Source: Alphaproteobacteria bacterium
Lineage (GTDB): Bacteria > Pseudomonadota > Alphaproteobacteria > Bin95
Direction: 5' to 3'
Assembly: GCA_022827685.1 (NCBI GenBank)
Contig: JAJEIH010000095.1
Coordinates: 1 to 64,000, forward strand
DNA length: 64,000 nt
Shown piece after piece: positions 1 to 64,000 of this stretch. A model generated the notes under the pieces. That model saw nothing but the letters and a program-made list of their open reading frames with translations, had not been told where the DNA came from and searched no databases. The stretch's first letter is position 1. Every line of letters starts with the position of its first letter. The translations under genes were made by a program, and so were the position numbers.

Positions 1-2
1 AA

Positions 3-70
3 TGTCATGTTCTGTCATGCGCGCCGGCAGGACCCTGTGCAATGCGTCATGAAATGTCATGATCTGCATG
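3..70. repeat. Helically phased TGTCATG boxes, cluster 1
   Basis: Direct TGTCATG boxes stand at 3-9 and 13-19. A second run has CGTCATG at 45-51, TGTCATG at 55-61 and a shortened TGCATG at 65-70. Within each run the pitch is exactly 10 bp, so the boxes lie on one face of the helix. The run begins at the window edge and may continue to the left. The same arrangement recurs at 41715, 41912 and 42065. Such phasing suits cooperative protein binding, but no binding protein is known. Confidence 0.7.
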
Positions 71-330
71 CGCCGGGCGCATACCCTGTGTCCCGTTCGG
101 GCATGCGCTCCGGGTATTCCATCCGGTTTCTCCGGCTCTTCGTCTTCGGCATGGGCTGTCCTTTCGATCCGTCTCCGTTCCGTTCTTCCCGCCGCCCGGT
201 TGCCGGAGCGGCGGGACCCTGATTCGCGCGTATTCTGCGCGGGCGCCTGTGCGCGTGCCGGCGCGCGTATCGCGGCGGCGCGGTTCGCGCGCCTGATTGC
301 GCGCGCGAGGCAGAGGACGCACCTCGCCTG
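45..330. repeat. Dispersed intergenic repeat, copy A
   Basis: This stretch aligns in the same orientation with 42061-42375. Both copies start with TGTCATG-type boxes. They share blocks such as GTTCCGTTCTTCCCG, GCGGGACCCTGATTCGCGCG and CGTATCGCGGCGGCGCGG, and both end near TCGCGCGCCTGATTGCGC. Reading frames through the block differ between the copies and have no recognisable protein character, so it is treated as a non-coding repeat family. Confidence 0.75.
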
Positions 331-626
331 TCGGCTGAATCGGGGTCGTTCCGCACCGGACCGGCACGGGCGGGAAGCGGTCCGCGCGGACTTCGCCTCC
401 CTCGGACCCATCATACCACTGTTTCTGAAAATGCAAGCCCCAAACAGGGAAATATTGCTTAAATCTCAGGAACTATTTGTTATTCGCCTTCATTGTCCCG
501 GCTTCCGTCTTCGCGGGCCGCAACGGATTCCGCACCAACGCCCCGGATACACGCCGGAACGGGATGCGTGCATGGAGCGGCCTGCAAGCGGGAACGCAGG
601 AGGGATAATGGCCGTCCGCGCCAGGA
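331..626. other. Non-coding stretch downstream of repeat copy A
   Basis: No supported gene. Most of it is GC-rich. A distinctly AT-richer patch at about 425-485 stands out from the surroundings. Repeat copy B at 42 kb is also followed by an AT-rich patch, so the repeat unit may extend into this region. It also serves as the 3' flank of the acyl-CoA synthetase gene that ends at 627. Confidence 0.5.
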
Positions 627-2153
627 TCAGCCGCTGTCGTCCATCTTGTGCAGTTCGCGGCGCAGGATCTTGCCGGTCGAGTTGACCGGGAGGTCGGGGA
701 CGAACTGGACCAGGCGCGGCACCTTGTAGGGGGCGAGGTGCTTGCGGCAATGGGCGACGATGCTCTCGGCCGTCGGCTCGGCCCCGGGCCGGGGCACGAT
801 ATAGGCCTTGGCGAGCTCGCCCTTCTCGCGGTCCGGCACGCCGCCGACGGCGGCCATCGAGACATCGGGATGGGCGGCCAGCACGCGCTCCAGCTCCGCC
901 GGATAGACATTGAAGCCGGCGGTGTTGATCATGTCCTTCCTGCGGTCCACGATCCAGATGAAGCCGTCCGCGTCCCGGGTGGCGACATCGCCGGTGCGGA
1001 ACCAGCCGTCCTCGTCGAAGGCCTCCTCCGTCGCCGCCTCGTTGCCGTAATAGCCCATCGGCACGATGGGGCCGCGGATCAGCAGCTCGCCCGGCTCGTC
1101 CGCCGGCGCGGTCGCCGCGCTGTTCTCCAGCGCGCCGATGCGCGCCTCCACATAGGGCAGGGCGACGCCGATGGAGCCGAGCCGGCGCTCGCAGGCCGCG
1201 GCATGGGTGGTGCCGGGGCCGGCCAGCTCCGTCATGCCCCAGAGCTCCAGCAGGGTCGCGCCGAACTTCTCCTCGACCTCGGCGGCGGTGGCGGGCGGGA
1301 TGGTCTGCCCGCCGGTGGTCATCCGCTCGAGGCTGGAAAGGTCGTATTTGCCCATGGCGGGGTCGGCCAGCATGTACATGAAGCCGGTCGGCACGGCTTC
1401 CAGCATGGTCGCGCGATAGCGCTCGACCGAGCGCAGCATGGCTTCGGCCTCGAACCGCTCCAGCAGCACCATCGTCGCGCCGCAGAGCAGGCCGCAATTC
1501 ATCACCGCCATGCCATAGACATGCGAGAGCGGGAGCGCGCTCACGGTGGTGTCGGCCGCCGTCCGGCCGTGCATCAGCGCCGTGCCGGCCGTGCCGACCG
1601 CGATGGCGCGGTTCGACATCATGGCGCCCTTCGGATGGCCGGTCGTGCCCGAGGTGTAGCCGATGGCGCCCAGCTCATCGAGCCCGCGCGGGCGCGGCTC
1701 GAACTCGTCGGGCATGTCGGCGATGAACGCCTCATAGGTCTCCGCCCCTTCCGGCGCTTCGCCGGCGGAGAACACGACGCGCTCCACGGCGGTGTCCGCC
1801 AGCGCCTCGAACAGGGCCTCGCCCTTGCCGGGCCCGACCAGCAGCAGCTTCGCGCCGCAATTGCCGACGATATAGCCGATCTCGCCGCCGGTCAGCATGG
1901 CGGTGACCGGGTTGAGCACGGCGCCGGCCTTCGCCGTGCCGTAATAGGCCCCCATCCAGTCGAAGGAGTTCGGCGCGCAGAGCGTCACCCGGTCGCCGGG
2001 CTCGATGCCGGCGGCCGCCAGCGCATTGGCGAAGCGATTGGCCCGGCGGTCCAGCGCCTCGAAGCTGTAGGGCGCATCCTCGAAAATCACCGCCGGCCTG
2101 TCGCCGAATACCGCTGCGGCCCTGGCCGGCATCTCGCCGAGTGTCACCAGCAT
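627..2153 (-). CDS. Acyl-CoA synthetase (AMP-forming, class I adenylate-forming ligase)
   Basis: The 508-residue protein has the usual size for an AMP-dependent acyl-CoA or organic-acid CoA ligase. The ATP-binding P-loop YTSGTTGHPKG lies at residues 166-176. The motif GWFRTGD and the hinge region with DRRKDMI follow. The C-terminal lysine of NSTGKILRREL, about K495, is the one normally needed for adenylation. The reaction is carboxylate + ATP + CoA to acyl-CoA + AMP + PPi. The substrate cannot be told from sequence; long-chain fatty acids or other carboxylic acids are possible. It is transcribed away from the divergent MFS gene at 2392, sharing a 238-bp intergenic region. Confidence 0.9.
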   Translation of the reverse strand: MLVTLGEMPARAAAVFGDRPAVIFEDAPYSFEALDRRANRFANALAAAGIEPGDRVTLCAPNSFDWMGAYYGTAKAGAVLNPVTAMLTGGEIGYIVGNCGAKLLLVGPGKGEALFEALADTAVERVVFSAGEAPEGAETYEAFIADMPDEFEPRPRGLDELGAIGYTSGTTGHPKGAMMSNRAIAVGTAGTALMHGRTAADTTVSALPLSHVYGMAVMNCGLLCGATMVLLERFEAEAMLRSVERYRATMLEAVPTGFMYMLADPAMGKYDLSSLERMTTGGQTIPPATAAEVEEKFGATLLELWGMTELAGPGTTHAAACERRLGSIGVALPYVEARIGALENSAATAPADEPGELLIRGPIVPMGYYGNEAATEEAFDEDGWFRTGDVATRDADGFIWIVDRRKDMINTAGFNVYPAELERVLAAHPDVSMAAVGGVPDREKGELAKAYIVPRPGAEPTAESIVAHCRKHLAPYKVPRLVQFVPDLPVNSTGKILRRELHKMDDSG

Positions 2154-2391
2154 CGCCGTCCTCCCTGCTCGGGTCCCGCCCCGGCCGGACAGGGACCATG
2201 ACCGGAAACGGTGAGAGTAAACCCAGCGGTCGCCGATAGGAACCGATGGCGCCGGCCGCCGGAAACCTCCCCCCGGCCTGCCTCCGCGAAGGCGGGGGTC
2301 GCTCCCGCAGCTCCACGAGACCGGCCCGGCCTTTCCACCGGGTTCGGAGGGCCTATTATCCCCCTCCTCCGGCTTCCGGCAGGAGCGCCCC

Positions 2392-3924
2392 TTGGACCGC
2401 AGCCCGCTCTATATCTGGCTCGTTACCGCGACGGGGCTGCTGGCGTTCTTCACCATGGTGTTCTCCAGCACCATGGCGAATGTCGCGATCCCGCATGTGA
2501 TGGGCGCATACGGCATCGGGCAGGACCGGGCGCAGTTCCTCGCCACCGCCTTCCTCGCCACCAATACGGCGAGCCTGCTCCTCAACCGCTGGCTGGTGGC
2601 GCGCATCGGCCAGCGCAACGCCTTCGCGCTCTCGCTCGTCCTGTTCGGCGTCGGCAGCATGATCTGCTGGTGGGCGCCGAATTTCAGCCTGATCGTGTTC
2701 GGGCGGATCGTGCAGGGCCTCTCCTCCGGCATCGTGCAGCCGCTGGTCATGGTGGTGCTGTTCCAGGTCTTCCCGCCCGACAGGCGCGGCCTCGCCATGG
2801 GCCTGTTCAGCATGGGCGTGGTGTTCGCGCTCGGCCTCGGCCCCGCGATCGGTGGCCTCGCCATCGACCTGCTGGAATGGCGCTACATCTTCCTCGTGCC
2901 GCTTCCCGCCGCCGCGCTCGCCTTCCTGCTGGGCTTCATCTTCATCCCCGAGCGCGAGCAGCGCGCGCCGCCCGAGGCCTTCGACGCGCTCGGCTTCGCG
3001 CTCGTCGCCGCCGCCATCTTCCTGCTCACCACCGGCATCGCCTCCGGCCAGCGGGAGGGCTGGTTCTCCGACTACATGCTGGCGATCTGGGCCGGATTCG
3101 TCGTGACCGGAGCGGGCTTCGTGCTCTCGCAATGCCGGCCGAACGCAAGCCTGCTCGACCTCAGCCTCTTCCGGAACCTGCGCTTCGCCGCGGCGGGAAC
3201 GACCAGCTTCGTGTTCGCCTTCGCTTCCTTCGGCACGGTCTATATCTTCCCCGTCTTCGGCCAGATCGTGCCGGGCATGACGGCGACCGAAGCGGGCTCG
3301 CTGCTGCTGCCCGGCTGCATTGTCGCCTCGCTGCTGCTGCCGCTGGCGGGCCGGCTTTCGGACCGCTACCCCGCCCCGCTGATCGTCGTCGGCGGCATGG
3401 TGGCGGCGATGGCGAGCGCGGTGATGATGGCGGGCGCGGACAGCGACACCGCCTTCTGGACCATCGCGGGCTACCTGCTGGTGAACCGGATCGGCGTCGC
3501 CTTCGTCACGCCCGCCATCAACAACACCGCGCTCGCCGCCCTGGAGCCGCGGCAGCTCGACAGCGGGGCTGGCGTGGTCAACCTGCTGCTGATGCTGGGC
3601 GGGTCCTGCGGCATCAACATCCTGGTCGTGGTGCTGGAACGGCGCATCGGCCACCACAGCGACGCCTTCGCCGCGACGCAAACCGCGGCCAACGACGCCA
3701 CGCGCGAGCTTCTCGGCCGGGTGGGCGGGCTGCTCGGCCGCGCCGGCCTGCCGGACGGCGTGCGCGAACAGGCGGCCCTCGATTATCTGGGCCATGTTGT
3801 GACCGCGCAGGCCAACATGCTGGGCTTCCAGGACGGCTTCATCGCCATGGCGGTGTTCTGCATCCTGCCGATGCTGCCCGTCTGCCTGCTGATCGGCAGG
3901 ACCGTCCGGCCTATTCGACGGTGA
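2392..3924 (+). CDS. MFS transporter, DHA2 (EmrB/QacA-like) family
   Basis: This 510-residue, highly hydrophobic protein has the length and 14-helix pattern of DHA2-family drug:proton antiporters. A first helix starts at about residue 7, and the loop after helix 2 has the family's charged RIGQRN segment. The start is TTG at 2392, chosen because AGGAG lies a few bases upstream and translation immediately gives the first membrane helix. It probably exports amphipathic compounds from the inner membrane; no membrane-fusion partner is adjacent. Its 3' end overlaps the convergent glmS by 14 bp. Confidence 0.88.
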   Translation: MDRSPLYIWLVTATGLLAFFTMVFSSTMANVAIPHVMGAYGIGQDRAQFLATAFLATNTASLLLNRWLVARIGQRNAFALSLVLFGVGSMICWWAPNFSLIVFGRIVQGLSSGIVQPLVMVVLFQVFPPDRRGLAMGLFSMGVVFALGLGPAIGGLAIDLLEWRYIFLVPLPAAALAFLLGFIFIPEREQRAPPEAFDALGFALVAAAIFLLTTGIASGQREGWFSDYMLAIWAGFVVTGAGFVLSQCRPNASLLDLSLFRNLRFAAAGTTSFVFAFASFGTVYIFPVFGQIVPGMTATEAGSLLLPGCIVASLLLPLAGRLSDRYPAPLIVVGGMVAAMASAVMMAGADSDTAFWTIAGYLLVNRIGVAFVTPAINNTALAALEPRQLDSGAGVVNLLLMLGGSCGINILVVVLERRIGHHSDAFAATQTAANDATRELLGRVGGLLGRAGLPDGVREQAALDYLGHVVTAQANMLGFQDGFIAMAVFCILPMLPVCLLIGRTVRPIRR

Positions 3925-5734
3925 CCGCCTTGGCGAGGTTGCGGGGCTGGTCCACATCCGTGCCCTTGGCGACGGCCGTGTGGTAGGCGAGAAGCTGGAC
4001 CGGGACCGCATAGAGGATCGGCGCGACGAAGGGATCGACCTCGGACATTTCGACGGATGCCTCGGCATGGTCTCCAACCGCCTCGATGCCGGCGGCATCG
4101 CTCACCAGGATTACCCGCCCTCCGCGCGCCGCCACCTGGCGGATGTTGGAGGCGGTCTTGTCGAACAGCCGGTCCGAGGGCGCGATGGCGATGACCGGCA
4201 CCTCCTCGTCGACCAGCGCGATGGGCCCGTGCTTCAGCTCGCCGGCGGCATGTCCGGCGGCGTGGATATAGGAGAGCTCCTTGAGCTTCAGCGCCCCTTC
4301 GAGCGCGATGGCGAAGCTCGTGCCGCGCCCGATATAGAGCACGTCGCGGGCGGTCGCGAGGCGGTGCGCCAGCGCCTCGATGCCGTCGTCCTGCTCCAGT
4401 ATGTCCGCCGTGCGCGAGGGCACTTCCAGAAGCGCCTCGGTCAGCCGGCCGGCTTCCCGCCCGTCCATCGCGCCCCGGGCGAGCGCCGCGGCGATGGTGA
4501 GCGCCGCCAGCACGACGAGCTGGGTGGTGAACGCCTTGGTCGAGGCGACGCCGATCTCCGGGCCGGCGAGCGTGTGGATCACGGCGTCGCTCTCGCGCGC
4601 AATCGCGCTCTCCCAGACATTGACGACGGAGACCGAATGCAGGCCCTGCCGGCGCGCATAGCGCAGCGCCTCCAGCGTGTCGATGGTCTCGCCCGACTGC
4701 GAAATCTGGAGCGCCATGCCGCCCGGCTCCAGCGGCGGCTCGCGGTAGCGCAGCTCCGAGGCGATATCGAGATCGACCGGCAGCCGGGCCAGGCTCTCCA
4801 GCCAGTATTTGCCGATCAGGCCCGCATAATAGGCCGTGCCGCAGGCCGAGGCGGTCACACGCGGGACGGAGGCGAGGTCGATGCCGAGTTCCGGCAGCGC
4901 GACCGCGCGCGTCAGCGGGTTGAACAGCGCGCGCAGCGTGTCCCCGATCACGGTCGGCTGCTCGTGTATCTCCTTCTGCATGTAGTGGCGGTAATTGCCC
5001 TTGCCGATCATCGCGCCCGCAAGCCGGTTGCGGCGCACCTGCCGCTCCACCGCGCCGCCCCCGGCACCGCGCACCTCCGCCCCGCTGCGCGTGAACACCG
5101 CCCGGTCGCCTTCCTCCAGGAAGGCGATCCGGTCCGTGAAGGGCGCGAGCGCCAGCGCGTCGGAGCCGAGGAACATCTCGCCCTCGCCCGGCCCGAAGGC
5201 GAGCGGGCTGCCGCGCCGCGCGCCGATCATCAGGTCCGGCTCGCCGGCGAACAGGATGGCGAGCGCGAACGCCCCCTCAAGCCGCTCCAGCGCCGCGTCG
5301 GTCGCGGAAACCGGGTCCATTCCCCGTTCGAGATTGCGCGTGATGAGCTGCGCCACGGCTTCCGTGTCGGTCTCGGTGACGAAGGTGCAGCCCTCCGCCT
5401 CCAGCTCGCCGCGCAGTGCCAGGAAATTCTCGACGATGCCGTTGTGGACCACGGCCACGCGCCCGGTCGCATGCGGGTGGGCATTGGTCTCGTTCGCCGC
5501 GCCGTGGGTCGCCCAGCGCGTGTGGCCGATGCCCGACGCGCCCTCCACCGGCTTCGCCGCCACAAGGTCGCGCAGGCGGTCGATCTTGCCCTCGGCGCGC
5601 CGGCGGCGGATGGCGCCGTTGTCCAGCACCGCGATGCCGGCGGAATCGTAGCCGCGGTATTCGAGCCGCTTCAGGGCGTCGATCAGCGGCCACGCGACCG
5701 GGCCGCTGCCGAGAATGCCGATGATGCCGCACAC
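3911..5734 (-). CDS. glmS: Glutamine--fructose-6-phosphate aminotransferase (isomerizing)
   Basis: GlmS makes glucosamine-6-phosphate from fructose-6-phosphate and glutamine, the first step to UDP-GlcNAc for peptidoglycan and lipopolysaccharide. The start is GTG at 5734, giving an N-terminus that begins (V/M)CGIIGILG, so Cys2 becomes the N-terminal nucleophile of the class II glutaminase domain after Met removal. Two SIS isomerase domains fill the second half (about 280-600), with SQSGETIDTLEALRYA and STKAFTTQ typical of sugar-phosphate binding. The 607-residue length is canonical. It follows glmU by 13 bp and is almost certainly cotranscribed. Confidence 0.97.
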   Translation of the reverse strand: MCGIIGILGSGPVAWPLIDALKRLEYRGYDSAGIAVLDNGAIRRRRAEGKIDRLRDLVAAKPVEGASGIGHTRWATHGAANETNAHPHATGRVAVVHNGIVENFLALRGELEAEGCTFVTETDTEAVAQLITRNLERGMDPVSATDAALERLEGAFALAILFAGEPDLMIGARRGSPLAFGPGEGEMFLGSDALALAPFTDRIAFLEEGDRAVFTRSGAEVRGAGGGAVERQVRRNRLAGAMIGKGNYRHYMQKEIHEQPTVIGDTLRALFNPLTRAVALPELGIDLASVPRVTASACGTAYYAGLIGKYWLESLARLPVDLDIASELRYREPPLEPGGMALQISQSGETIDTLEALRYARRQGLHSVSVVNVWESAIARESDAVIHTLAGPEIGVASTKAFTTQLVVLAALTIAAALARGAMDGREAGRLTEALLEVPSRTADILEQDDGIEALAHRLATARDVLYIGRGTSFAIALEGALKLKELSYIHAAGHAAGELKHGPIALVDEEVPVIAIAPSDRLFDKTASNIRQVAARGGRVILVSDAAGIEAVGDHAEASVEMSEVDPFVAPILYAVPVQLLAYHTAVAKGTDVDQPRNLAKAVTVE

Positions 5735-5747
5735 GGGCCGGGCCCCG

Positions 5748-7091
5748 TCAGTCGCCCGGGGACTGGCGGTTGCGCCGCATGCGGAGCCGCGCGGCCCAGC
5801 CCTTGCGCTCGGTCTGCCGGGCGCGCTCCACCACCAGCGCGTCGGCCTCGACATTGCGGCTGACGGTCGAGCCCGCGCCCACCACCGCGCCCGGGCCGAC
5901 GGAAACAGGCGCTACCAGCGCGGAGTTGGAGCCGATGAACGCGCCCGCGCCGATTTCGGTGTGGTGCTTGCGGAAGCCGTCATAGTTGCAGGTGATCGTG
6001 CCCGCGCCGATATTGGCGTCCGCGCCGATATGCGCATCGCCGATATAGGCGAGGTGGTTCGCCTTCGCGCCCGCCTCCAGCACGGCGTTCTTCACCTCGA
6101 CGAAATTGCCGACCCCGGCGCCCGGCCCGACATCGGCTCCGGGCCTGAGCCGCGCATAGGGGCCGACGCGCGCTCCCGAGCGCAGCACCGCGCCCTTCAG
6201 ATGGCAGAACGCGCGGATATCGACATTGTCCTCGACCGTCACACCGGTCAGGAACACGGTGTTCGGGCCGACGGTCACGTCCCTGCCGAAGCGGGTGTCG
6301 TGGCTGAGATAGACGGTCTCCGGCATGGGCATCGTGACCCCGGCGTCGAAGGCGCGCTCTCTCAGCCGGCGCTGCATGACGGCCTCGGCGCGGGCGAGCT
6401 CGGCGCGCGAGTTGACGCCGAGCGCCTCGTCCTCCGGCACCTCGACCAGCGCGGTTTCCAGCCCGTCCGCCCGCGCGAGCGCCACGATGTCGGTCAGGTA
6501 GTATTCGCCCCTGGCGTTGTCGTTGCCGACCCGGTCGAGCAGCGCGAACAGCCGGCGGCCGTCCACCGCCATGACGCCCGCATTGCAGACCGGCAGCGCG
6601 CGCGCCTCCGGCCCGGCGTCGCGCCATTCCGCAACCGCTTCCGGCCGGCCGGCCCCGTCGAGGACCACCCGCCCGTATTCGTTGGCGCCGGCGGGGCGCA
6701 TTCCCAGCAGGGTGACGGCCGCCCCGCCGTCCACCGCATCGGCAAGCGCGCGCATCGTCTCCGCCCGGATGAGCGGCGTGTCCGCGAACAGCACCAGCAC
6801 CGCGCCCTCGAAACCGGCAAGCGCTTCGCGCGCCGCGAGCACGGCATGGCCAGTGCCGAGCCGCTCCGCCTGCACGGCCGCCTCCGCCGGCGCGGCGGCC
6901 GCGGCCACCTCGTCCATGCCGGGCCCGGTGACGCAGACGATGCGCTCCGGCGCAAGCTCTTCCAGCGTGGCGACCACATGGGCGACCATTGCCCTGCCCG
7001 CGATCTCGTGCAGCGCCTTCGGCATCGGAGAGCGCATCCGTTCGCCCCTGCCTGCCGCCAGCACCACCGCCGCCGGCGCCTGCCGCGCCAT
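5748..7091 (-). CDS. glmU: Bifunctional GlmU: glucosamine-1-phosphate N-acetyltransferase / UDP-GlcNAc pyrophosphorylase
   Basis: The N-terminal nucleotidyltransferase starts VVLAAGRGERMRSPMPKALHEIAGR, the signature for UTP and sugar-phosphate binding. The C-terminal half is a left-handed beta helix of hexapeptide repeats (roughly 240-430), including GAGTITCNYDGFRKHHTEIG, which forms the acetyl-CoA site. The 447 residues are typical of alphaproteobacterial GlmU. Together with the adjacent glmS it supplies UDP-GlcNAc. It is divergent from gph across 89 bp, which must hold both promoters. Confidence 0.97.
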   Translation of the reverse strand: MARQAPAAVVLAAGRGERMRSPMPKALHEIAGRAMVAHVVATLEELAPERIVCVTGPGMDEVAAAAAPAEAAVQAERLGTGHAVLAAREALAGFEGAVLVLFADTPLIRAETMRALADAVDGGAAVTLLGMRPAGANEYGRVVLDGAGRPEAVAEWRDAGPEARALPVCNAGVMAVDGRRLFALLDRVGNDNARGEYYLTDIVALARADGLETALVEVPEDEALGVNSRAELARAEAVMQRRLRERAFDAGVTMPMPETVYLSHDTRFGRDVTVGPNTVFLTGVTVEDNVDIRAFCHLKGAVLRSGARVGPYARLRPGADVGPGAGVGNFVEVKNAVLEAGAKANHLAYIGDAHIGADANIGAGTITCNYDGFRKHHTEIGAGAFIGSNSALVAPVSVGPGAVVGAGSTVSRNVEADALVVERARQTERKGWAARLRMRRNRQSPGD

Positions 7092-7180
7092 GTCCGTCCC
7101 TCCGGTTTCGGAACCCGTCCGAAACCTATGCGAAAATCGTTGCGGCGCAATCGGCGGCGGTTCAAGCTTTGTTTCGGATT

Positions 7181-7831
7181 ATGACAATCGACACCGTCAT
7201 CTTCGATCTCGACGGCACGCTGGTGGACAGCGCCGCGGACATCGCGTTTGCGGCGAATGCGGCGCTGGCGGGCGAGGGCCTCGACCCGGTCACGAGCGAG
7301 GAGGCCGAGCGCCTCATCGGCGACGGCGCCCGCAAGGCCGTCGAGCGCGCCTTCGCGCTGCGCGGCGGACCGACGGACGAGGACGCGCTCGATCGCGGCG
7401 CCCGCGCCTTCACCGCAGCCTATGTCGATCCGGGCCAGCCGGTCCTCGGGCGGCTTTATCCGGGCGTCGGGGAAACGCTGGCGCGGTTGGCGGCGGCCGG
7501 CCTCAGGCTCGGCGTGTGCACCAACAAGCCGCAGGCGGCCGCTCTCCGCACGCTCTCCGCGCTCGGCATCGCGGCGCGGTTCCAGGCGCTGGTCGGCGGG
7601 GATTGCACGCCGTTCCGCAAGCCCGACCCGCGCCATCTGCTTGCCTGCCTGGAGCTGCTTGGCAGCCGGCCCGCCTCTGCGGCGCTGGTCGGCGATTCCC
7701 GCAATGACGAGGAGGCGGCGCGGGGGGCGGGAGCGCTGTTCGTCGGCGTCGGCTACGGCTATGGCCGGCCATGCGGCGCAGCGCCTCTCCTGGAGCGCTT
7801 CCCGGACATTCCCCGGGCGCTCGGCCTCTGA
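7181..7831 (+). CDS. gph: HAD-family phosphatase, phosphoglycolate phosphatase-like
   Basis: The N-terminal DLDGTLVDSA is HAD motif I with the nucleophile Asp and the acid/base Asp. TNKP is motif II, the lysine of FRKPDP is motif III, and GDSRNDEEAA is motif IV. The 216-residue length and a helical cap after motif I fit phosphoglycolate phosphatase, which removes 2-phosphoglycolate formed in DNA repair or photorespiration. The ATG at 7181 begins just before motif I. Adjacent and divergent glmU-glmS is a usual alphaproteobacterial arrangement. Another small phosphate ester remains possible as substrate. Confidence 0.88.
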   Translation: MTIDTVIFDLDGTLVDSAADIAFAANAALAGEGLDPVTSEEAERLIGDGARKAVERAFALRGGPTDEDALDRGARAFTAAYVDPGQPVLGRLYPGVGETLARLAAAGLRLGVCTNKPQAAALRTLSALGIAARFQALVGGDCTPFRKPDPRHLLACLELLGSRPASAALVGDSRNDEEAARGAGALFVGVGYGYGRPCGAAPLLERFPDIPRALGL

Positions 7832-7866
7832 ACCCTTCCCGCCACCCGACAAGGACCGTTCCCGTC

Positions 7867-8667
7867 ATGGCTTACGACTATGTCTCCATCCGGCGCGAGG
7901 GCCGCGTCGCCACCGTCACCTTCGACCGGGGCAACCGGCTCAACCCGCTGTCGCTCCAGGCAGTCGAGGAGCTGACCGATGCGGCGCTCGGCTTCCGCGA
8001 CGACCTCGAAACCTCCGCCATCGTGCTGCGCACGCCGGACGGCAGCGGCTTCTCGGCCGGGCGTGACCTGGCGGACCCGGCAATGGAGCTGCGCCGCGAC
8101 AAGCCGATGCTCGCCCGGCGCCATGCGGCCGGGTCCGGCAAGCGCCTCTGCGCGGCCTGGGAGGGGCTGGAGCAGTTCACCGTCGCCGCGATAGAGCGGT
8201 TCGCCATCGGCGGCGGGCTCGCGCTCGCGGCCGCCTTCGACCTTCGCGTGATGGGCAAGGGCGCGCATTTCCGCGCCCCGGAGGTGGCGCTCGGCCTCTC
8301 CATGAGCTGGGGGACGATCCCCCGCCTTGTCGCGCTTGTGGGCCCGGCCCGCGCCAAGCAGATCCTCTGCCTCGGCAATGACCGCATCGAGGCTGCGGAC
8401 GCGCTCGCCTGGGGGCTGGCGCAGGAGGTGGTGGAGGACGGCAAGGCGGCGGAGCGCGCGCTCGAACTCGCCGCCCGCGCCGCCGCCATGCCGCCCGTGC
8501 CGCTGCGCATGACCAAGACCACCGTCAACGCCATTGCCGGCGCGCTTGCCGGGGCCGCCATCCACATGGACACGGAGGAAGTCATGCTGACGGAACTCAC
8601 GGAAGACTTCGCCGAGGGCGTCGCCGCCTTCCGCGAGTCGCGCCCGGCGAATTTCCGGGGGGCGTGA
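7867..8667 (+). CDS. Enoyl-CoA hydratase/isomerase family protein
   Basis: A 266-residue crotonase-fold protein. The first oxyanion-hole segment is SGFSAGRDLAD. The second is IERFAIGGGLALAAAFDLRVMGKGAHFRAPEVALGL in the usual place. Crotonase members hydrate, isomerise or hydrolyse acyl-CoA thioesters. The second catalytic Glu of classical hydratases (GxPE) is replaced by SMSWG, so true enoyl-CoA hydration is uncertain; an isomerase or another crotonase activity is possible. It follows gph by 35 bp on the same strand, and the ATG at 7867 starts directly at the conserved first strand. Confidence 0.85.
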   Translation: MAYDYVSIRREGRVATVTFDRGNRLNPLSLQAVEELTDAALGFRDDLETSAIVLRTPDGSGFSAGRDLADPAMELRRDKPMLARRHAAGSGKRLCAAWEGLEQFTVAAIERFAIGGGLALAAAFDLRVMGKGAHFRAPEVALGLSMSWGTIPRLVALVGPARAKQILCLGNDRIEAADALAWGLAQEVVEDGKAAERALELAARAAAMPPVPLRMTKTTVNAIAGALAGAAIHMDTEEVMLTELTEDFAEGVAAFRESRPANFRGA

Positions 8668-8689
8668 GCGGGGTCGCGGAAGCGAGGCG

Positions 8690-9079
8690 TTACCTCTCGG
8701 AGGGCAGGCGCTGGTAAATGTCGTCCACCCTGCCGTTGAGGGTCTGGAGTTCCTTCCTGATGGAGGCTTGCTCCTCCCTGAGGGCCGCCTGGCCTTCCTC
8801 CAACCCGATCAGGCGGGTTTCGACGACGCCGATGCGGGCGTTCATGTCGTGGATGGAGAGCGCAATCCAGCCGAGCAGCGCCAGCAGCCCGGCCGCCAGA
8901 AGGGGCAGCAGCCAGTCCCTGTAGGATGCAGCGCCACGCGCCGCAACGGCCCCCGCAAGGGCGGCGGCGACATCGGACTGGATGCCCTGCCGTTCGAGTT
9001 CGCTGCGAATGCGGTCCTGCGATACGGTCGCCACGGCGTTCGTTTCTCCCCGGCCCTTGGCGGGTCCGGTCTTCGTCAT
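8690..9079 (-). CDS. Small single-pass membrane protein with coiled coil, function unknown
   Basis: The 129-residue product has a hydrophilic N-terminus, one clear membrane segment at about residues 57-76 (LLPLLAAGLLALLGWIAL), and then a heptad-like charged helix (about 85-118) that predicts a coiled coil. I do not recognise a family. The ATG at 9079 has AGGA immediately before it with no spacing. A GTG about 15 codons in, preceded by GGGGAG, is an alternative start. It is divergent from dgt; its 3' end faces the enoyl-CoA hydratase gene. Confidence 0.6.
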   Translation of the reverse strand: MTKTGPAKGRGETNAVATVSQDRIRSELERQGIQSDVAAALAGAVAARGAASYRDWLLPLLAAGLLALLGWIALSIHDMNARIGVVETRLIGLEEGQAALREEQASIRKELQTLNGRVDDIYQRLPSER

Positions 9080-9215
9080 TCCTGAAACATAAGCATGGCC
9101 TGCCGCGGCGCGCAAGAACGAAAACGGACCGCTGGCGCTCGCGAGCCCCGTGATGCTATGCTGCGGGCCGCCGCCGGGCGGGGTGTCAGGGCGGAAGCCC
9201 CGAAAAGGACAGCGC

Positions 9216-9266
9216 ATGACCGAGAGGATGGGCGAAGGCGGCCGCGCGGCCGGCCGGCGGCGATGA
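9216..9266 (+). CDS. Possible 16-codon leader peptide upstream of dgt
   Basis: An ATG at 9216, preceded by AAAAGGA, opens a short frame encoding MTERMGEGGRAAGRRR. Its stop overlaps the dgt start as ATGA. The arrangement fits translational coupling of dgt to a leader peptide. The product is rich in Arg and Gly and resembles no known protein. It could equally be chance, because short frames are common at this GC content. Confidence 0.3.
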   Translation: MTERMGEGGRAAGRRR

Positions 9267-10426
9267 ACGCGCCGCTCGCATCCTATGCCGCCTCGCCCTC
9301 TGCCGGGCGGGGCCGGCGCTGGCCGGAGCCGGAGGCCGCCGACCGCACGCCCTTCCAGCGCGACCGCGACCGCATCCTCCATTCCGCCGCCTTCCGCCGG
9401 CTGCAATACAAGACCCAGGTGTTCGTGTCCGCCGAGGGCGACCATTACCGCAGCCGCCTGACCCACTCGCTCGAGGTCGGCCAGATCGCGCGCAGCATCT
9501 GCCGCAGCCTCGCGCTCGACGAGACGCTGGCGGAGACGCTGGCGCTCGCGCACGATCTCGGCCACACGCCCTTCGGCCATGCGGGCGAAGCCGCGCTCGA
9601 CAAGGCGCTCAGCAGCTGCGGCGGCTTCGACCACAATGTGCAGACCCTGCGCATCGTTACCCGGCTGGAAGCCCGCTACGCCGCCTTCGACGGCCTGAAC
9701 CTCACCTGGGAAACGCTGGAAGGGCTCGCCAAGCATAACGGGCCCGCCGCGCCCGGCGCGGTCTCCCCGCCGGTTGCGGAACTCGACCGCGCGCTGAATC
9801 TGCGCCTCGACGAGTGGCCCGGCCTCGAAGCGCAGGCCGCCGCGCTCGCCGACGACATCGCCTACAACAACCACGACATCGACGACGGCGTGCGTTCCGG
9901 GCTGCTGTGCCTCGACGACCTGCGCGGCCTGCCGCTTTTCGGGGAGGCCATAGCCGAGGTCGAATCCCGCTACGGCAAGCTGCCGCCGGCGCGCCTCATC
10001 CACGAGACGGTGCGCCGGGGCGTGCGCGCCATGGTGGCGGACACGGTGGCGGAGACCCGCCGCCGGCTCGCCGAAGCCCGGCCGGAGACCGCCGACGATG
10101 TCCGCCGGGCGGGCCGGCCGCTGGTCGCCTTCTCGGAAGGCATGGCGGAGACGGACCGGGCGCTCAAGGCCTTCATGCGCGAGCGGCTCTTCCGCCATCC
10201 CCATATCGAGGCGGAGACCGGGAGGGCCCGGATCGTGGTGACGGACCTGTTCGGCGCGCTCTCGGCCCGGCCCGGGGCGCTGCCCCCGGAATGGCGCCGC
10301 CGCGCGGACGGCGCGGACGCCTGTCGGGCGGCGCGCATCGTCGCGGACTATATTGCCGGCATGACCGACCGCTACGCCGACAGCGAACACGCCCGCCTCT
10401 GCAAGGGAGGCCGCGCGCCCGGATGA
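9263..10426 (+). CDS. dgt: Deoxyguanosinetriphosphate triphosphohydrolase-like protein (HD domain)
   Basis: The 387-residue protein has the hallmarks of dNTPases: RDRDRILHSAAFRRLQYKTQVF near the N-terminus and the metal-binding HD pattern H...HD (LTHSLEV, then LALAHDLGHTPFGHAGE). A later conserved DDIAYNNHDIDDG segment completes the set. It hydrolyses dNTPs to nucleosides and triphosphate, helping to balance dNTP pools. It starts the dgt-argS-SPOR-nagZ gene string common in Alphaproteobacteria. Its stop overlaps the argS start (ATGA). Confidence 0.93.
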   Translation: MNAPLASYAASPSAGRGRRWPEPEAADRTPFQRDRDRILHSAAFRRLQYKTQVFVSAEGDHYRSRLTHSLEVGQIARSICRSLALDETLAETLALAHDLGHTPFGHAGEAALDKALSSCGGFDHNVQTLRIVTRLEARYAAFDGLNLTWETLEGLAKHNGPAAPGAVSPPVAELDRALNLRLDEWPGLEAQAAALADDIAYNNHDIDDGVRSGLLCLDDLRGLPLFGEAIAEVESRYGKLPPARLIHETVRRGVRAMVADTVAETRRRLAEARPETADDVRRAGRPLVAFSEGMAETDRALKAFMRERLFRHPHIEAETGRARIVVTDLFGALSARPGALPPEWRRRADGADACRAARIVADYIAGMTDRYADSEHARLCKGGRAPG

Positions 10427-12129
10427 ACGTCTTTCACGAGCTCGGACAGGCCGTGCGCGCCGCCCTCCGCGATGTTGCGGACGGGCTGGACGCGCCCGCC
10501 GCCGGCGTGGAACTGCCGCGCGACCCCGCGCATGGGGACTTCGCCACCAATGCGGCGATGACGGCGGCCCGCGCCGCCGGATGGAAGCCCCGCGACCTGG
10601 CGGAGGCGCTCTGCGAACGCCTGTGCGCCGACGGGAGGGTTGCGAGCGCCGAGGTCGCGGGTCCCGGTTTCGTCAATCTGCGCATGAGGCCGGAATTCTG
10701 GCGGGCGCAGATTCCGGCGCTTCTCGCGGCGGGCCCGGCCTACGGGGACTCGGACGCGGGCGCGGGACGGCGGGTGAATGTGGAGTATGTCTCCACCAAC
10801 CCGACGGGGCCGCTGCATGTCGGCCATGCGCGCGGCGCGGTCTTCGGCGATGCGCTCGCCCGCCTGCTGGCGAAGGCCGGCTACGATGTCACCACCGAGT
10901 ATTACATCAATGATGCCGGCGCCCAGGTGGATGCGCTCGGCCGTTCCGTCCACCACCGCTACCTGGAGGCGCTGGGAGAGGCGCCGGGGCCGATGGCGGA
11001 GGACATGTATCCCGGAGACTACCTGAAGCCGGTGGGCGCCGCGCTCGCGGAGGAGTTCGGCCCGCGCTACCGGGATGCCGGCGAATCCGAATGGCTCGCG
11101 CCCTTCCGCGACCGGGCCGTCGCCGCGATGATGGCGTCGATCCGCGAGGACCTTGCCGCGGCCGGCATCGAGCAGCAGGTGTTCACCTCGGAGCGCGCGC
11201 TGGTCGAGTCCGGCGGCGTCGAGCGCGCCATCGCCGGGCTGGAGGAAAAGGGGCTGGTCTATTGGGGCGTGCTGGACCCGCCCAAGGGCAGGAAGCCGGA
11301 CGGTTGGGAGCCCGGCCGCCGGCAGATGCTGTTCCGCTCGACCGAAGCGGGCGACGATGTGGACCGGCCGCTGAAGAAGTCGGACGGCGGCTGGACCTAT
11401 TTCGCCTCCGACATCGCCTACCACATGGACAAGGCGGCGCGCGGCTTCGAGGAGTTGATAAATGTCTGGGGCGCCGACCATGGCGGCTATGTGAAGCGGA
11501 TGCAGGCGGCCGTATCGGCCGCGACCGACGCCAGGCTGGATGTGAAAATTTGCCAGCTCGTGCGCGTGCTGCGCGGCGGCGAACTGGTGCGCATGTCCAA
11601 GCGCAGCGGCGATTTCGTGACCCTCAGCGAAGTGGTGGACGAAGTCGGGCGGGATGCGCTGCGCTTCCTGATGCTCACCCGCCGCAACGATGCGCCGCTG
11701 GATTTCGACCTGGCCCAGGCCGTGGCCCAGTCGCGCGACAATCCGGTGTTCTATGTCCAGTACGCCCATGCCCGCTGCTGCTCCGTGCTGCGCCACGGCG
11801 AGGGAACGGGCGAGGCGGGGGCGGAAGACCTGGCGCGGCTGGAGGGACCCGAAGAGCTGGCGCTGATCCGCAGGCTGGCGGCCTGGCCGCAGACGGTCGA
11901 GACGGCCGCCGCCGCGCATGAGCCGCACCGCGCGGCCTTCTACCTCATGGAAGCGGCAACCGATTTCCACGCGCTCTGGACCAAGGGCCGCGAGAACGCG
12001 CGGCTCCGCTTCATCCAGGAGGACGACCCGGCCGGAACGCGTGCCCGGCTGGCGCTGGTCCGCGCGACCGCCATCGTGATCGCCGGGGGGCTCCGGACGC
12101 TCGGCGTCGAGCCGGTGGAACGGATGTAG
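10423..12129 (+). CDS. argS: Arginyl-tRNA synthetase
   Basis: A 568-residue class I aminoacyl-tRNA synthetase. The HIGH-type signature appears as PLHVGHARGA. The KMSKS-type loop is MSKRSGDFVTL. The N-terminal additional domain (about 1-100) recognises the tRNA D-loop, and the C-terminal helical anticodon-binding domain ends in LRTLGVEPVERM, typical of ArgRS. It charges tRNA-Arg. The ATG at 10423 overlaps the dgt stop. Confidence 0.97.
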   Translation: MNVFHELGQAVRAALRDVADGLDAPAAGVELPRDPAHGDFATNAAMTAARAAGWKPRDLAEALCERLCADGRVASAEVAGPGFVNLRMRPEFWRAQIPALLAAGPAYGDSDAGAGRRVNVEYVSTNPTGPLHVGHARGAVFGDALARLLAKAGYDVTTEYYINDAGAQVDALGRSVHHRYLEALGEAPGPMAEDMYPGDYLKPVGAALAEEFGPRYRDAGESEWLAPFRDRAVAAMMASIREDLAAAGIEQQVFTSERALVESGGVERAIAGLEEKGLVYWGVLDPPKGRKPDGWEPGRRQMLFRSTEAGDDVDRPLKKSDGGWTYFASDIAYHMDKAARGFEELINVWGADHGGYVKRMQAAVSAATDARLDVKICQLVRVLRGGELVRMSKRSGDFVTLSEVVDEVGRDALRFLMLTRRNDAPLDFDLAQAVAQSRDNPVFYVQYAHARCCSVLRHGEGTGEAGAEDLARLEGPEELALIRRLAAWPQTVETAAAAHEPHRAAFYLMEAATDFHALWTKGRENARLRFIQEDDPAGTRARLALVRATAIVIAGGLRTLGVEPVERM

Positions 12130-12133
12130 GGCC

Positions 12134-12817
12134 GTGGCGGCGGCGCCCGACAACCGACGCCATACGCTCCGGCTGGCGGGTCTGGGCGTGTTGTCGGTTG
12201 TCGCGGTCGGAGGGCTGCTGTGGTTCGGCTATTGGGCGATGCTCGGGTCGAGCGATGCGGACCTTCCCGTCGTCAAGGCCCCGGAGGGGGACTACAAGGT
12301 AGCGCCGAAGGACCCGGGGGGCCTCGAAGTGGACCATCAGGATGCAAGCATCTACGAGGCGCTGGTGCGCGGCAGGCCGGGAGCGGTGCCCGAAACCATC
12401 GGCCCGCTGCCGGAGGCGCCCCGGCCGGTGATCCCGCCTCCGACGCCCGCGCCGTCCTCCGAACCGGCGGAAACCGGCCCGAAAGCCGCGCCCATGCCGG
12501 TGCCCGCTCCCCGGGGCGGCAGTGCGACCGCCGCCGCCCCGCCCACGCCCCCGACGCCGTCCGCAAGGCCGCAGCAGGAGGCCGCTGCCCCCGTTTCCGT
12601 GCAGCTTGGCGCGTTCGACACCGAGGCTGCCGCCCGCAAGGCATGGCAGGAACTCAAGAAGCGCCATGACGATCTGCTGGGGCGCATGGATGCGCAATTC
12701 GCCCACGGCGAGGGGGTCGTCCGCGTCCGCGCCGGCCCCGTCTCGAACGCGGCGCTGGCGCAACTCGTCTGCGAACAGCTCAAGGCGCGCGATGTCGATT
12801 GCTTCCTCGTCCGCTGA
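12134..12817 (+). CDS. Membrane-anchored SPOR domain protein
   Basis: Starts at GTG 12134, four bases after argS. The 227-residue protein has a short cytoplasmic tail and one membrane helix at about residues 14-34. A long Pro/Ala-rich periplasmic linker follows (about 90-150). A C-terminal SPOR domain starts at about residue 153 (VSVQLGAFDTEAAARKAW). SPOR domains bind denuded septal peptidoglycan, so a role in cell division or wall remodelling is expected. The neighbouring nagZ acts on wall fragments, and the start of nagZ lies inside this gene by 26 bp. Confidence 0.87.
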   Translation: MAAAPDNRRHTLRLAGLGVLSVVAVGGLLWFGYWAMLGSSDADLPVVKAPEGDYKVAPKDPGGLEVDHQDASIYEALVRGRPGAVPETIGPLPEAPRPVIPPPTPAPSSEPAETGPKAAPMPVPAPRGGSATAAAPPTPPTPSARPQQEAAAPVSVQLGAFDTEAAARKAWQELKKRHDDLLGRMDAQFAHGEGVVRVRAGPVSNAALAQLVCEQLKARDVDCFLVR

Positions 12818-13757
12818 GCGGACCGGCTCGCGCGAGGCGCCGCTTGCGGCCGTTTTCGGCTGCGCCGGCCCTGCGCTCACGGCCCGGGAGCGCGACTTCT
12901 TCCGCGATGCGGACCCGTTTGGCTTCATCCTTTTCGAGCGCAATCTCGGGGACGCCGCCGCTATCCGCCGGCTCACCTGCGAGCTGCGCGAGGCGGTGGG
13001 GGACGGCGCCGCGCCCGTGCTGATCGACCAGGAAGGCGGGCGCGTGGCCCGGCTCGGCCCGCCAGATTGGCCGGCCTTTCCCTCCGCGGCCCGGCTGGCC
13101 GAGGGGCCTGTCGGCGCGACGCGGGCGACGGCGCGCGCCATCGGCGGGATGCTGGCCGGGCTCGGCATCGATGTGAACTGCGCCCCGGTGGCGGATGTCC
13201 ATGCGCCGGGGCTCACCCATGAGGTGATCGGCGAACGCGCCTTCTCCAGCGACCCCGCCATCGTTGCGGCCCACGCCCGCGCCTATGCCGAGGGCCTGAG
13301 GGACGCAGGCGTGCTGCCGGTGCTCAAGCACCTGCCGGGCCACGGCCGGGCCGCGGCCGACAGCCACGAGACCCTGCCGGATACCGATGCGGACGAGCCG
13401 TCGGTCGCGGCCTTCTCCGCGCTGGCCGACCTGCCCGTCGGCATGACCGCGCATGTCCTCTACCGCGACTGGGACGCCCGGCTGCCGGCAACGCTCTCTC
13501 CCGCGGTGATCGGGGAGGTCGTGCGCGGGCGCATCGGCTTCGACGGGCTGCTGCTCACCGACGACCTTTCCATGCGCGCGCTCGACGGCCCGTTCGGCGC
13601 GAGGACCCGCGGGGCGCTCGACGCGGGCTGCGACATCGCGCTCCACTGCAATGCGGACGCCGCCGAGATGGCCGAGGTCGCCGCCGCGGCCGGCCGCATG
13701 ACGGCGCTGGCGGCAGGGCGCTGGCGGCGCGCCCGGAACTGGCTGGAGGCGTCGTGA
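12792..13757 (+). CDS. nagZ: Beta-N-acetylhexosaminidase (GH3) NagZ
   Basis: A single-domain glycoside hydrolase family 3 protein of 321 residues, the usual NagZ size. It contains the signature KHLPGHGRAAADSHETLP with the Asp-His dyad loop and the nucleophile in LLTDDLSM. DQEGGRVARL marks the substrate loop. It removes GlcNAc from muropeptides during cell-wall recycling in the cytoplasm. ATG 12792 overlaps the SPOR gene by 26 bp. In related genomes nagZ is usually followed by scpA-scpB; here an M50 protease follows instead. Confidence 0.94.
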   Translation: MSIASSSAERTGSREAPLAAVFGCAGPALTARERDFFRDADPFGFILFERNLGDAAAIRRLTCELREAVGDGAAPVLIDQEGGRVARLGPPDWPAFPSAARLAEGPVGATRATARAIGGMLAGLGIDVNCAPVADVHAPGLTHEVIGERAFSSDPAIVAAHARAYAEGLRDAGVLPVLKHLPGHGRAAADSHETLPDTDADEPSVAAFSALADLPVGMTAHVLYRDWDARLPATLSPAVIGEVVRGRIGFDGLLLTDDLSMRALDGPFGARTRGALDAGCDIALHCNADAAEMAEVAAAAGRMTALAAGRWRRARNWLEAS

Positions 13758-14443
13758 GCGGCGTTTCGCTGGAGGAATTCCTTTACCAATTGTCGGTCTG
13801 GGCGCTGCCCCTGCTGCTGGCCGTGGGCTGCCATGAGGCGGCGCATGGCTGGGCCGCCTGGAAGCTCGGCGACGACACCGCCCGCCGGCTCGGCAGGGTC
13901 ACGCTCAATCCCGTCCGCCATATCGACCCTTTCGGGACGCTGCTGCTGCCGGGGCTGCTGCTGCTCTCCGGCGCGCCCTTCCTGATCGGCTACGCAAAGC
14001 CGGTGCCGGTGGCGTTCGGGCGGCTCCGGCCCGTCCGGCTCGGCATGGCGCTCGTGGCGGTCGCGGGCCCGGCCGCCAATCTCGCGCTTTGCGTGCTCTC
14101 GCTGGTCGTGCTCCAGGCCCTGGGCTGGGCGCCTGAATTTCCGGGGCGCGACTGGGTGGCCGAGACCGCCCGGAAGAGCGTGATCCTCAACACCGTGCTT
14201 GCCGTCTTCAACATGCTCCCGGTGCCGCCGCTGGACGGCGGGCGCATCCTGACGGCGCTGCTGCCGGCCCGAATCGCCAGCCGCCTCGCGCGCTTGGAGC
14301 GCGGCGGGATCGTGCTTATCCTTCTCGTGCTGTTTGTGCTGCCCTGGCTGCTGTCCAGGGCGGGCATCGGGTTCAATCCGGCGGACTGGCTGCTCTGGCG
14401 GCCGGTCGAATGGATCATCGAGGGGCTCATAACGGTCATCTGA
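13754..14443 (+). CDS. Site-2-protease-family (M50) membrane metalloprotease
   Basis: A 229-residue, multi-helix membrane protein. The zinc motif HEAAH is at residues 27-31 in the first conserved helix, and the second metal-binding segment is VPPLDGGRIL around residues 155-165, the NPxDG-like motif of the family. No PDZ domain is present, placing it with the short M50B proteins often called YwhC-like. It presumably cleaves membrane substrates within the bilayer; its target is unknown. It starts with GTG, overlapping the nagZ stop by 4 bp. It sits where scpA normally lies in this gene string. Confidence 0.88.
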   Translation: MSGVSLEEFLYQLSVWALPLLLAVGCHEAAHGWAAWKLGDDTARRLGRVTLNPVRHIDPFGTLLLPGLLLLSGAPFLIGYAKPVPVAFGRLRPVRLGMALVAVAGPAANLALCVLSLVVLQALGWAPEFPGRDWVAETARKSVILNTVLAVFNMLPVPPLDGGRILTALLPARIASRLARLERGGIVLILLVLFVLPWLLSRAGIGFNPADWLLWRPVEWIIEGLITVI

Positions 14444-14457
14444 GCGGAACGGCGGGA

Positions 14458-15540
14458 ATGAGCGCACCCATTCTTCTGGAAGTGGAGGACCTGGAGCACG
14501 GCTATGACGGCGAGACCGTGCTCGACGGCGTGAGCTTCGCGGTGGATGCCGGCGAGATCGTGTGCCTGCTCGGGCCGTCCGGCTGCGGCAAGACCACCAC
14601 ATTGCGCCTCGTCGCGGGGCTTGAGCGTCCGGCGGGCGGGCGGGTCGCCATCGCCGGCGAAACCGTGACCGGCCCCGGCCTGACCGTGCCGCCCGAGCAG
14701 CGGCGCGTCTCGATGATGTTCCAGGACTATGCGCTCTTCCCGCATCTCAGGGTGCGCGACAATGTCACCTTCGGCCTGAGCCGCCTCGCGGGGCGGGAGC
14801 AGCGCCGCCGGGCCGACGAACTGCTCGACAAGGTCGGCATGTCCGCCTATGCCGGCGCCTATCCCCATGTCCTCTCCGGCGGCCAGCAGCAGCGCGTCGC
14901 GCTGGCCCGCGCGCTCGCGCCGGAGCCCTATCTGGTGCTGCTGGACGAGCCGTTCTCCGGCCTCGACCCGGAGTTGCGCGGCCGGGTGCGCGACGATTCC
15001 ATGCACCTCCTGAAGACGAGCGGCGCCGCGACCCTGTTTGTCACCCACAATGCCGAGGAAGCCATGATGATGGCCGACCGGGTGGTGGTGATGCAGGCCG
15101 GCCGGGTGGTCCAGAACGGCACGCCGGAGGAAATCTATTGCGAACCCGCCGGCCCCTTCGTCGCCACGTTCCTCGGCGAGGTCAACCGGTTCGACGGGCT
15201 GGTGGCGGGAGGACGGGTGGAAACGCCGCTCGGGTCCGTTGCCGCTCCCGGTTTCGTGGACGGATCGGCCGTGCAGGTGCTGGTCCGGCCCGAGGCGATC
15301 CGCATCGGCGAGCCGGGAGGCGCCGGCGCCGAGGCGCGGATCGAGGCGATCCGCATGGTCGGCCGCAGCACGCTCGTCCACCTCACGCTCGCCGCCGCCG
15401 CCCGGGGCGTTTACGGTCCCGCCGCTCCGGAGGGCATTCATCTGCACGTCCGGTCCCCCGGCCGCATCGACGCCGGCGAGGGCGAAGTGCGACAGCTTTC
15501 GCTGGACGGCGAGCAGGTCTTCGTCTTTCCTCGCGATTGA
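14458..15540 (+). CDS. ABC transporter ATP-binding protein with TOBE domain
   Basis: A 360-residue ATPase of the iron/spermidine/putrescine importer type. Walker A is GPSGCGKTT at about 39-47. The ABC signature is [16 protein letters not shown], Walker B is [10 protein letters not shown], and the switch histidine is in [12 protein letters not shown]-terminal TOBE-like region (about 240-360) occurs in importers such as FbpC and PotA. No permease or substrate-binding gene is adjacent, so it is an orphan ATPase here. It lies between the M50 protease and tatA. Confidence 0.9.
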
Positions 15541-15602
15541 GCCGCGTTGCGGGCGGCGCGCGCTTCTGCGATAAGGGCGCCCAGCAGCAGGAGGCACAGC
15601 AT

Positions 15603-15821
15603 ATGAGCATCGGTCCCTGGCAAGTCATCATCGTCCTGGTGATAATCCTGATCCTCTTCGGCGCCGGGAAACTGCCGCGCGTGATGGGCGATCTCGCCAA
15701 GGGCGTGAAGAACTTCAAGAAGGGCTTGAACGAGGAAGACCGCGAGACGGCCATCGAGTCCAAGCCGGCGGAGACCGTCGCCGCCGCCGAAAGCGAAAAA
15801 GACACCGCAGCCCGCACCTGA
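15603..15821 (+). CDS. tatA: Sec-independent translocase subunit TatA
   Basis: A 72-residue protein with an N-terminal membrane helix, the conserved [23 protein letters not shown] hinge and amphipathic helix, and a charged tail. TatA oligomerises to form the passage for folded proteins carrying twin-arginine signals. It is the first of tatA-tatB-tatC. The nearby Mo/Fe-S hydroxylase is a cofactor-loaded enzyme but its subunits show no obvious Tat signal. Confidence 0.95.
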
Positions 15822-15846
15822 CGGCCGGGAGGGCCGGCAACGCGCC

Positions 15847-16197
15847 ATGCTCGATATCGGCTGGACGGAAATGCTCGTGATCGCGGTTATCGCGATCGTC
15901 GTCATAGGCCCGCGCGACCTGCCGAAAATGCTGAAGACCGTGGGCGGCTGGGTGCGCAAGGCGCGGGCGACGGTGCGCGAGCTCCAGACCGGCATCGAGG
16001 ACATGGCGCGCGAAGCCGAGCTCGACGAGGTCAAGAAATCGGTCGAGAGCGCAACCCGCGTGGACAACTGGCTTGACGACAAGGCCGTCGTCAAGCCGCC
16101 GGCCAGCCAGTCTTCGCCCGCCGCAGCCTCGCCACAGCCTTCCGCGACGGTGCCGGCGGCCGCCGCCGAGTCCGGCAAGCCGGCGAAACTCTGGTGA
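15847..16197 (+). CDS. tatB: Sec-independent translocase subunit TatB
   Basis: The 116-residue protein begins MLDIGWTEMLVIAVIAIVVIGPRDLPKMLKTVG, the TatB form with an Asp/Glu-bearing membrane helix and the GPRDLP hinge. It continues with an amphipathic charged helix and a Pro/Ala-rich tail. TatB works with TatC as the receptor for twin-arginine signal peptides. The gene overlaps tatC (GTGA). Confidence 0.95.
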   Translation: MLDIGWTEMLVIAVIAIVVIGPRDLPKMLKTVGGWVRKARATVRELQTGIEDMAREAELDEVKKSVESATRVDNWLDDKAVVKPPASQSSPAAASPQPSATVPAAAAESGKPAKLW

Positions 16198-17021
16198 ACC
16201 AGGGGGCGGAAGAAGACAAAGAAGCCCCGCTGCTCGACCACATCATCGAGCTGCGCAACCGGCTGGTCTATTCCGTCATCGCGCTCCTGGTGGGATTCAT
16301 CCTCTGCGTCTCCGTCGCAAGCTACATCTTCGAGTTCCTGACCGCGCCGCTCGCCCGCGCGCTCGGCGACGAGGCCGGGCGGCGGATGATCTTCACCGCG
16401 CTTTACGAGCCCTTCTTCGTCTATATCAAGATCGGCATCTATGCCGGGCTGTTCATCTCCTTCCCGGTCATCTCCAACCAGCTCTGGCGCTTCGTCGCGC
16501 CCGGCCTCTACCGCCGCGAGAAGCAGGCCTTCCTGCCCTATCTCGTGGCGACGCCGGTGCTGTTCTTCGCCGGCGGGGCGATGGTCTATTACGCGGTCAT
16601 GCCGCTCGCCTGGGAGTTCTTCCTGACCTTCGAGAGCCCCGGCGCGCCGGGGGCGGAGGGCGAGACCGGCACGCTCCCGATCCAGCTCGAGGCCAAGGTC
16701 TCGGAATATCTCTCGCTGGTCATCAAGCTGATGTTCGCCTTCGGGCTCTTCTTCCAGATGCCGGTCGGGCTCACGCTGGTCGCGCGCGCCGGCATCGTCT
16801 CGGCCGACCAGCTGGCGCGCGGGCGCAAATACGCCATCGTGGTCGTGTTCCTGACGGCGGCGGTGCTGACCCCGCCCGACATCATCAGTCAGGTCGGCCT
16901 CGCGCTTCCCGGCCTCGTGCTCTACGAAATCTCGATTGCGCTCGCGCGCGGCATCGAACGCCGCCGGGCCCGCGCGGAAGCCGAAGCGGACGCGGAAGAG
17001 GAAGCCGGGGCCGAAGGTTGA
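16194..17021 (+). CDS. tatC: Sec-independent translocase subunit TatC
   Basis: A 275-residue, six-helix integral membrane protein. Conserved TatC features include [18 protein letters not shown] at the N-terminus, the [37 protein letters not shown] region, and [23 protein letters not shown] towards the end. It recognises the twin-arginine signal. It starts with GTG overlapping tatB and has an Arg/Glu-rich cytoplasmic tail. tgt follows after 1 bp. Confidence 0.96.
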
Positions 17022-17022
17022 G

Positions 17023-18138
17023 ATGACGCTCGGCTTCGCGCTGACGGGCACTGACGGGCGCGCGCGGCGCGGGCGGCTCCGGACGGCGCACGGCCCCGTC
17101 GAGACGCCGGCCTTCATGCCGGTCGGCACGGCGGCGACCGTGAAGGCGCTGACCCCGGCGATGGTGGCGGAAACCGGCGCGCAGATGGTGCTCGCCAACA
17201 CCTACCACCTTGTGCTCCGCCCCGGCGCGGAGCGGGTGGCGCGGCTCGGCGGCCTGCATGCCTTCATGCGCTGGCCGGGGCCGATCCTGACCGATTCCGG
17301 CGGCTACCAGGCCATGTCGCTCGGCGGCCTCGCCAGGGTCGGGGAGGACGGGGTGCGCTTCCGCAGCCATATCGACGGCGCGCGCCTCGAGCTCACGCCC
17401 GAGCGCGCGGTCGAGGCGCAATACCTGCTCGACGCCGATGTCACCATGGCGCTCGACGAATGCACGCCCTGGCCCATCGACAAGGACGGGGCCGCCGCCT
17501 CCATGCGCCGCTCGATGCGCTGGGCCGAACGCTGTCGGGCGGCCTTCCGGGACCGGGCGGGCTACGGCCTGTTCGGCATCGTGCAGGGCGGCGTGCATGA
17601 CGATCTGCGCGCGGAATCGGCCGCGACGCTGGCGGGACTCGGTTTCGACGGCTATGCGGTCGGCGGCCTCGCGGTCGGGGAGGGGCAGGCGGCGATGTTC
17701 TCCGTCCTCGACACGGTCCCCGACGCCCTGCCGGCGGACCGGCCGCGCTACCTGATGGGCGTCGGCAAGCCGGGCGACATCGTGGGCGCCGTGGCGCGCG
17801 GCATAGACCTGTTCGACTGCGTGCTGCCGACCCGGTCCGGCCGCACCGCGCAGGCTTGGACCCGGAAGGGGCCGCTCAACCTGCGCAACGCCCGCCACGC
17901 CGAAGACCCCGCGCCGCTCGACCCGAGCGTCGATTGCCCGGCGAGCCGGGAGTTCAGCCGCGCCTATCTGCACCATCTCGTCAAGTCGCGCGAGATGCTG
18001 GGCGCGACCCTGCTGAGCTGGCACAACACCGCCTTCTACCAGGCCCTGATGGCCGAAATCCGCGGCGCCATAGAGCAGGGCTGCTTCGAGGAATGGCGGC
18101 GCGGGTTCGAACGCCGACAGGCCGGCGGAGGCGGCTGA
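17023..18138 (+). CDS. tgt: Queuine tRNA-ribosyltransferase (TGT) with degenerate zinc site
   Basis: TGT exchanges guanine-34 of certain tRNAs for preQ1 on the way to queuosine. The 371-residue protein keeps the catalytic core: [20 protein letters not shown] around D91 and GIVQGG. In the family a zinc ion is held by CxCxxC plus a later His. Here the matching residues read V303-D-C305-P-A-S308, so two of three cysteines are lost, while the histidine of LLSWHNT (H334) remains. The reading is clear in the DNA at 17929-17946. It may fold without zinc or have reduced activity. It overlaps the next gene as TGATG. Confidence 0.9.
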
Positions 18139-20183
18139 TGTCTTTCCGAAAATGCCTCCTGGCGACGCTGCTGCTGCCGGCGTTCGCCGGCGCGCAACCG
18201 GTCCCGGCAGGCGCGCTGCCCGCGGATACGCTGGAGTCGGTCGTTTCGGTGCTGCCCGTCTGGCCGGGGCGGCCGCAGGGCGGCGCGGGCGGACGCCCCG
18301 GCGTCGCCCCCGAAGGCAGCGGCGTGGTCCTGGAGCCCGGCCTCATCGCGACGGCATGGCATGCGGTCGAGCCCGCCCGGCGGATCGACGTGCGCCTGTC
18401 CGACGGCCGCATTCTGCCGGCCAGACTGGTTGCGAAGGACGCCGCGAGCGACGTCGCCCTGTTGCGCGTCGATGCCCGCCTTCCGCCCATCGGGATCGCG
18501 CCGGCGCCGCGGCTTGCGCAACCCGTATGCGCCGTCGGCAACACGTTCGGCCTCGGCCTTTCCGTGACATGCGGCGTGGTTTCCGCGCTGAACGTGACGG
18601 ACGCAGGCTTCAACGCCGTGGAGGACTTCGTCCAGACCGACGCGGCCGCCAATCCGGGCAGTTCCGGCGGCGCGCTGGTGGACCGGCAGGGCCGCCTGGT
18701 GGGCATGATGTCGGCGATCTTCGCCTCGGAGGGTGACACCGACATCGGCGTGAATTTCGCCGTTTCGACCGAGCTGCTCATGCGCGTCGTCGAGGCGCTG
18801 ATCTCCGATGGCAGGGTCGAATATCCCGCGCCCGGCTGGCGGCTGGAGACCCCGGGGCGCGACCGGCTGGCCGGGGCGGCCGCCCCGGTGGTCGGCGCCG
18901 TCGGCGAAGGCGGTCCGGCGGACAGGGCGGGCATCCGGCCCGGAGACACGGTCCTGAAAATCGGCGCGCGCCGGGTGCGCACGCCCCGCGATGCGATTGC
19001 CGCATTCGCCGTCATCCGCGATCCCGGCGCGCCGGTGGACATCGCATTGCTGCGCGGCGGCCGGCGGACGGTCGTCCCGCTCTCCTTCGATGCCGCGCCG
19101 AAGACCGCCGACGCGCCGGAGAAGCCGGAGGCGCTGGCGGACTGCCCCCATCCGGCGCCGGTCTGCCTCGTCCGGCAGGCGGTCTTCCCGGTCTCCGGCT
19201 TCGACCCGGCCGCAAGCGCAACGCGGATCGGTTCCGCGCTGCTCGTCACCAACCGGCATGTCGTGGCGGACCGGCCGGACGCGGTCGTCCACACGCCCGG
19301 CGGGCCGAGGGAGGCGAGGGTGGTTCCCTCCTCCTATGCCGGCGATCTGGCGCTTCTGGAAGTCCAGGGACTGCCCTCGGACGGGTTCGTCCCCGACCTC
19401 GAAGGCGAAGTCCCGGGAGATGGCCGCTTCTACGCCGTCGGCGTCGATATAGCCCGGAAGGAGGTGCGCGTCTTCGACCCCGGCGGGCTGATCGCGGGGC
19501 CTGCGGAGGGCGCGCCGCTTGGGCGGTTGCACATTCGCGCGCGCATGCAGCCCGGCGTCAGCGGCGGCGCACTGGTGGACCAAGCCGGCAATCTGGCGGG
19601 GATTGCCGTCGGCGGCGGCGACGGGCGGTTCGAGGCGATGCCGCTGGAAGGCGTTCGCGCGCTCCTGTCCCTGCGCACGGACCCTGAGGCCGCCGAGGTC
19701 ACGCGCCGGCTGGGAGCGGCCTTCTCGGCCTGTGCGGCCGGGATCGACGCATTCCAGGGCCGTGCGGCGAGCGGGTCCGACCGCGACGGGCTGGCCGGGA
19801 CCTGCGCCGCGGCAAGGAACCACGGCCAGTTGCTCGAAGCCGGGCGGCTGCTCGCGCGAGCCGGCGATTTCGACCGCGCCATCGCCTTGCACGGCCAGGC
19901 AGTCGGCCAGGTCCCGAACTCGATCAATGCGAGGATTTCGCTGCTGGTGTCGCTGCAGCTCGGCGGGCGCTTCGAGGAGATGACGGGCCATGCGCGCCGG
20001 TTGATGGGCATGGCGCCCGAAGACCCGCAGGCCTTGCGGTTCGCCATACAGTCCGGCGTCTGGGGCAAGGCGCCTGAACTGGCGGAGGAAGCCTACCGGG
20101 CGCTCCGGAAGGCCGATCCGCGCCAGGCCGAGGCCGCCCGGCGCTTCATCGACGCGGCCCCGCCCGCGCCGCCGCGCCGGTAG
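18138..20183 (+). CDS. Secreted protease with two trypsin-like domains, PDZ and TPR-like region
   Basis: The 681-residue product begins with a signal peptide (about 1-19, cleavage after AGA). A first trypsin/HtrA-like domain has His75 in AWHAV, Asp105 in SDVALL and Ser176 in NPGSSGGAL. A PDZ domain follows at about 243-318. A second trypsin-like domain has His374 in NRHVV, Asp403 in GDLALL and Ser475 in GVSGGAL. The C-terminus (about 555-665) is helical and TPR-like. Both triads look complete, which is unusual for a single chain. It should act in the periplasm. It overlaps tgt by one base and faces a convergent subtilase gene. Confidence 0.87.
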   Translation: MSFRKCLLATLLLPAFAGAQPVPAGALPADTLESVVSVLPVWPGRPQGGAGGRPGVAPEGSGVVLEPGLIATAWHAVEPARRIDVRLSDGRILPARLVAKDAASDVALLRVDARLPPIGIAPAPRLAQPVCAVGNTFGLGLSVTCGVVSALNVTDAGFNAVEDFVQTDAAANPGSSGGALVDRQGRLVGMMSAIFASEGDTDIGVNFAVSTELLMRVVEALISDGRVEYPAPGWRLETPGRDRLAGAAAPVVGAVGEGGPADRAGIRPGDTVLKIGARRVRTPRDAIAAFAVIRDPGAPVDIALLRGGRRTVVPLSFDAAPKTADAPEKPEALADCPHPAPVCLVRQAVFPVSGFDPAASATRIGSALLVTNRHVVADRPDAVVHTPGGPREARVVPSSYAGDLALLEVQGLPSDGFVPDLEGEVPGDGRFYAVGVDIARKEVRVFDPGGLIAGPAEGAPLGRLHIRARMQPGVSGGALVDQAGNLAGIAVGGGDGRFEAMPLEGVRALLSLRTDPEAAEVTRRLGAAFSACAAGIDAFQGRAASGSDRDGLAGTCAAARNHGQLLEAGRLLARAGDFDRAIALHGQAVGQVPNSINARISLLVSLQLGGRFEEMTGHARRLMGMAPEDPQALRFAIQSGVWGKAPELAEEAYRALRKADPRQAEAARRFIDAAPPAPPRR

Positions 20184-20193
20184 CCGGCGCGGG

Positions 20194-21489
20194 TCAGTCC
20201 GCGAGCGGGTCCGGAATCCAGCCGGCGGTCACGACGCCCTCCCGCTCATAGGGAGACGGCGTTGCGCGCGCCAGAATGCGGGCCTTGAGCGCGGCCGCGC
20301 CGAGCCCGGGCTCCCGCGCCAGCAGCCTCGCGGCAAGGGCGGCGAGGCGCGGAACGGCGTAGCTGGAGCCGGAGGCGGTGCCGGACGCGCCGCGAAAATC
20401 GACGATCTCCACATTCTCCGCCGGCAGCATGACATCCACGCTCTCCCGGCCCCAGTTCGATCCCCGGGCGAGGCGCCCGAAGCCGTCCGCCGACGTGACG
20501 ACGAGAATGTTTTCGAGCCCGGATGCGGCCGGATAGACCGGGTCCCTGTCGATATCGCGGCCGTTATTCCCCGCCGAGACGACGGCCAGAATGTCGTGCC
20601 TGCCGAGTGCGCGCTCGAACCCGCGCCAGTCCTCCGGATTGCGGCTCCCCAGCGGCATGGCGAGGATGCGGGCGCCTGCATCGGCGGCGCGGTGGACCAG
20701 CGCGGCCATGCGGGCCATGTCGGGGCGCGGATAGCGGAACGGGATGAGCGCGGCGGCCGGCGCCTCCCGCGCGAGCACGGATGCGACCGCAGTGCCGTGC
20801 CGGATCGGGAGGAAGGGGCCGCGCGACGTGTCCCCGTCATAGGGCCAGGGATCGAGGTCCCAGAAGTCGTAGCCGAGCGGCCTGCCGTCGCCGTCGCGGG
20901 CCAGCCGGTCGCGGAACGGCGGCAGGTCGTAGGCCAGTCCCGAGTCCACGAGGGCCACCCGGACGCCGCCGGGGTCCGTTCCCTCGGGCCACGGGGCCTG
21001 CAGGGTCTCGGTCCATTTCAGCGTCCGGAGATCGCCTTCGAGCTGGTCGAGATACCGCCAGCCGCCGCCCTCCGTCCGGATCGCCCGCCCGGACCGGATT
21101 GCGCACCCTCCGTCGGCTATGGCCTGAACGGACGGCTGCGCGCCTTCCCCGTCATGTGCCGCATAGGAAACCAGGAACTGGCGCAGCCTGCCGCCGAACT
21201 GCCGCCGCTCGACGGTGAGCTCGTCCGCTCCCGGCAGCAGCAGGCGGACGATGATTCGCCGGGGGTCCCCGTCATCGGGCCGGCGGGTCTCGTCCAGCAG
21301 CCAGCTGCCGGGCAATGCGTCCTGCGCATCGAGGCCGGCAAGCCCCGGCCCCGGGCACAGCCGCTCCACGGCGAGACGCAGCCAGCGGGCCCCGTCCGGG
21401 TCGCGGTCGGCGGCCGAGCCCGCCGGCATCGCGACCGCCGCGGCGAGCGCGAGCGCCGGGCCGAAGACCTTTGCAAGAAGTCGTCCCAT
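20194..21489 (-). CDS. Secreted subtilisin-like serine protease (S8)
   Basis: A 431-residue protein with a signal peptide (about 1-26, AGSA-A) and an N-terminal region of about 140 residues without a known domain. The S8 domain has Asp182 in VALVDSG, His231 in RHGTAVASV, the oxyanion Asn in SAGNNG (308-309), and the nucleophile Ser376 in GSSYAVP, in place of the common GTSMAAP. Start ATG 21489 was chosen because it opens directly into the signal peptide. It ends 10 bp from the convergent double-trypsin protease gene, and two secreted proteases side by side suggest related substrates. Confidence 0.87.
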
Positions 21490-21628
21490 GGCGCCTGCCG
21501 GCTTATCCGGGAGAGCAGGGGAAATCAAAGCCCCAATGCGAGGTCGGCAGTGCGCGCTAATGCTGCTTGACCCGGCCGCCATGTCGGGACAACACTCCCG
21601 CCCAGGAACTCCAGGAGGAAGCGTTCCC

Positions 21629-22108
<480 letters not shown>

Positions 22109-22111
22109 CCC

Positions 22112-24447
<2,336 letters not shown>

Positions 24448-24466
<19 letters not shown>

Positions 24467-24494
24467 ACCCCCTGCAGGCGCTGAACGCCTGAAC
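24448..24494. repeat. Short tandem duplication at the coxL stop
   Basis: Two 21-bp units at 24448-24468 and 24474-24494, 26 bp apart, differ at two positions. Each contains TGAACGCCTGAAC. The first copy covers the last codons and stop of the large subunit gene; the second lies in the gap before the medium subunit gene, repeating the C-terminal codons in the untranslated spacer. Confidence 0.8.
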
Positions 24495-24511
24495 GCAAGG
24501 AGTCTCTTTCC

Positions 24512-25306
24512 ATGCATGACTTCACCTATCACGCGGCGGGTTCGGTTGCGGACGCCGCCGCCAAGGTCGCCGGCGGCGAGGACGCGGTGCTGATGGCCGG
24601 CGGTATGACCCTGCTGCCGACCCTGAAGCAGCGCCTGGCGCAGCCCTCCGATGTGGTCGATCTCGCGGCCGTCGCCGAGCTCAGGGGCATCCAGGTGTCC
24701 GGCGGCGCGGTCACCGTCGGGGCGATGACGGTCCATGACGCCGTCGCGAACTCGTCCGAGGTTGCCGCCGCGATCCCGGCGCTGGCGGACGTTGCCGGCC
24801 ATATCGGCGACCCGCAGGTCCGCAACCGCGGCACCATCGGCGGCTCCATCGCCAACAACGACCCGGCCGCCGACTATCCGGCCGCCCTGGTGGGCCTCGG
24901 CGCGACCGTCTGCACCGACCGGCGCGAGATCGCGGCGGACGACTTCTTCACCGGCATGTTCGAGACGGCGCTCGACGAGGGCGAGATCGTGACGGCCGTG
25001 CGCTTCCCGGCGCCGGAGACGGCCGCCTACGTGAAGTTCCCGAACCCGGCCTCGCGCTACGCCATCGTCGGCGTGTTCGTGGCCCGGACGGCCGGCGGCG
25101 TGCGCGTCGCGGTGACGGGCGCGGCCGGCTGCGTCTATCGCGAAACGGCGATGGAAGCGGCGCTTGAAGGCAATTTCTCGGCCGCCGCGCTCGAAGGCAT
25201 GACGGCGTCCGCCGACGACCTGAACGAGGATATCCACGCCTCGGCGGAATATCGCGCACACCTGGTCGGCGTCATGGCCCGCCGGGCGGTCGCCGCCTGC
25301 GGATAG
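24512..25306 (+). CDS. coxM: Molybdenum hydroxylase FAD-binding medium subunit (CoxM-like)
   Basis: A 264-residue FAD-binding PCMH-type protein. It has the N-terminal nucleotide-binding [15 protein letters not shown] and the [26 protein letters not shown] stretch typical of the medium subunit. It accepts electrons from the 2Fe-2S subunit and passes them to quinone or another acceptor. AAGGAG lies upstream of ATG 24512. It completes the S-L-M order of the operon; the SMR transporter gene follows after 13 bp and is probably cotranscribed. Confidence 0.92.
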
Positions 25307-25319
25307 GGGAGTAAGGGGG

Positions 25320-25646
25320 ATGGCCTGGGCGTATCTGGCGCTCGCCATCCTGCTGGAGACCGTCGGCACCGGCCTGCTGAAGCTTTCCCACGGCTTCGAG
25401 CGGGTCGGGATCGGCGGTCTTTCCATGCTGGCCTACGGCGTGTGCTTCTTCTTCCTGGCGCTCTCGCTCAGGGTCATCCCGGTCGGCGCCGCCTACGCCA
25501 TCTGGTCCGGCATCGGCACGGCGCTGGTCGTGCTGGCGGGCGTCGTCCTGTTCGGCGAGAAGATGAGCCTGCTGAAGGCGGGCCTGATCGCGATGATCGT
25601 GGTCGGCGCGGGCGGCCTCATGCTGCTTACGGATTCAGAGGCCTGA
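25320..25646 (+). CDS. Small multidrug resistance (SMR) family transporter
   Basis: A 108-residue protein with four membrane helices. The essential membrane-embedded glutamate of EmrE-like proteins is present as E13 in LLETVGTGLLKLS, and WSGIGTALV is the third-helix signature. It should export small cations by proton antiport as a dimer. A preceding AGGGGAGTAAGGGGG supplies the ribosome site. Its position right after the hydroxylase operon suggests export or import of a substrate or product, but that is inference. Its 3' end overlaps the convergent DUF985 gene by 12 bp. Confidence 0.9.
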   Translation: MAWAYLALAILLETVGTGLLKLSHGFERVGIGGLSMLAYGVCFFFLALSLRVIPVGAAYAIWSGIGTALVVLAGVVLFGEKMSLLKAGLIAMIVVGAGGLMLLTDSEA

Positions 25647-26039
25647 GGCCGGCGGTTCCCAGCCGGGCGGGGCGATTTCGAAGCCCTCGAAGGTGAAGGC
25701 GGGCGCGACGATGCAGCCGGCGAGGCTCCAGTCTCCGAAGGACCGGCAGCGCTGCCACTCATGCGCCGGCACGACCGCCTGGAGCTCGTGGCCCTCCTCA
25801 AGCGGCCCGAGCGTCACCCGGCGGGTCTCCGTTTCCAGCACCAGTGGCGCGCCGGCGTGCCAGGCCCAGATTTCCGGCGCATCCACCCGGTGCCAGCGCG
25901 ACGGCCCGCCCTCCAGCAGGAAGTAGATGGAGGTCACGGCCGTGCGCCCCTCCCCTGGCGCGCGGTAGGTCTCCCGGTAGAAGCCCCCCTCCGGATGCGG
26001 CTCCAGCCCGAGCCGCCGGACAACCTCTTCCGCTTTCAT
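25635..26039 (-). CDS. DUF985 cupin-fold protein
   Basis: The 134-residue protein starts with the family hallmark LEPHPEGGFYRETYR and continues with TSIYFLLEGGPSRWHRVDAPEIWAWHAG and LAGCIVAPAFTFEGFE. DUF985 proteins are small RmlC-like cupins of unknown reaction; some are annotated as sugar-isomerase-like. The start overlaps the end of the DUF177 gene by 4 bp, so it is likely the last gene of the chaperone-DUF177-cupin unit. Confidence 0.85.
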   Translation of the reverse strand: MKAEEVVRRLGLEPHPEGGFYRETYRAPGEGRTAVTSIYFLLEGGPSRWHRVDAPEIWAWHAGAPLVLETETRRVTLGPLEEGHELQAVVPAHEWQRCRSFGDWSLAGCIVAPAFTFEGFEIAPPGWEPPASGL

Positions 26040-26545
26040 TCGTCCGGTTCCCTCAGCCCGGCCAGCGCGGCGAAAGGGCCGGCGGGCGCCTCGTCGGCCT
26101 CGGGCTCGTATTCGAGTTCGGCGATGTCGGCGCCGGGGGCGCGGGGATGCGGGTCGAGGCCGAGCGCCAGCACCTCCGAAACCAGCTCCAGGAGATCGAC
26201 GCCTTCGGGCGGCAGCGGCTCGGGCGCGTCCTCCTCCAGCGCGGCGACCTCGACCTCGCGCTCATCCGCCTCGGGCCGTCCCGGCAGGTAGCGCCGCGTT
26301 TCCGGCTCGGCGAAGTCCTCGTCGAAGAGCTCCGCCGTCACCACGCAGAGCCGCCGGAGCCGGGCCGACACCCGGCCTTCCAGCTCAAGCGCGCCCTCCG
26401 GCAGCGGCCGGGCGGTAAAGGCCGCCTCGACGCAATGCACCGCCGGCAGGTCGAAAAGCTCTGCCAGACCCCGGCACTCCGCCGCCGTGGCGCGGGCCTC
26501 GATGCGCGTTTCGGCCTCGGGGCGGGCGATCCGGCGGGTCAGCAT
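26036..26545 (-). CDS. DUF177 (YceD-family) protein
   Basis: A 169-residue acidic protein. It has the conserved CVVTAELFDEDFAEP segment in the middle, including the cysteine, and the LGLDPHPRAPGADI motif near the end. DUF177/YceD proteins are linked to 23S rRNA accumulation and in many bacteria precede rpmF-plsX-fabH. Here that lipid-synthesis cluster is absent and a cupin gene follows. It overlaps the bc1 chaperone gene by 7 bp, as is common in Alphaproteobacteria. Confidence 0.85.
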   Translation of the reverse strand: MLTRRIARPEAETRIEARATAAECRGLAELFDLPAVHCVEAAFTARPLPEGALELEGRVSARLRRLCVVTAELFDEDFAEPETRRYLPGRPEADEREVEVAALEEDAPEPLPPEGVDLLELVSEVLALGLDPHPRAPGADIAELEYEPEADEAPAGPFAALAGLREPDE

Positions 26546-27105
26546 GGCGGGGCCTCCGGGAAAGACAGCTCGCCGGCGGCAAGCGCGGCGTCCTCCTGCG
26601 CGGCGAGCGCCGCCTCGACCGCGCGGATATAGGCCGCCGCCCGTTCGGCCCGGACGGAGTCGGCCTCCAGCGTGCCGTAGAGGTTGCGCTCCGTCGCCGC
26701 CGCGAGATCGCCGCCGCGGTCCAGCCCGTCGCTATAGGCATCCAGCCGGCCGTAAAAGGCCGACGCCATCCGCTTCACCTTCCGGCCGACCGAGAGGTCG
26801 CCCGCGCCCATCTCGCGCAGGTTCCGGTCCATGTCCGCGACGAAGAGGTCCACCAGGCCCTGGCCCAGCCCGCCCAGCGCCGGGGCCCTTTGCAGGCGCC
26901 GCAGCAGCAGCGCCGCATGCAGGGTCACCAGCTCGAACCGCCCGTCCAGCGTGTCCGGCACGCCGAGCGCCAGCATGACCGCCGGCCGGCGCGCCGCATC
27001 GACGGCGGCGCGGTAGAGCGCCCGGGCCGCGTCGGCCGGCTGCGGCCTGAAAATCAGGCGTTTCAACGCGCCGAGATTGACAGCGGGGCCTCGTCTCGCC
27101 ATCAA
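26539..27105 (-). CDS. Ubiquinol-cytochrome c chaperone (CBP3/UQCC1 family)
   Basis: A 188-residue helical protein with the family core: ALYRAAVDAARRPAVMLALGVPDTLDGRFELVTLHAALLLRRL and DLFVADMDRNLREMGAGDLSVGRKVKRMASAFYGRLDAY. CBP3-type proteins help assemble cytochrome b of the bc1 complex at the membrane. It is the first gene of the unit with DUF177 and is divergent from bamE over 32 bp. Confidence 0.92.
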   Translation of the reverse strand: MMARRGPAVNLGALKRLIFRPQPADAARALYRAAVDAARRPAVMLALGVPDTLDGRFELVTLHAALLLRRLQRAPALGGLGQGLVDLFVADMDRNLREMGAGDLSVGRKVKRMASAFYGRLDAYSDGLDRGGDLAAATERNLYGTLEADSVRAERAAAYIRAVEAALAAQEDAALAAGELSFPEAPPC

Positions 27106-27137
27106 GAAGCGGAACTCCGGAGCGGGAAGCGCTGCCC

Positions 27138-27578
27138 ATGATACGGATTGCCGCCATGCTTGTCGCGCTTGGCCTCGTGCTCGCCGGCTGCGCGCCCGCC
27201 ATCGACCATCGCGGCTATGTGGTGCCGAAACAGGCGGTGGAGAAGCTCGCCTCGGGCACGGCGACGCGCGATGAAGTGCTGCAGGCGCTCGGATCGCCCT
27301 CCAGCACCGCCGCCCTTGACGACAACACCTGGTACTATATCGGCGAGACGACCTGGCGCGAGGCGTTCCTGGATCCCGAACTGATCGAGCGCCATATCCT
27401 CATCCTGCGCTTCGACGATGGCGGCCTGCTTTCCGAGATCGGGACGAAAGACGCCAAGAGCGGCCGCGAGGTCGTCCTGGTCAGCCGCGAGACGCCGACG
27501 GCCGGCCATTCGATCACCATTCTGGAACAGATACTCGGCAATGTCGGGCGCTTCAGCCAGCCGGCCGGCGCCCAGTAG
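27138..27578 (+). CDS. bamE: BamE/OmlA (SmpA) outer membrane lipoprotein
   Basis: The 146-residue protein has a lipoprotein signal with lipobox LAGC (Cys18) and a BamE domain: YVVPKQAVEKLASGTATRDEVLQALGSPSSTAALDDNTWYYIG. BamE is a non-essential part of the BAM complex that inserts beta-barrel proteins into the outer membrane. It is divergent from the bc1 chaperone gene, a conserved alphaproteobacterial layout, and ends 7 bp from the convergent trypco1 gene. Confidence 0.92.
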   Translation: MIRIAAMLVALGLVLAGCAPAIDHRGYVVPKQAVEKLASGTATRDEVLQALGSPSSTAALDDNTWYYIGETTWREAFLDPELIERHILILRFDDGGLLSEIGTKDAKSGREVVLVSRETPTAGHSITILEQILGNVGRFSQPAGAQ

Positions 27579-27584
27579 AGCGGA

Positions 27585-28067
27585 TCAATCCCTGTCCCTG
27601 TCCCGGTCCTTGCGGAAGCCGGGGCGCCTCGGGCCGCCGCCCCTCGGCGGGCCCCGCCGGTCGTCATAGCCGCCGCGGCGGTCGTCGTAGCCGCCCCCGC
27701 CCCGCCTGTCCTCGAAGGGACGGCCCCGCTGGCGGTCGCCCTGCCGGTCGGCGGGCCGCGCGCCGCGCTGCCACTCCAGCGTGATGCGGAACGCCGCGCC
27801 TTCGTCGCCGGCCGCCACCACCGGCTCGCCGGCGGCGTCGAATTTCAGCGCGAACGCAATCGCCACCTTTCCGGGCTCCGCCGCCTTCACCTGCTCGAGC
27901 AGGGTCCCGGCCAGCGGCTGCAGGCGCGAGGCGGCGCGCTCGAACCGCGGCACGATCTCCATCCCGCCCGCGGCCGCGTCTTCGGACGGCTCGGCCTCGC
28001 CGGCAAGGGTTTCGACATGGATCGTGCTGCCGTCGGACAGCAGGAACTTGACGGTCTTCGCACTCAT
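27585..28067 (-). CDS. Trypco1-like domain protein with Arg/Gly-rich disordered tail
   Basis: The 160-residue protein has an N-terminal domain (about 4-100) starting VKFLLSDGSTIHVE and ending FALKFDAAGEPVVAAGDEGAAFRITLEW. From memory this matches the trypco1 (trypsin-co-occurring) domain, known beside trypsin-like proteases and conflict-system effectors. The tail (about 101-160) is low-complexity with RGGGGYDDRRGGYDDRR, RPPRGGGPRR and an RD repeat, like RGG RNA-binding tails. The start was set at 28067 because the conserved domain begins there. No protease gene is directly adjacent; the double-trypsin protease lies about 7.4 kb away. Its role is unknown. Confidence 0.65.
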   Translation of the reverse strand: MSAKTVKFLLSDGSTIHVETLAGEAEPSEDAAAGGMEIVPRFERAASRLQPLAGTLLEQVKAAEPGKVAIAFALKFDAAGEPVVAAGDEGAAFRITLEWQRGARPADRQGDRQRGRPFEDRRGGGGYDDRRGGYDDRRGPPRGGGPRRPGFRKDRDRDRD

Positions 28068-28172
28068 ATGCAGGGCAATCCTATGCCGCGTTCGCTGCGG
28101 CGACGGGCGCCCGGGACAAGCTCCCCGGCGCAAGAGGGGCGGAACTTACCACCCCGCCCGCCGGGGCCCAAC

Positions 28173-29228
28173 CTAATTCACCAGGAGCGGCGCCGACAGC
28201 GGCACGCCCGGCACGTTGATGCCGTTCGGCCGGCCGGACGCCGTCGCCTCCTGGTATTCCTCCGTCATCACCGGCGGCAGGTCCGGCCCGTCCGCGCAGG
28301 CGAGCCAGAGGCGCAGCATGTGGCGTTTGCGCTCCGGGTCCTCCCAGTCCAGATAGGCCGTGCGCGAATGCAGGATGCGGTGGTTGGAGACGATCTGGAG
28401 GTCGCCTTCCTCCAGCACCATGTCGAGATGGAGCGCCGGGTCGGCAACGAGCGCATCGATCATGTCCATCGCTTCGGTCTGGAGCGCGGTCGGCTCCGGC
28501 GGGCCGGGCATGGGGCGCGCCTTCTCGATGGCGCTGCGCACATAGGTCGTGACCACATTGCCCCGCCAGGGCAGGAACACCGGCACCTCCGCCCAGGGCC
28601 TGCGGCCCGCCGGCACCTCGCCCCAGCGCGTGCGGGCGATGGGCCGGCAGAGCGCGTCCGCCAGGTCCGGCCGGCGGCGGGCCATCTCGTTCCAGAGGGT
28701 GACGGAGCTCACCAGAGAAGACAGCCCGCCCTCGCGCGCCGTCCTGAGGCAGAGCAGGCAGGCGAGGTCCGATTCGTCGGTGTGGTAGGGCAGGCGTGCA
28801 TTGGTCTGGTAGCCGCGCGTCTCCGCGAGACTGTAGTCGAGGCCGAGGTCGCGGACATGGCCCAGCACATGGCCCTTGCCGTTCTGCGAGACCGCCTCGC
28901 CGAGATGCAGGCCGAGCAGCCAGAAGGCCGCCGCCGCGCGCCTGAGCGGCCAGCGCCCGACCGGCAGGCCCCGGATCACCTGGAAGCCGATGCCGTGCAG
29001 CGCCTCCTCGCGGATGCGGTCGAGCCGCGCCGACAGCTTCGGCAGGGGATCGCGGGCGATCTCCAGAATGGGCACCTCGTCGAGCCGGGCGGCGGCGGCT
29101 TCGATCTCGGCGGCCTCTTCCGGCGCGAGCTCGTGCGTCCAGAGCTCCGGCCGGCGCGCCATGTCCGGGCCGTACCAGCATTGCGGCGTCTCCACCGGAG
29201 CCGGCCCCGCATTCAGGATGTCGTTCAT
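28173..29228 (-). CDS. TauD/TfdA-family Fe(II)/2-oxoglutarate dioxygenase
   Basis: A 351-residue protein with the iron triad: His149 and Asp151 in YHTDESD and a distal His287 in HSRTAY, and Arg306 in HMLRLWL for 2-oxoglutarate. The reaction is oxidation of an unknown substrate with release of succinate and CO2. Start ATG 29228 was preferred over an upstream ATG that lies inside the neighbouring hydrolase gene; a purine-rich GGGGAAAG lies upstream. It is cotranscribed with the MBL hydrolase (22 bp gap). A paralogue lies at 32585. Confidence 0.88.
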   Translation of the reverse strand: MNDILNAGPAPVETPQCWYGPDMARRPELWTHELAPEEAAEIEAAAARLDEVPILEIARDPLPKLSARLDRIREEALHGIGFQVIRGLPVGRWPLRRAAAAFWLLGLHLGEAVSQNGKGHVLGHVRDLGLDYSLAETRGYQTNARLPYHTDESDLACLLCLRTAREGGLSSLVSSVTLWNEMARRRPDLADALCRPIARTRWGEVPAGRRPWAEVPVFLPWRGNVVTTYVRSAIEKARPMPGPPEPTALQTEAMDMIDALVADPALHLDMVLEEGDLQIVSNHRILHSRTAYLDWEDPERKRHMLRLWLACADGPDLPPVMTEEYQEATASGRPNGINVPGVPLSAPLLVN

Positions 29229-29250
29229 CGTGTCCGCTTTCCCCGCTCTG

Positions 29251-30138
29251 TCAGTCGATGCGCCCAAGCGCCGCCTGCCGGACGGGGACCTCCATCAGGT
29301 CCTCGCCCCAGACAATGTCGCCGCCGAAGACCGGCGCCATCTCGCGCAGGATGCGCGAGCGCATGACGGGCGTGTCGATCTGGCTCGTGATATGCGTCAG
29401 CACCAGGGTCGCGACACCCGCCTCGGCCGCCACCTCGGCGGTGTCCATATGGTTGCCGCAGGCGCGGCGGTATTCCGGCGAGGGCTCGGTGCCGGTGAAG
29501 AAATGGTTCATGTGGATCAGCACGTCCGCGCCGCGCGCCAGTTCGACGATGCCGGGGCACACGCCGCCGCTGTCGCCGGAATAGCAGACGGACCCTTCGT
29601 CGGTGTCGATGCGGAAGGCGAGGCATTGCAGGTAAGGCTGGAAATGCCAGCCCTCGCCCACGGTGACGCGCCAGTCCTTGCCCTCCACGACATCGCCCGG
29701 GCCGACCTCGCGCACCTGCGGGTCGGGCCGGGCGCGCTCGCCGGCGCCGCCGCGCGCCTCGTATATGTCGAGGCTGCAGCGATGGCGGGTGCGCGCCTCG
29801 ATGTCGGGGCCGTAAACCCCTTCCGGCGAGAACAGCAGCTCCGTCATGCGCGCGGTCGGCGGCGGGCCGAACACCTGCAGTTCCTCCAGTTCGCCCGCGC
29901 CCTGGTCCCAGCGGTTCATCACGAGGCGCGCATAGTCCATGCAGTGGTCGTAATGCAGGTGGGTGAGGAAGCAGTGGGTGACATCGACCGCCCGCCTGCC
30001 GGCTTCCAGCAGCCGGTGATGCGCGCCCGGCCCGTGGTCGAACACGATGGTGTCGCCGCCGGTCTCGACCAGATAACCGGAGCCCATGCGCTTCAGCGAG
30101 GGCGCGGGCGTGCCGGTGCCGAGCAGGGTAAGGCGCAC
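29251..30138 (-). CDS. MBL-fold metal-dependent hydrolase (RNase Z-like)
   Basis: A 295-residue metallo-beta-lactamase-fold protein with THLHYDH (H60-H65), GDSG and a downstream HxxxD/H set (HMNHFF, LVLTH). The overall pattern, GTGTPAPSLKRMGSGYLVE and ITSQI near the end, resembles RNase Z/arylsulfatase-type hydrolases, but the substrate may be a small ester rather than tRNA. It is the first gene of a pair with a TauD dioxygenase, so an acid or ester catabolic step is plausible. Confidence 0.82.
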   Translation of the reverse strand: MRLTLLGTGTPAPSLKRMGSGYLVETGGDTIVFDHGPGAHHRLLEAGRRAVDVTHCFLTHLHYDHCMDYARLVMNRWDQGAGELEELQVFGPPPTARMTELLFSPEGVYGPDIEARTRHRCSLDIYEARGGAGERARPDPQVREVGPGDVVEGKDWRVTVGEGWHFQPYLQCLAFRIDTDEGSVCYSGDSGGVCPGIVELARGADVLIHMNHFFTGTEPSPEYRRACGNHMDTAEVAAEAGVATLVLTHITSQIDTPVMRSRILREMAPVFGGDIVWGEDLMEVPVRQAALGRID

Positions 30139-30216
30139 GGGATTCAGTCCGGATCGGGAGACGGGCGCAGGCGCTCGGATACTATGCTTGTGCCCGGCAG
30201 GAACACCGCTGCGGCC

Positions 30217-30402
30217 TCAATCGAAGGACGGCGGTTCGCGCCCGGGCCCGCGCGGAGGCAGTTCCAGGTCCACGCCGCCTAGAGGCGCGATCCGCGTGCG
30301 AATCGCGCCCGCGAGGTTCCGGGGAGGGGTCTCGCGCCCGACAGAATCGCACGGACGGGTCTTCGCGTCGTCGTCGAGGCTGCGGATCGTAATGCTGGCC
30401 AC
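30217..30402 (-). pseudogene. Remnant of FitA-like ribbon-helix-helix antitoxin
   Basis: From GTG 30402 the frame reads ASITIRSLDDDAKTR, the N-terminus of FitA-type antitoxins. It then jumps through PCDSVGRETPPRN to AIRTRIAPLGGVDLELPPR and REPPSFD, the conserved C-terminal toxin-binding tail. About 20 residues of the usual middle (the rest of the DNA-binding helices, with RSMEEEAR in relatives) are missing, so it should not fold normally. No FitB PIN toxin follows downstream. The rest of 30139-30605 contains no other gene. Confidence 0.6.
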
Positions 30403-30605
30403 GGGTCCCGTGCTCCATTCGCCATTGAATGCCATTCTAGGATCGACTGTGATGCAATCAAGCCGGCGGCCGGGACACAGCCTGCCGGAGCCGGGCAAAG
30501 CACATGGCTTGTCTCTCCCGGCCAAAATGCGCAAGCATCGGGTGGCGGAGGCGCCGGGCCGGTCCTAGCTTCGGCCCCATGACCCGGCAAGGAGACCCCG
30601 GCCCC

Positions 30606-31457
30606 ATGTCCATGAGCCTCTATTCCCGCATCGAAGCCGCGCTCGCCATGATCGCCGAGAACCAGGCCGACCAGCCGGGCCTCGACGAGATGGCCGCCGC
30701 AGCCTGTATGAGCCCGCACCATTTCCAGCGCACCTTCCGCCGCTGGGTCGGCATCAGCCCGACGAAGTTCCTGCAATATCTGACCCTGGAGCGCGCCAAG
30801 GCCAGCCTCGCCGAGAACGCCAGCGTGCTGGAGGCTTCCTGGGATGCGGGCCTCTCCGGCCCCGGCCGGCTGCACGACCTGTTCGTCACCCACGAGGCCG
30901 TCACCCCCGGCGACTACAAGCGGCGCGGGGCGGGGCTCGCCATCCGCTACGGCATCCACGACTCGCCCTTCGGCCGCTGCCTGCTGATGGCGACCGAGCG
31001 GGGCGTTTGCGGGCTCGCCTTCGCCGCCGCGGGGGAGGAGCGCGCGGGGCTGGAGAACATGCGCCGGCGCTGGCCGGCCGCGGCCTTCATGGAGGCGCCG
31101 GACGAGACCGCCGCGCTCGCCGGACGCATATTCGAGCCGAAGGCCGGCGCGCCGCCGCTGCCGCTCTGCCTGCACGGCACCAATTTCCAGATCCGCGTCT
31201 GGGATGCCCTGCTGCGGATTCCGCCGGGCGCGCTTGCGACCTATGGCGATGTGGCGGCCGCCGTCGGCGCGCCGCGCGCGGCGCGGGCGGTGGGCGCCGC
31301 CATCGGCCGCAACCCGGTCTCCTGGCTCGTGCCCTGCCACCGGGTCATCCTGGCGAACGGCTATCTCCACAATTACGAGTGGGGGCTGGCGCGGAAGGCG
31401 GCGCTGATCGGCTGGGAGGCGGCCCGCAGCGAGGAGCGCCGCTCGGCTGCGGCGTAA
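30606..31457 (+). CDS. AraC-type regulator fused to methylated-DNA-cysteine methyltransferase (Ada-like, lacking N-Ada)
   Basis: The 283-residue protein has an AraC helix-turn-helix domain (about 20-105: HHFQRTFRRWVGISPTKFLQYLTLERAKASL). A C-terminal O6-alkylguanine methyltransferase domain follows, with the acceptor Cys244 in PCHRVI and the RVWDALLRIPPGALATYGDVA segment. The zinc phosphotriester-sensing N-domain of E. coli Ada is absent. It repairs O6-methylguanine and may regulate genes. Start ATG 30606 has AAGGAG about 11 bases upstream. Its 3' end overlaps the convergent methyltransferase gene by 113 bp. Confidence 0.9.
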   Translation: MSMSLYSRIEAALAMIAENQADQPGLDEMAAAACMSPHHFQRTFRRWVGISPTKFLQYLTLERAKASLAENASVLEASWDAGLSGPGRLHDLFVTHEAVTPGDYKRRGAGLAIRYGIHDSPFGRCLLMATERGVCGLAFAAAGEERAGLENMRRRWPAAAFMEAPDETAALAGRIFEPKAGAPPLPLCLHGTNFQIRVWDALLRIPPGALATYGDVAAAVGAPRAARAVGAAIGRNPVSWLVPCHRVILANGYLHNYEWGLARKAALIGWEAARSEERRSAAA

Positions 31458-32160
31458 GCACCCCCTGGAGCAACGACCGGCGCGACCGCACGGGCAGGGG
31501 CGTCACGCCCGCGAGCCGTTTCGCCGCCTCGGCGATCACCACGCCGCCGAACACCGGCAGGCAGCGGCGCCCGAACCGCTCCCACGCCTCCGCCGCCCCC
31601 GGCCGCACCAGCCGGCGGAGCGGCGGGGCGAACAGCGCCTCCTCGCTGCCGAGCGGCTCGAACATCGCTCCGCGCAGCAGCCGTTCCAGCTGCGAGCGCG
31701 ACCAGGGCCGGCCGTGGCCGAAGGGCGTGTGCTCGAACCATGCCCAGAGGCCGCGGCGGCTCGGCGCCACGACGATCAACCGGCCTTCCGCCGCGAGGAT
31801 GCGCCAGATCTCGCGGAGCCGCCCCGAAAGATGTTCGGAGGTCTCGACATCGTGGGCCAGCAGCACGCGGTCGAAGGCGAGGTCGGGAAAGGGCAGCGCG
31901 TCCTCCTCCGTCAGCACCGTGCGGCAACGCCCTCCCGGGGGCCAGCGCAGCGCGCCCTGTCCCGCCGGCATGGCCGCCAGCACATGCGCCGCCCCGCCGG
32001 CGAGCCCGTCCAGCAGGGGCGGCGCATAGCCGAGGCCCAGCACCTGCATCCCGTCCAGCGCCGGCCAGCGCCGCCGCACCCGCTCCGCCAGCACAAGCCC
32101 CGCCGCCTGTCCGAGCGGGCCGTCATAGAAGGCGCGAAGCTCGGTGACGTCACTGCGCAT
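31345..32160 (-). CDS. SAM-dependent methyltransferase (class I, methyltransferase domain 11-like)
   Basis: A 271-residue protein resembling alphaproteobacterial methyltransferases that begin with FYDGPLGQAAGLVLAERVRRRWP. It has VLGLGYAPPLLD as motif I and DALPFPDLAFDRVLLAHDVETSEHLSGRLREIWRILAAEGRLIVVAPSRRGLW as the central part. The substrate is unknown. The C-terminal 35 or so residues are Ser/Pro-rich and encoded in DNA antisense to the 3' end of the AraC-Ogt gene, so they may be a read-through extension after loss of the original stop. Confidence 0.8.
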   Translation of the reverse strand: MRSDVTELRAFYDGPLGQAAGLVLAERVRRRWPALDGMQVLGLGYAPPLLDGLAGGAAHVLAAMPAGQGALRWPPGGRCRTVLTEEDALPFPDLAFDRVLLAHDVETSEHLSGRLREIWRILAAEGRLIVVAPSRRGLWAWFEHTPFGHGRPWSRSQLERLLRGAMFEPLGSEEALFAPPLRRLVRPGAAEAWERFGRRCLPVFGGVVIAEAAKRLAGVTPLPVRSRRSLLQGVLTPQPSGAPRCGPPPSRSAPPSAPAPTRNCGDSRSPG

Positions 32161-32235
32161 GGGCGCGCCTCAGAGGGTCCGTGGGCCGGGATGCCGCTGC
32201 ATCAGGTCGAAGCGGAACCGGAATGCCGGCATGGC

Positions 32236-32430
32236 TTACCCGTCTCGCCGCATGTCGTCGAGGTCGCCTTCCCAGTCCAGCTCGCCGTACAGCTCGCGCA
32301 ACCGCCCCTGTGACAGCGTGCGCGCGAGCAGGCGCAAACCCGCCTCGACGGCAGCCTGTCCGGTAGGGAAACCGCCTGTTTCCCTGACCTCCGCCATGAG
32401 GGCATCGTCAATATCGATTTCGATGCGCAT
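32236..32430 (-). CDS. Orphan VapB-family antitoxin
   Basis: The 64-residue frame starts MRIEIDIDDALMAEVRE and continues TGQAAVEAGLRLLARTLSQGRLRELYGELDWEGDLDDMR, the full VapB pattern with an N-terminal DNA-binding arm and an acidic/tryptophan toxin-binding tail. A PIN toxin should follow within a few bases, but downstream only a 20-codon frame remains before the methyltransferase gene. It is therefore solitary, perhaps a leftover or an antitoxin acting on another toxin. The start was placed at 32430 by family similarity. Confidence 0.75.
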   Translation of the reverse strand: MRIEIDIDDALMAEVRETGGFPTGQAAVEAGLRLLARTLSQGRLRELYGELDWEGDLDDMRRDG

Positions 32431-32584
32431 CGCCAGCCCGTGACTGCATGAAACGGGAATCGTACACCCTGCGAAAAGAGCCGCAAGTTCCTGCCTCGCG
32501 CCATTCGCCGCTATATTGCGCAAAGTCGCAAGATACAAAAGGTCGGTCGCGCAAGTGCGCGAGAAACCTTGCGGGAGGGACGCG

Positions 32585-33616
32585 ATGCAGGCCGTTGACG
32601 ATTCGGGTATCTGGACCGTCCGGGATTTCGCCGGCCCGGAGGACTACACCGTTCGGCTGACGGAGGCCGAGATCGCGGAGCTCGACGGATTCATCCGGGA
32701 GATGGACCGGGCGGGCAAGGCGCTCGACGACATCGGCCGCGGGGATTTCCGCTGCCCGCTGGTCGAGGTGCGGCTCGCCGCCCTCCATGACGAGCTGCGC
32801 GACGGCAGGGGCTTCGCGGTGATGGCCGGCCTGCCGGTCGAACGCTGGCGCCGGCAGGACGCCGAGCGGGTCTATTGGGCGATGGGCACGCGGCTCGGGA
32901 CCGGCATGTCGCAAAGCGTACTCGGCGACCGGCTGGGCCATGTCCGGGACACGACCCGCGAGGACCCGCATGCGCGCGCCTACCGCAACCGCAATGAGCT
33001 GGATCCCCATACCGACCGCGCGCATGTCGTCGGCCTGTTCAGCCTCCGGGCGGCAAGGACGGGCGGCGTGTCGCACCTCACCAGCGCGCTCGCCGTGCAT
33101 AACCGGCTGCTCGCCGAGAGGCCGGACTGTCTGGAACGGCTCTATGAAGGCTTCTACATGCACCGGCGCGGCGAGGAGGCGCCCGGCGAGGACCCCGTCA
33201 CGCCCTGGAAGGTGCCGGTCTATTCGTCGGTGGACGGCAAGGTCAGCTGCCGCTGGGTCAGGACCTACGCCGTTCTGGGCCAGGAGGCGAAAGGGGAGCC
33301 GCTCGGCGGGTTCGCGGAAGAGGCCGTCGAGGCGTTTCTGGCGGCGGCATGCAGCGACGAGCTGCAGTTGCGGTTCACGCTGGAGCCGGGCGAGATCCTC
33401 TGGTTCAACAATTTCACCCATCTGCACGCCCGCACGGCCTTCGAGGACTGGGAGGAGCCGGAGCGCCGCCGCCACCTGCTCAGGCTCTGGCTCAGCAACG
33501 CGGAGATGCGCCCGACCGTGCCGGAAATCGCGCCCGAAGGCATACAGCCCCAGGAAGGGCGCCTCCCGTCCTTCGACGTGGAAGCGGCGCTCAGCGGGAT
33601 GCGCGCCGGGAGATAG
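32585..33616 (+). CDS. TauD/TfdA-family Fe(II)/2-oxoglutarate dioxygenase (second copy)
   Basis: A 343-residue enzyme with metal ligands His142 and Asp144 in PHTDRAH, distal His281 in HARTAF, and Arg300 in RHLLRLWL. It shares layout and several motifs with the dioxygenase at 28173 (HxARTAFEDWEEPERRRH against HSRTAYLDWEDPERKRH), so the two are paralogues with probably related but different substrates. GCGGGAGGGA lies just before ATG 32585. It stands alone as a transcription unit. Confidence 0.88.
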   Translation: MQAVDDSGIWTVRDFAGPEDYTVRLTEAEIAELDGFIREMDRAGKALDDIGRGDFRCPLVEVRLAALHDELRDGRGFAVMAGLPVERWRRQDAERVYWAMGTRLGTGMSQSVLGDRLGHVRDTTREDPHARAYRNRNELDPHTDRAHVVGLFSLRAARTGGVSHLTSALAVHNRLLAERPDCLERLYEGFYMHRRGEEAPGEDPVTPWKVPVYSSVDGKVSCRWVRTYAVLGQEAKGEPLGGFAEEAVEAFLAAACSDELQLRFTLEPGEILWFNNFTHLHARTAFEDWEEPERRRHLLRLWLSNAEMRPTVPEIAPEGIQPQEGRLPSFDVEAALSGMRAGR

Positions 33617-33628
33617 CCGGCGGGCGGC

Positions 33629-33658
33629 TTGACTTTGCAGCTCAAGGGGCTCACATTA
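33629..33658 (+). promoter_or_regulatory. Candidate sigma-70 promoter of the cold-shock gene
   Basis: TTGACT (33629-33634) and ACATTA (33653-33658) are separated by 18 bp and resemble -35 and -10 boxes. They lie about 145 bp upstream of the cold-shock ORF. A transcript from here would carry a long 5' leader, as is usual for cspA-type mRNAs whose leader folds differently in the cold. Confidence 0.4.
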
Positions 33659-33801
33659 CGCAGGCAGTTTGCATTCGTCTGGTGCTCTCCGTAGGTCCGG
33701 TTCGCCGGGCCGACCGACATCCCCCCAACAATGTGAATGTTGACCGACAACGCTGCCGCGCACTGCGGCTCGTGGAATTCCAACTCCTGGAGAAATCGAA
33801 C

Positions 33802-34011
33802 ATGCCTACCGGTACCGTCAAGTGGTTCAACGCAACCAAGGGCTACGGGTTCATTGAGCCGGAAGACGGCTCGAGCGACGCCTTCGTCCACATCTCGGCC
33901 GTCGAGAGAGCCGGGCTCTCCACGCTCAGCGAAGGGCAGAAGGTAACCTACCAGCTGCAGCCCGGACGCAACGGCAAGTCCTCGGCCGAGGACCTTATCC
34001 TCGCCTCCTAG
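33802..34011 (+). CDS. cspA: Cold-shock domain protein
   Basis: A 69-residue single-domain protein with both RNA-binding motifs: KGYGFI (RNP1) and FVHISAV (RNP2), starting TGTVKWFNATKGYGFIEPEDG. CSD proteins bind single-stranded RNA/DNA and remove secondary structure in mRNA. CTGGAGAAA sits upstream of ATG 33802. It has a long leader to a candidate promoter at 33629. The 211 bp after it, up to 34222, show no gene. Confidence 0.95.
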   Translation: MPTGTVKWFNATKGYGFIEPEDGSSDAFVHISAVERAGLSTLSEGQKVTYQLQPGRNGKSSAEDLILAS

Positions 34012-34222
34012 CCATCGCCAGCGGCGCTCTTTCCAGGCACGCATCGTACCGACAAGAGCGCCGGTCTGACGTCACCGGCCCCCGCTTTCCCGACGACGGG
34101 ACGGCGTGCCGGGCATCGGCGCCGGTATCCGGTGCCTGCGGCTCCGGTGCGCCAGGCGCAATTGACCGCTCCGGCGGCGGAACCCACAATCGCCTCGTCG
34201 CCGGAGACAGAGGGGGCCGGCC

Positions 34223-35362
34223 ATGATCGAGGCGCTTGGCATCGGCCATCTTTTCGAGCTGTCGCGGACGGAGGCGATTGCCGGCTTCTTCACCCCGCTC
34301 GCGGTCTTCGCCGTTTTTCTCCTGGCGCAACTCATCCTTCCGGCAAGGCGGGTGCCCGGCTACGTCATCGACCCGGAGACCGGCAGACCCCGCGAATACC
34401 GCCTGAACGGCATCCTGGTGTTCGCGCTTGCGCTGGCCGTGTGGGCGTCCGGGATCACCGGCCTGCCGCATGACTGGTTCTACAGGTCCACGATCCCGGC
34501 CGTGATCGGCGGCACGGCGTTCTCCGCCGTCTTCACCGTCCTGGCCGTGTGCGGCCGGCCAAAGGCGAAAACCGGAAGCCTGGCCGCCGACCTCTGGCAC
34601 GGGCGGGCGCTGGAGATCGCCCTCTTCAACGGCCGCTTCGACGTGAAGATGTATCTCTATGTCGTCGGCGGGACGATGTTCGCGCTCAACGCGCTTTCCG
34701 GCGCCGCATACCACTATGAGCGCTTCGGCGCGGACTCCAATCCCGGTGTCTTCCTCTATGCGGCGTTCTTCACATTCTACGTGCTGGACTATTTCGTCTT
34801 CGAGCGCGTCCAGCTCTACACCTACGACCTGATCCACGAGAAGCTCGGCTTCATGCTGATCTGGGGCGGGCTTGTCGTCTATGGGTGGCTGTTCATCCTG
34901 CCGCTGTGGGGCATGGCCGCCCATCCGGATCCCGGCTTCCCGCCGGTGTGGACGAATGCCTGGCTCATCGGAACGGGGGCGCTGTTCCTGTTCGGCTGGA
35001 GCATTTCGCGCGGCGCCAACCTGCAGAAATACACATTCAAGCGGTGGCCCGACCGCAAGTTTCTCGGGCTCATCGAGCCCGACTGTATCGAGGCCGGCGA
35101 GCGCAGGATCCTGTGCAGCGGCCTGTGGGGCGCCGCGCGCCATTTCAACTATCTGGGCGAGGGGTTCCTCGCACTCTCGATCGCGCTTGTATTCGGCTAT
35201 CCGGGCAATCCCTGGGCCTGGACCTATTTCGTCTTCATCGTCTCGCTGTTCCTCTGGCGCCAGCGCGCGGACGAGCGCTACTGCGCGGAGAAATACGGCC
35301 CCCGGAAATGGGCCGAATACCGGGCAAGGGTGAAATACCGCATCTTCCCCGGCGTCTATTGA
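34223..35362 (+). CDS. ERG4/ERG24-family (sterol C-14/C-24 reductase-like) membrane protein
   Basis: A 379-residue protein with 8 to 10 membrane helices. It has the YRLNG motif near residue 60 and a C-terminal region with CSGLWGAARHFNYLGE (about 297-312), ending RARVKYRIFPGVY, the signature of the ERG4/ERG24 sterol-reductase family. Such enzymes reduce sterol double bonds using NADPH. They are rare in bacteria, and no sterol cyclase or squalene gene is in the window. The substrate could be a sterol acquired from outside or another lipid. GGGGCCGGCC lies just before the ATG at 34223. Confidence 0.8.
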   Translation: MIEALGIGHLFELSRTEAIAGFFTPLAVFAVFLLAQLILPARRVPGYVIDPETGRPREYRLNGILVFALALAVWASGITGLPHDWFYRSTIPAVIGGTAFSAVFTVLAVCGRPKAKTGSLAADLWHGRALEIALFNGRFDVKMYLYVVGGTMFALNALSGAAYHYERFGADSNPGVFLYAAFFTFYVLDYFVFERVQLYTYDLIHEKLGFMLIWGGLVVYGWLFILPLWGMAAHPDPGFPPVWTNAWLIGTGALFLFGWSISRGANLQKYTFKRWPDRKFLGLIEPDCIEAGERRILCSGLWGAARHFNYLGEGFLALSIALVFGYPGNPWAWTYFVFIVSLFLWRQRADERYCAEKYGPRKWAEYRARVKYRIFPGVY

Positions 35363-35405
35363 GGGGGCGGCCTGCACAACCGGACGGAAGCCGGGGCCGT
35401 TCTCG

Positions 35406-35837
35406 TCAATCGTCGAGGAGGTTCCGCACACCAAGGCCGGGGTAGATCGAGAAGCCCCGGTCGAGGGTCACCCATTCGCAGCCATGCTCCATCGCAAGCG
35501 CCGCATGATAGGCGTCTGGCAGCCTGTTTCCCGTCAGCCGGAGCCTCGCCGCAAGGTCGCGAAATATCCGCCAGTGGCCGCCCCCTGGACGCAGCCTCTC
35601 CGCCGCCGGCTGTGCGAGCAAGGCATCGACGAAGTCCAGCGCCATGCCGCCCGGCGTCGGCGGATGGAAAATTCGGGGATGCGTCAGCACGCGGAGCACA
35701 CCGCTCAGCACAAGTTCGGAAAGGCCGAGCCGCTCGCGGGCCGCCGACGCCTCCGTCAGCCACTCCCGGCAGAGTGCGTGATGCTCGGAGTCCGTCCGGA
35801 AGGCGGACACGAGGACATTGACGTCAGGACTTTGCAT
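35406..35837 (-). CDS. vapC: VapC-family PIN-domain toxin
   Basis: A 143-residue PIN ribonuclease-like protein starting SPDVNVLVSAFRTDSEHH, with acidic residues near D5, around the middle, and in LPDAYHAALAM and TLDRGFS. VapC toxins cut tRNA or rRNA. Start ATG 35837 overlaps the end of the VapB gene by 14 bp, which suits translational coupling with the antitoxin upstream. The full-length pair appears intact. Confidence 0.85.
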   Translation of the reverse strand: MQSPDVNVLVSAFRTDSEHHALCREWLTEASAARERLGLSELVLSGVLRVLTHPRIFHPPTPGGMALDFVDALLAQPAAERLRPGGGHWRIFRDLAARLRLTGNRLPDAYHAALAMEHGCEWVTLDRGFSIYPGLGVRNLLDD

Positions 35838-36063
35838 CCATGATGTCCCGAAGCGCCGCACTGTCCGTCAGGTCCACGCCCGGTTGCACGCCCTGCCCGT
35901 CAAATACGGGAATTGGCGGCGCGTTGGCGGAGGAGACCGTGGGACCCGCCAGGAATTCCCGAAGCGCCTGCTCGAACGCGGCTTTCAGCGTCATGTGTTC
36001 GCCGGCGGCATAGACCTTGACGGCCCGCAGCAGCTCGTCATTGACATCTATGGTCGTCCTCAT
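35824..36063 (-). CDS. vapB: VapB-type antitoxin (DUF2191-like)
   Basis: The 79-residue protein begins MRTTIDVNDELLRAVKVYAAGEHMTLKAAFEQALREFL, a ribbon-helix-helix-type DNA-binding N-terminus, followed by a flexible toxin-binding tail. It should neutralise the VapC at 35406 and repress the shared promoter. No clear ribosome-binding site precedes ATG 36063, so leaderless translation is possible. Two AAATATG repeats just upstream may be its operator. Confidence 0.82.
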   Translation of the reverse strand: MRTTIDVNDELLRAVKVYAAGEHMTLKAAFEQALREFLAGPTVSSANAPPIPVFDGQGVQPGVDLTDSAALRDIMDAKS

Positions 36064-36067
36064 GTGT

Positions 36068-36088
36068 AAATATGTAGCATCAAATATG
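36068..36088. promoter_or_regulatory. Candidate VapB operator repeats
   Basis: AAATATG occurs at 36068-36074 and again at 36082-36088, a 14-bp spaced direct repeat immediately upstream of the vapB start, in an AT-rich patch. Antitoxin autorepression at such sites is common. The rest of 36089-36286 has no gene. Confidence 0.35.
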
Positions 36089-36286
36089 CTTTCACACAAT
36101 TACTGCATTGCCAGTTCGGTCCGGCAGCACAAGTCCTCGCCGACCACCGGTCCCGCCGCCGCTCCTCCGGCTGTTCCGTCCGATCATGGCCCGTCCGTTC
36201 CCTTCATATGCTCCATTGGGAATAAATATAGAACAAATGCGGGATAGCGCAACCCTGTGAAGGAAAATGAACCGAGAGGGCGCGCG

Positions 36287-37087
36287 TCAGGCGACCACCC
36301 GCTCCGCAAACAGGCCGCGCACGTCCATTTCGAAGGCGAGGCCCTCGACCGGCGGGCGGGCGTAAGTCCACTGGATGCCGTCCGGCGCGGCGCCGCGCCG
36401 GACGATCTCCGGGCCGAGGAGGCCGTGGATTTCGTGGACGGTATAGACCTGGCTCGCGGTGGCGTCCGGCCAGCCGAAGCCGAGCGCCGCCATGCGGCTT
36501 TCCATGGCGCCCAGCACATAGCGCGCCTTCTCGGCCATGGCATCCGGCGAGGTGTCGCCGAGGCGGATGATCCGGTCCCGGTAGGATCCCGGCCCTTCCG
36601 GCGCCTCGCCGGAGCCGGCGATGACGAAAGTGCCGCCCGTCCCCTCGTCCGGGACGGCGGCGCCAACGCCGCCATCCGAACGGTTCGTCGCGTTCTGCGC
36701 GACGGTGTAGCAGAAGGCGTGGAAGCCCGGTTCGGCGGGCGGGTCCTCCTCCGGGCAGACATTGGACCGCGCGACCGGGTTCTCCTCGTCCCGGAAGATG
36801 CCCCAGCGCTCCAGCGTGCGCACATAGGCCCGGTTGAAAGCCACGAATCCCGCTTCCGAAAACTGGCCGGGCGAGCGCAGCTCGCAGGCGCAGAAGGCGG
36901 TCATCGGCCGCCCGGCGGCCTCCATATGGGCCTCGATCCGCCGGAAGCCCGCCTCCAGCGGTACGAGGCGGTGGAAGCGCACGCGCTCGATCCGGTAGCC
37001 GGGCTCCGCCGCGACCCCGCCCGAATACTGGAACTGCCCCCTGATATAGCGGTACCCGCCGGGCGCGAATGTCGCCACCTCTGCCAT
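36287..37087 (-). CDS. RidA-family (YjgF/YER057c-like) protein
   Basis: A 266-residue protein. The N-terminal half has YRYIRGQFQYSGGVAAEPGYRIERVRFHRLVPLEAGFRRIEAHMEAAGRPMTAFCACELRSPGQFS. The C-terminal half repeats features of the fold (TFVIAGSGEAPE and YVLGAMESRMAALGFGWPDATASQVYTVHEIHG). It resembles two tandem RidA-like units, as in 2-aminomuconate deaminase-like proteins. RidA members remove reactive enamines or act as deaminases. ATG 37087 was chosen because translation reaches the conserved start directly. Confidence 0.75.
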   Translation of the reverse strand: MAEVATFAPGGYRYIRGQFQYSGGVAAEPGYRIERVRFHRLVPLEAGFRRIEAHMEAAGRPMTAFCACELRSPGQFSEAGFVAFNRAYVRTLERWGIFRDEENPVARSNVCPEEDPPAEPGFHAFCYTVAQNATNRSDGGVGAAVPDEGTGGTFVIAGSGEAPEGPGSYRDRIIRLGDTSPDAMAEKARYVLGAMESRMAALGFGWPDATASQVYTVHEIHGLLGPEIVRRGAAPDGIQWTYARPPVEGLAFEMDVRGLFAERVVA

Positions 37088-37210
37088 GTCGCCCTCCTCC
37101 GATGCGCCGGGCCCGGACCCTAGCACAGGCGCCGCGGGGGCCCCATGACACCGGCGGGATATCCGGGTTAGGCTCCCGGCCGGGACATTCCGCGGGGCCG
37201 GAGGGGGCCG

Positions 37211-38623
37211 ATGAACGAAGAAGACCTGTGTTTCACGCCGGCGACCCAGCTGGCGGCGATGGTGGCCGCAAGAGAGATTTCGCCGGTCGAGATCGTCGAT
37301 ACGGTGCTGGCGCGCATCGAGCGGCTGGAGCCGCGCATCAACGCCTTCGCCACGCTGACGGCGGACCGGGCGCGCGACGCGGCGAAAGAAGCCGAAGCGA
37401 AGGTCATGTCGGGCGCGGCGCTCGGGCCCCTGCACGGCGTGCCGGTCACCATCAAGGACCTGACCAACACCGCCGGCGTCCCGACCGAGCGGGGTTCGCA
37501 TGCGGAGAAGGGCAACATCCCGACGGAAAGCGCGCCCTGCGTGGACCGGTTGGCGGCGGCGGGCGCCATCTCGCTCGGCAAGACCACCACGTCCGAGTTC
37601 GGATGGAAGGGGGTCAGCCAGAGCCCGCTCACCGGCATCACGCACAATCCCTGGGCGCACGGCATGAACGCCGGCGCCTCCTCGGCAGGCGCGGGCGCAG
37701 GCGCGGCGGCGGGCTACGGGCCGCTCCACCAGGGCTCGGACGGCGCGGGCTCGATCCGCATGCCGAGCCATTTCTGCGGCGTGTTCGGCATCAAGCCGAG
37801 CTACGGGCGCGCGGCGCATCTGCCGGTCGGCAACACGGACCAGGTGAGCCATGTCGGGCCGATGACCCGCACGGTCGCCGACGCGGCGCTGATGCTCAGG
37901 GTCATTGCGGGCCCGCACCCGCGCGACCATTACAGCCTCGAAGCCCCGCCGGCGGACTATCCCGCACTCCTGGGCGAGGGCGCTCGAGTCCGGGGCGCGC
38001 GGGTCGCGTGGAGCCCCGATCTCGGCCATGCGCGCGTCGACGGCGAGGTGGCGGCGCTCGTGGCCGATGCGGTCCGGGGGTTCGCGGAGCTGGGCGCCGA
38101 AGTCGAGGAGGTGTCGCCCGGCTGGGGGCCGGACGGCGTCGAGATCGAGCATTTCTTCTGGCCCGTCCACGAGCTGTCCTATGCCGGGCTGCTGGAGGAG
38201 TTCGAGGACCGGATGGACCCGGGCCTCGTCGCCTGCATCCGGGACGGGCTCGGCTACCGGGCGGAGGACTATCTCGACATGCGGGCGCGCAAGCTCGCCT
38301 ATATCGAGGCGATCCACCGCTTCTTCGAGGAGTACGACTTCCTGCTCACGCCGTCGGTCTCGGTCGCCGCCTTCCCCGCCGAGCGCCTCTCGCCCGCCCA
38401 CTGGCCGGACCATCCGTGGGACTGGCTGCAATGGGCGCAATTCAGCTACCCCTTCAACCTTTCCCACAACCCGGCGGCCTCGATCCCCTGCGGGTTCACG
38501 GAGGCGGGGCTGCCGGTCGGCCTCCAGGTCGTCGGGCGCCGGCTGGACGATCTGGGGGTGCTCCAGGCGGCCGCCGCCTTCGAGGCCGCGCGCCCCTGGG
38601 CGGACAGGCGCCCGGCGCTCTGA
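37211..38623 (+). CDS. Amidase-signature family hydrolase
   Basis: A 470-residue enzyme of the amidase signature family with the triad Lys82 (VTIKDLTNTAG), cis-Ser157 (GASSAGAGAG) and nucleophile Ser181 (GSDGAGSIRMP). It hydrolyses a small amide or carbamate to acid plus amine. A glutaminyl-tRNA amidotransferase subunit is unlikely because no gatB or gatC is nearby. It is divergent from the RidA-like gene over 123 bp, so the two could serve one nitrogen-compound pathway. Confidence 0.88.
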   Translation: MNEEDLCFTPATQLAAMVAAREISPVEIVDTVLARIERLEPRINAFATLTADRARDAAKEAEAKVMSGAALGPLHGVPVTIKDLTNTAGVPTERGSHAEKGNIPTESAPCVDRLAAAGAISLGKTTTSEFGWKGVSQSPLTGITHNPWAHGMNAGASSAGAGAGAAAGYGPLHQGSDGAGSIRMPSHFCGVFGIKPSYGRAAHLPVGNTDQVSHVGPMTRTVADAALMLRVIAGPHPRDHYSLEAPPADYPALLGEGARVRGARVAWSPDLGHARVDGEVAALVADAVRGFAELGAEVEEVSPGWGPDGVEIEHFFWPVHELSYAGLLEEFEDRMDPGLVACIRDGLGYRAEDYLDMRARKLAYIEAIHRFFEEYDFLLTPSVSVAAFPAERLSPAHWPDHPWDWLQWAQFSYPFNLSHNPAASIPCGFTEAGLPVGLQVVGRRLDDLGVLQAAAAFEAARPWADRRPAL

Positions 38624-38629
38624 GGAGGG

Positions 38630-40864
<2,235 letters not shown>

Positions 40865-40913
40865 GGCGCGCTGCGAATGCTCCGAATCGGGGTCCGCTGC
40901 AGAATAGGCGTCC

Positions 40914-41624
40914 TCAGCCCGCGAAACAATCCGCGAGGCGCAGGCGCGCGGCGGGCAGCGGGCGGTCCACGGGCCCGGCGATATGGCGGGCGAGGAAATG
41001 CCCGGTGAGCGCCAGGCCGTCGCGAATGTCGCCGGGCGCGAAGCCGGGCGCGCCGGCAAGGAAGCCCGGCAGGGCCAGCAGCCGGTCCTTCCAGGGCTCG
41101 CCCGCCTCGCGCGTGACCGCCCGCCCGGACCGGGGCGAGACCCAGGCAAGCCCCGTCCGGCGGCCGGTGACCGCGCAGCGCTCCAGGTCGAGGCCGAATC
41201 CGAGCTCCGCCAGCAGCGCCACCTCGTAGCCGACATAGGCCGCGGGCCAGGCGCCGCCCGCCAGCGTCTCCAGGAAGGCCGCGAGCCCGAGGAACGCGGC
41301 CGGGTGCGGCTCGCGCTCCGGCAGGCCCATTTCCGCCACCGCGCAGGCGCTCTGGAGCGCCGCCAGCCGCGCCGGGTCGTCCAGCCAGAGCGCGGCGTGG
41401 GCCGTCTCGACCTCGCATGAAAATGCGCCGAGCTGGTCGGAGAGCCGCGCCCGCCAGCGCACCGTCGCAAGCGTGCCGGGCTGGAGCGCCTCGGCGTGGC
41501 GGCGCGCGCCCTGCACCAGCCCGGCATGGCGGCCATGCGTCTCGGTCAGCGCCTGCGCCACGGCCTTGCCCTCCCCGAAGGGACGGGCCGAGAGCATGAC
41601 GGCGCGGTCGGTCCAGTCGATCAT
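40914..41624 (-). CDS. recO: DNA repair protein RecO
   Basis: A 236-residue protein starting [43 protein letters not shown], the OB-fold beginning of RecO, followed by the helical domain. It lacks an obvious four-cysteine zinc motif, which is common in this class. It loads RecA at gaps with RecR. In related genomes it follows era directly; here 3.7 kb of accessory DNA lies between era and recO. Confidence 0.92.
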
Positions 41625-41714
41625 CGCCGGGCGTCATACCACCGTTCGCCGCCCGGCGCGCATGCCCCCGCCGGCCGGGTTCCGACGAAGGCGGCGCGGG
41701 GAGGCCTCCGAACG

Positions 41715-41741
41715 TGTCATGGAATGTCATGATATGTCATG
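41715..41741. repeat. Helically phased TGTCATG boxes, cluster 2
   Basis: Three perfect TGTCATG boxes at 41715-41721, 41725-41731 and 41735-41741, exactly 10 bp apart, in the intergenic DNA just beyond recO. Confidence 0.8.
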
Positions 41742-41911
41742 GGGCCGGTCTCCGCCCCGGCCGTTCGCCAGGCATTGCCGCCTCCTTTCGGTCCACGGTC
41801 CCGGACGCCTCCGTTGCCGGAGGAGCGCCCCTCCCGCGCGCATAATGCGCGCCCGCCCGCGCCTGCGCGCCCGCATGCGCGAGACGGCGGGGCCGTCCCC
41901 TCCACCGCGGA
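41742..41911. other. Intergenic DNA, partly similar to the dispersed repeat
   Basis: No supported gene. A run at about 41810-41880 (TTGCCGGAGGAGCG, then a string of GCGCGC/CGCCCG words) loosely resembles the core of repeat copies A and B and may be a decayed third copy. It separates TGTCATG clusters 2 and 3. Confidence 0.45.
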
Positions 41912-41928
41912 TGTCATGTTGTGTCATG
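41912..41928. repeat. Helically phased TGTCATG boxes, cluster 3
   Basis: Two TGTCATG boxes at 41912-41918 and 41922-41928, again 10 bp apart. Confidence 0.75.
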
Positions 41929-41975
41929 GAAGCGCGCCGCAGCACCTTCCTCCCGGGACGCCCCGATCCTCTTCC

Positions 41976-42022
41976 CGTCATGCCTGTCCCGAGCCTGTCG
42001 AAAGGGGCGTCCGGGCATGACG
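41976..42022. repeat. REP-like palindromic element
   Basis: CGTCATGCC at 41976-41984 is the exact reverse complement of GGCATGACG at 42014-42022, giving a 9-bp stem around a loop that contains GAGCCTGTCGAAAGG. That loop word is typical of a widespread class of dispersed palindromic repeats in proteobacteria (recalled, not searched). Confidence 0.6.
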
Positions 42023-42060
42023 AAGGGGAGACCGCGTGACGGGAAGGGGCCCACTCCACG

Positions 42061-42375
42061 GGAATGTCACGAAATGTCATGTTTGCCATGCGCCGGAATC
42101 ATAGTCTGCGGCCAATCCGGGCATAGGGCCCTGGTCCCGGGCGGGCCCCCTGGGTATGTCCTCCGGTTTCCCCGGCTTCGCATCTTCGGTATGGGTCTCT
42201 CCTTTCGAGCCCTGTTCGTTCCGTTCTTCCCGTCGCCGGTTTGCCCGGGGGCGGGACCCTGATTCGCGCGTATCCCGCGCGGGCGCTCGCGCCCGCCGGC
42301 GCACGTATCGCGGCGGCGCGGCTCGCGCGCCTGATTGCGCCTGGGCGCGCCCGCGCGAGGGCGAAGGCCCGGGCG
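42061..42375. repeat. Dispersed intergenic repeat, copy B
   Basis: This copy aligns with 45-330 in the same orientation, sharing long identical words near its centre and right end. It is slightly longer than copy A because of extra GC-rich bases in the middle. It has no credible coding frame. Confidence 0.75.
42065..42090. repeat. Helically phased TGTCATG boxes, cluster 4
   Basis: TGTCACG at 42065-42071 and TGTCATG at 42075-42081 keep the 10-bp pitch; a weaker TGCCATG at 42084-42090 is 9 bp on. These boxes form the left end of repeat copy B. Confidence 0.7.
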
Positions 42376-42664
42376 CAGGACGCACCTGTCCCGCCGCCTT
42401 CCCGGGCGTTTTTCCGCGCCGCCGCGAACGGATGCAGCCTCCGGATGCCGCTTCCTCCCGACCTATATAGGCAAGGCGGTCCTTTGGTCAATACAGAGAA
42501 AGGAATTTTTACAAAAAATAGAACAATGATTGCCCATCCGATCTTGCGCCACTGGGAACGGACTGCGCCGGCGGAGTAGCGGCGGCAGGAGCGGGCCTTC
42601 GCCCGGCGCCGATGTCGCCTCCCGGAATTGCCTCCGATGCCCCGTTGGGCTATCTTCTTCCGCA
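42376..42664. other. Right flank of repeat copy B and upstream region of higB
   Basis: GC-rich DNA gives way at about 42460-42540 to an AT-rich patch with TATATAGG, TTGGTCAA and ACAAAAAATAG, which could hold the higBA promoter. No gene is supported. The AT-rich patch matches in position the one after repeat copy A. Confidence 0.4.
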
Positions 42665-43003
42665 ATGCAGACTGTGGCCGAGACCCCGACCTTCACTCGT
42701 CAGGCCGGCAAGCTGTTCAGCGAGGACGAAAAGCGGGAGTTGATCGACTATCTGGCCGCAAACCCCTTGGCAGGAGATGAGATTCCGGGGACGGGCGGCG
42801 TCCGGAAGTTGCGGTTCCAGGCCGCGGGCCGCGGCAAGAGGGGCGGCGCGCGGATCATCTACTTCTACGGAGGCGAGAGAATGCCGGTCTATGCGCTGCT
42901 TGCCTATGCCAAGTCCGCAAAGACCGATTTGAGCAGGGCGGACCGACGCTCGGTCGCCATGATCGTCGAGGCGATCAAGAGCGCCGCAAAGGAGACGCAA
43001 TGA
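42665..43003 (+). CDS. higB: RelE/HigB-type toxin of a HigBA module
   Basis: A 112-residue protein: FTRQAGKLFSEDEKRELIDYLAANPLAGDEIPGTGGVRKLRFQAAGRGKRGGARIIYFYG, typical of HigB/RelE-like mRNA interferases acting at the ribosome. The order toxin then antitoxin is HigBA-like. Its stop overlaps the antitoxin start (ATGA). Start ATG 42665 was chosen because the conserved residues follow it. The repeats upstream lie within its promoter region. Confidence 0.85.
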   Translation: MQTVAETPTFTRQAGKLFSEDEKRELIDYLAANPLAGDEIPGTGGVRKLRFQAAGRGKRGGARIIYFYGGERMPVYALLAYAKSAKTDLSRADRRSVAMIVEAIKSAAKETQ

Positions 43004-43281
43004 GCACTTTCGGGGACGACCTGATTCAATCCCTTGGCGAGGCGCTGGCCCACGCCAGGGGCGAGGGCCCGGCGACCGTTCATGCGCCGGTGGTTCCGCG
43101 CGAGGTCCGCAAGCAGGCGAAACTCACGCAGGCCCAGATGGCGCCCCTGATGGGCATGAGCCTTTCCGGCTACCGCAAGTGGGAGCAGGGAACGCGGCGC
43201 GTCAGCGGTCCGGCCGCGTCGCTTCTGCGCGTGATCCAGCGGGAACCCGAAGCTGTCAAGCGTGCCCTGCTTTCCGCATGA
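43000..43281 (+). CDS. higA: HigA-type helix-turn-helix antitoxin
   Basis: The 93-residue protein has an XRE-type helix-turn-helix: VRKQAKLTQAQMAPLMGMSLSGYRKWEQGTRRVSGPAASLLRVI. It should neutralise the HigB-like toxin and repress the operon. It overlaps higB by 4 bp. No further open frame of note follows. Confidence 0.85.
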   Translation: MSTFGDDLIQSLGEALAHARGEGPATVHAPVVPREVRKQAKLTQAQMAPLMGMSLSGYRKWEQGTRRVSGPAASLLRVIQREPEAVKRALLSA

Positions 43282-43583
43282 GCGGCGCGACCGGTTTGTG
43301 AATCGGCTGTCCCTATTCACATGAGCAAGCGAAGTTTCCGCAGCCTGGCACTCGACTTCATCGCGTCCTGTTCTGCCAACTCACAGATGTAAGGATCAAT
43401 CGGCCCTCGAAGGTCGTGGTCGGCGTGCCGCGCGGATTGTTGCCGACGCCAAGCCGAAGCGGTCGACACGAGGCGGCACTCATCCATCCCCTTGCCCGAA
43501 GCCGGATGGCTGCGGCGGGAGGCGCGCGGTGCGGGCGGCGTTTCACCGCCGCTGGAGAGCCGCCGGGGCCGGCGGGGTTCGGG
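43282..43583. other. Intergenic region without a supported gene
   Basis: A short inverted repeat (TGTGAAT at 43297-43303 and ATTCACA at 43315-43321) lies just after higA and could be a hairpin, though it lacks a T tract. A 22-codon frame from ATG 43321 begins MSKRSFRSLALDFIASC but resembles nothing I know. The remainder up to the GYD gene shows no signal. Confidence 0.4.
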
Positions 43584-43865
43584 TTAGCCCGAGGCGAGGG
43601 AGTCGAATGTCTCCACATCGACGGCGGGCGAGGTCAGGAAGCCGACTCCGGTCAGGCGCGTCAACTTCAGCGAGACCTGCATCGCGGTCTCGACATCCGG
43701 CAACTCGACGAAAAGGATGAGGTCGAAGGCCCCGAGCAGGGCGTATATGCCAAGCACCTCGCCGCCGCTCTCGCGGACCACTTCCGCCGCCCGGTCTGTG
43801 CGCGACGCGCTGATCCCGTCCATCGACCCCTGCGTGTATTTTCCGAGCATGACGAATTTGGCCAT
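43584..43865 (-). CDS. GYD-domain protein
   Basis: A 93-residue protein of the GYD family: KFVMLGKYTQGSMDGISASRTDRAAEVVRESGGEVLGIYALLGAFDLILFVELPDVETAMQVSLKLTRLTGVGFLTSPAVDVETF. These small alpha/beta proteins resemble dimeric ferredoxin-like regulators; function is unknown. It reads away from the TTC38-like gene; the 114 bp between shows no other gene. Confidence 0.85.
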   Translation of the reverse strand: MAKFVMLGKYTQGSMDGISASRTDRAAEVVRESGGEVLGIYALLGAFDLILFVELPDVETAMQVSLKLTRLTGVGFLTSPAVDVETFDSLASG

Positions 43866-43979
43866 GATGCCCCCTCCGGTGCGGTTTCAGGATTCCTCGA
43901 GCCGCGCCCGATGCAGGCGGGCCGGCAGCCGGGGATTATATACGAAAGTCATGAACGGCTCTCGCCGCCCCGGCGGGCG

Positions 43980-45311
43980 TCAGGCCGCGATGGCCCGGGC
44001 CTCGTGCAGGAAATGCCGGTTCACGGCGCTCCCGGGCCTGAGCGCCAGCCGTTCGTTGGCGAGCGACAGCGCAACATTGCGCCGGCCCGCGCGGATGGCC
44101 GCCACGGCGAGCGTCCACGCCACGAGATCGCGCTGCGCAACGCTGCCGCCCATGCGCCAGAGATGGGTTTCGGCCGTGAGCAGGCCGTCAACGGCGCCGG
44201 CATAGTCGCCGTCGGTGAAGCAGGCCATCGCCCCGGCGGCGGGGATGGAGATGTCCCGATAGGCGGGCGCGATCTCGCTGTTCGCGGCGGCGGTCCGCTT
44301 CATGCCGTCCAGCACCTCCTCATAGGCGGCCCTGTCGCCCGCGCGCAGCGCGGTCATGGCGGCATGGACCTCGTTGAACGGGCTCGTCATGCCGGGGAGC
44401 AGCCCCTGCCAGAGCGGAAGCAGCCGGCTCCAGCGTTCGCCCGCCTCGCAACCGAGCGTCTCCAGCCGCCAGAGCAGCGATGCGGCGTTGCAGAGCTGCG
44501 TGCCGGCCACGCGCATCGCAGGCAGGATTTCATTGTCATAGAGCGCGAGCGCGTCCCCGAACCGGCCGAGTTCGATGTGGTACAGCGCCTTGTGCCACCA
44601 GATATGGACCCGGTTGTTGCATTTCGGATCGGACCAGTAAGGCAGGCGGCCGTCCATCCAGGCGATGCCCTCGTCCGGCCGGCCGGTCATCTCCAGCACG
44701 TGGGAGACGGTGTGATGCGGCCAGTAGCCGTAGGGTTCGAGCTCCGCCGCGGCCCGGGCGACGTCCTCCGCGCGGGCGTAGTCCCCGAACTCCTCCAGGC
44801 CGAAGCCGTAGAAGGACAGCATGATGCCGTAGCCGGGCTCGTCCTTCGACCAGAACGGCAGGGCGCGGGCGGCGCGGGCGGCCTGGCGGTGGAAGCGGCC
44901 GAGATAGCCGTCGAGGCGCAGCGCGCATTGATGGCCTGCCAGATCGCGCGGATCGTCCATCAGATGGCGGTCGAGCACGGCGACGGCCGACGGCCACCGG
45001 CCCTCCGCAGCGTGGCGCAGCGCCGCCAGGTGATGCGCCTCGCGCTCCGTCAGCCCGGCTTCGGCGATGCCAGGGAGCAGCGTCCGCGCCCGCGCCAGCT
45101 GGGCGCCGTCCTTGGTCAGCGCCAGCAGCCAGGCTTCGAGGATATCCGCCATCGCGCAGCCGGGATCGGCTTCGCGCGCCTCGGCCAGGTGCCCGCCGGC
45201 GTCGCCGTAATTGAGCGTCATCGCGCGTATGGCTTCGTCGATGTGCCGGGCGGCCTCCGCGTTTGCGCTCATGCCGCCATTCGCCCGCATGCCGTCCGCC
45301 ATGTCCTGCAT
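43980..45311 (-). CDS. TTC38-like tetratricopeptide repeat protein
   Basis: The 443-residue helical protein has TPR-like repeats and the TTC38 pattern: LDGYLGRFHRQAARAARALPFWSKDEPGYGIMLSFYGFGLEEFGDYARAEDVARAAAELEPYGYWPHHTVSHVLEMTGRPDEGIAWM. Function in bacteria is unknown. AGAGGA is 9 bases before ATG 45302, so the start may be three codons later than 45311. It lies between era and recO, where related genomes have nothing. Confidence 0.82.
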   Translation of the reverse strand: MQDMADGMRANGGMSANAEAARHIDEAIRAMTLNYGDAGGHLAEAREADPGCAMADILEAWLLALTKDGAQLARARTLLPGIAEAGLTEREAHHLAALRHAAEGRWPSAVAVLDRHLMDDPRDLAGHQCALRLDGYLGRFHRQAARAARALPFWSKDEPGYGIMLSFYGFGLEEFGDYARAEDVARAAAELEPYGYWPHHTVSHVLEMTGRPDEGIAWMDGRLPYWSDPKCNNRVHIWWHKALYHIELGRFGDALALYDNEILPAMRVAGTQLCNAASLLWRLETLGCEAGERWSRLLPLWQGLLPGMTSPFNEVHAAMTALRAGDRAAYEEVLDGMKRTAAANSEIAPAYRDISIPAAGAMACFTDGDYAGAVDGLLTAETHLWRMGGSVAQRDLVAWTLAVAAIRAGRRNVALSLANERLALRPGSAVNRHFLHEARAIAA

Positions 45312-45334
45312 TCCTCTATGGAAACCGTCCCGGA

Positions 45335-46231
45335 TCAGACATTGTAGTCGAGACCGAGGTCCCGGAAACGCTCGGGGTCGTCGGGCCAGCCCTCGCGCAC
45401 CCTTACCGTCAGGAACAGGTGGACCGGCCGGTCGAGCGCCTCCGCCAGCTCCGCCTGCGCGGCCTCGCGGACGGCCTTGATGCGCGCGCCGCCCCTGCCG
45501 AGCACGATCGCGCGCTGGCTCGTCCGGCGCACATAGACCGTCTGGTCGATGCGCACGCCGCCATTGTCGAACTCCTGCCAGTCCGCCGTTTCGGTCGCAA
45601 CGTCGTAGGGAATCTCGTCATGCAGGCGCAGGAACAGCTTCTCGCGCGTGATCTCCGCGGCGAGGAAGCGCAGCGGCACGTCGGAGAGGTCGTCCTCGGG
45701 ATAGAGCCAGGGACCCTCCGGCAGGCGCCCCGCGAGGTGCTCAAGCAGGTCGTCCACGCCGTCGCCGGTCAGCGCCGAGACCATGAAGACATCGCTGAAG
45801 CAGCCCGTGCCGTAGAGCCGCTCGGCGCGCGCCAGCAGCCGTTCGCGCGCGATCAGGTCGATCTTGTTGAGCGCCAGCACCGCCTGCCTGCCGCCCGCCT
45901 TGAGGCCGTTCACGACAGCCTCCTCGCGGGCGCCCGGGCGGCGCGCGGCATCGACGAGCAGCACGGTGATGTCGGCATCGCCCGCGGCGCGCCAGGCCCG
46001 GCGCACCATCGCGCGCTCCAGCCGCCGGCGCGGCTCGAATATGCCGGGCGTATCGACGAAGACGGTCTGGGCCGCGCCGTGGTTGCGGATGCCGAGAATG
46101 CGCGAGCGCGTGGTCTGCGCCTTGGGCGTGACGATGGAGACCTTGGCGCCGACCAGCCGGTTGAGCAGGGTGGACTTGCCGGCATTGGGCGCGCCGAGCA
46201 GAGCGACGAAACCGGCCCGGCGCGCGGTCAT
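45335..46231 (-). CDS. era: GTPase Era
   Basis: A 298-residue protein with the G1 loop GAPNAGKST (13-21), G3 DTPG, G4 NKID and a C-terminal KH domain with VLGRGGARIKAVREAAQAELAEALDRPVHLFLTVRVREGW. Era binds the 3' end of 16S rRNA and links ribosome assembly to the cell cycle. Its start overlaps the rnc stop (ATGA). It belongs to the rpoZ-to-era gene string. Confidence 0.96.
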   Translation of the reverse strand: MTARRAGFVALLGAPNAGKSTLLNRLVGAKVSIVTPKAQTTRSRILGIRNHGAAQTVFVDTPGIFEPRRRLERAMVRRAWRAAGDADITVLLVDAARRPGAREEAVVNGLKAGGRQAVLALNKIDLIARERLLARAERLYGTGCFSDVFMVSALTGDGVDDLLEHLAGRLPEGPWLYPEDDLSDVPLRFLAAEITREKLFLRLHDEIPYDVATETADWQEFDNGGVRIDQTVYVRRTSQRAIVLGRGGARIKAVREAAQAELAEALDRPVHLFLTVRVREGWPDDPERFRDLGLDYNV

Positions 46232-46884
46232 TCCAGCCGTTCGAGCAGGGCGGCGGCGGCGGCCGCGGCGGCGGCGCGCTTGGAGCCGCCGGACCCTCTC
46301 GCCCGTTCGCCGCTGGACAGCGCGGCCTCGACCTCGAATTCGGGGCGGTGGGAGGGGCCGCGCCGGGCGCAGACGGTATAGACCGGCTGGCCGAGCGCGC
46401 GGGCGTGGCTCCACTCCTGCAGGCGGCTGCGGGCGTCGCGCTCCACCTCCGCATGGCGTTCGACCAGCGCCCGCCAGTGGCGGCGGACGAACTGCCGCGC
46501 GGCGTCGAGCCCGCCGTCGAGGTAGAGCGCCGCGATGACCGCCTCGCAGGCATCGGCGGCCGGCTTTTCCGCCATGCGCTTTTCGCGGGCCTTCGGGTCG
46601 CGCACAAGGGCCGCGTCAAGGCCCGTTTCCCTTGCGACCTCGATCAGCGTCTCCTCGCTCACCAGGACGGACATGCGCAGCCCGACCCCGCCTTCATCGA
46701 CCTCCGGGAAGCGTTCGAGCAGCATTTCGGCCACGATCAGGCCGAGCACGCGGTCGCCGAGGAATTCGAGCCTTTGGAACGCATCGTCCCCGCGCCCCGG
46801 CGCGCTCGGGTGGGTCAGCGCCTGCCGGAGCAGGCGGGGATCGGCGAAATCGTGGCCAAGCGCGTCGCGGAACCGGGCGTTCAC
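46228..46884 (-). CDS. rnc: Ribonuclease III
   Basis: A 218-residue protein with the RNase III signature QRLEFLGDRVLG (E40, D44), the second acidic cluster in AADACEAVIAALYLDGG, and a C-terminal double-stranded RNA-binding domain that ends in an alanine-rich helix. It processes rRNA and cleaves structured RNA. The start is GTG 46884, overlapping the lepB stop by 4 bp. Confidence 0.95.
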   Translation of the reverse strand: MNARFRDALGHDFADPRLLRQALTHPSAPGRGDDAFQRLEFLGDRVLGLIVAEMLLERFPEVDEGGVGLRMSVLVSEETLIEVARETGLDAALVRDPKAREKRMAEKPAADACEAVIAALYLDGGLDAARQFVRRHWRALVERHAEVERDARSRLQEWSHARALGQPVYTVCARRGPSHRPEFEVEAALSSGERARGSGGSKRAAAAAAAAALLERLE

Positions 46885-47606
46885 GGGCCGATCGCGTCGA
46901 AAATGCGTTCCCAGCGAACCCCGCTCGGATATCTCCAGAACTCCCAGAAGCTGGTGTCGTGGTCGAGGGAGAAGAACAGGATTTCCGCCCGCCCGACGAA
47001 ATTCTCCGCCGGGATGTAGCCCACATGGCTGATGAACCGGCTGTCGGTGGAGTTGTCGCGATTGTCGCCGAGCGCGAAATAATGGCCGTCCGGCACCTCG
47101 AACACGGCGGTGTTGTCCGCGGGGCCGGAGTCGCTTTCCTCCAGAATTTCGTAGGACCGGCCGTTCGGCAGGGTCTCGCGGTAGCGGATCGCGCGCTTCA
47201 CGATGCCGTATTTGTCGCGGTAGTTCGCAGGCCCGATGCGGCCGCGCGCCACCGGCGCGCCGTTGATGAACAGCCGCCCGCTGCGCAGCTGGACGGTGTC
47301 GCCCGGAAGGCCCACCACCCGCTTCACGAAATCGATCTTCGGCGCCATCGGGTTCTTGAACACCGCCACATCGCCGCGCTCGGGCCCCTCGCCGAACAGC
47401 CGCCCCGGCCCCGGGATCAACGGCAGGCCGAAGGGCAGGGAATAGCGGCTGTAGCCGTAGGAATATTTGGAGACGAACAGGAAATCCCCGATCAGCAGGG
47501 TCTGCAGCATCGAGCCGGAGGGGATGGTGAAGGGCTCGAAGAGGAAACTGCGGATGCCAAGCGCGATCAGACCGGCATAGACGATGGTCTTGACGGTTTC
47601 TTTCAC
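46881..47606 (-). CDS. lepB: Signal peptidase I
   Basis: The 241-residue protein has one N-terminal membrane anchor, catalytic Ser32 in IPSGSMLQTLLIGD, general-base Lys95 in DFVKRVVGLPGD, and GDNRDNSTDSRFISHVGYIP near the C-terminus. It removes signal peptides from secreted proteins at the periplasmic face, including the two proteases at 18-21 kb. It is cotranscribed with rnc and era. Confidence 0.96.
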   Translation of the reverse strand: MKETVKTIVYAGLIALGIRSFLFEPFTIPSGSMLQTLLIGDFLFVSKYSYGYSRYSLPFGLPLIPGPGRLFGEGPERGDVAVFKNPMAPKIDFVKRVVGLPGDTVQLRSGRLFINGAPVARGRIGPANYRDKYGIVKRAIRYRETLPNGRSYEILEESDSGPADNTAVFEVPDGHYFALGDNRDNSTDSRFISHVGYIPAENFVGRAEILFFSLDHDTSFWEFWRYPSGVRWERIFDAIGP

Positions 47607-47690
47607 GAGAGCAGCGACCTGGACAGGGAAAAGCCGGGTTTCCGCCGGCGCGGATCGGGGCCGGATAGAACGCCGCCGGGCGGCCGGCTG

Positions 47691-48110
47691 TCAAGCGCAG
47701 CCATTCGCCGCATCTTCCGGCACTGCGGTGATGATGACCAGCGCATGGGCCAGCGGCGGCTCATCGGTGATGGTGAGGTCGATGCGCGCGCGGGTGCCCG
47801 GCGGCAGCAGGTCGGTAAGGCGCCTGGCCGCACCGCCGGTCAGCCGGAGGGTCGGGCGCCCGCCCGGCAGGTTGACCACGCCCATGTCGCGCCAATAGAC
47901 GCCCCGGCGAAGGCCCGTGCCGAGCGCCTTGGAGCAGGCTTCCTTGGCGGCGAAGCGCCGGGCGTAGCTTGCCGCGCGCAGCCGCCGGCGGTCGGACCGC
48001 TGGCGCTCCGCCTCGGTGAACACGCGCCGGGTGAAGCGCTCGCCGAACCGCTCCAGCGTGCGCTCAATCCGGGTGATGTCGATCAGGTCGCTGCCGAGCC
48101 CGACGATCAT
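47691..48110 (-). CDS. acpS: Holo-[acyl-carrier-protein] synthase
   Basis: A 139-residue protein starting [32 protein letters not shown], with [12 protein letters not shown] as the second motif. It transfers the 4'-phosphopantetheine arm from CoA to acyl carrier protein, needed for fatty-acid synthesis. Its start overlaps the pdxJ stop. An 84-bp gap lies between this gene and lepB. Confidence 0.93.
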
Positions 48111-48835
48111 CGCGCGCGGTCCATGGCCGCCCGCATCCGCCGGACCGTCTCGGCCAGGCCGGTGAAGATCGCCTCGCCGACCAGGAAATGGCCGATATTG
48201 AGTTCCGCAACCGTCGGGATCGCCGCGACCGGGCCGACATTGTCATAGGTCAGGCCGTGGCCGGCATGGCATTCGAGCCCGAGCTCGTCTGCGAGCGCCG
48301 CGGCCGAGCGGATGCGCTCCAGTTCCGCCTGCTGCGCCTCTCCCGCCAGTTCGCAATAGCGCCCCGTGTGCAGCTCGACCACCGGCGCGCCGAGCGCCGC
48401 CGCGGCGCGAAGCTGCTTCGGATCGGGCTCGATGAACAGCGAGACCCGGATGCCCGCGGCCGCGAGCGCCTGCACCCGGGAGCCGAGCGCGGCGCCGAGG
48501 CCGGCCGCGTCGAGCCCGCCCTCGGTCGTCAGCTCCTCGCGCCGCTCCGGCACCAGGCAGGCGGCGTGCGGCCGGATCGCGGAGGCGATCTCCACCATGG
48601 CGTCGGTCGGCGCCATCTCGAAATTGAGCGGGGCGGGCAGGGCGTCCTTCAGCCGGCGCATGTCCTCGTCGCGGATATGGCGGCGGTCCTCGCGCAAATG
48701 CGCCGTGATCCCGTCCGCGCCCGCTTCGCAGGCGAGCAGCGCCGCGCGCACCGGGTCCGGATATGCGACCCCGCGCGCATTGCGGACGGTCGCGACGTGA
48801 TCGACGTTCACGCCGAGTCTCGGTCGGTTTGTCAT
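48107..48835 (-). CDS. pdxJ: Pyridoxine 5'-phosphate synthase
   Basis: A 242-residue TIM-barrel protein with [48 protein letters not shown] and [33 protein letters not shown]. It joins 1-deoxyxylulose-5-phosphate and aminoacetone phosphate to form pyridoxine phosphate. It precedes acpS in the usual alphaproteobacterial order and overlaps DUF2062 by 4 bp. Confidence 0.95.
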
Positions 48836-49413
48836 GCCTCCACATCTCCGGCCCGGGCGCGGGCGATGCGGCCGCGCCTGCGTCTCTGATAGGCGCGCAC
48901 CAGCGGCGCCAGCATGATGAAGAACGCCCCCCAGGCAACCGCGCCCAGCACGGCGCCGCCGACCGTCATGGCGAGCAGCAGGGGCTGCGCCGTCTCCAGG
49001 AAGGTGCCGAACCGGCCGTCAATGCCGGCCTCGAAGGCGCGCCCCCAGGTCTCGGTGAAATTGACGCCCTCCGCGCCGAAGCCGAGCCACGCGCCGAGCT
49101 CATAGGTGCCGACCCAGATGAAGGGGAAGGTCCAGGGATTGCCCACCACCGTGCCGATGGCGGCCGCGAGCACATTCGAGCGGGTGGCGAGCGCGAATAT
49201 CGCCGCCATGACGAAGTGCAGGCCCGGGAACGGCAGGAAGGAAGTGAACGCGCCCCAGGAGAAGCCCGCGGCGAGCGAATAGGGCGTGCCCGGAATGCGG
49301 CTGAGGCGCATGGCGAGATAGCGCGATGCGCGCCGCCAGCCTCCCGACGGCCACACCCACCCTCCGATCCGGGACGGTAGCCCGCGCCGCCGTTTGCGCC
49401 CCAGGATCGCCAT
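48832..49413 (-). CDS. DUF2062 membrane protein
   Basis: A 193-residue protein with several membrane helices and the DUF2062 pattern: [74 protein letters not shown]. Function is unknown; it is a regular neighbour of pdxJ and rel in Alphaproteobacteria. Confidence 0.87.
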
Positions 49414-49418
49414 GGCCG

Positions 49419-51569
49419 TCAGCGCTTCGCCCGCTTCACCGAAGCGATCTCGGGCCGGGCGCTCAGCGCGGCCATGATGTCGTTGAGCTGCCTTGTGTTG
49501 AGGACCTCGACATCGACCAGCAGTTCGAAGAAGTCCGTCTGGCGGTTGACGAATTTCAGGTTCGAGATGTTCGCCCGGTTGCTTGCGATCAGGGACGCCA
49601 CATTCGCCAGCGTGCCGGGCTTGTTGGCCACCGTCAGGCGCATCCGCCCGACATGGCGCGGCTGCTCCTCCCCCGGCTCGTTCTCCCAGGCGAGTTCGAT
49701 CCAGCGCTCCGGGGTGTGGGAAAAGCTCTCAAGCGTCAGGCATTCCTCGGTATGGACGGTCACGCCCTTGCCGGTGGTAATGATGCCGACGATCCGGTCG
49801 CCCGGAATCGGGTGGCAGCAGCGGGCGAAATGCGTGGCGAGGCCCGGCATCACGCCGCGGACCAGCAGCGGGCCGGCGCGCCCCTCCCGCCGCCGCCGGG
49901 CGCGCTCGATGGAGACCACGGTTTCGGTGTCCGGGTCCACCGGCGCCTCGGGATAGAGCGCCTTCAGGACGCCCCGCGCCGCGACGCGCCCTTCGCCGAT
50001 CGCGGCGAGCAGGTCCTCCGGCGACTCCAGCTTGCGGGCGCGCGCGACGGGCGCAAGCTGGCGTTCGCGCCAGACATGCCCGGCGTCGCGCATCTCGACA
50101 TCGAGAAGCTGGCGGCCGAGCCTGATGAACTCCTCGCGCCGCTGAAGGCGCTCATGGCGGCGGATATGCGCCTTCGCCTTGCCGGTGACGACGAACCGGT
50201 CCCACTCCGGCGTGACGCGCAGGCTCTTCGCGGTGACGATTTCCACCCGGTCCCCGTTATGCAGCTCGGTGCGCAGCGGCACCTGCCGGCCGTTGACCCG
50301 GCCGCCGGCGCAGTGGTCGCCGACCTCGGAATGGATCGCATAGGCGAAATCGACCAGCGTCGCCCCGGCGGGCAGGGCCTTGAGGTCGCCTTTGGGAGTG
50401 AAGCAGAACACCTGGTCCGGGAAGAGCTGCATCTTGGTGTGCGACAGGAACTCCTCCGGGCTCGACGCGCTTTCCAGGATGTCGAGGAACTGCTGCACCC
50501 ACTCATACTGCCGCCCGTCCACGCCGCCGCCTTCCTGCTTGTAGAGCCAGTGGGCGGCGGCGCCGTTTTCGGCGAATTCGTGCATCTCGCGGGAGCGGAT
50601 CTGCACTTCGATCGGGTGTCCGTCGGGGCCGGTCAGCACCGTATGCAGGGCGCGGTAGCCGTTGTCCTTGGGAAGGGAGATGTAGTCCTTGAACCGCTCC
50701 GGCACCGCGCGCCAGGCGGCGTGCAGATGCCCGAGCGCCTCGTAGCAATGCATCGCCGACTCCACGACGACGCGAAACGCCATGATGTCCGAGACCTGTT
50801 CCAGGGACACGGTCTTCTTGCGCTGCATCTTGGTCCAGATGGAATGCGGGCGCTTGCGCCGGCCCGTGATCTCGGCCTCGAGCCCGGCCTCCTCAAGCGA
50901 CTGCGACAGGGCCTCGATGATCCTTTCGACCTGGCCGCCGCCCTCCCGTTCGAGAAGCTCGAAACCTTCCGCGATGTTCTCGTGGGTGTCGGGCTGGAGT
51001 ATGGCGAAGGCCCGGTCCGCCAGGTCTTCCTTCCAGTCCTGCATCCCGATCCGCTCGGCGAGCGGGACGTAGATCTCCAGCGTCTCGGCCGCGATCCGGC
51101 GCTTTTTCTCTTCCCCGGCGATGAAATGCAGCGTGCGCATGTTGTGCAGCCGGTCCGCAAGCTTGACGAGCAGCACCCGGATGTCCTGCGACATCGCGAG
51201 CACCAGCTTGCCCAGATTCTCGGCCTGCCGGGTGTGCGCGGACTCGGACTCGATCTTGGAGAGCTTGGTGACCCCGTCCACCAGCCGTTCGACCTCGCTG
51301 CCGAACATCCGGCGGATGTCGGCAAGCGTGGCGTCGGTGTCCTCGACCGTGTCGTGCAGGAGGGCGGTGATGATCGAGGCGCTGTCGAGCCTGATGTCGG
51401 CCAGAATCCCGGCGACTTCGAGCGGATGGGAGAAATAGGGGTCGCCCGAGGCACGGACCTGGTGGCCGTGCTGGACCATTGCATAGACATAGGCGCGGTT
51501 TATCAGCAGTTCGTCGGCATCGGGGTCGTATGCCCTGATGCGTTCGATCAGTTCGTACTGCCGGAGCAT
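49419..51569 (-). CDS. rel: Bifunctional (p)ppGpp synthetase/hydrolase (RelA/SpoT homologue)
   Basis: A 716-residue protein. The hydrolase HD domain is intact (H72-D73 in LLHDTVEDT, with YFSHPLEVAG). The synthetase domain has SIWTKMQRKK and DIMAFRV. A TGS domain (CFTPKGDLKALPAGATLVDFAYAIHSEVGDHC) follows, and a C-terminal ACT domain ends at KRAKR. It makes and removes (p)ppGpp in response to starvation. It lies between rpoZ and DUF2062, the standard order. Confidence 0.95.
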   Translation of the reverse strand: MLRQYELIERIRAYDPDADELLINRAYVYAMVQHGHQVRASGDPYFSHPLEVAGILADIRLDSASIITALLHDTVEDTDATLADIRRMFGSEVERLVDGVTKLSKIESESAHTRQAENLGKLVLAMSQDIRVLLVKLADRLHNMRTLHFIAGEEKKRRIAAETLEIYVPLAERIGMQDWKEDLADRAFAILQPDTHENIAEGFELLEREGGGQVERIIEALSQSLEEAGLEAEITGRRKRPHSIWTKMQRKKTVSLEQVSDIMAFRVVVESAMHCYEALGHLHAAWRAVPERFKDYISLPKDNGYRALHTVLTGPDGHPIEVQIRSREMHEFAENGAAAHWLYKQEGGGVDGRQYEWVQQFLDILESASSPEEFLSHTKMQLFPDQVFCFTPKGDLKALPAGATLVDFAYAIHSEVGDHCAGGRVNGRQVPLRTELHNGDRVEIVTAKSLRVTPEWDRFVVTGKAKAHIRRHERLQRREEFIRLGRQLLDVEMRDAGHVWRERQLAPVARARKLESPEDLLAAIGEGRVAARGVLKALYPEAPVDPDTETVVSIERARRRREGRAGPLLVRGVMPGLATHFARCCHPIPGDRIVGIITTGKGVTVHTEECLTLESFSHTPERWIELAWENEPGEEQPRHVGRMRLTVANKPGTLANVASLIASNRANISNLKFVNRQTDFFELLVDVEVLNTRQLNDIMAALSARPEIASVKRAKR

Positions 51570-51638
51570 TCCGCGAACCCGAACGCGCCTACCGCGCCCC
51601 GCGGCAGGAAATCCCGCAGCGCCTGCGCATATGACGTC

Positions 51639-52016
51639 CTAGCTGTTGTCGCGAGGCTGCAGTTCGCCGTCCTGCTGGGCCACCTCGCGCATGAGCGAGC
51701 TGATGTCGAGATCCTGCTCCGCCGGGCTCCTGTCCGGAACATCCGGGGCCGGCAGCATGTCGAGCCCGTCGCCCGGCTCTTCCTCTTCCTCGCGGTGGCG
51801 CAGGAGCCGCCGGATCTGGCCTTCCTCGAGCTCGTCGAGAGGGACGGTCTCCTCGGCAATCTCCCTGAGCGACACCACGGGATTCTTGTCCCTGTCGCGG
51901 TCCAGGGTAATCTCCGCGCCCTCGGAGATGTCGCGCGAACGCTGCGCCGCGAGCATGACAAGATCGAAACGGTTCGGGACCTTGAGGACGCAGTCCTCGA
52001 CGGTGACGCGCGCCAT
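51639..52016 (-). CDS. rpoZ: RNA polymerase omega subunit
   Basis: A 125-residue protein starting [55 protein letters not shown], the omega core, followed by an acidic C-terminal extension with EEEEEPGD. Omega helps assemble RNA polymerase and contributes to ppGpp response; it precedes rel as usual. Start ATG 52016 was chosen over one three codons upstream. Confidence 0.95.
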
Positions 52017-52056
52017 GGGCTTCACTCGCTGCGGAATTGAACGACAGTCGGGCGAG

Positions 52057-53025
52057 TTATAGGCGGAACGGCCGTTGTCGGCAACCGTTCCGGCGCTTTG
52101 CCCGCCTCGCCGGCGGGCGCTCGGCCTCGATGGTGGACCAGCCGCCGCGGCGGCGCGAGCGGAGGAAACGCAGGCCCTGGCGGCGCAGCGCGAGGCGCAG
52201 CGGCGGTTCCTGGCGTTCGAGAATGCCGGACATCACCACGAGGCCTCCCGGCGCGGCGAGGCGGGCGATCCCGGGCGCAAGGCGCAGCAGCGGCCGGTAG
52301 AGGAGATTGGCGAGGATCGCGTCATAGGGCGCGCCGGCGCGGATCGCGGGATGCGCCGGCCCGTCCGCCTGCAGGAAGCGGAGGCGGAGCCCGTTCGCGC
52401 GGGCGTTGCGCGCGAAGGGCGCGCCGGCGGCGGGGTCGATATCGCTTGCCGCGACGCGGACGCCCGGCCAGAGGCGTGCCGCCGCGAAGGCAAGCACGCC
52501 GGTGCCCGTGCCGAGGTCCAGCACGGCGCGCGGCCGCCGACCGGGCCCCGTCCGGCACCGGAGCCGGTCGAGCGCGGCAAGGCATCCTTCCGTGGTGGGG
52601 TGCGCGCCCGTGCCGAAAGCGGTTGCAGCGGCAATGCGCAGGCGCACCGGCGCCGGCGGCAGCCGTGCGCCGGGGTCGCCGACGGCGATGCGGCCGACGC
52701 GCCGCACCGGCAGGCCCGCCTGGCTTTCCGCCGTCCAGTCGCGCCCGGCGAGCGGCGCCGCCTCGGGCGCCGGCAGGCCTTCCCCGGCCGCCAGGCGCGC
52801 AAGCGCCGCCATGTCGGGCGGCGCGGCGGCAACGCCTTCCACCACGCACACCTCCGCCAGCCAGATTTCGTCCGCCCATCCTCCGCTTCGGGCGCCGGGG
52901 CGCGGCGTGTCGCCGGAGGCGAGCTCGAAGACGGAGACGGCGTCGGCCCAGCCTTCGAGCACCCGCTCCGCCGCCGCCGTCCGGTCCTCCGGGACGGTGA
53001 GCCAGACCCGCCAGAGCGGGCTCAA
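52057..53025 (-). CDS. prmA: Ribosomal protein L11 methyltransferase
   Basis: A 322-residue protein with the class I methyltransferase SAM site [15 protein letters not shown] and the NLLYRPLL motif that replaces the NILA-type motif of relatives. The region before it, [16 protein letters not shown], is typical of PrmA. It trimethylates L11. The start appears to be TTG 53025, overlapping the DUF1674 stop as TTGA; no better start lies in frame. It sits between DUF1674 and rpoZ. Confidence 0.85.
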
Positions 53026-53192
53026 AAGTCGATGCAGCGCCCGTCTATCTCCCAGTCGCCGTAGCGCGTCGGGTCGGGCCTTTCGGGCTTGTCCTGCGTG
53101 TCGCCGCCGGCGTCTTCCGGCAGCGGCGGGCGCGCATTGCCGGGCGCCGGGTCCTGCGTCTTCGGCTCGTCGGGGCGTGATTTGCGCGACAT
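53022..53192 (-). CDS. DUF1674 protein (succinate dehydrogenase assembly factor 4 family)
   Basis: A 56-residue protein with a Pro/Gly/Asp-rich middle and the family end [22 protein letters not shown]4/Sdh8 binds the flavinylated SdhA subunit before complex II assembly. Its ATG at 53192 sits in a CATG, so the opposite strand carries an ATG at the same place; the htpX gene reads divergently. It overlaps prmA by 4 bp. Confidence 0.82.
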
Positions 53193-53244
53193 GGCTCCTA
53201 CATATGGCATGCTGGAGCCCCTTGCCAAGCAGAGCCGCCTGCCC

Positions 53245-54171
53245 ATGCCGAACTTCGCCCGCACCGCGATCCTGCTCGCCGGCCTGACCGGCCTGTTCCT
53301 CGCCGTCGGCTACCTGCTGGGCGGTCCCGCCGGCATGGGGCTGGCGCTCGTCTTCGCGCTTGGCATGAACGCCTTCGCCTGGTGGAACTCGGACCGGATG
53401 CTGCTCTCCATGTACGGCGCGGAGGAGGCGGACGAACGGCGCGAGCCGGAACTCCACGCCATGGTCCGGCGCCTCTCGAAACGGGCCGAACTGCCGATGC
53501 CGCGCGTCTATATCGTCCGCAACGACCAGCCCAATGCCTTCGCCACCGGGCGCAACCCGGAGAACGCCGCCGTCGCGGCCACGACGGGCCTCTTGCAGAC
53601 CCTCTCGCCCAAAGAGGTCGAAGGCGTGATGGCGCACGAGCTTGCGCATGTGAAGAACCGCGACACGCTCATCATGACGATCACCGCGACGGTTGCGGGC
53701 GCGGTATCGATGCTCGCGAATTTCGGCCTCTTCTTCGGCGGCGGGCGCAACAGTCCGCTCGGTTTCGCCGGTGCCCTGCTCGTCGCGATCCTGGCGCCCA
53801 TGGCGGCCATGCTGGTGCAGATGGCGATCAGCCGGGCGCGCGAATACGAGGCCGACAGGCTGGGCGCGGAAATCTGCGGCGACCCGCTGGCGCTCGCTTC
53901 CGCGCTCGAACGCCTGGAGCGGGGCGCCGCCCGCATCGACAACCATGCGGCCGAACGCAACCCCGCCACCGCCCATATGTTCATCGTGAACCCGCTGCAC
54001 GCGCACAAGGCCGACAAGCTGTTCTCGACGCATCCCTCGACGGCGAACCGGGTCCGGGCGCTCCGGGACATGGCCCGTGCGCCGCGCCCGCGCCCGGCCG
54101 GACGGCCGGGCGGCGCGCCGACCGGCGCCTCGTGGATGCAGGGGCCCCGCCGCAAGGGTCCCTGGGCGTGA
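53245..54171 (+). CDS. htpX: Membrane metalloprotease HtpX
   Basis: A 308-residue M48 protease with membrane helices at about 8-25 and 30-48. The zinc motif HELAH is at 131-135, [10 protein letters not shown] supplies the later metal ligand, and more hydrophobic segments lie at about 145-195. It helps remove damaged inner-membrane proteins. ATG 53245 gives the usual [13 protein letters not shown] start; an ATG 12 codons upstream is possible. It overlaps rsmB (GTGA). Confidence 0.93.
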
Positions 54172-55418
54172 GCGGCGGCGCGGCCCGCGCGCTCGCTCTC
54201 GACCTGCTCGCTTCCGTCCTGCTGGAAGGCCGCCCGCTCGAAGACCCGCCGCCGGAGATGGGAAGCCCGGAGACGCGCGCCTTCGCGCGCCGCCTTGCCG
54301 CGACGGTGCTCAGGCGCGCGGGCCAGATCGAGGCGCTGACGGCGCGCTTCCTCGTCCGGCCCCTGCCCCGCCGGGCGGAGCGGACCCGGCTGCTGCTGAT
54401 GCTCGGCATGGCGCAGATACTGTTCGAGGAGGTGCCGGCCCATGCGGCGGTCGATACCGCCGTCGGGCTGGCGGATGCGCGCATGAAGGGCCTCGTCAAC
54501 GCCGTGCTGCGCCGCTGCGCGCGCGAGGCACCTGCCCTGGTCGAAGCCCAGGACGCCGCCCGTCTGAACACGCCGCCGCGCCTGATGGCGGGCTGGGAGG
54601 CGGTCTATGGCGAGGCCGCCGCCCGCGCCGTCGCCGAAGCGCATCTCGGGGACGCGCCGCTCGACCTCTCGCTTCGCCGGCCCGACGCGCCCGGCCCGCT
54701 GCCGGAGGGCAGGATCATGCCGACCGGCTCGCTGCGCCTTACGCGGCCGGGGGCGGTAAGCCGGATGCCCGGATACGAGGAGGGCGGCTGGTGGGTCCAG
54801 GACATGGCGGCCGCCCTGCCGGCGCGGATGCTGGGCCCTGTCGCCGGCGAGCACGTGCTGGACCTCTGCGCCGCGCCCGGCGGCAAGACCGCGCAACTCG
54901 CCGCGGCCGGGGCGCGGGTGACGGCGCTGGACCGCGCGCCCGACCGGCTGGCGGCGGCGCGGGCCAATTTCGCCCGTCTCGGCCTGGAAGCGGAGTGGGT
55001 CGAAGCCGACGCCGCCGAGTGGCGGCCGGAGAGGCCCTTCCCGGCCGTGCTGCTCGATGCGCCCTGCAGCGCCACCGGCACGATCCGCCGGCACCCCGAC
55101 ATCCTGCACCGCCGGGCCGGGCGGCGGCTCGACCGGCTGACCGCGCTCCAGGACCGCCTTCTCGCCGGCGCGGCCGACGCCACCGCCCCGGGCGGGCGGC
55201 TGGTCTATGCCTGCTGCTCGCTGGAGCCCGAGGAAGGGCCGGAGCGCATCGCCGCCTTCCTCGCCACACGGCCCGAATTCGCGCTGGAGCCGGTCGCCTT
55301 CCCGGCGCTCCCGGACGCCGCGGCGCCCGACGGCGCGCTGCGCACGCTGCCCTCCATGCTCCCGGAGCAAGGCGGCATGGACGGCTTCTACGCCGCCCGC
55401 CTCGTCCGCGTGGGGTGA
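54168..55418 (+). CDS. rsmB: 16S rRNA (cytosine-967-C5) methyltransferase
   Basis: The 416-residue protein has an N-terminal NusB-like helical domain (about 1-135) and a SAM methyltransferase domain with [30 protein letters not shown] and [11 protein letters not shown], whose two cysteines form the m5C active site. It starts at GTG 54168, overlapping htpX by 4 bp. It ends at 55418, just before the Fic gene. Confidence 0.94.
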
Positions 55419-55446
55419 GGGCGGCGGCGTTGCTGTTGCCGGCGTT

Positions 55447-55475
55447 TGACAGAAATGTTGTCAGCCGATCTGTCA
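55447..55475. promoter_or_regulatory. Candidate operator upstream of the Fic gene
   Basis: TGACA (55447-55451) and TGTCA (55459-55463) form an inverted repeat, and another TGTCA at 55471-55475 follows 12 bp on. They lie in an unusually AT-rich patch about 55-80 bp before the Fic start. A regulator binding TGTCA half-sites is possible. Confidence 0.35.
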
Positions 55476-55528
55476 TATCTTCCATTGAAATAATGTAACC
55501 AGTTGAATATAATCACCTTCTCTCGGAT

Positions 55529-56719
55529 TTGTTTGTGACAAAGACAGTGACAAACCAGCGGCCATACGAGCGGACACATCCCTGGCTGACCTTTGCCTTC
55601 GACCTCGGGCGGCTGCAACATACGGACTGGCTGGCCCTCGGCGAGGCGGCGGCGATGATCGACCGGATCGCCGGTGCGCCGCTCGACCCGGACATCGCCG
55701 AGGAGGTCCACAAGCTCTATCTCGCCAGGGGCGCGCTCGCCACCACCGCCATCGAAGGCAACACGCTCTCGGAAGAGGAGGCGCGCGGCGTCATCGACGA
55801 GACGGCAGCGCTTCCGGCATCGCGCGCCTATCTCGGGCAGGAAATCCGGAACATCGTCGAAGCGTGCAATCTTGTGGGGGGCGAGATTGCCGGGCACGGC
55901 CGTTTCGCACTGACCGTCGAGAGCATAGAGCGGCTGAACGCCGTGGTGCTCCGCGATCTTGAGGTCGAGGACCATGTCGCGCCCGGAAAGGTCCGCGAGG
56001 TGAATGTGTCGGTCGGCGGCTACCGTTGCCCCGACCGGCGCGACGCCGCTTTCCTGCTGGACCGGCTTTGCGGGGTGTTGAACGATTTTCCGCTGCCGGA
56101 CGGGAACCGCTACGCCTTCTCGATCCTCAAGGCGGTCTTCGCGCACCTCTATTTCGTCTGGATCCATCCCTTCGGCGACGGCAACGGACGCACGGCGCGG
56201 CTGATCGAACTGGCCATCCTGCTGGAAGCGGGCCTGCCCCAGCCCGCCTGCCATCTGCCCAGCAACCACTACAACCTCACGCGGACCGAATATTACCGCC
56301 AGCTTGCGAGGGCCAGCGGCGGGGAGAACGGCATATACGGCTTCGCAAGCTACACAATCCGGGGATTTGCGGACGGATTGCGCGAACAGGTCGAGGTCAT
56401 CCGGGAGCACCAGGAAGCGGTCGCCTGGGTCAATTTCGTCCATGAGCAATTCCGCGAAAGCAGGGGCGCGGGGGCGCCGAGGCAGCGCGACCTGCTGCTT
56501 GCGTTGTCGCGGCAGCCCGGCCCGGTTCCGGTGAACCGCCTGGCGTCTCTCGATGCGGTGACCGCTCTGGCCTACGCATCGCTTTCGGACCGGACGCTGC
56601 TGCGCGATGTCGAGGCGCTGGCGCGCCGCGGCCTTCTGTCGAGCGGTCCGGACGGTGTCCGCGCAAACCGGGAGCGCATCCGCGCCTTCCTGCCCTGGCG
56701 GAACGATCCGCCGTCCTGA
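55529..56719 (+). CDS. Fic-domain protein (predicted AMPylator, class II)
   Basis: A 396-residue protein with the complete Fic motif HPFGDGNGRTAR (213-224). The inhibitory motif T-x-x-x-E-G (T72, E76, G77 in TTAIEGN) lies N-terminal to it, so it is a class II Fic enzyme that blocks itself until released. It may transfer AMP to a protein hydroxyl. The C-terminal part resembles a winged-helix domain. The start is taken as TTG 55529, with GTGs 2 and 6 codons later possible. It is followed closely by the direct-repeat-bounded cassette. Confidence 0.85.
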   Translation: MFVTKTVTNQRPYERTHPWLTFAFDLGRLQHTDWLALGEAAAMIDRIAGAPLDPDIAEEVHKLYLARGALATTAIEGNTLSEEEARGVIDETAALPASRAYLGQEIRNIVEACNLVGGEIAGHGRFALTVESIERLNAVVLRDLEVEDHVAPGKVREVNVSVGGYRCPDRRDAAFLLDRLCGVLNDFPLPDGNRYAFSILKAVFAHLYFVWIHPFGDGNGRTARLIELAILLEAGLPQPACHLPSNHYNLTRTEYYRQLARASGGENGIYGFASYTIRGFADGLREQVEVIREHQEAVAWVNFVHEQFRESRGAGAPRQRDLLLALSRQPGPVPVNRLASLDAVTALAYASLSDRTLLRDVEALARRGLLSSGPDGVRANRERIRAFLPWRNDPPS

Positions 56720-56727
56720 GCAGGCAC

Positions 56728-56762
56728 CCGCGCCGCATCAAAGGCGGTAGATGCGGGCGGCG
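56728..56762. repeat. Left copy of 35-bp direct repeat flanking cassette
   Basis: 35 bp that match 58224-58258 with only two mismatches, including 21 identical bases in a row at the right end. It lies 9 bp after the Fic stop and starts a 1.5-kb interval with the nuclease-like gene. The right copy covers the end of the amidohydrolase gene, so this left copy is a detached duplicate of that gene end. Confidence 0.85.
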
Positions 56763-56858
56763 ACCGTACTTCTGTCCCCGGTGGAGCGGACGGCGCTGCA
56801 AAGACTGTCGTTCGACTCCGGCAGCGACAGCCGCACTTGTGGTTCCCGATGGGTCCCG

Positions 56859-58118
56859 TTAGTCATTTCGCAGGGCTGCATGCCGCTTGTCGAAGAGTTC
56901 TTCCAAGCGCTCGCGGCGGAACTCCAGAAAATCGGGAATGTTGTCCACGCCTCCCACGGGAGTGCTCCACCGGAAATTGTCGAGAGACCAAGTCTGGTCG
57001 TCGCAGGGCTTTACCGCCAGGGGCGGCGGTACGATGCGGCAAATCCTGCCGTAGAGTTGCTGAGCCCGTCGCTGCATCAGACTCCGCAGCCTGGGCGAGA
57101 AGTCTGTCGGCCTTAGGAAAGCACCCGGTACGTAAGCCGAGTTCGCCGCGCTCGTGAACAACCCGTACGGCAGTACCGGTTCCTTGGCATCCGGCAGGAT
57201 ATCCAGCTCCTCGCGCCAGCGGTTCCCGTATTCCTTGTGGTCGAAGAGGTGCGCAAGCTGGTAGTCGTCCGGTCCGCGCTTGCGGAACGGCTTGCCGGTG
57301 AAGACGAACGCCCACAAATGCTTCGGATAGTCGTTGTCGTCGAGGGCAAGGCATTGTGGGGGAACTTCGTCCGCCGTAGCCCGCTGCCGGAACACCGCAA
57401 TCTCCGTGCTTCCGGCGTACCGACGAACGCCCGGGAAAACGCAGGGCGAACTTTCCCACAGATAGATGGCGGGATCGATGCCGAGCGCCTCAAGCCGGGA
57501 AGACCAGCCGGCCCTCATGCGGCGATTGTCCTGGACGACAGCGTAGACGATGCCGGGATCGAGGAAACGCACGAACGGTGTCATCGCTCGGGCAAGCTCC
57601 CGCAAATCCTCGTCGCTCGGCGTCGGCCACGCTGGCCAGTCTGCACCCCGTCGTCGGGGTGGCCGCGCTTGCGGTGCTCGCTTGGCAGGAACGTCAGTCG
57701 AGTCGGCTTTGCCGCCGGCAGCGTAACGGTCGAAAGCCTCAACATATCGCAGGAGCGTCCGAGAACCGGCGTGCTCCGGTTTTCTCCGCGCGAGCGCGGA
57801 CACGAACCTCGACAGAGCATGGGCGTTGGCCCGGTGATGCTGCTTCCACCACTGCGAGCACACAAGGAACTCGTCAGCGTACGCATGCTCCCAGTACCGG
57901 CCGTGACCTTGAATCATCCGCCCTTGGTTCCGATGACGCAGAAGCGCGAGGTTCGGGAGGCTCAGGCCGAGCACGTCCTTGCAATGCTCGGCATCCATCA
58001 GGCTGACGATCTCTTTCTTTTCCAGAAGCGTGGGATGCTCCTCCAGCAATGTTCGCATGAGGGTCGCCACAATCTTCTGGAACTCTCCCCTCACTCCGCG
58101 AACTCCCGGCTTACTCAT
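56859..58118 (-). CDS. Uncharacterised protein, possibly HNH-type nuclease
   Basis: A 419-residue protein whose family I do not recognise. The C-terminal half has LAHLFDHKEYGNRW (H290, D293, H294), then GLFTSAANSAYVPGAFLRPTDFSPRLR (N326), spaced like the His and Asn of HNH/beta-beta-alpha-metal nucleases; this is a weak inference. The N-terminal 130 residues are helical, followed by a basic Arg/Pro-rich linker (about 145-160). Codon use and base composition look lower in GC than neighbours. ATG 58118 is the only good start. It lies inside the direct-repeat-bounded cassette and may be a defence or mobile-element gene. Confidence 0.5.
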   Translation of the reverse strand: MSKPGVRGVRGEFQKIVATLMRTLLEEHPTLLEKKEIVSLMDAEHCKDVLGLSLPNLALLRHRNQGRMIQGHGRYWEHAYADEFLVCSQWWKQHHRANAHALSRFVSALARRKPEHAGSRTLLRYVEAFDRYAAGGKADSTDVPAKRAPQARPPRRRGADWPAWPTPSDEDLRELARAMTPFVRFLDPGIVYAVVQDNRRMRAGWSSRLEALGIDPAIYLWESSPCVFPGVRRYAGSTEIAVFRQRATADEVPPQCLALDDNDYPKHLWAFVFTGKPFRKRGPDDYQLAHLFDHKEYGNRWREELDILPDAKEPVLPYGLFTSAANSAYVPGAFLRPTDFSPRLRSLMQRRAQQLYGRICRIVPPPLAVKPCDDQTWSLDNFRWSTPVGGVDNIPDFLEFRRERLEELFDKRHAALRND

Positions 58119-58223
58119 GACATCCCTTCGTTGTGTGAGCCGTCGGGAAGCGGCTTGCCTTGCCTGACTCGCTACGGTCGCTGCGGCGAGCCGCTGCCCC
58201 AGTGAGACAGGCGAACTCGGCGT

Positions 58224-58258
58224 CCGCGCCGCGTCACAGGCGGTAGATGCGGGCGGCG
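58224..58258. repeat. Right copy of 35-bp direct repeat flanking cassette
   Basis: This copy covers the last 7 codons and stop of the amidohydrolase gene (58234 onward) and about 10 bp beyond. It matches 56728-56762 with two mismatches. Together they look like att or target-site copies left when the cassette entered at the gene end, which stayed intact. Confidence 0.85.
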
Positions 58259-59250
58259 TTGTCGTGGTAGAGCGCCGCCTTTTCCTCCGCCGAGTAGCCG
58301 GCGGTCAGGCGCTTGAAGGCGTTCCAGAGCACCGTGTAGCTGCAGCTCACCTTCTCGACCGGGAAGTTCGATTCGAACAGGCAGCGCTCCGTGCCGAACA
58401 GTTCCAGGGTCGCCTCGTAGTAGCGCCTTGAGGCGTCCATCAGCTCCCGGCTGGTCGGCGGGCGGGACCGTTCGTGCCAGCCGAAGCCGTTGACCTCCAT
58501 CGCGAGCCCGCCGAGCTTGGCCATGACATTCGGGCAGGCGGCGACGGGCGCCATGGCCTTGCGCCAGTCGGCGAACACCTCGTCCGCGCGTCCCGCATGG
58601 GGGCCGATGCCGATCGGCCCGCCGAAATGGTCGAGGATGAAGACCTGGTCCGGGAAGTCGCGGACCAGCCGGGCCGCCTCGTCGAGCTGGGTGTGGTAGC
58701 ACCAGAGCTCAAAGGTGAGCCCGCGCGGCGCGAGATGGGCGAGGCCGGCGCGGAAGCCCGCGCTGTCATAGAGGCCCGGCGGCGGCTCCGTGCGGTGGTT
58801 GGGCACCTGCGCGCTCTCATGCCATGTGGCGCCCCGGCGGATGCCGCGGAACCGCCCGCGCCCGGCCTCGATCTGCGCGTCCAGCACGGCAGCCGCGCTG
58901 TCGCCCCGTTCGAGCCAGGCCGTGCCGACGATGCCGGCGGCGATCCGCGCCGGCCCGTAGCCGCCCGAGGCCGACATGGCGGCGATGCCGTTCACGAACT
59001 CGGTCTCGCCGAGCGGGCGCATGTCCTCCGGCCCGTCGGCGCGGAACATGGCGCCGCATTCGATGAAGACCGTGCTGACGACATTGTGGCCGCTGGCAAG
59101 GTCCTCCAGGAACTCGTCCAGCAGGTAGCGCGGCTGCACATAGCCCGCGCGCGCATCCCAGAGATGGTGGTGCGGGTCGCAGATCGGCAGGTCCGGCTCC
59201 AGCGCCTCCTCTTCGGTCAGCGCCAGCCAGTCCGCATTGTCGCTCGCCAT
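58234..59250 (-). CDS. Amidohydrolase (metal-dependent, amidohydrolase 2 family)
   Basis: The 338-residue TIM-barrel protein has the metal pair in CDPHHHLWD (H27, H29), VFILDHFGGPIG and FESNFPVEK, the layout of PF04909 lactonase/decarboxylase-type hydrolases. Substrate unknown. It starts 5 bp from the ccrM end on the same strand and may be cotranscribed. Its final codons are part of the 35-bp repeat. Confidence 0.88.
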   Translation of the reverse strand: MASDNADWLALTEEEALEPDLPICDPHHHLWDARAGYVQPRYLLDEFLEDLASGHNVVSTVFIECGAMFRADGPEDMRPLGETEFVNGIAAMSASGGYGPARIAAGIVGTAWLERGDSAAAVLDAQIEAGRGRFRGIRRGATWHESAQVPNHRTEPPPGLYDSAGFRAGLAHLAPRGLTFELWCYHTQLDEAARLVRDFPDQVFILDHFGGPIGIGPHAGRADEVFADWRKAMAPVAACPNVMAKLGGLAMEVNGFGWHERSRPPTSRELMDASRRYYEATLELFGTERCLFESNFPVEKVSCSYTVLWNAFKRLTAGYSAEEKAALYHDNAARIYRL

Positions 59251-59254
59251 CCTC

Positions 59255-60385
<1,131 letters not shown>

Positions 60386-61000
60386 TCAAGAATCTTTCGG
60401 AATCAGCAGCTTGGAAACGGGTCTGAAAGTGCGGCGGTGACAGGGCGTGGGCCCGAGGCGGGCGAGCGCGGCCAGATGCGCCGGCACGCCGTAGCCGGCA
60501 TTCTGCGCCCATCCGTAGCCCGGCCAGTCGCGGTCGAGCGCCGCCATGCGCCGGTCGCGCGCGGTCTTGGCGAGCACGGAGGCGGCGGCGATGGAGAGCG
60601 AGGCCGCATCCCCGCCGGCGACGGTGCGCACCGGGCAGTCGAGGGCGGGCGCGTGGCTGCCGTCCACCAGCGCCGCCTCGGGCCGGACGGGCAGGGCGGC
60701 GGCCGCGCGCTGCATGGCGAGCAGTGCGGCCTGAAGGATGTTCAGCCGGTCGATCTCCTCGACCGACGCCTCGCCGAAGCCGACCTTCACCAGGCGGACC
60801 AGCCGGCAGTAGAGCTCCCGGCAGCGCTTCGGCCCGAGCTTCTTGGAATCGTCGAGGCCGAGTGCCGCGACGGCGCGCAGGCTCGCCTCCGGCACGATGA
60901 CCGCCGCCGCCATGACGGGCCCGGCAAGCGCGCCGCGCCCGACCTCGTCCACCCCCGCCACCGGCCCCCGCCAGGCCCGCTCCAGAGAGAAGTCCGGCAT
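60386..61000 (-). CDS. rnhB: Ribonuclease HII
   Basis: The 204-residue protein starts near GVDEVGRGALAGPVMAAAV (D18, E19 metal ligands) with LDDSKKLGPKRC and ASVLAKTARDRRM as further RNase HII motifs. It removes ribonucleotides from DNA. Its ATG at 61000 lies directly after the radical SAM gene stop, so the two are coupled. Confidence 0.94.
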   Translation of the reverse strand: MPDFSLERAWRGPVAGVDEVGRGALAGPVMAAAVIVPEASLRAVAALGLDDSKKLGPKRCRELYCRLVRLVKVGFGEASVEEIDRLNILQAALLAMQRAAAALPVRPEAALVDGSHAPALDCPVRTVAGGDAASLSIAAASVLAKTARDRRMAALDRDWPGYGWAQNAGYGVPAHLAALARLGPTPCHRRTFRPVSKLLIPKDS

Positions 61001-61001
61001 C

Positions 61002-62060
61002 TCAGAGCTCCAGCCGCAATTGCGCGCCGGGCGGGCGGAAGCGGGTGTCGTCCAGCCTGCCGTAGCCGCGTTCGAGGCCGAGCCGGCGGCAGGCGAGGGC
61101 GAAGCGCTTCGAGATCGTCTCGGCATAGGCGCCCTCGCCCTTCATGCGGGTATGGAAGGCGCTTTTGTAGAGCGGCCCGCCGCGCATGTCGCGCACGCGC
61201 GAGAGCACCCGCGCGGCCCGGTCCGGGGCGTGCGCCTCCAGCCATTCGCGGAACAGGTCGGCGATCTCCATCGGCAGGCGCAGCAGCGTGTAGCCGGCGC
61301 CGCCCGCCCCGGCCGCGGCGGCCGCCTCGAGCACGGCCTCCATCTCGTGGTCGTTCAGCGCCGGGATAATGGGCGCGAAATTGACCGAGACCGGCACGCC
61401 CGCCTCGCGCAGCCCGGCCACCGCCTCCAGCCGCCGGGCGGGCGCGGCGGCGCGCGGCTCCATGCTGCGCGCAAGCCGCCCGTCCAGCGTCGTGACCGAC
61501 ATGGTGACATGGGCGAGGTTTTCGGCCGCCATCGCCGCCAGCAGGTCCCGGTCCCGCAGCACCAGGGCGGACTTGGTGGTGATCGAGACCGGGTGGCGGC
61601 AGCGGGCCAGCACCTCCAGGATGCCGCGCATGACGGCGTAGCGCTTCTCGATCGGCTGGTAGGCGTCGGTATTGGTGCCGATGGCGAGCACCCGGCAGCG
61701 GTAGCCGGGCCGCGCCAGCTCCGTCTCCAGCAGCGCCGGTGCGGTCGGCTTGGCGTAGAGCCGGCTCTCGAAATCGAGCCCCGGCGAGAGCCCGAGCCAG
61801 GCATGGGTCGGCCGTGCATAGCAGTAGATGCAGCCATGTTCGCAGCCCCGGTAGGGGTTGATCGAGCGGTCGAAGCCGATATCCGGCGAGTCGTTGCGGG
61901 TGATGACCTTGCGCGGCGCCTCCTCGGTGACGGTCGTGCGCAGCGGCGCCGGCTCCTCCTCCGCCGTGCCCCAGCCGTCGTCGAACGCCTCCGCCCGCGC
62001 GCGCTCGTAGCGCCCGCTCCGGTTGCTCGCCGCCCCGCGCCCCTTCCGAACCGCCTGCAT
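61002..62060 (-). CDS. PA0069-family radical SAM protein
   Basis: The 352-residue protein has the CX3CX2C iron-sulfur motif at C73, C77, C80 in RGCEHGCIYCYARP. The pattern PYRGCEHGC...FDRSINPYRG and TNTDAYQPIE is typical of the PA0069 family related to spore photolyase-like enzymes. The reaction is unknown; it uses a [4Fe-4S] cluster and SAM. It regularly sits before rnhB and ccrM in Alphaproteobacteria. Confidence 0.9.
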   Translation of the reverse strand: MQAVRKGRGAASNRSGRYERARAEAFDDGWGTAEEEPAPLRTTVTEEAPRKVITRNDSPDIGFDRSINPYRGCEHGCIYCYARPTHAWLGLSPGLDFESRLYAKPTAPALLETELARPGYRCRVLAIGTNTDAYQPIEKRYAVMRGILEVLARCRHPVSITTKSALVLRDRDLLAAMAAENLAHVTMSVTTLDGRLARSMEPRAAAPARRLEAVAGLREAGVPVSVNFAPIIPALNDHEMEAVLEAAAAAGAGGAGYTLLRLPMEIADLFREWLEAHAPDRAARVLSRVRDMRGGPLYKSAFHTRMKGEGAYAETISKRFALACRRLGLERGYGRLDDTRFRPPGAQLRLEL

Positions 62061-62217
62061 GCGGGCAGATTACTACGAAACAGGAACAAAGCAAGAAATT
62101 TTTTGACTCCCCGGTCCCGGCCCCGCCGCTCCGGCCTCCCCGCTCCACCGGCGCTCAACGCCGCGCGCGGAATCCGCCTAGACTGGCGGCGCGGAAGCAT
62201 GGAGGGGGAGGGCGCCC

Positions 62218-63828
62218 ATGCCCCATTCGGCGGACCTGATCGCGCGGCGGCTGGCGGCGGCCGGTTGCCGGCATGCGTTCGGCATTCCGGGCGGCGAGGT
62301 GCTGGCGGTGATGGACGCGCTCGACCGGGCCGGCATCCGCGTCGCGCTAGCCCGGCACGAGACCTGCGCGGGCTTCATGGGCGAGGGCGTCCACCATCAT
62401 GACGGCGCGCCGGCGATCCTGGTCGCCACCATCGGCCCCGGCCTCGCCAACGCGGTCAACGTCATCGCCAACGCCTGGCAGGACCGCGTGCCGATGGTGG
62501 TGCTGACCGGCTGCGTCTCCACGGACGAGCGCCACGCCTACACCCACCAGGTGCTCGACCATGTGAAGCTGGTGGAGCCGGTCGCCAAGGCCGCCTTCCG
62601 GGTGGAGGACGGCATGGCCGCCCTGCTCGCCGACCGGGCGGTCGCCATCGCCACGGAAGGCCGGCCCGGCCCGGTGCTGCTGGACATCCCCATCGATGTG
62701 CAGACCCGCGAGCAGCCCGCCCCGCCGCCGGCCCCGGAGCCTCCGCCGGCCCCGGTCGGCCCGGCGGAGGGCCCCGCGCTGGAGGAGGCCCGGTCGTGGC
62801 TCGCCGAGGCCCGCCGCCCGCTCGTCATCGCCGGCCTCGACGTGCCGAACCAGGGCGCGGAGGCGGCCGTCGCGGATTTCTGCCGGCGGTTCGGCGCGCC
62901 GCTCGTCACCAGCTACAAGGCGAAGGGCGTGCTGCCGGAGGACGGCCCGCTGGCGCTCGGCGGCGCCGGCCTCAGCCCGCGCGCGGACCGCCGCCTGCTG
63001 CCGCTGGCCGCGGCGTCGGACTGCGTGGTGCTCGCCGGCTACGACCCGATAGAGATGCGCATCGGCTGGCGCGACCCGTGGGCGGACGGCGCGCGCGTGG
63101 TCGACCTGCCGGCCGTTGCCGGCGGCCACGGCATGCACCGGGCCCGGCTCGCCTTCCCCGGCGATGTCGCCGCTGGCCTGGAGGCGCTCGGCCGGGGCGT
63201 GGAGCCGCGCGGCGGGACCTGGGCCGGGGGCGAGCCGGCGGCGGCGAAGGCGGCGCTCCGCGCGGAAAGCCGCCTCGACGAGGCGTGGGGCCCGGCGGCG
63301 GTCGTCGATGTGCTGCGCAAGTCGCTGCCGCGCGACGCCGTGGTGACCACCGACAGCGGCGCGCACCGGATCGTGCTGAGCCAGCTCTTCGAATGCTACC
63401 GCCCGCGCGGCCTGCTCCAGTCCACCGGGCTCTGCACCATGGGCTGCGCGGTGCCGCTCGCCATCGGGCGCAAGCTGGCGGAGCCGGACCGCGCGGTGGT
63501 GGCGACCATCGGCGACGGCGGCCTGGAGATGTTCCTCGGCGAGCTCGCCACCCTCCGCGACCTCGGCCTCGCCATCCCGATCCTGGTGTTCGTGGACGCG
63601 CAGCTCGGCCTGATCGAACTGAAGCAGCGCTCCTCACAGCTCCCGAACCTTGCCGTGGACTTCGGCGCCACCGACTTCCCCGCCGTCGCAAGGGCGCTCG
63701 GCGGCGAAGGCGTAGCCGTCCGCGACCGCGCCGCGCTCGCGCGGGAGCTGGAAGCGGCGCTGGCGCGGGACCGCTTCACGATCATCGCCGCCGGGATCGG
63801 CCGGCGGGCTTATGACGGGCGGATTTGA
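62218..63828 (+). CDS. Thiamine-diphosphate-dependent enzyme, acetolactate-synthase-like
   Basis: The 536-residue protein has three ThDP domains. The catalytic Glu is E48 in RHETCAGFMGEG. The ThDP/Mg motif begins GDG at 432-434. The metal ligand after it is Asp460 in VFVDAQLGLIELK, where many relatives have Asn-Asp; the preceding position is Val. Substrates may be 2-oxo acids, glyoxylate or oxalyl-CoA-like compounds; no small regulatory subunit is adjacent. The region between 62061 and 62217 shows no gene. Confidence 0.85.
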   Translation: MPHSADLIARRLAAAGCRHAFGIPGGEVLAVMDALDRAGIRVALARHETCAGFMGEGVHHHDGAPAILVATIGPGLANAVNVIANAWQDRVPMVVLTGCVSTDERHAYTHQVLDHVKLVEPVAKAAFRVEDGMAALLADRAVAIATEGRPGPVLLDIPIDVQTREQPAPPPAPEPPPAPVGPAEGPALEEARSWLAEARRPLVIAGLDVPNQGAEAAVADFCRRFGAPLVTSYKAKGVLPEDGPLALGGAGLSPRADRRLLPLAAASDCVVLAGYDPIEMRIGWRDPWADGARVVDLPAVAGGHGMHRARLAFPGDVAAGLEALGRGVEPRGGTWAGGEPAAAKAALRAESRLDEAWGPAAVVDVLRKSLPRDAVVTTDSGAHRIVLSQLFECYRPRGLLQSTGLCTMGCAVPLAIGRKLAEPDRAVVATIGDGGLEMFLGELATLRDLGLAIPILVFVDAQLGLIELKQRSSQLPNLAVDFGATDFPAVARALGGEGVAVRDRAALARELEAALARDRFTIIAAGIGRRAYDGRI

Positions 63829-63881
63829 CGGAGGGCGAAGCCCTCGCGCTTCCGGCAGGGCCGTCGACGGGGCCTGTTGAT

Positions 63882-63907
63882 GGAATGTAGCCGCTCGGCT
63901 ACATTCC
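63882..63907. promoter_or_regulatory. Perfect palindrome, candidate toxin-antitoxin operator
   Basis: GGAATGTAGCC (63882-63892) and GGCTACATTCC (63897-63907) are exact inverted copies separated by GCTC. The last base is 4 bp before the ATG at 63912. Such sites are typical operators of RelE/HigA-type modules. Confidence 0.7.
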
Positions 63908-63911
63908 CGGT

Positions 63912-64000
63912 ATGCTTGAGGTTCGCAAGACGGAGGTCTACGGCCAAGTGGCCGGGACCGCGACTTCACCCTACGACGTAGCCGAGCATCTGCGCACGCC
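63912..64000 (+). CDS. Chimeric toxin/antitoxin-like ORF (partial, runs off window)
   Basis: From ATG 63912 the frame begins MLEVRKTEVYGQV, like HI1419-family RelE toxins, then at once reads TATSPYDVAEHLRTP, the start of HI1420-type antitoxins that normally follow the toxin gene. The toxin body is missing, so an internal deletion has probably joined the two. The window ends in frame, so the antitoxin part may continue intact. Family matches are by recalled motif similarity. Confidence 0.5.
   Translation, partial: MLEVRKTEVYGQVAGTATSPYDVAEHLRT

What the first reader, a model, noticed from the sequence alone, without database searches (positions are those of the whole stretch)
56728..58258. 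Mobile cassette flanked by 35-bp direct repeats at an amidohydrolase gene end
35 bp at 56728-56762 match 58224-58258 with two mismatches. The right copy is the real 3' end of the amidohydrolase gene; the left copy sits 9 bp after the Fic gene. The 1.5-kb interval between holds one gene with distinct composition. This is the pattern left by integration at a gene end that keeps the gene intact, yet no integrase or transposase is visible inside, so mobilisation would have to act in trans or by an unknown route.
Basis: partly seen in the sequence, partly recalled or inferred. Interest (0 to 1): 0.75.

Follow-up and report, generated by a model that had tools for sequence, protein, structure and literature searches.

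The report
Variable mini-island with duplicated gene end
A 1.5-kb stretch carrying one probable defence-type gene sits between two copies of the last bases of a metabolic gene; relatives have it empty or filled with other genes, but the repeats look like a scar of one older insertion and not the borders of a gene that moves by itself.

Summary
The repeat is real: 40 bp, 36 identical (56723-56762 / 58219-58258), the only such pair in the window, with none expected by chance. Five congeners share the locus. Three lack everything (the neighbouring methyltransferase gene runs almost straight into the amidohydrolase end). G007 has Fic and ONE repeat copy: the predicted empty site. G003 has Fic and BOTH copies around a different filling (DUF1640-like mini-gene plus cupin-like gene). 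But the 419-aa gene (ORF419) is not a repeat-bounded cassette. In G005 the same segment (95% DNA identity) lies elsewhere without the repeat and ends about 63 bp short of the right copy; 12 other ORF419 sites show no comparable flanking repeat; the repeat core occurs nowhere else in ten genomes except at amidohydrolase-type gene ends. A 26-bp relic in the window's interval (58189-58214) matches the G003 mini-gene end, so the duplication probably predates ORF419's arrival. G000/G003 identity breaks at 59250 (2.5% vs 15.2% divergence), pointing to homologous exchange through flanking genes. Best reading: a small integrase-less turnover site of a known kind. ORF419 belongs to an unnamed family often found beside restriction/defence genes.

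The parts
54168..55418 (+). Left neighbour: 3' part of an RsmB/NOL1-like RNA methyltransferase gene (name given by its motifs, not by a family search)
   Evidence: Conserved in all six genomes that have the locus; homology with the empty sites ends at 55422-55431
55423..56722 (+). Inserted segment with the Fic gene (55529-56719); present in G000, G003, G007, absent in G001, G002, G004
   Evidence: PADLOC SoFic E 5.6e-48
56723..56762 (-). Left repeat copy: relic of the amidohydrolase gene end (still spells ARIYRL-stop on the minus strand)
   Evidence: single copy in G007, two copies in G003
56859..58118 (-). ORF419, 419 aa, unnamed family, probable defence-type gene
   Evidence: Relatives 41-94% identical in 17 genome records, beside type I restriction genes, an OLD-like ATPase and PDC-S11
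56761..58156 (-). Segment shared with G005 at 95% DNA identity; the right end lies 62 bp short of the right repeat copy
58189..58214 (+). 26-bp relic of the 3' end of a DUF1640-like mini-gene (reads ..PLPQ-stop) that is intact in the G003 filling
   Evidence: 24/26 identical, 0 of 3000 shuffles as good; best non-self match in 14 genomes is G003 at the same locus, E 5.8e-4
58219..58258 (-). Right repeat copy: the working 3' end of the amidohydrolase gene
58234..59250 (-). Amidohydrolase gene (Amidohydro_2), intact
   Evidence: 88-98% identical orthologues in G001, G002, G003, G004, G007
59250..59251 (.). Identity breakpoint between G000 and G003 (2.5% divergence to the left, 15.2% to the right)
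   Evidence: Permutation p about 5e-4; no significant break against G007

Best explanation
This is a small variable island in the gap between two convergent genes. Fic came in, and in the lineages of G000 and G003 one insertion duplicated about 40 bp of the amidohydrolase end, leaving that gene intact and a relic copy beside Fic. The filling once held a DUF1640-like mini-gene, still present in G003. In the window's lineage ORF419, a probable defence-type gene that is spread over many bacteria, took the place of most of that filling. Alleles of the island pass between related strains by ordinary homologous recombination in the flanking genes. Shown: empty site, alternative filling, shared relic, identity breakpoint, ORF419 elsewhere without the repeat. 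Inferred: the order of events, that the exchange was by homologous recombination, and how the first duplication arose (integrase at a gene 3' end, or duplicative repair / short-homology joining), which these data do not separate.
For: Empty and alternative sites: G001, G002, G004, G007, G003. ORF419 segment in G005 with other ends and no repeat. No comparable flanking repeat at 12 other ORF419 sites. Relic shared with the G003 filling, 24/26, 0 of 3000 shuffles. Identity of G000 and G003 is 95-99% over most of 55000-59200 and falls to 85-87% beyond 59250, while G007 shows no break; trees of the left and right neighbour genes disagree. Hotspots without integrases that change by recombination at flanking core genes are described (PMC5635113).
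Against: The relic is only 26 bp. Two substitutions near the stop codon group the copies differently (by genome and by side), so a single origin of the duplication in G000 and G003 is not proven. On the left side G000 and G003 match to 56767, only a few bases past the repeat, so the left edge of both fillings coincides with the repeat, as a site-specific event would give. All genomes are single representatives of different species; no within-population data. The position of G007 in the tree is unresolved, so its single copy could be a secondary loss.
Confidence: 0.62

Rival explanations
1. Remnant of a site-specific integration: an element with a tyrosine recombinase entered at the amidohydrolase 3' end (left and right copies are attL and attR, the gene end restored by the element) and has since lost its recombinase and most cargo, later replaced by ORF419. 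This differs from the best explanation only in how the first duplication arose.
For: Repeat covers the last 22 coding bases plus about 18 bp beyond, with the gene intact; empty site with one copy; tyrosine recombinases are plentiful (20 matches in G000, 62 in G003); an ORF419 relative in G007 C200 lies tail-to-tail with a pair of them and the L085 copy beside a broken one.
Against: No recombinase or fragment in any allele of this site; no other amidohydrolase end in 40 extra loci carries a convincing duplicated end downstream; the paired-recombinase loci show no flanking direct repeats in the stretches examined.
Confidence: 0.25
2. One reading: ORF419 plus repeat is a mobile unit moved in trans by a recombinase acting on the 35-bp copies.
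For: Two fillings and an empty site at the same pair of repeats.
Against: ORF419 moves without the repeat (G005; 12 other sites); the repeat is found at no other cassette; the two fillings share a relic.
Confidence: 0.07
3. Assembly artefact: the interval was joined wrongly at the repeat.
For: The genomes are fragmented (G000 167 contigs, G003 730) and the close records found are metagenome assemblies; the G003 and G007 contigs end near the site.
Against: Two separately assembled genomes (G000, G003) have both copies with the same Fic-side junction, and the flanks are colinear with other congeners. A 35-bp repeat is shorter than the longest words normally used in assembly (general knowledge).
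Confidence: 0.03

Closest known systems
[quoted passage not shown] 2017, PMC5635113)
   Same: Rapid change of accessory genes between two conserved genes, no mobility gene inside, recombination signal in the flank
   Different: Very small (one or two genes) and carries a duplicated gene end; only six genomes, so the rate of recombination was not measured
Genomic islands integrated at the 3' end of a gene by tyrosine recombinases (general knowledge)
   Same: Direct repeat made of a gene 3' end, gene left intact, empty site with one copy
   Different: No recombinase in any allele; no second element known at this gene end; two fillings share an internal relic
Integron gene cassettes (general knowledge)
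   Same: A single gene in a short segment without its own recombinase
   Different: The repeat is a protein-coding gene end and does not travel with ORF419; no array

Membership tests
Integrase-less recombination hotspot | Different accessory genes, or none, between the same two conserved genes in related genomes | tested here: met
   Four states in six genomes
Integrase-less recombination hotspot | No integrase or transposase in the variable segment | tested here: met
Integrase-less recombination hotspot | Homologous recombination in the flanking genes | tested here: met
   Breakpoint at 59250 against G003, permutation p about 5e-4, not against G007; left and right gene trees disagree
Site-specific island at a gene 3' end | Direct repeat including the gene 3' end, gene intact, one copy at the empty site | tested here: met
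Site-specific island at a gene 3' end | A recombinase gene in the element | tested here: not met
   None in the G000 or G003 filling
Site-specific island at a gene 3' end | The same attachment site used by other elements of the family | tested here: not met
   No other locus with a convincing duplicated end
Integron cassette | attC-type site that travels with the gene | tested here: not met
   ORF419 in G005 and 12 other sites lacks the repeat
HNH nuclease (ORF419) | His-Asn-His motif in a beta-beta-alpha fold | tested here: inconclusive
   Invariant AHxxDHK and N326, but no Pfam, PDB-sequence or PDB-fold match; model mean pLDDT 62

The most novel reading that the evidence does not exclude
An integrase-free exchange site in which a duplicated protein-gene end acts as a docking pair, so that single defence-type genes are swapped between the two copies by a recombinase acting in trans.
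Probability: 0.07. Interest if true: 0.75.

Novelty: new member of a known kind. Interest (0 to 1): 0.3.

Why it matters
It gives a step-resolved example (empty, Fic only, two different fillings) of how accessory genes accumulate and turn over in a gap between two convergent genes without a resident integrase. It shows that a gene-end repeat can be a fossil of an earlier insertion rather than the border of the gene now inside it. It also points to an unnamed gene family found beside restriction and defence genes in several bacterial phyla.

Tried and rejected
(1) Other cassettes ending in the repeat: none in ten genomes; the one exact 20-mer match among 2.9 million viral contigs lies in unrelated sequence and was taken as chance. 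(2) Duplicated ends at other amidohydrolase genes: no convincing case; the one candidate, L149, was judged a probable neighbouring paralogue and not followed up. (3) Paired tyrosine recombinases as the mover: no direct repeats around 21 loci in the stretches examined, several cut by contig ends. (4) ORF419 in plasmids, phages, viral contigs: none. (5) Naming ORF419 by Pfam, PADLOC, NCBIfam, PHROGs, PDB sequence or PDB fold: nothing. (6) A tree to place G007: left and right flanks disagree and the concatenation is unresolved, so original absence and later loss in G007 cannot be told apart. (7) A possible attachment-site inverted repeat in the left copy (CCGCATC, 10 bases, GATGCGG), seen by eye, is not kept in the other copies and was not counted.

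Full report
OBSERVATION. The repeat is as described: 36 of 40 bases identical between 56723-56762 and 58219-58258. It is the only pair of that strength in the window, and none is expected in shuffled sequence. The right copy is the end of an intact Amidohydro_2 gene. The left copy begins 3 bp after the Fic stop and still spells ARIYRL-stop on the minus strand. The interval holds one gene, ORF419 (56859-58118, minus, 419 aa). Its G+C (about 62-65%) is lower than that of most of the outer neighbours, and Fic is low as well.

EMPTY AND FILLED SITES. Seven congeners are held; five of them, and the window's genome, have the locus. In G004 and G002, 13 bp separate the stop of the left methyltransferase gene from the stop of the amidohydrolase gene; in G001 it is 24 bp; no Fic, no duplication. 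In G007 Fic is followed by a single copy of the repeat and the amidohydrolase gene. Its Fic gene is split over two contigs, but the upstream contig shows the window's sequence after the methyltransferase gene. G003 has Fic, the left copy, about 870 bp with a DUF1640-like mini-gene and a cupin-like gene (both named by eye from their translations), and the right copy.

WHAT MOVES. ORF419 is not tied to the repeat. G005 carries the same segment at 95% DNA identity at another place, matching window 56761-58156 only, with no copy of the repeat core nearby. Beyond this genus, relatives of 41-89% protein identity occur in genome records of several phyla, most of them metagenome assemblies. None of the 12 other ORF419 sites examined has a flanking direct repeat of comparable strength (scores 18-26 against 60 here). 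With up to one mismatch, the 18-base core of the repeat occurs in ten genomes only at this locus and at one kind of paralogous amidohydrolase end.

ORDER OF EVENTS. Inside the window's interval, 58189-58214 matches the end of the G003 mini-gene and the bases after it at 24 of 26 positions. No pair of 3000 shuffles came near that score, and in 14 genomes the best match outside the window is that same locus in G003. The two filled alleles thus appear to share old content: the duplication came first, and ORF419 came later in place of most of the earlier filling. This is inference from a short relic. Substitutions inside the repeat are too few to test it, and two of them conflict.

HOW ALLELES SPREAD. 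G000 and G003 differ by 25 of 989 bases from 58262 to 59250 and by 53 of 349 beyond (permutation p about 5e-4), while G000 against G007 shows no significant break. Trees of the left and right neighbour genes disagree, though with modest support. This is what a block exchanged by homologous recombination in flanking genes would leave, the mechanism described for hotspots that lack integrases (PMC5635113).

ORF419. The family has invariant DDNDYPKHLW, YxxAHxxDHK and an asparagine (N326), which recalls HNH nucleases. No family library or solved structure confirms it, and the model is confident only in the C-terminal part. Relatives lie beside HsdR, HsdS and HsdM genes (L090), HsdS and HsdR (L097), HsdS (L098), an OLD-like ATPase (L084) and the PADLOC candidate PDC-S11 (G007 C200). 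A role in phage defence is likely but untested. In the window and its close relatives (L083-L086) the N-terminal region differs from that of most other members, which suggests a domain exchange.

WHAT REMAINS OPEN. How the 40-bp duplication arose. A lost tyrosine-recombinase element is possible: ORF419 relatives stand beside such genes in G007 C200 and L085. No intact example uses this gene end, so duplicative repair or short-homology joining is equally allowed.

Noticed in passing
G000 C102, C49, C39, C161, C24 and many places in G003 and G007 (L167-L186): Tandem pairs of tyrosine recombinase genes about 1.1 kb apart recur in these genomes, apparently as a repeated mobile element.
   Followed up: partly
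L083-L099 and window 56859-58118: Unnamed protein family (ORF419) with invariant DDNDYPKHLW and AHxxDHK, found beside type I restriction and other defence genes, with an exchanged N-terminal region in the clade nearest the window.
   Followed up: partly
L085 5980-7908: An ORF419 copy abuts a broken tyrosine integrase; 44 bp next to it are shared at 89% with the flank of the G005 copy.
   Followed up: partly
L050 (G003 C73) insert and L060-L070: A short gene with ATKADL-type repeats (DUF1640-like by eye) has many scattered relatives in this genus.
   Followed up: partly
L055 about 9428-9475 in reversed orientation (G005 C259): The 3' flank of the G005 ORF419 copy ends in a perfect inverted repeat CCGTCCGCAC...GTGCGGACGG, degenerate in the window copy.
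   Followed up: no
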